From IMG/VR virus record IMGVR_UViG_3300035034_000621, positions 1-27,349 of that record: a stretch of DNA of 27,349 nucleotides. The stretch is one strand, 5' to 3'. The position numbers and the translations under genes are program-made. Below, one piece after another: positions 1 to 27,349 of the stretch. The first letter of the stretch is position 1, and each line of letters begins with the position of its first letter. The notes beneath the pieces were generated by a model. That model saw nothing but the letters and a program-made list of their open reading frames with translations, was not told the DNA's origin and made no database searches. The stretch comes from a virus.

Positions 1-49
1 ACCCCGAAGTCAAGCAAAAGGCTAAAAATAAAAAAAATCATCAATTTTC

Positions 50-77
50 TTGACTTTTGAAATTTGATGTGTATCCT
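50..77 (+). promoter_or_regulatory. Possible sigma70-type promoter (weak)
   Basis: TTGACT at 50-55 is followed after 16 bases by TATCCT at 72-77, a four-of-six match to the -10 consensus. Transcription would start near 84, exactly at an ATG. The -35 box matches the stronger promoters of this window, but the -10 box is imperfect, so this is tentative. Confidence 0.35.
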
Positions 78-83
78 CTGTAC

Positions 84-671
84 ATGAAGAAAAATGCAAA
101 AAAATTGATTGATTCGGTCCGCACCGGTAGATTCAACCGCTCGGTGTATGCCTCGGTAAAATCCCCCTTCGAAAATCATATCGTCCTCAACGAGATATTT
201 TCGTGTGACGCGGATGGAGCATCGTGCAGGTATTTCGGACCCCGCAAGGCGAAACGGATGGGGCCTGCAATTCCAGCGGGATATGGCCTAAAGTGCTACT
301 ACTCGCCCACGGAATGTATTCTTTCCATGAATTTTCAGAAAAATGCGAACAAGAACGGAATCGCTCCGGATTGTAGCACAAATTTGTTCCTTGTGACAGT
401 CCTACCTCCGGAACAACACGAAAGACGCAGTACCGAGACATACTACGCATACGCCACCGAACATGCCAAGCCGATCTCCAAACCCAATAGGCAAAAATTT
501 AGATCAATACTAAAGTCAGGTGAATTCAAGTTAAAGATGCACAAATCAAGTCTATCGAATATTGATCTGGGGTTGTACGACGATCGTAATTTCGGATGGA
601 TCAAGGGAAAGTTGGTGGTTTTGGACTTTGGTGATGAATCAATCAGAATGCAACCAACTGAAATTAATTGA
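84..671 (+). CDS. Hypothetical protein with a weak kinase-like C-terminal motif
   Basis: I do not recognise this 195-aa protein. It is basic at the N-terminus and has no membrane segment or signal peptide. Near the C-terminus it reads DDRNFGWIKGKLVVLDFG. This resembles the N-x-G ... DFG spacing of the metal-binding part of protein-kinase-like folds, but the usual catalytic HRD or HxD loop is not clear, so kinase activity is only a guess. I chose ATG at 84; TTG at 57 gives 204 aa. Neither start has a Shine-Dalgarno sequence, and 84 coincides with the predicted transcription start of the weak promoter at 50-77. The last 8 bases overlap the convergent helicase gene, leaving no room for a terminator between them. 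Coding is likely; function is unknown. Confidence 0.7.
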   Translation: MKKNAKKLIDSVRTGRFNRSVYASVKSPFENHIVLNEIFSCDADGASCRYFGPRKAKRMGPAIPAGYGLKCYYSPTECILSMNFQKNANKNGIAPDCSTNLFLVTVLPPEQHERRSTETYYAYATEHAKPISKPNRQKFRSILKSGEFKLKMHKSSLSNIDLGLYDDRNFGWIKGKLVVLDFGDESIRMQPTEIN

Positions 672-2118
672 AGTCTAGATCCTTAAATTTGTCGCTCATA
701 GATCCATGCTCCGAGCCAAATTTAGCCCCATACTGATTCATATCATCTGAATCATCGGAATCGGCTTTTCCAGATCCGGAAAGGTCTATTCCGCTATCCA
801 CATCAAAGAATTTCATCTTGGCCCTATCAACGCCAATGATGAATTTTTTGTAATAGTTTACATCGTTGTACCGATTCTTTAGTTGCTTGATCATTATCTT
901 GCCCTGCTCTTCCAATTCATCTACTGATATCATCGCGAAAAACAGGTCTACAGTCTGGGGTAGGCCGATTGATTCGGCAGTATTCGAGAGCGAGACATCA
1001 GATGCATCTAGCCCGTCTCTGTTGGTTTGCGTGGCAGACCATAGGACTACATTCTCTTCCTGCGCCAGAGCCCGGAGTTCTTCCGCGATGGATTTGACAT
1101 AACTATAACTGTTTACAGCACCTGCATTTGTGCGGTATCTCGCAGAGGCGCAAATGTTTAGGTAATCTACTAGGATGACATCCGGGACAAAGTTCTTCTT
1201 CATCTTCAACTCCTGAATGAGTTGTCTAAAATGATTTACATTTGCAGATCCGGTCGGGTATTCTTTTACGATCAGTCTGCCCTTGACCCGCTTACCGATC
1301 GCATTCATTTTTGATGCATATGTCATTGCACTCATTTTTGCAATGTCTCCGATATCAACATCCATCAAGTTTGCATCAATTCTTTCAGAGATTCTTTCCT
1401 CTGCCATTTCCATGGTAATGTACAATACATTGAGGCCATCCTGCATGTAGTTTGCTGCGAAGTGGCACATCAACTGAGACTTGCCGCCACCCGTCTGAGC
1501 CAAGATGCAGTTAGATGTCTTTCTGGATACGCCGCCCTTAGTTATCTTGTTGAAAATTGACATGTCAAAGGCAATTTTCTGGGTCGTATCATGGTAAAAA
1601 TTGAATCTCTTCTCGTAATCTTCGATGTAATCGTGGCCGACCGAGAGTTCAAAGGCAACGCCCAAGGCATCCTTGACCAGATCAGGAATGGCCTGTTGGG
1701 TATGATTCTTGTCAGTACCATCTAATATGTTTATGCTCTTAAGAATTGCTATGAACAAAGCCCGCTCTTGACACCACTTTTCTGTAGACTTTCTCAGCCA
1801 CTTTAGATCGTATGTGGCGATGTTTTCAGAATAGACTTCTTCGATTAGTTTCTTGCAGTCTGAGTACTGCGCCTCATTCATGTTCTCATCTTTGGAAGTT
1901 TCCAAAGTGATATAGTCCCTTGGAGGACATGAGTTGTACTTCGTGAAGTACTCCATGAATGATTTGAAGATAATCTGCGATAGAGTGGTTTCAAAATATT
2001 CTTCTTTGATGAACGGTGCAACTTCTCTGGCAAAAGGTTCTTTGGACAATAAGCCTTTTAGCACAATTTTTTCTTCAATTTTTAGATTGCTAATTTCAGT
2101 CTCACTACTCATCTGCAT
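664..2118 (-). CDS. 41: Replicative DNA helicase gp41 (DnaB/RecA-fold, T4 type)
   Basis: This is the 5'-3' hexameric fork helicase that, in T4, unwinds the duplex ahead of the polymerase and partners primase gp61. The 484-aa protein (T4 gp41 is about 475) has an alpha-helical N-terminal domain (about 1-160) and a RecA-like motor. Walker A AQTGGGKS lies at 207-214, a conserved TMEMAEERISERID stretch at about 235-248, and Walker B LVDYL at 316-320. The C-terminus is acidic and Ser/Asp rich, ending KDLDFN. It is the last gene of the minus-strand replication block, as in T4, where 41 follows uvsX and 40. ATG at 2118 has GAGG four bases upstream; a second ATG at 2112 has better spacing (10 bases) and may be the true start. 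No primase gene lies in this window. Confidence 0.95.
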   Translation of the reverse strand: MQMSSETEISNLKIEEKIVLKGLLSKEPFAREVAPFIKEEYFETTLSQIIFKSFMEYFTKYNSCPPRDYITLETSKDENMNEAQYSDCKKLIEEVYSENIATYDLKWLRKSTEKWCQERALFIAILKSINILDGTDKNHTQQAIPDLVKDALGVAFELSVGHDYIEDYEKRFNFYHDTTQKIAFDMSIFNKITKGGVSRKTSNCILAQTGGGKSQLMCHFAANYMQDGLNVLYITMEMAEERISERIDANLMDVDIGDIAKMSAMTYASKMNAIGKRVKGRLIVKEYPTGSANVNHFRQLIQELKMKKNFVPDVILVDYLNICASARYRTNAGAVNSYSYVKSIAEELRALAQEENVVLWSATQTNRDGLDASDVSLSNTAESIGLPQTVDLFFAMISVDELEEQGKIMIKQLKNRYNDVNYYKKFIIGVDRAKMKFFDVDSGIDLSGSGKADSDDSDDMNQYGAKFGSEHGSMSDKFKDLDFN

Positions 2119-2147
2119 GATACCTCATAATATATTGTTCAGAGCAA

Positions 2148-2465
2148 TTAATCTTCTTCTTCTCTGTCCTGCTGCGTTATTATATCATAGTAGTTCTTTT
2201 TAGTCAAGAGGTAAGTCAATATTCTTCCACCAAAGTTGACAAAAGAATCGTCTACCATATGTCCGTTTGAAATAGCAGCGTACTCGTACTTAACGGATAG
2301 TTCACTTTGAATAGTTACCATACCGTACCTATAGATGAGTCCCTTATACTTTCCTCTGGTGATTTCGATCGGAACCGTAAGATAGTTTTTATTGAGATCA
2401 TTTCTGACGATAAAACATCTCTTTAGTCTGTACTCCACCAACCAATTTTTAATTTTGATAATCAT
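2148..2465 (-). CDS. Small protein in the T4 gene 40 position (possible head-vertex assembly factor)
   Basis: The 105-aa protein lies between uvsX and 41, the slot occupied in T4 by gene 40, a head-vertex assembly chaperone. It has a basic, amphipathic N-terminus (KIKNWLVEYRLKR), then a probable beta-rich part (LTVPIEITRGKYKG, YRYGMVTIQ) and an acidic end. The gp40 assignment rests mainly on position and size; I cannot verify it by alignment. The reading frame stays open up to an ATG at 2537, but that start would overlap the preceding gene by 71 bases. ATG at 2465 lies one base after the preceding stop codon, which suggests translational coupling. The local Shine-Dalgarno match is poor. Confidence 0.6.
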   Translation of the reverse strand: MIIKIKNWLVEYRLKRCFIVRNDLNKNYLTVPIEITRGKYKGLIYRYGMVTIQSELSVKYEYAAISNGHMVDDSFVNFGGRILTYLLTKKNYYDIITQQDREEED

Positions 2466-2466
2466 G

Positions 2467-2700
2467 TTAATACACCAGTCGTAGTTGTGTTGCTGACATG
2501 TCGATTCGTTTCGTTCCGGGAGAAACTCCCAGAGCATCCCTAAACTCTTCCCACAATTTCAGGTCTGACCTCAGTATTTCACGATCTCGCTGATTGGGCG
2601 GTTTAGTGTCGATGTCTAGTCCGCTACGGACCCATACCGTTCTTTCATAGATTCTTCTGCCAACTTCTTCTAATTTTAGTAGGTCCACATTGTCTTGCAT
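2467..2700 (-). CDS. Small hypothetical protein between uvsX and the gene 40-like ORF
   Basis: This 77-aa charged, mostly helical protein is not recognised. It has no cysteines, metal-binding motif or membrane segment. Its ATG directly abuts the uvsX stop codon (TAAATG), and its own stop lies one base before the next ATG, so it sits in a coupled string uvsX - this gene - gene 40-like - 41. It has no T4 counterpart that I can name. Its end, around codons for LWEEFRDALG, also contains an in-frame start for a longer version of the downstream gene. The tight packing argues for a real gene. Confidence 0.65.
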   Translation of the reverse strand: MQDNVDLLKLEEVGRRIYERTVWVRSGLDIDTKPPNQRDREILRSDLKLWEEFRDALGVSPGTKRIDMSATQLRLVY

Positions 2701-3783
2701 TTAATCATCTCCCATTTCTTCTTCTGACCCCATTGCGTCAAGATTAAGTTCTTGGTCCTTCAACATATCTAATGTTCCGATCTTATAGCGATCCGTAATG
2801 AATTGAGCAAAATCTGTTTTCTCGAACACAAGTTGCCAAAATTCTTTTACCACGGTATCCTTCTCCCGATGCTTTCCCTCTTCAAGAGTTTCGCCGGTCT
2901 TTGGATTGGCCCGTTGGTACCATCCGTTATTAGGCTTGACGACATACCCGCCCTCTAGTGCAATTTCCAACAAGCCGGAGAACTGTTCAATTCCACCCTT
3001 GAACTTGACCATAACCGGGAACTCTGATTTTTCACGAACAAATCTGGATTTCTCTACTCTAATCACGAACTCATTACCAACAAGTTCCTTTCCTTCCTTG
3101 CTCTGACGGCGACCAATGATGTACACATTATCGGAGGAATATGTAATGCCGGTTCCACCACTCACTATATCTTTTGCATACATTTCCATTGTCTTGTAGG
3201 TGTGATTAATGGAAAACATTGGAATGTCTTTCAGGGTCAGTTGCGGAGTAACGATTCTAAAGAATGACTTCATTTGCTTGGCCCGAGTCATGTCGGCGGC
3301 AGAGTTTTCGTTCAGTGCATCTTCAATTTCTTTCTTGGACGCAAGATTTCCAAGAGAGTCGATGGCGATAAAGACCTTATCTCCCCTGTTGATTCCTTCG
3401 AGTTGCTTGGCAATATCGAACTTTAATTGTTCTATGTTCGTAATTGGTGTGTAGACTACTCTATTCAAGTCGATTCCCATAGAAGAAAAGTAATCTGGCG
3501 GAGATCCGAACTCCGAGTCGTACCAGAGGATCACACCGTCTGGATTCTTGTCCTGAAACGCTTTGGCACACACAAGCACGAATAGCGTCTTGAAGTGCTT
3601 GGACGGCCCTGCAAAGACGGTAGAGCCCGCTCCAAATCCCCCGTCGATGGACCCAGAGAGGGCCACATTGAGGATAGGAATTTTCGTAGGTGTCAACTCT
3701 TTCTTCCCGAACACCTTTGAATCCATGATTAGCGCAGTGTCTTTGATCGTGCTATTTTTCTTCAATCTATCAGATAAACTCAT
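2701..3783 (-). CDS. uvsX: UvsX recombinase (phage RecA/Rad51 homologue)
   Basis: UvsX forms filaments on single-stranded DNA and catalyses strand exchange for recombination-dependent replication, working with UvsY (also in this window). At 360 aa it is close to T4 UvsX (about 390). The ATP-binding loop GPSKHFKT lies at 59-66 and matches the unusual GPSKxFK form of T4-type UvsX rather than the GPESSGKT of RecA. The Walker B-like strand KVFIAIDSLGNL and the filament-core signature SGGTGITYSSD are present, and the C-terminus is acidic. An AGAGAGG Shine-Dalgarno-like run lies about 13 bases before the ATG, in the short gap after the polymerase C-terminal gene. Confidence 0.97.
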   Translation of the reverse strand: MSLSDRLKKNSTIKDTALIMDSKVFGKKELTPTKIPILNVALSGSIDGGFGAGSTVFAGPSKHFKTLFVLVCAKAFQDKNPDGVILWYDSEFGSPPDYFSSMGIDLNRVVYTPITNIEQLKFDIAKQLEGINRGDKVFIAIDSLGNLASKKEIEDALNENSAADMTRAKQMKSFFRIVTPQLTLKDIPMFSINHTYKTMEMYAKDIVSGGTGITYSSDNVYIIGRRQSKEGKELVGNEFVIRVEKSRFVREKSEFPVMVKFKGGIEQFSGLLEIALEGGYVVKPNNGWYQRANPKTGETLEEGKHREKDTVVKEFWQLVFEKTDFAQFITDRYKIGTLDMLKDQELNLDAMGSEEEMGDD

Positions 3784-3802
3784 ATGTTCACACAGACCTC
3801 TC

Positions 3803-4915
3803 TTATTGGAAGAAATTTTCCAATGTTGTTTTGTTTTCCCATTCCCATCCGATACATTCTAAAATTGTTTGCAGTGGCGTAAGAAATGTTTTTGCATACT
3901 GCTTTCCATAATCGACATAGTTTTTGAGATTCATTTCTTCTGGTGGGTTCTTGATGAATGCTATAGTATTCTCTCCTATAGGATTCGGCATCGTCAAATA
4001 CACAGTCTTAATTTTGTCACCCGACCGAATGCATTCATATTTTGACTCGAACTTATTTGATTTGATCCAATTATTGTAGAGGATAGACCCTCTAACATGG
4101 ATTGGTGTACCCTTCGCGTATCCATTCTTTGTGATATGCTTCTCGATGTCCGACACCCCAGTAGTGTTTGCAATCTCACCTATGGGAAGATTCATGTATT
4201 CCTTCCTGAACGATTCGATGAATTCAATCACTTGTTTTTCATCTGTGGTCAGAATGAGACGAATGGCTTCCTCTAGTTTTTCCCGGCAGATGGCCGGAGT
4301 CGATGACCTCGCGGTTTCAAGTCCCATGATCTTCAGATGTGGATCCTTGAATCGAACGCCTTCCATGTCGTATACATTGAGAGCGTACCGCTTCTTCCTC
4401 GTCCAGAATCCCTTATCGGCTAAGGATTCTCTCTCCATTACGATATTATGCTTGAATGAATTAGTGTAATTGGAAAGTCTTAGATATTCCTTGTCTATTT
4501 CCTTGCTTATTTTCCTACATGCTTTGTCCATAAAATCTATGATTTGATTGACCGGAGCATCCTTCAGTCCAACTTTATTGACCAGTTTTTCCAGAGTAAC
4601 ATACGAAGAATCTGTATCCATGTACACGACAAAGGGTTCTTTTGAATCTTCTTCGCCGCATATCTTGGATAGGTATTCATTCAAAAAGACTTCAATCCAC
4701 TTGATGGTCAACTGACCCGTCAGAGTAATAGCCTCAGCCTGTCGGATATCAAAGAATTTGAAGTACTGCTGTCCCAACGCACCATAGGCAGAGTTCAGAA
4801 GAACCTTATATGCCATCTGTTTTGTTGAATACTCAGATTCAATTCGCTTCTCACCCTTTAGGAGATTCACGAGATCCTCGTCACTCATATCAGAATAGTT
4901 GATTTTTTCACTCAT
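3803..4915 (-). CDS. 43: DNA polymerase gp43, C-terminal piece (second fingers helix, palm motif C, thumb)
   Basis: This 370-aa protein is the C-terminal part of a family B polymerase. The fingers motif KVLLNSAYG begins at K37 (K560 region of RB69). Palm motif C is YMDTDS with D100 and D102, two residues of the metal site. The KKRY motif, the WDMEG-like VYDMEGVRF and the family MGLETARSSTP stretch follow in order, and then the thumb. It ends TTLENFFQ, which resembles the clamp-binding tail of gp43. Residues 1-30 are an extra helical lead-in. A TAA lies in frame a few codons upstream of the ATG, so this is a separate ORF. The start overlaps the preceding small gene by 8 bases. It lacks the exonuclease and motif A, so it must assemble with the two other pieces to be active. 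Confidence 0.95.
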   Translation of the reverse strand: MSEKINYSDMSDEDLVNLLKGEKRIESEYSTKQMAYKVLLNSAYGALGQQYFKFFDIRQAEAITLTGQLTIKWIEVFLNEYLSKICGEEDSKEPFVVYMDTDSSYVTLEKLVNKVGLKDAPVNQIIDFMDKACRKISKEIDKEYLRLSNYTNSFKHNIVMERESLADKGFWTRKKRYALNVYDMEGVRFKDPHLKIMGLETARSSTPAICREKLEEAIRLILTTDEKQVIEFIESFRKEYMNLPIGEIANTTGVSDIEKHITKNGYAKGTPIHVRGSILYNNWIKSNKFESKYECIRSGDKIKTVYLTMPNPIGENTIAFIKNPPEEMNLKNYVDYGKQYAKTFLTPLQTILECIGWEWENKTTLENFFQ

Positions 4916-5243
4916 GCCTTGACACCATTATAATGTCTCCAGACAATGAAAGCAAGTGCAATATGTCATTTTTCTTCAAAAAATACGCTTCCTTTGTAGT
5001 TAATCGGGATTCTTTATTGTCCAATTTAACTAATAACATTGAATTGTATTTTGATAAAATTTTACTGTAAAAGTTGTTTGTACTGATCGGTGGTGCATAG
5101 TCGATTTTTAAAACCTTTCCCATACCATAAAAATTAATTTTACCAGATGGGGAAACGCGGTCTACTACTCCGACCTCTTCGTCAATAGAAAATTTATTTT
5201 CTTTTACTTGCATGAAGTATTCGTATGCTGGGTGGTCTTTCAT
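4908..5243 (-). CDS. Hypothetical 111-aa protein inside the split polymerase region
   Basis: Not recognised. The middle part (about 17-50, VGVVDRVSPSGKINFYGMGKVLKI) looks like a small beta-barrel segment with a GxGKV turn, followed by hydrophobic beta-like strands. I see no HNH, GIY-YIG or LAGLIDADG motif, so it is not an obvious homing endonuclease. The DNA is notably AT-rich: about 28% G+C over 4981-5100, against about 43% in a sampled 60-base line of the polymerase N-terminal gene. It overlaps the gene before it by 4 bases (ATGA) and the polymerase C-terminal gene by 8 bases, so translation is probably coupled. It has no counterpart in polymerase family sequence. Confidence 0.7.
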   Translation of the reverse strand: MKDHPAYEYFMQVKENKFSIDEEVGVVDRVSPSGKINFYGMGKVLKIDYAPPISTNNFYSKILSKYNSMLLVKLDNKESRLTTKEAYFLKKNDILHLLSLSGDIIMVSRHE

Positions 5244-5437
5244 TGTGCAAAATGCCTTTTTAACATATCTTCCGTGCTGGACTCAAACCCCTGAATTAGA
5301 TGTAATGAAGTTCGTAAGAGTTCGATTAATTCATTTTGATTTGTAATTTCGGCTGCGTCTATTTTTTTATGATCTGTTTGTACAAGTATTTTTTCAACTC
5401 TGTCAACCCATTTTGAAACATTTGGTCTATTTTTCAT
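5240..5437 (-). CDS. Hypothetical 65-aa protein inside the split polymerase region
   Basis: A small, charged, probably all-helical protein that I do not recognise. It shows no catalytic motif and no cysteines. A good Shine-Dalgarno (GAGAGG, about 9 bases before the ATG) lies within the end of the polymerase middle gene, which it overlaps by 11 bases; its own end overlaps the next gene by 4 bases. Like its neighbour at 4908-5243 it lies in AT-rich DNA and separates two parts of the polymerase fingers domain. It could be the remnant of an invading element or a protein that helps the pieces assemble; nothing in the sequence decides. Confidence 0.65.
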   Translation of the reverse strand: MKNRPNVSKWVDRVEKILVQTDHKKIDAAEITNQNELIELLRTSLHLIQGFESSTEDMLKRHFAQ

Positions 5438-5777
5438 AATTTACACCTCTCTCTTTTAGTTCTTCCTGAATGAGTTCGATATTCTTTTGCGTCTCGATCA
5501 TCTTCTTCTTCATTGCCTTTCTCTTGTCGTAAAAATCTTCCATGAGAAAGGCTAGGAAGCCCTGTTCGTCGTTATCGAAGAAGTACCCGTTAGCGGCAAG
5601 ACCCAGATTGAGAGTCTTGTACGCTTCGACTACATCATCCGGAACATTGCAGGTTAAGATATCATCTACGGTGACATTGAGGCGATCTCCGTCCATGTTA
5701 CGCATGAGCGCATTTACAGCACCAAGCCAACGATTCAATTGTTCCGCATCTGCCTCGGCGACATCAAACTTAAACAT
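5427..5777 (-). CDS. 43: DNA polymerase gp43, middle piece (first fingers helix)
   Basis: At first sight an anonymous 116-aa ORF, but residues about 35-100 match the part of family B T4-type polymerases between palm motif A and the KxxxNSxYG motif. They contain VTVDDIL, then ANGYFFDNDEQGFLAFLM, then FYDKRKAMKKKM. The last aligns with T4/RB69 FNQRKEHKGYM, so R86, K87 and K90 are the likely triphosphate-binding residues (RB69 R482 region). Residues 1-34 have no clear place in the alignment and look like an added N-terminus. It starts by an 8-base overlap with the N-terminal piece and has an AAAGG Shine-Dalgarno 7 bases before the ATG. A TGA lies in its frame just upstream, so it is its own ORF in the +1 frame relative to the N-terminal piece. 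Assignment is by motif recognition without a search. Confidence 0.85.
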   Translation of the reverse strand: MFKFDVAEADAEQLNRWLGAVNALMRNMDGDRLNVTVDDILTCNVPDDVVEAYKTLNLGLAANGYFFDNDEQGFLAFLMEDFYDKRKAMKKKMIETQKNIELIQEELKERGVNYEK

Positions 5778-7071
5778 TACTCAACCTTTCAAGTATTCTC
5801 TTTCTGAATCCCTCCAAATTTCCTCGGGTCACCAGTGTATCGGGGGAAATATTCTTTCCCGCAATGATATTTGGATAAAGAGAATTCACATCGAAAGATG
5901 CAACATAGTTGTACATGCCGGGCACCGGATCTTTTACATAGGCCCCGGCATATTGACTGTCTTTGGAAAAAGAACTTAGGTTGAGGGGAATGATAATTCC
6001 CCGCTCTCTTAGATGGTTGTAAATGATAGAATCCCATGTTCTCACTGGAGAGAAAACATCTTCATAATTGATGAGAGCGGTATAGGCAATTTGCGTCTGC
6101 AACTCCAGCAGACACAGTTTGGTTTCCATTTCATATACTAGATCAACATCTACAGCGTTGTACTCCATAAACAGTTGGAAGTTTTTCTTGTAGAATTCAG
6201 ACATGCTATCGTACTTGGATTTCCAATCGACCTTCTTATGCCCTAATTCTGCTTCCGCGATGAAGTCCAGTTTGTACGATTCCCTCGGCTTCAAAACATA
6301 TTTCTTGTACAACTGCATGAAGTCAAGAATCGCAATTCCGTGTATCTTATAAGTCTGTCGGGTGTTTCCATAATCATCAATCACATTTTTAGCATAGATG
6401 CTTCCCCACGGTGAAAGAGCCTTTGAGTAATCTTCTCCCAAAACTCTATTCACTCTATTGATGATGTAAGGAATGTCGTAACCCGATATGTTCCAACCGC
6501 TCACGATATCATAGTCCTCTTGTCTCCAAAGTTCTATGAATGTTTTGAGAAGTTCGGATTCTTCTGTAAACTCCATGCAGGTGTACGATCTATCCTCGGT
6601 ATCTGGAATATGAAAATTTCCAAGCCCCAGAACATAGGTCTTACCGCTCTTAGATGATCTGGTGGTAATGGCATTGATTCTTTCCCGAGCGTCGGTAGCG
6701 TCTGGGAATGATCTTTCTGACTCACACTCAATGTCGATGTATGCTGAATTAAGACCGGAGAATTCGTACGAACAGCCACCGGATTCGAGATACTTGTCTG
6801 AGAGATATTGACTGACCCAATTATCCTGCCCGTGCAGAGTGTACCCATCGACATTATCCCATTTCTCAATGTAGTTTTTGCAGTCCCACATTGTGCCCGG
6901 CTTGACCGGATCGAGCGGGAATCCAGAGACACTTTTGAAATTTGTTTTCTTTTTGGTTTCGGTATAAAGAGTGGGATAGAATTCATCATTGATATGAATC
7001 CTATCCCCGGACTCGTCATAGCCACGGAATCCCATCTTGGACCCCGTTCTATTCACATTAGTATATCGCAT
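5770..7071 (-). CDS. 43: DNA polymerase gp43, N-terminal piece (3'-5' exonuclease and palm motif A)
   Basis: The N-terminal piece of the replicative family B polymerase, 433 aa from ATG 7071. Exo I is YIDIE (D113, E115), Exo II is NISGYDIPYI (D199) and Exo III is YNAVD (Y304, D308). Palm motif A is SFDVNSLYPNII with D394; the usual Ser after YP is Asn, as in many T4-like phages. The protein stops 39 residues after D394, before the fingers, with an extra tail of about 20 residues after ISPDTL. Motif spacing agrees with RB69 gp43. A TTG at 7116 with GGAG upstream would add 15 residues and overlap the lysozyme gene by 31 bases. I prefer 7071, because MRYTNVNR fits the family N-terminus. The partner pieces follow at 5427-5777 and 3803-4915. 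Confidence 0.95.
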   Translation of the reverse strand: MRYTNVNRTGSKMGFRGYDESGDRIHINDEFYPTLYTETKKKTNFKSVSGFPLDPVKPGTMWDCKNYIEKWDNVDGYTLHGQDNWVSQYLSDKYLESGGCSYEFSGLNSAYIDIECESERSFPDATDARERINAITTRSSKSGKTYVLGLGNFHIPDTEDRSYTCMEFTEESELLKTFIELWRQEDYDIVSGWNISGYDIPYIINRVNRVLGEDYSKALSPWGSIYAKNVIDDYGNTRQTYKIHGIAILDFMQLYKKYVLKPRESYKLDFIAEAELGHKKVDWKSKYDSMSEFYKKNFQLFMEYNAVDVDLVYEMETKLCLLELQTQIAYTALINYEDVFSPVRTWDSIIYNHLRERGIIIPLNLSSFSKDSQYAGAYVKDPVPGMYNYVASFDVNSLYPNIIAGKNISPDTLVTRGNLEGFRKRILERLSNV

Positions 7072-7085
7072 AATCTCACAATTCT

Positions 7086-7637
7086 TTAGTTTAGCAGGTT
7101 GCTGACTTTGATCCAATAAATCTCCGTGGATGACTTCTCGTGACCCCTCGGGCCTCCGTTATGCATCCGTGCCAGACCCTCCAGAGAGTACCCCACGCGA
7201 TGCCCGTAGCGGTCCCAGTACGCCAGCACGATCGACCGTGCGTAATCTGGGTTGAAAACATCGAGATAGACACCGCCAATGTTTGGCGACTGCTCGATGG
7301 CATCGAGCCAGTAAATTTCCCAGATCTGAAAAGATCCACGAGCATTGCCCGAATCCCCAATCGCATTTGCATCGCCATTAGATTCCACGAATTCGATCGC
7401 ATCCAAAAGTCTAATGTGGTCCGCTGTCACCCAAGAGTACGGGCGGGCTTCCACGAAGTTCTGGACTGTAACATCATTTTTGCTCGGTAACATCGGTGAT
7501 GTTACAGTGCGTTCCGGTGTTACAATCGAGTGCCGTGCCACCCTTGACGAAACCATATCAGCGGTGATAATGAATACCACTGCGAATACGATGAATATTT
7601 GAGCGTATGAAAGTTTCTTGAATGTTGCATAAATCAT
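7086..7637 (-). CDS. Membrane-anchored lysozyme/lytic transglycosylase-like protein
   Basis: A 183-aa protein with one N-terminal hydrophobic segment (about 12-28) and a globular domain from about 65. The domain has AIEFVESNGDANAIGD (E82 or E85 as candidate acid), GNARGSFQIWEIYWLDA, and later ARMHNGGPRG. The layout FQI..YW ... PDYA ... Y..RYG ... ARxHNGGPxG resembles goose/invertebrate-type lysozyme and SLT-like phage muramidases, but lacks the cysteines of the animal i-type enzymes. The N-terminal segment could be a signal anchor or a signal-arrest-release sequence, which would place it in the inner membrane or periplasm. It has its own promoter (7681-7709) and an AAGGA Shine-Dalgarno 8 bases before the ATG. 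It heads the polymerase transcript, an unusual place for a lysis or cell-wall gene. Its role (lysis, superinfection control or other) is not known. Confidence 0.8.
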   Translation of the reverse strand: MIYATFKKLSYAQIFIVFAVVFIITADMVSSRVARHSIVTPERTVTSPMLPSKNDVTVQNFVEARPYSWVTADHIRLLDAIEFVESNGDANAIGDSGNARGSFQIWEIYWLDAIEQSPNIGGVYLDVFNPDYARSIVLAYWDRYGHRVGYSLEGLARMHNGGPRGHEKSSTEIYWIKVSNLLN

Positions 7638-7680
7638 TGTATAATCCTTGTACTTGATGGACTGTTCTGCACGCTCAGTA

Positions 7681-7709
7681 ATTATAGGCGATCACAACAC
7701 GGAAGTCAA
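7681..7709 (-). promoter_or_regulatory. Sigma70-type promoter for lysozyme, polymerase, uvsX and 41
   Basis: On the minus strand TTGACT (7709-7704) is followed by a 17-base spacer and a perfect TATAAT (7686-7681). The -35 box and the stop codon of the dNMP kinase gene overlap in this stretch. The transcript would begin near 7673, giving a leader of about 36 bases with an AAGGA ribosome site before the lysozyme ATG. The match is near consensus, as expected for a host-polymerase early promoter. Confidence 0.85.
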
Positions 7710-8282
7710 GTACCAATCTTCAATATAATTCTCTAGGTGCGCTCGAAGATCTACTACGGAGCGAGAATTGTCTACACCGATAAAATCTCTCTCACAGTAG
7801 ATTCCAGTTTGATAACTTTTTAGATATTTCATTCCAAGGTATTCCGATGCATGATTGTACACTGGAAGATTTGTATTAATTCTATCTCCTGCGTATACGA
7901 AAAAATGTCTGCCAAATTTTCTTTTGACTAATTCTACTTCATTTTCAAAGCGAATATCATCAATAATAACTACATGATTCTCGTTATTTTCGGCGTTGCT
8001 GGCAAGTTTTAGATCATTCAAACTATTTTCCATAAGATTAACCCACCAATTTTCATCGGATTTACGGAGGACATCAGTCCCGATCCACTGGGCTAAAGTT
8101 CTGTACAGTTCGTAATGCTCATCTTTTGTGACTCCCATGACTTGCAGGCCAAATCGAAGGGGGTCGGCAAAAGATCTCATATCAACTTTCCACCCGACGG
8201 ACTCAAATATTTCTTTGCAAATTTTTGCTGACTCTGTTTTTCCAGAGCGAGCGAGTCCAGAAAATCCTATAACTCGTAACAT
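7692..8282 (-). CDS. 1: Deoxynucleoside monophosphate kinase (T4 gp1 type)
   Basis: Phosphorylates dNMPs to dNDPs for dNTP synthesis. The 196-aa protein opens with MLRVIGFSGLARSGKTESA, a P-loop of the phage dNMP-kinase form, followed by the family's SFADPLR stretch and, later, an IDDIRFENEVELV segment (acidic DDIRF motif). The frame is open back to an ATG at 8354, but that would overlap dUTPase by 71 bases. ATG at 8282 has a strong GGGAGAG ribosome site and begins right after the dUTPase stop codon, so it is the better start. The end of the gene carries the -35 box of the next promoter. Confidence 0.9.
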   Translation of the reverse strand: MLRVIGFSGLARSGKTESAKICKEIFESVGWKVDMRSFADPLRFGLQVMGVTKDEHYELYRTLAQWIGTDVLRKSDENWWVNLMENSLNDLKLASNAENNENHVVIIDDIRFENEVELVKRKFGRHFFVYAGDRINTNLPVYNHASEYLGMKYLKSYQTGIYCERDFIGVDNSRSVVDLRAHLENYIEDWYLTSVL

Positions 8283-8283
8283 A

Positions 8284-8838
8284 TTATACTCTCCCTGTTG
8301 AACCGAATCCACCGATTCGATCTGTTTTTTGGTCTGGTTTGGTACTTGAATCAATCATGATGCATCTATTTGCTAGAACAATTTCTCCCTGAGCAATTTT
8401 ATCTCCGTTGTTAATTCTGTGGCGGCGCGTGGAATAATTTCTCACCATAACGAAGGTTTCATGCACATAATCTTCGTCAATAACGCCTTCACCGTTAGCA
8501 AGAGCAATTCCACTCTTCAATGCAAGTCCGGATCTAGAATGAATGCGGACACTGTATCCCGGTGTAATATCAAAAATTAAACCGGTCGGTATGAGAAGCC
8601 TTTCTCCGGGAAGTGCTTCAATATAATCATTTTGCCCGTCAATACGGGGTGATAAATGTGAATACGGCTTAAAGGCATCATCTGCATACGAATTTAAAGT
8701 ATTATTATCCTTATCGTATATTACAATTTTACTTGTATTGGGAATATGCGCCCTGATGTCAAAACATGCAGACCGCTCGGTAGCATACGCTGGCATTATA
8801 ACATCAGTGGATACTCTAAAAACCTTCAAATGCATCAT
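8284..8838 (-). CDS. dut: Trimeric-type dUTPase
   Basis: Hydrolyses dUTP to dUMP, keeping uracil out of DNA and supplying the dTMP precursor. The 184-aa protein has the five family motifs: ACFDIRA (24-30), RSGLALKSG (102-110), GVIDEDY (118-124, with D121 as the catalytic candidate), RxxNGDKIAQ (141-150) and the C-terminal RIGGFGSTGRV (174-184) that closes over the site. It is longer than the usual 150 aa because of an insertion around 40-75. T4 itself uses the unrelated gp56, so this gene separates the phage from T4 proper. It lies one base upstream of the dNMP kinase start, a sensible pathway pairing. Start ATG ATG, with a GTGAG-like ribosome site. Confidence 0.95.
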   Translation of the reverse strand: MMHLKVFRVSTDVIMPAYATERSACFDIRAHIPNTSKIVIYDKDNNTLNSYADDAFKPYSHLSPRIDGQNDYIEALPGERLLIPTGLIFDITPGYSVRIHSRSGLALKSGIALANGEGVIDEDYVHETFVMVRNYSTRRHRINNGDKIAQGEIVLANRCIMIDSSTKPDQKTDRIGGFGSTGRV

Positions 8839-8857
8839 AATATAAACTCACTTTCTT

Positions 8858-9247
8858 TTACTTTCCAATATTGTATTTGGGTACTAGCACCCAATCAGAC
8901 TTTTCCTTGAACGGAATAATTTTAAGTCTTGACATGTCCAACTCATCTTCGGTTTGGTCCGGGTCTATGATTTCACACAGTCCCCATTCTTCCAAAAGGT
9001 TTGCTATTGTATTTCTTCTCAGCAAATCTTCCTCGGGAACATCCTGATGTATGCCGTCAAATATAAACATTTCTTTGAAATGTACTATTGCGTATTCACC
9101 TCTTTTGTGGAGAATATGGCAACTTTGATACAGTTTCTTTTCTTTTCTGGAAGATATACCCATGCGAGTCAGGGTTTCTTTTATCTTTAAAAAGTTTTCT
9201 TTGTTTAATATATCAATTCTAACACCGAGGCCACTAAAAATATCCAT
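8858..9247 (-). CDS. regA: RegA translational repressor
   Basis: RegA binds the ribosome-binding regions of early phage mRNAs, including its own in T4, and blocks initiation. The 129-aa protein matches T4 RegA (122 aa) closely along its length: KETLTRMGI, LYQSCHILHKRG, IVHFKEM, a NTIANLLEEWGL segment and the C-terminal WVLVPKYNIG. It occupies the T4 position between 62 and 43, except that dUTPase, dNMP kinase and a lysozyme-like gene have been placed between it and the polymerase. The ATG is preceded by an AAAAGGAAG ribosome site that lies partly in a hairpin (9258-9282). Confidence 0.97.
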   Translation of the reverse strand: MDIFSGLGVRIDILNKENFLKIKETLTRMGISSRKEKKLYQSCHILHKRGEYAIVHFKEMFIFDGIHQDVPEEDLLRRNTIANLLEEWGLCEIIDPDQTEDELDMSRLKIIPFKEKSDWVLVPKYNIGK

Positions 9248-9257
9248 GTTGTACTTC

Positions 9258-9282
9258 CTTTTGTAGATCGAATTTACAAAAG
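9258..9282 (-). promoter_or_regulatory. Hairpin at the regA ribosome-binding site
   Basis: On the minus strand CTTTTGTA (9282-9275) and TACAAAAG (9265-9258) form a perfect 8-bp inverted repeat around a 9-base loop. The 3' arm runs straight into GGAAGTACAAC before the regA ATG, so the stem covers part of the Shine-Dalgarno sequence. In T4 RegA represses its own translation, so this is a candidate autoregulatory site. The role is inferred; the repeat is seen. Confidence 0.5.
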
Positions 9283-9296
9283 TATGTAGGATGAAT

Positions 9297-9704
9297 TTAA
9301 TCTTTCATATCTTCATAGATTAGGGACAACTCTTTGATCTGCGCCTCAGTCATACATCCAAGATATTCTGCGGCTCTTCTGCTATTAACTTTATAGAGTT
9401 TGACTATCATCTCTATATTCTTTTGCTTCGGTGCCTTATGCCACTTTGTAAATCTTTTCCTCTTTTTTGCAGATTCGAGCCAGAACAGATAGTGTATCTC
9501 TTTTGGGATGGAGTGACCAAACTTAGTTATCTGCCCGGCAAGACCCAGAGTGTCTGGAAAATATGACATGGTTCTATTAATTAGAAATGCAGAATAATTT
9601 TCCAGTTCAGTGCCGTCAACAACAAGATTATTCTTATCGAAGTTTATGGATTTTAAAAAATCTCCAAATGTAGGTGATGTGGATTTAATCGTAGTCATAG
9701 TCAT
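9297..9704 (-). CDS. 62: Clamp loader small subunit gp62
   Basis: gp62 joins four gp44 subunits to load the gp45 clamp. This 135-aa form is shorter than T4 gp62 (187 aa) but matches the short gp62 of environmental T4-like phages: SAFLINRTMSYFPDT near the N-terminus, IPKEIHYLFWL, then KKRKRFTKWHK and a helical C-terminus with AAEYLGCMTEAQIKEL. The start is uncertain: GTG 9728, ATG 9704 and ATG 9698 are all possible and all overlap the end of the preceding gene. I chose 9704, which has GGGACGG just upstream. Confidence 0.85.
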   Translation of the reverse strand: MTMTTIKSTSPTFGDFLKSINFDKNNLVVDGTELENYSAFLINRTMSYFPDTLGLAGQITKFGHSIPKEIHYLFWLESAKKRKRFTKWHKAPKQKNIEMIVKLYKVNSRRAAEYLGCMTEAQIKELSLIYEDMKD

Positions 9705-10446
9705 CACCGTCCCACATGTTTGGTCCACTCATTCTGTGATTTACTCTCAATTGTTGGATTAATGGAACTGGAATATGAATCCATTTTTTATCTTTTACGG
9801 AGAAGAATGGAGACATGTACATCGAATCGAATGCCGTAGTACCCAACCAGTACGACTTCGGCTTTATTTCCAAGTGTTCCGCAGATATTGTACTTTCGGG
9901 AGAAACTTTGACGATCTCAGGTCCGCCGTAGAGGGATTCGTATTGGAGTATGAATTCCGTTGAATCTTGCCCAATTTCTGTATCATCATTTAGAATGTCT
10001 TGAAGGGCCTTTTCGCACATGAGTTCGCACACTCCAAACTTTTCGATAAAGTCTCCGGTGACCTTATGTGCTATCTGATTGATCAGGTAGTTCATACGAA
10101 ACAGTAGGAACTCGTGCTTCATGATCATTCCTATTTTACAAAATTCGGAATACGAGTACTTTCGCATGAGTTTATCCCAATGTAAACACCACGCACTTTT
10201 GAAATTTGGATTATTGCTTTTGAACACACCATTGACAACTGAAGTCATATCATACGAGTCAGATGTAATGTAATTGAGAGACAGTCCACTTGATATCATT
10301 TGGCTTGCCCCAAATACTATCTGGCCTACTTCATTTTTAAAGTCTGCAATCTCGTACTGATCCGCTACATCTTTCATTATTTCCATGAACTCAATAGCGG
10401 TCGTATTCTTAGATACTTTGAACTTTCGGTCTTGATCTTCATTCAT
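9685..10446 (-). CDS. Unknown 253-aa protein inserted between clamp loader genes 44 and 62
   Basis: I do not recognise this protein. It has a helical first half with several aromatic and methionine residues (about 95-135, including WCLHWDKLMRKYSYSEFCKIGM) and a second half ending in a very acidic tail (DGDDYDYD). There is no Walker, zinc or nuclease motif and no membrane segment. ATG at 10446 overlaps the gp44 stop by 4 bases (ATGA), so translation is coupled to gp44, and its end overlaps gp62. In T4 genes 44 and 62 are adjacent and coupled, so this gene splits a pair whose products act in one complex. That placement suggests a link to replication, but no function can be read from the sequence. 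The frame is open to 10482; the 10446 start is better supported. Confidence 0.85.
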   Translation of the reverse strand: MNEDQDRKFKVSKNTTAIEFMEIMKDVADQYEIADFKNEVGQIVFGASQMISSGLSLNYITSDSYDMTSVVNGVFKSNNPNFKSAWCLHWDKLMRKYSYSEFCKIGMIMKHEFLLFRMNYLINQIAHKVTGDFIEKFGVCELMCEKALQDILNDDTEIGQDSTEFILQYESLYGGPEIVKVSPESTISAEHLEIKPKSYWLGTTAFDSMYMSPFFSVKDKKWIHIPVPLIQQLRVNHRMSGPNMWDGDDYDYD

Positions 10447-11414
10447 GTTAGTGTAACCTCCACCATTAGCATCGTCAGGCACGCCATCATATTTATCTCC
10501 GGGTCAATCGTAAAAGCAGACTGATACGAATACTCCTGTATCGTTCCGATAGCCACTGCCAGAGACTTAGAATCAATTATGGGTGTACCCTCGTCATTCA
10601 TACGCCAGATGTACTTGTACAGGTCGGAATAAAATCTCTGTACATCTCCGTCAGAATTATCCGCAACCCACTCGCGGAGTGCGATAAACTTCTTGGACCT
10701 CAAAATCTCAAAGAGTTTGGACATCTCATTATTGGAAGATGACGACACGATCGAGTTATCCAGTGAACCATTCTTTGAATGGTGCTGCAACTTACCCAAA
10801 ATCATTCTAAAGTCTGGGAAATAGGTCTTAACTGCTTGGGCTAGAGTATTGGAATCAAACTGAATTCCCTCTCTTTTGAGGATACTCTTGCATAGTTCAA
10901 ACATTTCACCCGCAAGACCTACTCGCTCAGTCTTTGGAATCTTGAAATCTATTACCGGGCATCTGGAATGAAGTGCTGGAATAATCTTGTTCTTGTAATT
11001 GCAAGTCATAATGAATCGGCAATTACTACTAAATTCCTCAATGAACCCTCTAAGTGCGGGCTGTGTCGATGTCGGGTTGAGATGATCGGCCTCGTCCAGA
11101 ATAACAACCTTCAAGCCCCCCGTGAGGGACAGGGTAGACGCAAACCCGCGAATCTTTGTCCGGAGTACATCAATACCATTCTCATCCGATCCATTGATGA
11201 AAAGGTAATCGAGCCCGAGTTCTTCACACATAGCCCTAGCAGCGGTGGTCTTTCCGCATCCGGGACCACCACTCAAAATCATATTCGGAAAGTTATCCCT
11301 TCCTTCCACCGCAATAGATTTTAGAACCTTCTTAATATCCCTCGGGAGAACACAATCATCAATTGTCTTTGGTCGATATTTTTCCACAAACAGTACATTA
11401 TGAATATCATCCAT
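10443..11414 (-). CDS. 44: Clamp loader ATPase subunit gp44
   Basis: AAA+ ATPase of the gp44/62 clamp loader, which opens gp45 and places it on primed DNA. The 323-aa protein (T4 gp44 is 319) has VEKYRPKTIDD at the N-terminus, Walker A GGPGCGKTT (49-57), Walker B ILDEAD (105-110), sensor 1 in IMTCNYKNKI and the SRC arginine-finger motif at 150-152. A three-helix collar domain follows. An AAGGAAGAG ribosome site precedes the ATG, in the 18-base gap after gp45. Confidence 0.97.
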   Translation of the reverse strand: MDDIHNVLFVEKYRPKTIDDCVLPRDIKKVLKSIAVEGRDNFPNMILSGGPGCGKTTAARAMCEELGLDYLFINGSDENGIDVLRTKIRGFASTLSLTGGLKVVILDEADHLNPTSTQPALRGFIEEFSSNCRFIMTCNYKNKIIPALHSRCPVIDFKIPKTERVGLAGEMFELCKSILKREGIQFDSNTLAQAVKTYFPDFRMILGKLQHHSKNGSLDNSIVSSSSNNEMSKLFEILRSKKFIALREWVADNSDGDVQRFYSDLYKYIWRMNDEGTPIIDSKSLAVAIGTIQEYSYQSAFTIDPEINMMACLTMLMVEVTLT

Positions 11415-11432
11415 CGTAATAAGTCTCTTCCT

Positions 11433-12137
11433 TTAAGAATTTTTTGTCTCTACGGCGATCCAGTAATTCAGATTCATATTGGTATGCGTAAACCTTGAAA
11501 TGATCTTCTGTGCGATAGAAACATTGTAGTCTCCTGCAAAAGATGGCAGATTTGAGATCTTAAAGATGTACTCATATTCATCTGATTCATCTGATGCATC
11601 TACCTCACCGATCAAAAACTCGTAGAAGTCACTAACCCCTGATCTCGATCCGCCATTCATATCCTCTGGTGCAAAGATCTTTGCAACGAGTTCGGTGCCT
11701 CGGTTGCGAAGAGATAGGGAGTCAACCTTTAAGGCGTTCGCAGCACTCAGTATAGCGTCTTTGGTTTCGCCTGTCAATACAAATTCCAGTCTGGCGGCGA
11801 ACGACCCCATACCCTTGCTAGGAACCTTCAGTAAGGTCCGTGGTGACATCCTGTACCGTAGCATACCGCCAGACTCGCCACGAATGGTGATGTTGCTGTC
11901 CATCGGGTCTGTCGGGAATGTGATTTCAGGATTCTCCAGAAGTTTTACCGCGTTCAAGAATCTCGGCAAATCAAAGATCGCAAGGTTGCCGTCGAATTGC
12001 TCGTCTGATTCGTACTGAGCAAAAATCGTCTTATCTTCCTTCATGGTCCGGATGATGTTTCCGGGCTCGATGAAAATATTCGGATTAATGTCTGCGAACT
12101 TTCTCAAGATTTGAACGGTAGTCGTGGTCAATTTCAT
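11433..12137 (-). CDS. 45: Sliding clamp gp45
   Basis: The trimeric clamp gives the polymerase processivity and, in T4, activates late transcription by binding gp55 and gp33. At 234 aa it is close to T4 gp45 (228). The N-terminus (MKLTTTTVQILRKFADIN) and the segment FDLPRFLNAVKLL are typical of the family, and it lies directly upstream of gp44 as in T4. Its clients in this window are the polymerase pieces (tail LENFF) and gp55 (tail IENFM). A GGAG ribosome site lies about 11 bases before the ATG. Confidence 0.95.
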   Translation of the reverse strand: MKLTTTTVQILRKFADINPNIFIEPGNIIRTMKEDKTIFAQYESDEQFDGNLAIFDLPRFLNAVKLLENPEITFPTDPMDSNITIRGESGGMLRYRMSPRTLLKVPSKGMGSFAARLEFVLTGETKDAILSAANALKVDSLSLRNRGTELVAKIFAPEDMNGGSRSGVSDFYEFLIGEVDASDESDEYEYIFKISNLPSFAGDYNVSIAQKIISRFTHTNMNLNYWIAVETKNS

Positions 12138-12162
12138 AATAAATAAATCTCCTGTAAAATTT

Positions 12163-12789
12163 TTAACCTATCATCGAACCATTCGAGAATAGTCTAACAT
12201 TCTTTGCTGCTGGTGTATTCACGAATTCTAGCGCGTGAACATGCACGCCCCATTTTTCAACCTTCTCATTAACTACATTCCGAATTTCTTCCTTTATAGA
12301 TGCAATTCCGGCCATAAATTCTTTTCTATCATATCGAGCCATAACTTCTGTAATTGATCCCTGACATAGATTTTCTAAAGAGAAAACAAAGTCATTGACA
12401 TTCACATGAATTTTTTCTACATCTATCACCTTATAGGCCACGGTCAAGGAAACCGTCAGTTCTTTTGTATCTCTAAGAGTTACGGTCTGATAATTAGTTT
12501 CCATTACCATTTCGGCTGTCGGCCACACTTTAATACTTTCTATCCAGTTCCAAAAGAAATGAATTCCTGTTCGTTGACCTCTTATCAACCTAGGGTAGTA
12601 TACACCGCATCTTGCTCTTGTCAATAGCGGATACCAAAATCTCATGCCACTATCTGAAAAACATCTGTATACCGGTGATCCGGCTCTAAACTTCACGCCC
12701 TGTTCATAACAATGGATAGTCAAAAATTGAAATGGTAGTAGTTTTACAAAATTAGTAACCACTGTAGTGAGAACAGCCGTTGGGTCCAT
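12163..12789 (-). CDS. SPFH/band-7 (prohibitin/stomatin-like) protein
   Basis: A 208-aa protein with the features of the SPFH domain: ESIKVWPTAEMVMETNYQTV, then TLRDTKELTVSLTVAYKV, a VxxF...L segment, and the helical part with a KEEIRNVVNEKVEKWGV motif followed by VHALEFVNTP. SPFH proteins form ring or cage oligomers at membranes and often control membrane proteases or other complexes. A hydrophobic N-terminal stretch (about 10-26) may dip into the membrane. It lies between the VWA protein and gp45, 2 bases after the VWA stop, with GGAGG 9 bases before the ATG. A band-7 gene in a T4-like replication operon is unusual. The specific role is unknown. Confidence 0.8.
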   Translation of the reverse strand: MDPTAVLTTVVTNFVKLLPFQFLTIHCYEQGVKFRAGSPVYRCFSDSGMRFWYPLLTRARCGVYYPRLIRGQRTGIHFFWNWIESIKVWPTAEMVMETNYQTVTLRDTKELTVSLTVAYKVIDVEKIHVNVNDFVFSLENLCQGSITEVMARYDRKEFMAGIASIKEEIRNVVNEKVEKWGVHVHALEFVNTPAAKNVRLFSNGSMIG

Positions 12790-12791
12790 TT

Positions 12792-15050
12792 TTAGTAGCC
12801 TCCCTCCGCGATAGCGGATGCGATCTGGTAGATAAACAATCCATCTGAATTATTCTTTTTATGAATAAGTTTACGAATCTTGTTAAGGTTCTTAGCATTC
12901 TTTTCGCCATCCATCTTTTGGATTACATCATCAATATCTATTTTTGCTTCAACAGCATACTGATATCCAGCGTCAAATCCAATAACATTATCATACTTGG
13001 TTACATTACCATTCCTTCGAGACTTAACTTTTCCGTCCTCTCCAACTTCTTTCATGATGGGACTTCCATCAATACTGTTGTGCGTCTGAATTCTTCCTGT
13101 GAATTCAACATATGACATTCCTCCGCTTGAAATCTTCTTCATCGCGTGAGCAACAATACCAACGGAACTCATAGACTCTCTCCGAGTCAAATACTTTCTA
13201 AGGCTAAGAGTATTGGAACTGATCACCAGACCGCTGAAATTGGTGTTGAGGAAGGCTGTAGGCTTAGCGAACAGATTGTACATAGATCGGTTATCCGCTC
13301 CATCTGTCATTACAATAGTATGTAGATATTGAACGGAGTTTTTCTTCTTGAAATCTTCCATGAATTTCATAGAATTTAACATCAAACTTGATAGGGGAGT
13401 AGACCCCACAAGTTGAAGTTTTGCGGTTACTAGTAGATCAATTACTCGCTGCCGCTTCTTGGGGGACATATCCGAAGAAAGAATTCTGATCTGTGACTTT
13501 AGGCGAGGCAAAAGGACCGTCGTATCATTATTCTCGCTATTTACCTGAACCAAAACCCCATCGACGACCTTGCTGTCGCTTGACTGCCAACCATCATAGG
13601 TTCCATTTGAAAATGTATGAATTTCATAAGGAATTCCAACTCTATCACAGAAATATGAAAAATTAATGATTTGAGTTACGAGCGAGAAGAAAAAGTTTCC
13701 CTGCATGGACTGGCTAAAATCCACAAGAACCACGACACCGTGAGATTTACCCGACGGGGTAGTTTCCTTATTCAGAAATATGTTTTCGCTAGTCCGGTAT
13801 TCATGCAACCTAGCCATGTTGATAACTCCCGTTCGGTGTACGCGAGTTCTCGTAATTTGATCTGCTTTCATTTTAGCAAGGAAAATATTAGATGCATTCG
13901 ACGCAAACTTCCTGCATTCTGCGAGCCGATTCAACTCGACCTCTCCGAGTGTAATTTGATTACGCTTAGCCCAGTTCGGGACAATGTTAGAATCTTCAAA
14001 TTCTAAGATAGGAATTCCATAATCCCTAGATTCGATTCGGATCGTTTCCGGAGGATTTAAATCGGAATCATCAGATCCGACGAAATTCAGAATACCCCTT
14101 GCGAAAGCGTCGATGCTTTTAATGCTACTCCAGTCGGGACTTCTTTCCCCGTAGATAGGTTCTTCATTGGCATTATATTCATATTGATCATCATCGTCAT
14201 AATCGTCATAATCGTCATAATCATGATCATCCCCGTCCGGATCGTAAACCTCTGGATCAACGGCAATTTCATCTTCAGGATCATCGAAATCTGGCGTTGA
14301 ATTTATTTGCATCGAAACCGGAATAGCACTAGAAGCACTGGTTCCGGTCGTAACATCGGGTCCAGAAACCTTATTATTTCTCTTATCGACATCCAAAGGA
14401 AGAGGGAAATTCTCATATTCATCACCTTCAAGATCTGAAGGTTTATTCTCAGAATCAATACGAATGTGAAAATCCAAGATTTCTCTGATGTTTTTGTAAA
14501 TCTGTTCCGGTGTCTCGGCTAGGCTGAATTCCTGTGCCATACGGCGTTCGACCTGCGAAAACGGAACATCAATGATAGCACCAATCTTATAGTGAATATT
14601 CAGTCGATCTAAGAATGAGAAAGATTCAATATCCTTCGGATCCCCCAACTTAAAGAAGTTATTCAGGTACAGGTAATTGTACCCTCTTGATCGGAGAAGG
14701 TGTAGGCCCGGGTACTTTCGGGACATCAAAGTATCAACGCGAATATCTTCGAGAATGTTAAACGCGCTCTTAATGTAGTTTTCGTGAGCATCATATTGCT
14801 CGCAAATAGGCTTCAAAAAATTCAAGAAATCTACAGGCGTGTAAACAGCGTGCCCGACCTCATGCACAATAAAATGGTCGATGAGATAATTCGGTGCCGA
14901 CGCGGAGAACAGCGGTAGGGTAATGTGCCTAGTCATCACATTAAACACCGCTGTGTGGGCCTTTGCATCGTAGGAGAATGACACATTTTCAGATGCCAAA
15001 ATGGATGCCAAGATTTCATTTTCACGATTACTACTGCCAATTTTCATCAT
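12792..15050 (-). CDS. CobT/VWA-like protein with an HExxH metalloprotease-like motif
   Basis: A 752-aa protein in three parts. The N-terminal part has HEVGHAVYTP with H63, E64 and H67, followed by ILEDIRVD (about 99-106), the layout of a gluzincin-like zinc site. A long acidic linker (about 255-295) is rich in Asp and Tyr. The C-terminal part is a von Willebrand A domain with a complete MIDAS: DFSQS at 444-448, the Thr of GSTPL at 551 and TDGAD with D583. Similar HExxH plus VWA proteins partner MoxR-type AAA+ ATPases (CobS/CobT, NorQ/NorD, CbbQ/CbbO), and the CobS-like ATPase here is the divergent neighbour at 15246. The pair may remodel or metallate a protein; actual cobalt chelation is doubtful without a cobN-type partner. 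It is the first gene of the minus-strand block. Confidence 0.85.
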   Translation of the reverse strand: MMKIGSSNRENEILASILASENVSFSYDAKAHTAVFNVMTRHITLPLFSASAPNYLIDHFIVHEVGHAVYTPVDFLNFLKPICEQYDAHENYIKSAFNILEDIRVDTLMSRKYPGLHLLRSRGYNYLYLNNFFKLGDPKDIESFSFLDRLNIHYKIGAIIDVPFSQVERRMAQEFSLAETPEQIYKNIREILDFHIRIDSENKPSDLEGDEYENFPLPLDVDKRNNKVSGPDVTTGTSASSAIPVSMQINSTPDFDDPEDEIAVDPEVYDPDGDDHDYDDYDDYDDDDQYEYNANEEPIYGERSPDWSSIKSIDAFARGILNFVGSDDSDLNPPETIRIESRDYGIPILEFEDSNIVPNWAKRNQITLGEVELNRLAECRKFASNASNIFLAKMKADQITRTRVHRTGVINMARLHEYRTSENIFLNKETTPSGKSHGVVVLVDFSQSMQGNFFFSLVTQIINFSYFCDRVGIPYEIHTFSNGTYDGWQSSDSKVVDGVLVQVNSENNDTTVLLPRLKSQIRILSSDMSPKKRQRVIDLLVTAKLQLVGSTPLSSLMLNSMKFMEDFKKKNSVQYLHTIVMTDGADNRSMYNLFAKPTAFLNTNFSGLVISSNTLSLRKYLTRRESMSSVGIVAHAMKKISSGGMSYVEFTGRIQTHNSIDGSPIMKEVGEDGKVKSRRNGNVTKYDNVIGFDAGYQYAVEAKIDIDDVIQKMDGEKNAKNLNKIRKLIHKKNNSDGLFIYQIASAIAEGGY
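14194..14220 (-). repeat. Three perfect 9-bp tandem repeats in the acidic linker
   Basis: The unit ATCGTCATA (plus strand) occurs three times in a row and continues as degenerate copies beyond 14220. It is in frame and encodes the Asp/Tyr-rich linker of the VWA protein. Slippage here would change linker length by multiples of three residues without breaking the frame. Confidence 0.8.
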
Positions 15051-15081
15051 TTACTCCAGTTTGCGGGTTTCCGACTGCTAC

Positions 15082-15109
15082 ATTGTAGCACCCCGAACGG
15101 GTTTGTCAA
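15082..15109 (-). promoter_or_regulatory. Sigma70-type promoter for the minus-strand replication block
   Basis: On the minus strand TTGACA (15109-15104), a 16-base spacer and TACAAT (15087-15082), with TGC just before the -10 box (extended -10). The transcript would begin near 15075, about 25 bases before the VWA gene ATG. It lies back to back with the plus-strand promoter at 15148-15176. Confidence 0.8.
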
Positions 15110-15147
15110 GCCTTTAAAAAAAATTTGTCTTTTTTCGCACGGGGGGC

Positions 15148-15176
15148 TTGACAAGAGTCAAAATGGTGGCTATAAT
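15148..15176 (+). promoter_or_regulatory. Consensus sigma70 promoter for the plus-strand block
   Basis: TTGACA (15148-15153), a 17-base spacer and TATAAT (15171-15176): a perfect consensus promoter. The start would be near 15183, leaving a leader of about 62 bases before the AAA+ ATPase ATG with AAAAGGA as its ribosome site. The 195-base gap 15051-15245 holds no gene, only the two promoters and a leader hairpin. Confidence 0.9.
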
Positions 15177-15189
15177 GTCAAGTGTCTTT

Positions 15190-15213
15190 GGTTCAGATAA
15201 TTCTCTCTGAATC
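15190..15213 (+). promoter_or_regulatory. Small hairpin in the 5' leader of the AAA+ ATPase mRNA
   Basis: GGTTCAGA and TCTGAATC pair as an 8-bp stem (one G-U pair) around an 8-base loop, starting about 7 bases from the predicted transcript start. It could stabilise the mRNA 5' end. No riboswitch-like structure beyond this was seen. Confidence 0.35.
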
Positions 15214-15245
15214 GTATTCATCCATCAGAAATAAAAGGATAGATT

Positions 15246-16502
15246 ATGAACAATTTTCTTGTACTCCGTCAAAAGCATGTGGCTTGGATTTCAGCATTGA
15301 TCAGTGATTTTCCCGATGCAGTCACTAGTGGTGAAGTGTCAGCGGCAACGCTCATCTCACTCCGCGAGAACTACCCCAATATCAATCATCCGTCGGTGTT
15401 CCAAACCGATAGGAGTCTGAAGGTGGCCCGAGGGGTGTTTTCAATTCCAGATATCGAGCAGATCCGAAATTTCAGCAAGAGCCCAGAAGATGCAGTTTTC
15501 AGCGGCGTTAGCACCCGACAGACCACAATGTCAAATCTGAATATGGCAAACACAAGAGTCAATTCGGGTCGGCGTTCGTCGGTAACATCGTCCCAAGCGG
15601 ATCACATTCCACAGGCCATGACAGGATTTGTGCCGTCCGCGAGTTACCGGCAACTAGTCAAGATCTTTAAGTCGGAGAAGTTCTATCCTGTCTATCTATC
15701 GGGGCCTACGGGCATTGGTAAGACCACCGATGTAAATCAGGCTGCCGTCTCCGCAGGGCGTGGTGTCATCCGTACAAACATCACATGGGAGAGCGACGAA
15801 TCGGATCTGATTGGGTCGTACAGCCTAAAGGATGGCAACACCGTATTTGAGTACGGGCCAGTTGTCGAAGCCATGCGAACCGGAAGTGTTTTGCTTCTGG
15901 ATGAAATCGACCTCGGATCTTCTCGAATCATGTGCCTACAGCCAGTGCTTGAAGGTAACTCAATCTTTATCAAAAAGACCAGTGAATGGATTCACCCAGC
16001 ACCGGGATTTACCGTGGTCGCTACGGCCAACACTAAGGGCCGTGGATCTGATTCCGGGCACTTTGTGGGCACACAATTTATGAATGAAGCGATGCTCGAC
16101 CGATTCAGCCTCTGGATCGACATGTCCTTCCCGACACCGACCGAAGAACTGAATATTCTTGTAAATTACATGGAATCTCTGTCACTAAAGAATCCGATTC
16201 CCGATGATACCATCAAGTCTCTGATTCAGTGGGCGGGAGAGATCCGAAAGACCTACAATATGGGTGGGGTGGAAGATACTCTTTCAACCCGTCGTCTAAA
16301 GGACATCATCACCCACATGGCTATTTTCAATAGCACCGTCCAAGTGGCGACTAGCCAGACAATTCAACGATTTAGTGAAGATGTCCGGTCCTCTTTCATG
16401 CGTTTCTACTCGATCATCTTTGCGGAAATTGCCGATGATGACGACACCATCACAGAAAATTCAGAATCTGTTGAGGATTCGTCGGGAGCAAATCAGTCAT
16501 AA
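15246..16502 (+). CDS. cobS: CobS/MoxR-type AAA+ ATPase
   Basis: A 418-aa ATPase. After an N-terminal region (1-125, Ser/Thr-rich near 85-118) the AAA+ core shows Walker A GPTGIGKT (153-160), Walker B LLLDEID (216-222), sensor 1 in VVATANTKG (257-264), an arginine finger in LDRFS (R286) and a sensor-2-like STRRLKD. This fits the MoxR/CobS branch; cobS-like genes are known in cyanophages. Such ATPases usually act with a VWA protein, found here as the divergent gene at 12792-15050. Despite the name, chelatase function is not shown; a chaperone-like remodelling role is equally likely. The C-terminus is acidic and Ser-rich. A consensus promoter and an AAGGA site precede the ATG. A GC-rich hairpin follows the gene. 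Confidence 0.88.
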   Translation: MNNFLVLRQKHVAWISALISDFPDAVTSGEVSAATLISLRENYPNINHPSVFQTDRSLKVARGVFSIPDIEQIRNFSKSPEDAVFSGVSTRQTTMSNLNMANTRVNSGRRSSVTSSQADHIPQAMTGFVPSASYRQLVKIFKSEKFYPVYLSGPTGIGKTTDVNQAAVSAGRGVIRTNITWESDESDLIGSYSLKDGNTVFEYGPVVEAMRTGSVLLLDEIDLGSSRIMCLQPVLEGNSIFIKKTSEWIHPAPGFTVVATANTKGRGSDSGHFVGTQFMNEAMLDRFSLWIDMSFPTPTEELNILVNYMESLSLKNPIPDDTIKSLIQWAGEIRKTYNMGGVEDTLSTRRLKDIITHMAIFNSTVQVATSQTIQRFSEDVRSSFMRFYSIIFAEIADDDDTITENSESVEDSSGANQS

Positions 16503-16520
16503 ATTTGTAAAAGTGGTGTG

Positions 16521-16544
16521 TGGGTCGTGAAATACCGACCCACT
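16521..16544 (+). terminator. GC-rich hairpin after the AAA+ ATPase gene, possible weak terminator
   Basis: GTGGGTCG (16521-16528) and CGACCCAC (16537-16544) form a perfect 8-bp stem with an 8-base loop, 19 bases after the stop codon. There is no T run after it, so it may be a poor terminator or an mRNA-stabilising or processing structure rather than a full stop. Confidence 0.45.
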
Positions 16545-16571
16545 ACCTTTACGGGTTGACTACATATTAGT

Positions 16572-17057
16572 ATGCCAAATGACCCAATAAATAGAAGCGA
16601 ATTAACCAGTACTTCTTTTCAGTTTTCTATCAACGACCTAGATCACCTAAACTATTTTGCAGTTGCTGCAAATCTTCCCGGTCTGGTGCTTGGAGACATC
16701 ACACAGTTTTCCCCCGTGGGAAACATAAACTGGTCGGGAGATGGTCAGTTTGAAGAATTGCAGGTCCAGTTTATTGTGGACGAGGATCTCAAAAACTGGA
16801 TGGAAATCTTTACTTGGATTCGGAGTGCCACCACATTAGTAAATCGTAATGATTATGACATAGAGAATCTCAGGAAAGACGGTTCTTTGATCATAAGAAC
16901 GAACACTTTGAGTCCAAATGTACATGTTTCTTTTAAGGGGTTAATTCCCAGATCTTTGTCAGGAATTGATTTTGATTCTAGATCAGATGCCAGTGATATA
17001 ATAGTTGCTACAGTAAGTTTTGGTTACATTTATTATGATGTGGAGTGTCACTTTTGA
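16572..17057 (+). CDS. Tail-tube-like virion structural protein
   Basis: A 161-aa protein with the pattern of the small tube-fold proteins of environmental T4-like phages: FAVAANLPGLVLGDITQFSPVG, then FEELQVQFIVDEDLKNWMEIFTWI, then a beta-rich C-terminus with LIPRSLSGIDFDS and ATVSFGY. The VNLPG ... FIVDEDLxNWxEIxxWxR pattern recalls phage tail tube and baseplate tube-initiator folds (gp19/gp54-like), so it is probably a virion component. This rests on remembered family patterns. It is the only likely structural gene in the replication part of the window and sits directly upstream of uvsY. No clear Shine-Dalgarno precedes the ATG. Its last bases overlap the uvsY start. Confidence 0.7.
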   Translation: MPNDPINRSELTSTSFQFSINDLDHLNYFAVAANLPGLVLGDITQFSPVGNINWSGDGQFEELQVQFIVDEDLKNWMEIFTWIRSATTLVNRNDYDIENLRKDGSLIIRTNTLSPNVHVSFKGLIPRSLSGIDFDSRSDASDIIVATVSFGYIYYDVECHF

Positions 17058-17491
17058 AACTAGAAGATATTGTTGCAAATTCTAGATCCGACATATTAGA
17101 TCCTAACGAAGTAGACCTTGACCGGTCCGCTTTGTCGATCCCATCGCTCGTCCAGAAATGGAGTGAGATTCTTTACGAAGAAAAAATGCAGCGATGGAAA
17201 ATTGAAAAACAGTACAAAATATGGAGAAGGATCATGTGGGAGTACTACACCGGAAAGATGTCGCCGGAAGATCTCAAACAATATAACATGGAACCTTTCA
17301 ACCTTAAACTTATGAACAAAGACATAGACTCGTACATTGAAACCGATGCGAAATTACTTTCCATACAAGATGCTCTAGTCATGCAAGAACTAAAGATAGA
17401 CATGGTGGATAGAAAACTAAAAGATATAACCAATAGACAGTGGATCATTCGTGCAGCAATTGACCACAGAAAATTTATGTCCGGAGGGTAA
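17054..17491 (+). CDS. uvsY: UvsY recombination mediator
   Basis: UvsY helps UvsX displace single-strand binding protein and form filaments. The 145-aa protein fits the family: an N-terminus MKLEDI (T4 MRLEDL), a basic helical middle, a YYTGKMSPEDL segment (T4 YYSGR), an acidic VLxxDxD-like stretch at LMNKDIDSYIETD, and a C-terminus with RQWIIRAAIDHRKFMSG. I chose TTG at 17054 rather than GTG at 17045, because it aligns with the T4 N-terminus, forms a TTGA overlap with the upstream stop, and has GGAG 8 bases before it. uvsX lies far away on the other strand. Confidence 0.9.
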   Translation: MKLEDIVANSRSDILDPNEVDLDRSALSIPSLVQKWSEILYEEKMQRWKIEKQYKIWRRIMWEYYTGKMSPEDLKQYNMEPFNLKLMNKDIDSYIETDAKLLSIQDALVMQELKIDMVDRKLKDITNRQWIIRAAIDHRKFMSGG

Positions 17492-17532
17492 GCAAACTGG
17501 AAAAGTACATCGGCCAATACAAGCAACAAGAA

Positions 17533-17778
17533 GTGTTTATTGAAAAGCACACTAATAGAAACTGGTCTATTATCTTAAAGCATAAAGTCCACGGAGTAAT
17601 GCGAAAAGATAATCTCAAATTTATGCCGCAACTAGGCATGGCAAAAAGATTTTTTAAGTCCAAAATTGATAATATTAACAATGAAAAAGGTACAGTAAAA
17701 AATGTCGTTAAGCCTAAAATCGTCCCAGAAAAACTCAGTATTGAAGAGATTGAGAGTTGGATCAGGAAAGACCCCTGA
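17533..17778 (+). CDS. Small conserved-looking hypothetical protein downstream of uvsY
   Basis: An 81-aa basic protein with HKVHGVMRKDNLKFMPQLGM and AKRFFKSK segments; not assigned to a known family. The formal start is GTG at 17533, but the frame upstream (LEKYIGQYKQQE) still reads like protein. A CTG at 17497 stands 9 bases after a strong GGAGG at the uvsY end, so the real start may be this CTG, giving 93 aa. The end overlaps the annotated start of the dCMP deaminase. It is probably co-translated with uvsY. Confidence 0.65.
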   Translation: MFIEKHTNRNWSIILKHKVHGVMRKDNLKFMPQLGMAKRFFKSKIDNINNEKGTVKNVVKPKIVPEKLSIEEIESWIRKDP

Positions 17779-18319
17779 TCACATTATAGATGCGATGTCA
17801 CTGGCGTACATGCATTCGTCATCCTCCAAGGATCCCTCAACCCAACTCGGTGCGGTGGTCGTAGCGAAGGCAAATGTCATAGGCTCAAAGGATCCCACAT
17901 GGACATTTACTCCGGGAATCAATAGATTTCCAAAAAATACGAAGTACACCGAAGAGCGTCTGAATACGAATCTGAAATATGAATACATGGAACATGCGGA
18001 AAGAGACGCACTAGATTCATACACTCAAAAAAGATTCATCAACCCACATGTGATATACAGTCAGGAAACTATGGTCGCACCGTGGTTTTCCTGTGCTGGC
18101 TGTGCGAGAAGGATAATCAACGCCGGAATCAAAGAAGTGGTGGGGCATCTAGAGATTTTTGAATTTGTTGAATCAGTCGATCATCAAATGTCATGGGAAT
18201 CTTCGATCCATGCAGGGTTTGATATGTTTGAAGAAAATGGCATAAATTTTTATGTCATATCCAACAAATTTAATGACTTAAACCCGGTCAGAGTGCGTGG
18301 ACAAATGTTTACACCGTAA
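17702..18319 (+). CDS. cd: dCMP deaminase
   Basis: Deaminates dCMP to dUMP for dTMP synthesis. The zinc site is intact: HAERDAL with H98 and catalytic E100, and PWFSCAGC with C131 and C134; the usual PCxxC proline is set back by an insertion. The substrate-loop segment TQLGAVVV follows the family N-terminus. Length is 205 aa from ATG 17702, which has a weak AAGG site but overlaps the previous gene by 77 bases. T4 cd begins only about nine residues before the matching AY, so a later start (TTG 17750 or ATG 17795) is possible. It fits with dUTPase and dNMP kinase in the nucleotide pathway. Confidence 0.9.
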   Translation: MSLSLKSSQKNSVLKRLRVGSGKTPDHIIDAMSLAYMHSSSSKDPSTQLGAVVVAKANVIGSKDPTWTFTPGINRFPKNTKYTEERLNTNLKYEYMEHAERDALDSYTQKRFINPHVIYSQETMVAPWFSCAGCARRIINAGIKEVVGHLEIFEFVESVDHQMSWESSIHAGFDMFEENGINFYVISNKFNDLNPVRVRGQMFTP

Positions 18320-18339
18320 GATATTACCTAAATAGGTAC

Positions 18340-19836
18340 ATGAGTGATATCCATGTAACTAAAAAAAATGATGTGTACTGTGAGATTCATACATCTCAGA
18401 GCATAGCGACCGAACTTTCAGAAACTTTTACATTCGATGTGGAAGGATCTCAGTGGTCCCCGGCTTATAAGCAAAAAAGATGGGATGGTAAAATCCGTCT
18501 TTTCAGTACAAAAACCAACCAACTGTATTACGGCCTGCTTCCTCACATGTGTATTTTTGCGGCGGAGAGAAAGTACTCTGTAAAATTTGATAAGAATGTA
18601 GACCTTCCTACCAAAAAACCAGACGCAGATTCCATCAATAAGTTCTTTGTCGATAGGCTGAATGTTCATGCAAACGGCAAGAAGATCGAGCCCAGAGAAT
18701 TTCAAATAGAGGCTTTTAGACATGCAGTGAGCGCAAAGAGATCGACCATTCTTTCGGCAACCTCATCGGGGAAGTCGTTAGTCATTTATGCTCTGGTAAG
18801 ATATTATCTTGAAACAACACCAAAAGATAAAAAAATTCTTATCATAGTTCCGACCATCGGCTTGGTGAACCAGATGTTTAACGATTTTGACGATTACTCA
18901 TCTCATTCCAAGTGGAATGCGCAGGACAATTGTCATAAGATATTCGGAGGCGAATCGAAGAGTACAGACATGCGAGTTGTCATATCGACATACCAATCTT
19001 TGTATGATCTTCCGAAGTCATACTTTGCTCAGTTCGGATCTGTCATAGGAGACGAAGCCCATATTTTCAAAGCAAAAACTTTGAAAAAGATAATGCACAG
19101 TCTCGAAGATTGCCCGAACAGAACAGCGTTTACGGGAACCTTGCAGGATGTGGAGTGTCACAAACTGGTCATAGAGGGCGTTTTTGGAATGGCTAAGAGC
19201 GTCGTGACGGCTAGAGAGATGATCTCCGCTGGCTATGCTCCAGACATCGAAATAAACTGCCTCGCTCTGACCTACGGCGATGCGGTGGCGAAAGAAGTCT
19301 CGGTCATGACATATCAGGAGGAAAGAAAGTTTCTTTGCTCGCTCCCCCAAAGAAACAAGTTTGTCGTGGATCTGGTAAATCGTTTAAAGGGAAATACTCT
19401 TGTTCTCTTTGAACTGGTAGAGGATCATGGAAAAATTCTTCATGAAATGATGAAGAAAGAAACAACTAAAAATGTGTATTTTGTGTACGGAAAGACCGAT
19501 GCAGATGAGCGGGAATCAATCCGTCAGATTATGGAATCTGAAAGTGATGCAATTATCATCGCATCGTACGGGGTATTCTCAACAGGAATTTCAATCAAGA
19601 AACTTCATAATCTAGTGTTTGCGGGCTCACCCGGGAAGAAACAAATTCGTATTGTCCAGTCAATGGGAAGAATTCTGCGAGAACATGTTTCAAAATCATC
19701 TGTCAATGTGTATGACATAGCAGACGATTGTACATATAAGGGAAAAGAAAATTTTCTTTTGAAACATTTCGTCGAGCGAGCCAATGTTTACATTAAAGAA
19801 GATCATCCGTATAAAATTATACCAATTCGTGTTTAG
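18340..19836 (+). CDS. uvsW: UvsW RNA-DNA/DNA helicase
   Basis: UvsW is a superfamily 2 helicase that in T4 unwinds R-loops at origins and migrates branched recombination intermediates. The 498-aa protein (T4 about 503) has a small N-terminal domain with WSPAYKQKRWDGKIRLF, the Q-like EPREFQIEA, Walker A ATSSGKS (140-146), DEAH at 238-241, motif III TFTGTL-like AFTGTL, and motif VI QSMGRILRE. Helicase motifs are complete. The stop is 11 bases from the next start. The upstream gap is only 20 bases. Confidence 0.97.
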   Translation: MSDIHVTKKNDVYCEIHTSQSIATELSETFTFDVEGSQWSPAYKQKRWDGKIRLFSTKTNQLYYGLLPHMCIFAAERKYSVKFDKNVDLPTKKPDADSINKFFVDRLNVHANGKKIEPREFQIEAFRHAVSAKRSTILSATSSGKSLVIYALVRYYLETTPKDKKILIIVPTIGLVNQMFNDFDDYSSHSKWNAQDNCHKIFGGESKSTDMRVVISTYQSLYDLPKSYFAQFGSVIGDEAHIFKAKTLKKIMHSLEDCPNRTAFTGTLQDVECHKLVIEGVFGMAKSVVTAREMISAGYAPDIEINCLALTYGDAVAKEVSVMTYQEERKFLCSLPQRNKFVVDLVNRLKGNTLVLFELVEDHGKILHEMMKKETTKNVYFVYGKTDADERESIRQIMESESDAIIIASYGVFSTGISIKKLHNLVFAGSPGKKQIRIVQSMGRILREHVSKSSVNVYDIADDCTYKGKENFLLKHFVERANVYIKEDHPYKIIPIRV

Positions 19837-19847
19837 GGAGGTTTCAT

Positions 19848-20330
19848 ATGTACGAACCATACAAATTCGGAATAAAAATCGTAGAATTGTCAAACAGTAC
19901 TCATATTATGGGCGACCTGTTTCTTGATGAAATAAATCAGATTCTAACGATTAAAAACCCCATGGGAATAAAGTCTAACAAAGTTTCGGAGTCAAATTCT
20001 CAGCAGACTTTTAAGATTATGTTTCATTCCTTGTCTGAATTTTCCAGTGGAAAGTTTATTTCAGTAAACCCAGATAAATGGGATAATATTATTGATCCTA
20101 CGCCCGACATAATTGCAGAGTACAAAAAAATTATCAAAAATGTATCTGAAATAAAGGAAACATTTGATTCAGTTGATTTGAGCAAGACAATGAGTGATAT
20201 AATGAACGATCTAATCGAAAAGAAAAAACCCGTAGCAGGCAGCAAAAAAACTCCGCCACCACCCAAGAAAGCAAAAAAAATAATCGAAAATAATCGACAT
20301 ATTACAGAAAGATGGATTGACAACCTTTAA
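19848..20330 (+). CDS. Hypothetical protein between uvsW and gene 55, possible Sm-like N-terminus
   Basis: A 160-aa protein. Its first third (KIVELSNSTHIMGDLFLD ... LTIKNPMGI) recalls small Sm-like beta-barrel proteins found in marine T4-like phages, a weak resemblance. The middle is helical, and the tail is a Lys/Pro-rich stretch (KKTPPPPKKAKK) that could bind nucleic acid or be a flexible linker. A very good GGGAGG ribosome site 6 bases before the ATG supports strong expression. The gene's end carries the -35 box of the gene 55 promoter. Confidence 0.75.
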   Translation: MYEPYKFGIKIVELSNSTHIMGDLFLDEINQILTIKNPMGIKSNKVSESNSQQTFKIMFHSLSEFSSGKFISVNPDKWDNIIDPTPDIIAEYKKIIKNVSEIKETFDSVDLSKTMSDIMNDLIEKKKPVAGSKKTPPPPKKAKKIIENNRHITERWIDNL

Positions 20331-20344
20331 AAACATGCTATAAT
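20317..20344 (+). promoter_or_regulatory. Sigma70-type promoter for gene 55
   Basis: TTGACA (20317-20322), a 16-base spacer and TATAAT (20339-20344), with TGC before the -10 box (extended -10). The -35 box lies in the last codons of the preceding gene. The predicted start near 20351 falls just before an ATG at 20354 and 21 bases before the ATG at 20372. Confidence 0.85.
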
Positions 20345-20371
20345 GAACCATATATGAAAGAGAGTATCCAC

Positions 20372-21025
20372 ATGCCAAAAGAACCGAACCATTATGTCGA
20401 TAATGTTCTATTTTATGCAGAATTGGTAAAATATGCAAAGACATGCTCCGATCTTCAAATAGAATTTGATGATGGCGAGGACGATGAAGATGCTATTCTC
20501 AAAATGCCGCAAGTGCCAGAGTACATCGCAACATGCTTTACGCAGATTTCAAACGGTTTAGCAAAAAAAGCAAACTTTATGAATTATCATTACAAGGAAG
20601 ATATGGTAGCCGAAGCGGTGTGGGATTGCATGAAGGCGACGAGAAAATTTAATCCAGAAAAGAGTAAGAATCCTTTTGCATATTATACGCAAATATGCTA
20701 TTTTGCCTTTATCCGAGTCATCAATAAAGAGACGAAACAGGATAGGCTAAAGTATTCTATTATCAAGAACTCAAACGCTCAGGGAGCGTATGCAGACTGG
20801 CTGAAAAGGAATACGCACCTAGATGAGATAGTTGTTGACGAAGAAGTAGATAAGATATTCTCATCAATAGAAGAGTTAGAGAATCAAGATCCCGATGCCA
20901 AACCAAAGAAGAAGAGTCCCTTTGGCAGAAAAGCGGCAGTACCAGCCACCGATGGCAAAGATAAAACTGAACCGGTTGATGAAAATAGCATCGAGAATTT
21001 TATGATTGATCAGCAAGAACAATAA
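20372..21025 (+). CDS. 55: Late-transcription sigma factor gp55
   Basis: gp55 is the small sigma-like factor that directs host RNA polymerase to late promoters and works with the clamp gp45. The 217-aa protein carries the signature NYHYKEDMVAEAVWDCM, FNPEKSKNPFAYYTQICYFAFIR and the KETKQDRLKYS stretch. The C-terminus is Lys/Pro-rich, then ends SIENFMIDQQEQ, resembling a clamp-binding tail. I chose ATG 20372, which has AGAGAG about 8 bases upstream. ATG 20354 (223 aa) lies at the predicted transcript start and would be leaderless. Its own strong promoter is notable for a regulator. Confidence 0.93.
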   Translation: MPKEPNHYVDNVLFYAELVKYAKTCSDLQIEFDDGEDDEDAILKMPQVPEYIATCFTQISNGLAKKANFMNYHYKEDMVAEAVWDCMKATRKFNPEKSKNPFAYYTQICYFAFIRVINKETKQDRLKYSIIKNSNAQGAYADWLKRNTHLDEIVVDEEVDKIFSSIEELENQDPDAKPKKKSPFGRKAAVPATDGKDKTEPVDENSIENFMIDQQEQ

Positions 21026-21045
21026 AATCTTAGGAAATTTATAAT

Positions 21046-22101
21046 ATGAAACTAGCATTGATAACCGACCAACACATCGGTGCCCGCAATAGTAACAGTA
21101 TTTTCTTAGATTACTATTCCAAATTTTACAGTAAACTGTTTTTTCCGTATCTTATCGAGAACGGTATTGATACCATTCTCAACGGTGGTGATACTCTGGA
21201 CAATAGGAAAACCACTAATGTTTTGACCATGGATAGATTCCATGAGATGTGGATCAATCCTATTTTAAAGAATAAGATGACAGAGCATGTTATTCTTGGA
21301 AACCATACCGCGTATTACAAGAACACAAATAGCGTTAACTCGCTAAGTCCATTCTACGGTAAGGGGAACGGTCTTAACCTCTACCAATCAACTCCAGAAG
21401 AACTGGAGTTAGGGGGAATATTATGGGGAATGGTTCCGTGGATCACCAATGATAATTCCGAAGAGTGCTTTGACTTTTTGAAAACAACTAAGGCAGAAAT
21501 TATCCTTGGACATTTTGAAATTACTGGATTCGCAATGGACGGCGGTATCAAGTGTGAAAATGGAATCAGCATAGGAGAGTTCAAAAGGTTTAAGAAAGTG
21601 TTCTCCGGCCATTTTCATAAGAAACAAACAGTAGCAAACATCTCGTATCTCGGAAGCCCCTATGACATGACTTACGCAGACTTAGGTGAGCAAAAGGGGT
21701 TTCACACCTTCGACACGGATACATGGGATTTAAACTTTGTCCCCAACCCAGATAAAAAATTCTTTCGCCTCATCTACGACGACAAAGAGAACGAATACGA
21801 GTTTACAGACGACGAATTTTCGGACATGAAAGATTGCTTTGTTCGAGTCGTGGTACAGAATAAGACAAAGACCATGCTCTACGAATCACTACTGGAGCAT
21901 TTAGAGCGGGCTGGTCTGTATAAGGTGTCCATAATGGATACCACGGATGTGAATGGAGAAACAGCGACATCTGATATTGACATGAGTATGTCAACCATAG
22001 AAATTGTCAATACCTACATCGAAAAAATTCAAGATATTCAAGATAGAAATATGCTCAAAGACATCATGGCCAAATTGTACACCGAAGCGATAAACCTATA
22101 A
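21046..22101 (+). CDS. 47: Recombination endonuclease subunit gp47 (Mre11/SbcD-like)
   Basis: gp47 with gp46 resects DNA ends to start recombination and takes part in host DNA breakdown. The 351-aa calcineurin-like phosphoesterase shows the metal-binding series ITDQHIG (D8, H10), GGDTLDNR (D49), GNH (N86, H87), ILGHFEI and SGHFHKK. The usual GNHD reads GNHT here (T88), while the N and H ligands are kept. The C-terminal part matches the capping domain and the gp46-binding region. The ATG follows a TAGGAAATT ribosome-site element that is nearly repeated before gene 46. Confidence 0.96.
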   Translation: MKLALITDQHIGARNSNSIFLDYYSKFYSKLFFPYLIENGIDTILNGGDTLDNRKTTNVLTMDRFHEMWINPILKNKMTEHVILGNHTAYYKNTNSVNSLSPFYGKGNGLNLYQSTPEELELGGILWGMVPWITNDNSEECFDFLKTTKAEIILGHFEITGFAMDGGIKCENGISIGEFKRFKKVFSGHFHKKQTVANISYLGSPYDMTYADLGEQKGFHTFDTDTWDLNFVPNPDKKFFRLIYDDKENEYEFTDDEFSDMKDCFVRVVVQNKTKTMLYESLLEHLERAGLYKVSIMDTTDVNGETATSDIDMSMSTIEIVNTYIEKIQDIQDRNMLKDIMAKLYTEAINL

Positions 22102-22116
22102 TCTAGGAAATTAATT

Positions 22117-23832
22117 ATGAATGGCATTGTTTTCAAGAAAATTAGGTTCAAGAATTTCCTATCTGCGGGAAATTATTACATGGAGTACGACCTAGACCAG
22201 CAAGGAATTACCGCCATTGTCGGTAAAAACGGCTGTGGCAAGTCGATGCTTTTGGATGCTCTGTGCTTCGTCCTCTACGGGAAGTCCTTCAGGGGCTGCA
22301 ACAAGCCCCTCCTGATCAACAGCACCAATCTAGCGGATTCTATCGTAGAGATCGAGTTCAGTGCTAACGGAAAAGAATACAAGATAATTCGAGGACAGAA
22401 GCCTCTGGTTTTTGACATATTTGAAAATAAAGTTCTCATCAATCAGGATTCAAAATCGAAAGACTACCAGAAGTATCTTGAAACTCAGATCCTACGAATG
22501 AACTTTAAATCATTCACTCAGATCATTGTTCTGGGATCCTCAAACTTCGTTCCTTTCATGAAACTTTCTTCTGCCGACCGCAGAGAAGTAATAGAAGATC
22601 TTTTGGATATTGAGATATTTTCCAAGATGCGATCGGTGTTGAAGGATTATGTTCAGGAAAACAAGTCCGAAATTGATGATCATTTTTCTAAGATATCAGT
22701 CTTGGAAAAGAAAATATCGCTGCAAGAGGATCACATCTACAAGATCAGAAAGATGAAGGACGAACAAACCGACACAAGAGAACGAGAGTTGATGGAGAAC
22801 CAGCAACAGATAACTCAACTGGTTGAAGAAATTCAGAAAATTCAATCCAACCTAATGGAGAAAACAAAAGATGTTGTAAACATTTCTGGTGTCGAAAATA
22901 AGATATCGGAGTTGGGTGAGTACAAGGTCAAAATAGGTCAAAAGATCAAAACCCATGAAAAGACAAAGCAGTTCTATCAGCAGAACAACTGCCCGACATG
23001 CAAGCAACCTATCGACGCTTCTTTTGCGGCCAAAATCTTAGAGGAAGGTTCCGAGACATATTCAAAAATGCTCGATGGCATAGATCAGATTGAAATCAAA
23101 ATCAAAGAGTACAAGACCGAACTTATAGCGATGAAACAATTTCAGACCGAGATAATAAGCATACGGTCGATGGCCTCGCAGAAAAGCGGGCAGATGGACA
23201 TCCTCAACAGAAATATGGTATCCATAAAGTCTGAATTGGATAAGATCAGAAAAGCCGCTAATGAAGATGATGGTCAACAGATTCTTGGAGAATACCGTTC
23301 TGACATGGCCAAGAACAAGGACGGTATCGAGTACCTAAACAGATATGCAAAGCACCTGAAATATGCAGAGGCAGTCCTGAAGGATAGCGGTATCAAATCC
23401 TCTATCATCAAAGAATATCTCCCAGTAATCAATCAATTGATCAATAAGTACCTGACATCATTAGATTTCTTTGTGGAATTTACTCTAGATGAAAATTTCA
23501 AGGAAACCGTAAAGTCAAGATACAGAGACGAATTTTCGTATGAATCCTTCTCAGAAGGTCAAAAATTTAGAATTAATATTGCAATTCTTTTGGCGTGGAG
23601 AGAGATATCAAAGATCAAAAATAGTGCCCACACTAACATTTTGATTCTGGATGAGGTGTTCGATTCAAGTCTGGACTCGGATGGTGTCGAAGATTTTATT
23701 AAATTGCTGCAGCAGGTCATTGGAGAAAATACCCATGTGATGGTCATATCACACCGTGGCGACCATATGCTCGATAAATATGATAGAATTTACGAAATAA
23801 AAATGGTAAAAGGATTTAGCCGTTTCACATGA
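22117..23832 (+). CDS. 46: Recombination endonuclease subunit gp46 (Rad50/SbcC-like)
   Basis: The ATPase partner of gp47. The 571-aa protein (T4 gp46 is 560) has Walker A GKNGCGKS (36-43), a coiled coil from about 170 to 420 interrupted by the zinc hook CPTC (292-295), the ABC signature FSEGQK (478-483), Walker B ILILDEVFD (508-516) and the H-loop in VISHRGD. All functional parts are present. It starts 15 bases after gp47. Confidence 0.97.
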   Translation: MNGIVFKKIRFKNFLSAGNYYMEYDLDQQGITAIVGKNGCGKSMLLDALCFVLYGKSFRGCNKPLLINSTNLADSIVEIEFSANGKEYKIIRGQKPLVFDIFENKVLINQDSKSKDYQKYLETQILRMNFKSFTQIIVLGSSNFVPFMKLSSADRREVIEDLLDIEIFSKMRSVLKDYVQENKSEIDDHFSKISVLEKKISLQEDHIYKIRKMKDEQTDTRERELMENQQQITQLVEEIQKIQSNLMEKTKDVVNISGVENKISELGEYKVKIGQKIKTHEKTKQFYQQNNCPTCKQPIDASFAAKILEEGSETYSKMLDGIDQIEIKIKEYKTELIAMKQFQTEIISIRSMASQKSGQMDILNRNMVSIKSELDKIRKAANEDDGQQILGEYRSDMAKNKDGIEYLNRYAKHLKYAEAVLKDSGIKSSIIKEYLPVINQLINKYLTSLDFFVEFTLDENFKETVKSRYRDEFSYESFSEGQKFRINIAILLAWREISKIKNSAHTNILILDEVFDSSLDSDGVEDFIKLLQQVIGENTHVMVISHRGDHMLDKYDRIYEIKMVKGFSRFT

Positions 23833-23883
23833 TGAAAAGTATAACTACTTGTGGTTAGATACAATCTTGTGGAGGTACAGAAC

Positions 23884-24057
23884 ATGGAAAGAGATACTAT
23901 TCTCAGCAAGTTCCACACTAAGTCCCGGGTGTTCGTAGCCCTAAACCACTCAGATCTGCCTAAAGAAGAAATGAATTATCTGATAGAAGGAATGGTAAAA
24001 ACATACGAAGAGATCCTTGATGAAATAGATCTCTTCATAGTACAAAGAGTTTTTTAA
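23884..24057 (+). CDS. Small hypothetical protein after gene 46
   Basis: A 57-aa acidic, helical protein with no recognisable motif. The frame is open from 23851, but ATG 23884 has a perfect GGAGG (23871-23875) 8 bases upstream, so this start is preferred. It lies in a run of unknown genes between gene 46 and the metallophosphoesterase, 2 bases before the next ATG. Size and ribosome site support a real small gene. Confidence 0.7.
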   Translation: MERDTILSKFHTKSRVFVALNHSDLPKEEMNYLIEGMVKTYEEILDEIDLFIVQRVF

Positions 24058-24059
24058 AA

Positions 24060-24716
24060 ATGCCTGATTTAGTCCCAACTTGGTATGCAAAAAAAAGAAT
24101 GCTACTGTCTGATTCTTACGAAATAAGAACAAGGACTTTTGACAACTTGACATTATCAGAATCATACGGCAATAATGAATTCGTATCTATACCATTTCAA
24201 ACAACCTTGAATAATTGGTGGTATAGCAAAACCATAGTTTCATCAAAAGACAATAGTAAGTATATTGAATTCGTAAGAAATTATGGAAATTTTCCGCACT
24301 TCTGGGTCAAGACTCACCCAAAGAAAAGAAAATATCTCGTGTGTGCGGAGGATACTCATAGCATATCAGTCATCGACCTGAAGGTCTACAAGATGCATAC
24401 ATGGATGTTTGATGATGACTTCTGGCCCCGGTCGTTTCATGTGAGCCCAAACGGAGTCAAATTGGCTATCTATGGATCGGTCTTTGGGTCTTTGGACGAA
24501 ATAAGATTTTACGATTTTTCTAATCCGTCTAGTTTTCCTCTTCCACAGATTGGAAAATTTGAAGGAATTTTCAGACTCGATAGTACATTATCATACCTGA
24601 ATAAAATGGTTGCATGGTCGAAAAACTCCGAGGTGTTTTCCGTAACCGATAGCAATAACATTAAATTTGATATATATGGTGATGGAGTTTATGAAACTTC
24701 ACAGGAGACGGTATGA
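24060..24716 (+). CDS. Hypothetical protein, beta-rich, possibly propeller-like
   Basis: A 218-aa protein rich in aromatic residues. Short repeated patterns such as HSISVIDLKVYKMHTW, FHVSPNGVKLAIYG and IRFYDFSNPSSFPLP look like blades of a WD40-like or other beta-propeller, but at this length only two to three blades would fit, so the call is weak. No signal peptide. It is cotranslated with the next gene (ATGA overlap). It has no T4 counterpart that I know. Confidence 0.7.
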   Translation: MPDLVPTWYAKKRMLLSDSYEIRTRTFDNLTLSESYGNNEFVSIPFQTTLNNWWYSKTIVSSKDNSKYIEFVRNYGNFPHFWVKTHPKKRKYLVCAEDTHSISVIDLKVYKMHTWMFDDDFWPRSFHVSPNGVKLAIYGSVFGSLDEIRFYDFSNPSSFPLPQIGKFEGIFRLDSTLSYLNKMVAWSKNSEVFSVTDSNNIKFDIYGDGVYETSQETV

Positions 24717-25156
24717 AGTTTCAAACTCTCAGAAATATATCTTTGAATGAAAATTTTTACAAACATATTAAAGTTTCCAGAGTTACTGTTGCGGTCTATT
24801 TGGATCCGTCTCCATCAGATGTAAAACCTATGATTACAGAAGATGGAAAAAGGAATCACAACATTAGATGTATGATAAGTGATAAACATTTTATGTGCTG
24901 GGATGCATATGTGGGCGGACATAATGATATATTGAGAGGTCTAACGGAGTCCTTTAATTTTCGTATTTTCGGGCAATTTAAAGTTTCAGCAAAAAATCAT
25001 AGTAAAGTTTTGCGTATACACTCTGCCGCTATTCGCCCCGGTTGGGGCGGGGCCAGACAGATCAATCTTGTAGAAATGGCAGATGTGCTGGCAAATGCAG
25101 GGTTTATTTGTAGCGAAGAAACTCTTATTCCTACAGGAACTGTCTTGACTTTTTGA
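24713..25156 (+). CDS. Hypothetical 147-aa protein
   Basis: Not recognised. It has an alpha/beta look (VTVAVYLDPSP, HNIRCMISDKHFMCWDAYVGGH) and a conserved-looking end (RPGWGGARQINLVEMADVLANAGF). AGGAGA lies four to five bases before the ATG, which overlaps the previous stop by 4 bases. Its last codons hold the -35 box of the promoter at 25145-25172. Possibly a two-gene unit with 24060-24716. Confidence 0.7.
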   Translation: MKFQTLRNISLNENFYKHIKVSRVTVAVYLDPSPSDVKPMITEDGKRNHNIRCMISDKHFMCWDAYVGGHNDILRGLTESFNFRIFGQFKVSAKNHSKVLRIHSAAIRPGWGGARQINLVEMADVLANAGFICSEETLIPTGTVLTF

Positions 25157-25172
25157 TTTTACCTGCTATAAT
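25145..25172 (+). promoter_or_regulatory. Sigma70-type promoter
   Basis: TTGACT (25145-25150), a 16-base spacer and TATAAT (25167-25172), with TGC before the -10 box (extended -10). Transcription would begin near 25179, at the ATG of the next small gene. The -35 box overlaps the end of the upstream gene. Confidence 0.8.
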
Positions 25173-25178
25173 CATATC

Positions 25179-25361
25179 ATGATCACACTTAAAACTGTCC
25201 ATTTTACTCGGGTTATCTCGCCGCTCAGCGGGTGGGGACTCGGCACACCAACCAGCCCGTACCGCGTGGCAATGGGTCCGAACGGCGACGCTCAGATCAG
25301 GGCGTTTCTCGATACGATTGCGCTGTTGCAGCGTACCGAACCTGTGAGCATCATAAAATGA
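25179..25361 (+). CDS. Small GC-rich hypothetical ORF, possibly leaderless
   Basis: A 60-aa ORF rich in Gly, Pro and Ser. It stands out by base composition: about 61% G+C over 25201-25320, against about 40% for the neighbours. It has no ribosome site, and its ATG falls at the predicted transcript start, so it may be translated leaderless, or the region may be a transcribed leader or small RNA. The ATGA overlap with the following gene favours coding. No family recognised. Confidence 0.45.
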   Translation: MITLKTVHFTRVISPLSGWGLGTPTSPYRVAMGPNGDAQIRAFLDTIALLQRTEPVSIIK

Positions 25362-25696
25362 GCGACTACATAAATACGAATTACATCGTTTTAAATTTGA
25401 CCGAAAAGGATCAGGTTGCTCTGCAAGTTGAGTGGGGTATTTCCATGGAAGTAGATTCTGATGGAGAACCGACTGGCGTAGAGGGTCTGGTAATTTTTGA
25501 TACCGAAATCATCGCATGGTCCGCACATATTAAATCGGGTGATGAAATATCCGGTGTCCTTATAGAGTACGAAAACGATGTGACGCTCGATGACGAATCT
25601 TTGGAAGAAAAAATATTAAGCATGGTCGCAAAAAATCAATTTATTAGTTTAGAATTGGCGAACCAGTATCGTAAAAACAAAATTCCGGACCTATAA
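25358..25696 (+). CDS. Hypothetical acidic 112-aa protein
   Basis: An acidic protein of unknown family with a beta-rich first half (YIVLNLTEKDQVALQVEW, VEGLVIFDTEIIAWSAHI) and a helical C-terminus. The frame is open back to 25232, but the N-terminal extension is an Arg-rich shadow of the GC-rich ORF. ATG 25358, overlapping the preceding stop by 4 bases, fits better. It ends 2 bases before the metallophosphoesterase. Confidence 0.65.
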   Translation: MSDYINTNYIVLNLTEKDQVALQVEWGISMEVDSDGEPTGVEGLVIFDTEIIAWSAHIKSGDEISGVLIEYENDVTLDDESLEEKILSMVAKNQFISLELANQYRKNKIPDL

Positions 25697-25698
25697 TT

Positions 25699-26286
25699 AT
25701 GGATGAGCAACAAGATTGGTTCAGTTCGGATTTACATGCTGGACATGATAAAGTTAGAGAGTATTCAAATCGGCCCTTTGCCGATGTTGGAAGTATGAAT
25801 GATCTTATCGTCAAAAACATCAACGATAAGGTTAAAAAATCCGATAATTTTTGGATTTTGGGTGATGTTTGCTTTGGAGGATCCAATGCTATTAGAGATT
25901 TTGTTGGACGAATTAATTGTGTCAATATTTTTCTGATTCTCGGTAATCATGACAAAAAGAAAAGAGATGTATATCTGGAGTCCGGGTTTTTTCAGGTAGA
26001 AAATTACAAAGAATTAAAAAGAACCGTTCGCGGAAAGCGAATAAAAATAATTCTCTCGCACTACCCCTTTGAAACTTGGAATGCGGCTCATTACGGATCT
26101 TGGCATTTGCATGGTCATTGTCATGGAAATTTAAACAATTCACTAGAAAAGGAAGGAATTTCAAACCCAAAAATTTTAAGACTCGATGTTGGTGTAGATG
26201 TGCATAATTTCATGCCTCTAAATTTAAGTGATATTAGTAATATTTTTGATAAACATTATACAGGAGATTTAGAAAATGACAAGTAA
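25699..26286 (+). CDS. Calcineurin-like metallophosphoesterase
   Basis: A 195-aa phosphoesterase with the full metal-binding series: SSDLHAGH (D11, H13), LGDV (D56), LGNHD (N83, H84), LSHYP (H121) and HGHCHG (H140, H142). Similar small single-domain enzymes are common in phages; substrates (cyclic nucleotides, RNA ends or phosphoproteins) cannot be told from sequence. It is distinct from gp47, which is longer and has a capping domain. It overlaps the next gene by 11 bases. Confidence 0.9.
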   Translation: MDEQQDWFSSDLHAGHDKVREYSNRPFADVGSMNDLIVKNINDKVKKSDNFWILGDVCFGGSNAIRDFVGRINCVNIFLILGNHDKKKRDVYLESGFFQVENYKELKRTVRGKRIKIILSHYPFETWNAAHYGSWHLHGHCHGNLNNSLEKEGISNPKILRLDVGVDVHNFMPLNLSDISNIFDKHYTGDLENDK

Positions 26287-26665
26287 TAGTAGCGTTCGGA
26301 GTCTGATGCTGAAGAACGGCGATGTTGTAATTGGTCGGGTTTCTGACGGAGTGGAAGGCGTTGCCGGTAACTCCGTGCTAGTTGTACACCCGGTCGTTCT
26401 CCAACAGGTCCAGAAGCAAGACGGAACCGCTGGTGTAACATTCGGCCCATTCTTCCCGATGGCAGAATATACCCCTAGCGAGGGAATAAGTATTCCATAT
26501 GACTTCATTGTTATGGATTATCCCGCTGTTCAGCCGCTCGCAGATGGCCATAATCGGTATGTTGCAGAGCAATCGGGTATTGTGGTTGCCGGTCCGGGAG
26601 ACATGCCACGGGTAGATGCAGAGGAAATGCGATCTGGTCTGAGACTTGCACAGGACAGCGATTAA
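26276..26665 (+). CDS. Possible Sm-like domain protein
   Basis: A 129-aa protein. SLMLKNGDVVIGRV followed by VLVVHPVVLQ resembles the two strand pairs of Sm-like barrels seen in T4-like phages, and YDFIVMDYPAVQPLADG followed by SGIVV fits the C-terminal part of those proteins. RNA binding is inferred only. AGGAG precedes the ATG by about 9 bases inside the preceding gene. It is the last gene of the transcript, ahead of the terminator at 26692. Confidence 0.65.
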   Translation: MTSNSSVRSLMLKNGDVVIGRVSDGVEGVAGNSVLVVHPVVLQQVQKQDGTAGVTFGPFFPMAEYTPSEGISIPYDFIVMDYPAVQPLADGHNRYVAEQSGIVVAGPGDMPRVDAEEMRSGLRLAQDSD

Positions 26666-26691
26666 TTAGAAAATTTAATTTTATTTTCATA

Positions 26692-26718
26692 CCCCCTCAA
26701 CATTGAGGGGGTTTTCTT
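26692..26718 (+). terminator. Rho-independent terminator
   Basis: CCCCCTCA (26692-26699), loop ACAT, TGAGGGGG (26704-26711), followed by TTTTCTT. It is a strong 8-bp GC-rich stem with a T run, placed 27 bases after the last stop codon. It ends the plus-strand transcription block. Confidence 0.92.
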
Positions 26719-26771
26719 GTGTCTACATACTATGGATAATACGATCATAGACTATTTTCAAGGACACATCA

Positions 26772-27349
26772 ATGCCCACGCCCACCATCACCACACCGAC
26801 TCAGACAGGCATCACGGCAACTACTGCCATACTAGGGGCCAATGTTACAGATGACGGCGGTGGAACAATCAGCGAGCGCGGTATTGTTTATTCGTTATTT
26901 TCAAAAAATCCAAACCCGACTACTGGGCCTGTCACCCAAGTACCGGCTACAGGAACGACTGGTGTGTTCACCGTTAACATCACCGGGCTAATTCCTTCAA
27001 CTGCGTATGTGTGGGCAGCATATGCCACAAATGAGCAAGGCACGGTATATACAACTGTCGGAGGCTTGGCGACAAATGCGCCAGTTACTTCAGCCATTAG
27101 ATTGGAATACGCTTCTCAAAATGCTACGCATAGAAGTGGAAAAATTACTTTTCCAAGTCAAATTGCCGGAGCATCTCCGCAACAATTTATGTGTACACTG
27201 AGGAATATTTCTGTTGATCCAATAACAGTTACAAGAATCGGAGGAACAAATACTAATGGTTCTCGGTATGAGGGGTGGTTCATCCGTGACGATAGAGTCC
27301 CGACGCAACCAACGATCACACTACAACCAAACCAGACAGTACAAGTTCC
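26772..27349 (+). CDS. FN3-like virion or surface protein, N-terminal part (cut by window end)
   Basis: The frame is open from ATG 26772 to the end of the window (192 codons, no stop). AAGGA lies 7 bases before the ATG. The first 95 residues are Thr/Gly-rich and follow the fibronectin-III-like repeat of phage and bacterial surface proteins (ITATTAILGANVTDDGG, ERGIVYS, VNITGLIPSTAYVWAAYATN). A beta-rich domain with few charges follows. Low Lys and high Thr, Asn and Gly suit a tail fibre, head decoration or baseplate protein. It follows a terminator, so it has its own transcript, probably late. No clear promoter was found in 26719-26771. Confidence 0.75.
   Translation, partial: MPTPTITTPTQTGITATTAILGANVTDDGGGTISERGIVYSLFSKNPNPTTGPVTQVPATGTTGVFTVNITGLIPSTAYVWAAYATNEQGTVYTTVGGLATNAPVTSAIRLEYASQNATHRSGKITFPSQIAGASPQQFMCTLRNISVDPITVTRIGGTNTNGSRYEGWFIRDDRVPTQPTITLQPNQTVQV

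Follow-up and report, generated by a model that had tools for sequence, protein, structure and literature searches.

The splitting of the T4-type replicative DNA polymerase gp43 into two genes is already known. In Aeromonas phages 44RR and 25, and also in Acinetobacter phage Berthold and Synechococcus phage ACG-2014f, a break at the fingers tip (profile column 476/477, as in the gp43 described below) creates a 43A/43B pair with separate start and stop codons, and 43A and 43B of Aeromonas phage 25 co-purify and are active according to the passage of PMC2988022 that cites Petrov et al. 2010. Another essential enzyme in separate chains is NrdA of Aeromonas phage Aeh1 (mobE): a homing endonuclease divides it, and the chains are active without being joined (PMC2988022). 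It resembles split gp43 in this respect, but is a different enzyme and consists of two pieces. A gp43 on three ORFs also has a precedent, i.e., that of LIMEstone1, for which PMC3296691 (Table 1) gives ORF178-180-182 and two "putative introns".

Here we describe a gp43 divided among three genes in the virus record IMGVR_UViG_3300035034_000621 of IMG/VR (27,349 nucleotides, all of them analysed and referred to below as the window). While the 43A/43B phages have two pieces only, motif A and the fingers not being separated by a break, the window has three. The Dickeya phages of the genus Limestonevirus (LIMEstone1, Ds23CZ) likewise carry gp43 on three ORFs with the second break at the fingers tip, as in the window, but their first break interrupts motif A itself (EDLNSL/YPHI), and an endonuclease ORF there is flanked by group I intron-like segments, whereas the first break of the window lies after motif A. 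Owing to the intron-like nature of the first break in Limestonevirus, splicing should yield two chains. In Ds23CZ the intron-like segments occur at both ends of the first gap, the second gap harbors an endonuclease gene on the other strand, and the middle ORF has 159 aa, the length of PHROG 15725, of which it is probably a member. The first-pass annotation of the window had considered a three-piece form to be undescribed; given the LIMEstone1 listing this is too strong, although that phage would make two chains after splicing. Among the openly accessible papers that we searched, none describes a gp43 made as three protein pieces and broken between motif A and the fingers.

Three genes for one polymerase

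The split gp43 lies within a T4-type core replication cluster (45-44-62-regA-43-uvsX-41), with regA, gp62, gp44 and gp45 upstream, uvsX and a DnaB-type helicase downstream, and uvsY, a UvsW-like helicase and homologues of genes 55, 47 and 46 on the opposite strand. The features discussed below are as follows:

2701..3783, minus strand: uvsX (phrog_97, 4e-87)
3803..4915, minus strand: P3, 370 aa; second fingers helix, motif B, motif C, remaining palm and thumb (T4 gp43 match, AF2 model)
4607..4618, minus strand: motif C, DTDS, P3 residues 100-103 (aligned to GDTDS at T4 617)
4781..4807, minus strand: motif B, KVLLNSAYG, P3 residues 37-45 (aligned to KILINSLYG at T4 557)
4908..5243, minus strand: O111, 111-aa ORF in the site-2 gap, overlapping the start of P3; GC 0.33; a homologue at the same place in contig L006
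5240..5437, minus strand: O65, 65-aa ORF in the site-2 gap; GC 0.32; no Pfam or PHROG match
5427..5777, minus strand: P2, 116 aa; fingers piece with the putative dNTP-binding residues R86 and K90 (PHROG and profile matches, L006 homologue)
5451..5558, minus strand: first fingers helix, P2 residues 74-109 (AF2 model, pLDDT 90-95 over residues 81-110)
5679..5777, minus strand: P2 head, residues 1-33, extra relative to one-piece gp43 by alignment; helix 11-26 predicted by AF2
5770..5777, minus strand: site 1, where the stop of P1 and the start of P2 overlap by 8 bp (T4 ~431/434), read from the sequence
5770..7071, minus strand: P1, 433 aa; gp43 N-terminal domain, exonuclease (ExoI-III) and first palm part with motif A (phrog_262, RB69 gp43 and profile matches)
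5869..5892, minus strand: motif A, DVNSLYPN, P1 residues 394-401 (aligned to DLTSLYPS, T4 408-415)
8858..9247, minus strand: regA (phrog_242, 1.4e-51)
10443..12137, minus strand: gp44 clamp loader and gp45 clamp (phrog_168, 7.6e-102; phrog_223, 2.8e-45)

At the sequence level the assignment of P1, P2 and P3 to a gp43 split in three genes, as proposed in the first-pass annotation, is confirmed. PHROG and PDB searches matched P1 to phrog_262 (2.4e-138) and RB69 gp43 (1.8e-63) and P3 to phrog_262 (1e-130) and T4 gp43 (1.2e-69); P2 matched phrog_2062 (1.2e-10) and phrog_262 (1.8e-10), with no significant match when it was searched by itself against PDB sequences. On a profile HMM built from 94 one-piece gp43 proteins (830 columns) the three ORFs, 919 aa in sum, tile columns 4-409, 408-478 and 483-830 with E-values of 4e-147, 3e-14 and 1e-138, which exclude chance, and the 116-aa ORF does align to the fingers as had been suggested. 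In T4 numbering P1 ends at ~431, P2 spans ~434-509 and P3 starts near 510, i.e., both breaks are placed as first described, after motif A (site 1) and at the fingers tip (site 2). The start of P1 is taken as the ATG at 7071; a TTG at 7116, if used, would give 448 aa.

The family B signature of T4-type gp43, Exo I-III and motifs A, B and C with their catalytic acidic residues, is present across the three ORFs (ExoI DIE, ExoIII YNAVDV, DVNSLYP, KRKAMKKKM, KVLLNSAYG, DTDS and KKRY). R86 and K90 of P2 are invariant in 30 homologues. In RB69 the dNTP triphosphate is bound by the fingers residues R482 and K486, and by homology R86 and K90 are presumably the residues that do so here.

Some neighboring genes are less familiar. 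Directly before P1 (7086-7637) is a gene whose product may have a membrane anchor and weakly matches destabilase (lysozyme-type). Together with dNMP kinase and dUTPase genes it sits between regA and gp43, adjacent to each other in T4; a 265-aa ORF without PHROG match (9685-10482) lies between the gp62 and gp44 homologues.

Persistence of the arrangement and its junctions

Two further contigs bear on whether the breaks are real. The first (IMGVR_UViG_3300012147_000171, L001) is 99.96% identical to the window, with five SNPs over 12,915 bp, none of them at the breaks, and it reads the same two breaks. The second (IMGVR_UViG_3300029142_000076, L006) is a different phage, 66% (P1, part of which is on the contig), 47% (P2), 63% (P3) and 68% (uvsX) identical to the window, that nevertheless has the same three gp43 ORFs in the same order and with the same break positions; its pieces cover the profile up to column 408, from 405 to 480 and from 480 to 829. 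Frameshifts can occur in metagenome contigs, and a normal gene split by assembly or sequencing error would look similar, but the identical breaks of L001 despite its SNPs, together with the same three ORFs in the divergent L006, show that the split is no artefact, and we regard error as a negligible prospect. An IMG/VR search with P1, P2, P3 and uvsX profiles for more three-piece phages, in loci picked by similarity and hence no census, returned only these two contigs, a scan of genome contigs with P3 gave no match, and no match spanning all of P2 was seen in phage records.

A codon comparison between the window and L006 gave dN values of 0.30, 0.46 and 0.30 for P1, P2 and P3, with dS saturated, which, given that the layout is kept in L006, indicates that purifying selection has maintained gp43 in three pieces. 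This speaks against the three genes being dead fragments of a decayed gp43 in a phage replicated by another polymerase, either its own, encoded elsewhere, or that of the host. The 27-kb record is only part of a genome, which gives such a scenario some room, and within this fragment there is no further PF00136 polymerase. However, the frames are intact, all catalytic residues are kept, the distant L006 shares the layout and the rest of a T4-type replisome (45, 44, 62, uvsX, 41) flanks the split gene, so that decay appears improbable. From sequence comparison, the three-piece gp43 appears to be functional and inherited, an extension of the known two-piece form.

Other peculiarities of these contigs were also seen. 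P1 of L006 (L006:1-165) carries an intein C-terminal end (VSKGIKTHN before CEMFDIPY) inside the ExoII motif, and the contig begins with GTTTCCCAGTCACGATC, which resembles a random-PCR primer tail. In L001 a leader-like stretch, MWVEENYLKGMTMN or a near variant, is repeated ahead of successive small genes (at 12931, 13289 and 13738) and is perhaps a repeated promoter or ribosome-binding region.

The pieces might still be rejoined after transcription. The site-2 gap could be an intron, or split inteins could ligate the chains, and both the intron-like insertion in gp43 of LIMEstone-type phages and the intein in P1 of L006 lend some plausibility to splicing. At site 1, however, the 8-bp overlap leaves no room for an intron. 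An Rfam search of the window (3500-7500) up to E 1 found no group I intron of the LIMEstone type between the ORFs and no other match, while the same search gave group I intron matches in gp43 of Ds23CZ; L006 gave no intron-type match either. In the domain search of P1, P2 and P3 there was no intein match and no intein half at the new ends, and the heads of P2 and P3 contain no HN+Cys/Ser junction. Moreover, P2 ends and P3 starts in the manner of 43A and 43B, which are separate in other phages, and we find splicing very hard to credit.

It could also be envisaged that programmed ribosomal frameshifting in the P1/P2 overlap joins these two pieces, leaving an enzyme of two chains. The 8-bp overlap itself is suggestive, but ribosomes would have to shift by +1 in the window and by -1 in L006, where the overlap is a 4-bp ATGA, each P2 has its own ATG and Shine-Dalgarno-like stretch, and the joined P1 tail and P2 head would insert ~46 residues that, by alignment, one-piece gp43 does not have. 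There is thus little to recommend frameshifting, and the P1/P2 overlap in the absence of intron or intein signals implies that three chains should assemble non-covalently, as the first-pass annotation had anticipated from the ORFs.

The kinship with 43A/43B is clearest at site 2, where P2 ends at column 478 and P3 starts at 483, i.e., the fingers-tip break of 44RR, although both the window and L006 have three pieces rather than exactly two. The gap holds O65 and O111 in the window and an IMPDH/GMP reductase gene and an O111 homologue (E 1e-8, pairwise protein comparison) in L006.

Recurrence of both break sites among relatives

Our survey comprised 231 distinct IMG/VR loci spanning site 1 and site 2; these were picked by similarity and the counts are no census. 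One-piece genes were found in 199, 21 are broken at site 2 only, nine at site 1 only, and two lineages, those of the window and of L006, at both. In the tree the window and L006 group together with support 100, and all other loci fall outside this clade. Site 2 requires at least eight label changes, and the three site-1 phages included represent separate events; of these phages, L015 and L083 have close relatives with one-piece genes.

The site-1-only contigs (L015, L083, L127, L222, L228, L246, L254, L339 and L340) are broken at the same columns as the window (~404-419) and likewise have an added P1 tail and P2 head, but their fingers are still joined to the C-terminal part, whereas in the window they are separate. 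All but one (8/9) harbor an endonuclease gene in the gap, HNH in seven (177-186 aa) and GIY-YIG in L127; none was seen in the site-1 gap of L222. The HNH genes form a family (e.g., L015:4156-4689, L254:6759-7292, L246:6738-7286, L228:2328-2888) that was not found full-length in phage records, and the phages with this gene each have their own added P1 tail and P2 head, unlike their one-piece relatives. The site-2 gaps of relatives contain a gene of DUF559 type with HTH in L126 and one that is weakly GIY-YIG-like in L163, besides a 90-aa ORF, thioredoxin and other cargo, and cultured phages with this break include 44RR, ACG-2014f and Berthold, the last with MobE. The 90-aa ORF (MKKGDVVSLVTLTGEFVG...) is conserved in two-piece phages and fills the gap in L008, L009, L011, L013, L025, L034, L038, L056 and L168; a comparison of O111 with it showed no relation. 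In Campylobacter phage CJLB-12 (L189:4110-6759) gp43 is broken elsewhere, at profile column ~563.

Domain and PHROG searches recognised no endonuclease gene at either break in the window or L006, although the same sites have them in relatives. The three-piece gp43 is most simply read, from these comparisons, as two independent splits at two endonuclease-prone sites, and we infer that an endonuclease made site 1 in the lineage of the window as well. We do not claim a common origin with the HNH cassettes, since shuffling tests were unconvincing: for the P1 tail of the window HMM scores against the cassette tails were not above shuffles, and for the P2 head they were marginal, while pairwise comparison of heads gave p = 0.003-0.2. 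The first-pass interpretation was largely right, but it had missed L006, the site-1-only contigs with a homing endonuclease, and O65 and O111.

A putative three-chain polymerase

The AF2 model of P2 (mean pLDDT 84.7) consists of the added helix (11-26), a small hairpin and the long helix (74-109), and found no Foldseek match on its own at E <= 0.001; that of P3 (pLDDT 85.9) comprises the second fingers helix, palm and thumb and matches T4 gp43 (9ea2_A, TM 0.77, E 1.7e-24). Site 1 (T4 431-434) falls in a palm surface loop that T4 uses for polymerase-polymerase contact, Q430 and K432 being at the polymerase-exchange dimer interface (PMC12746103).

We consider it quite likely that one operon of this phage yields gp43 as three polypeptides, which fold together into a single polymerase-exonuclease with no peptide bonds between them. 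P1 would supply the exonuclease and motif A. P2 would add the first fingers helix, whose Arg and Lys would bind the dNTP triphosphate, and motifs B and C as well as the thumb would come from P3, so that the fingers would be an antiparallel helix pair from two chains, as in 43A/43B. Both breaks would lie in tolerant places, the palm surface loop and the fingers tip. The likely history would be two separate insertions that split gp43, followed by loss of the endonucleases; what remained would be the start-stop overlap of site 1 and the small cargo genes of site 2. It is conceivable, albeit doubtful, that the P1 tail and P2 head are docking parts rather than scars, forming a new interface at the palm loop and making the fingers a separate, possibly exchangeable subunit, with inserting elements bringing docking ends along. 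The amphipathicity of P1 tails and P2 heads was not significant.

What appears new, judged from sequence, is a doubly split gp43 that combines both known or recurrent sites and is shared by two phage lineages. A replicative polymerase needs speed, processivity and accuracy, and its fidelity is checked in part through the closing of the fingers. In these phages the two fingers helices would belong to separate chains, one of 116 aa, and would thereby test how much covalent continuity the fingers motion requires. The one-piece, site-1-only, site-2-only and doubly split genes found in nature form a series that makes this question directly testable. The series also suggests that mobile endonucleases can make a multi-subunit enzyme out of a single-chain one, and it would mark two tolerant split sites in family B polymerases.
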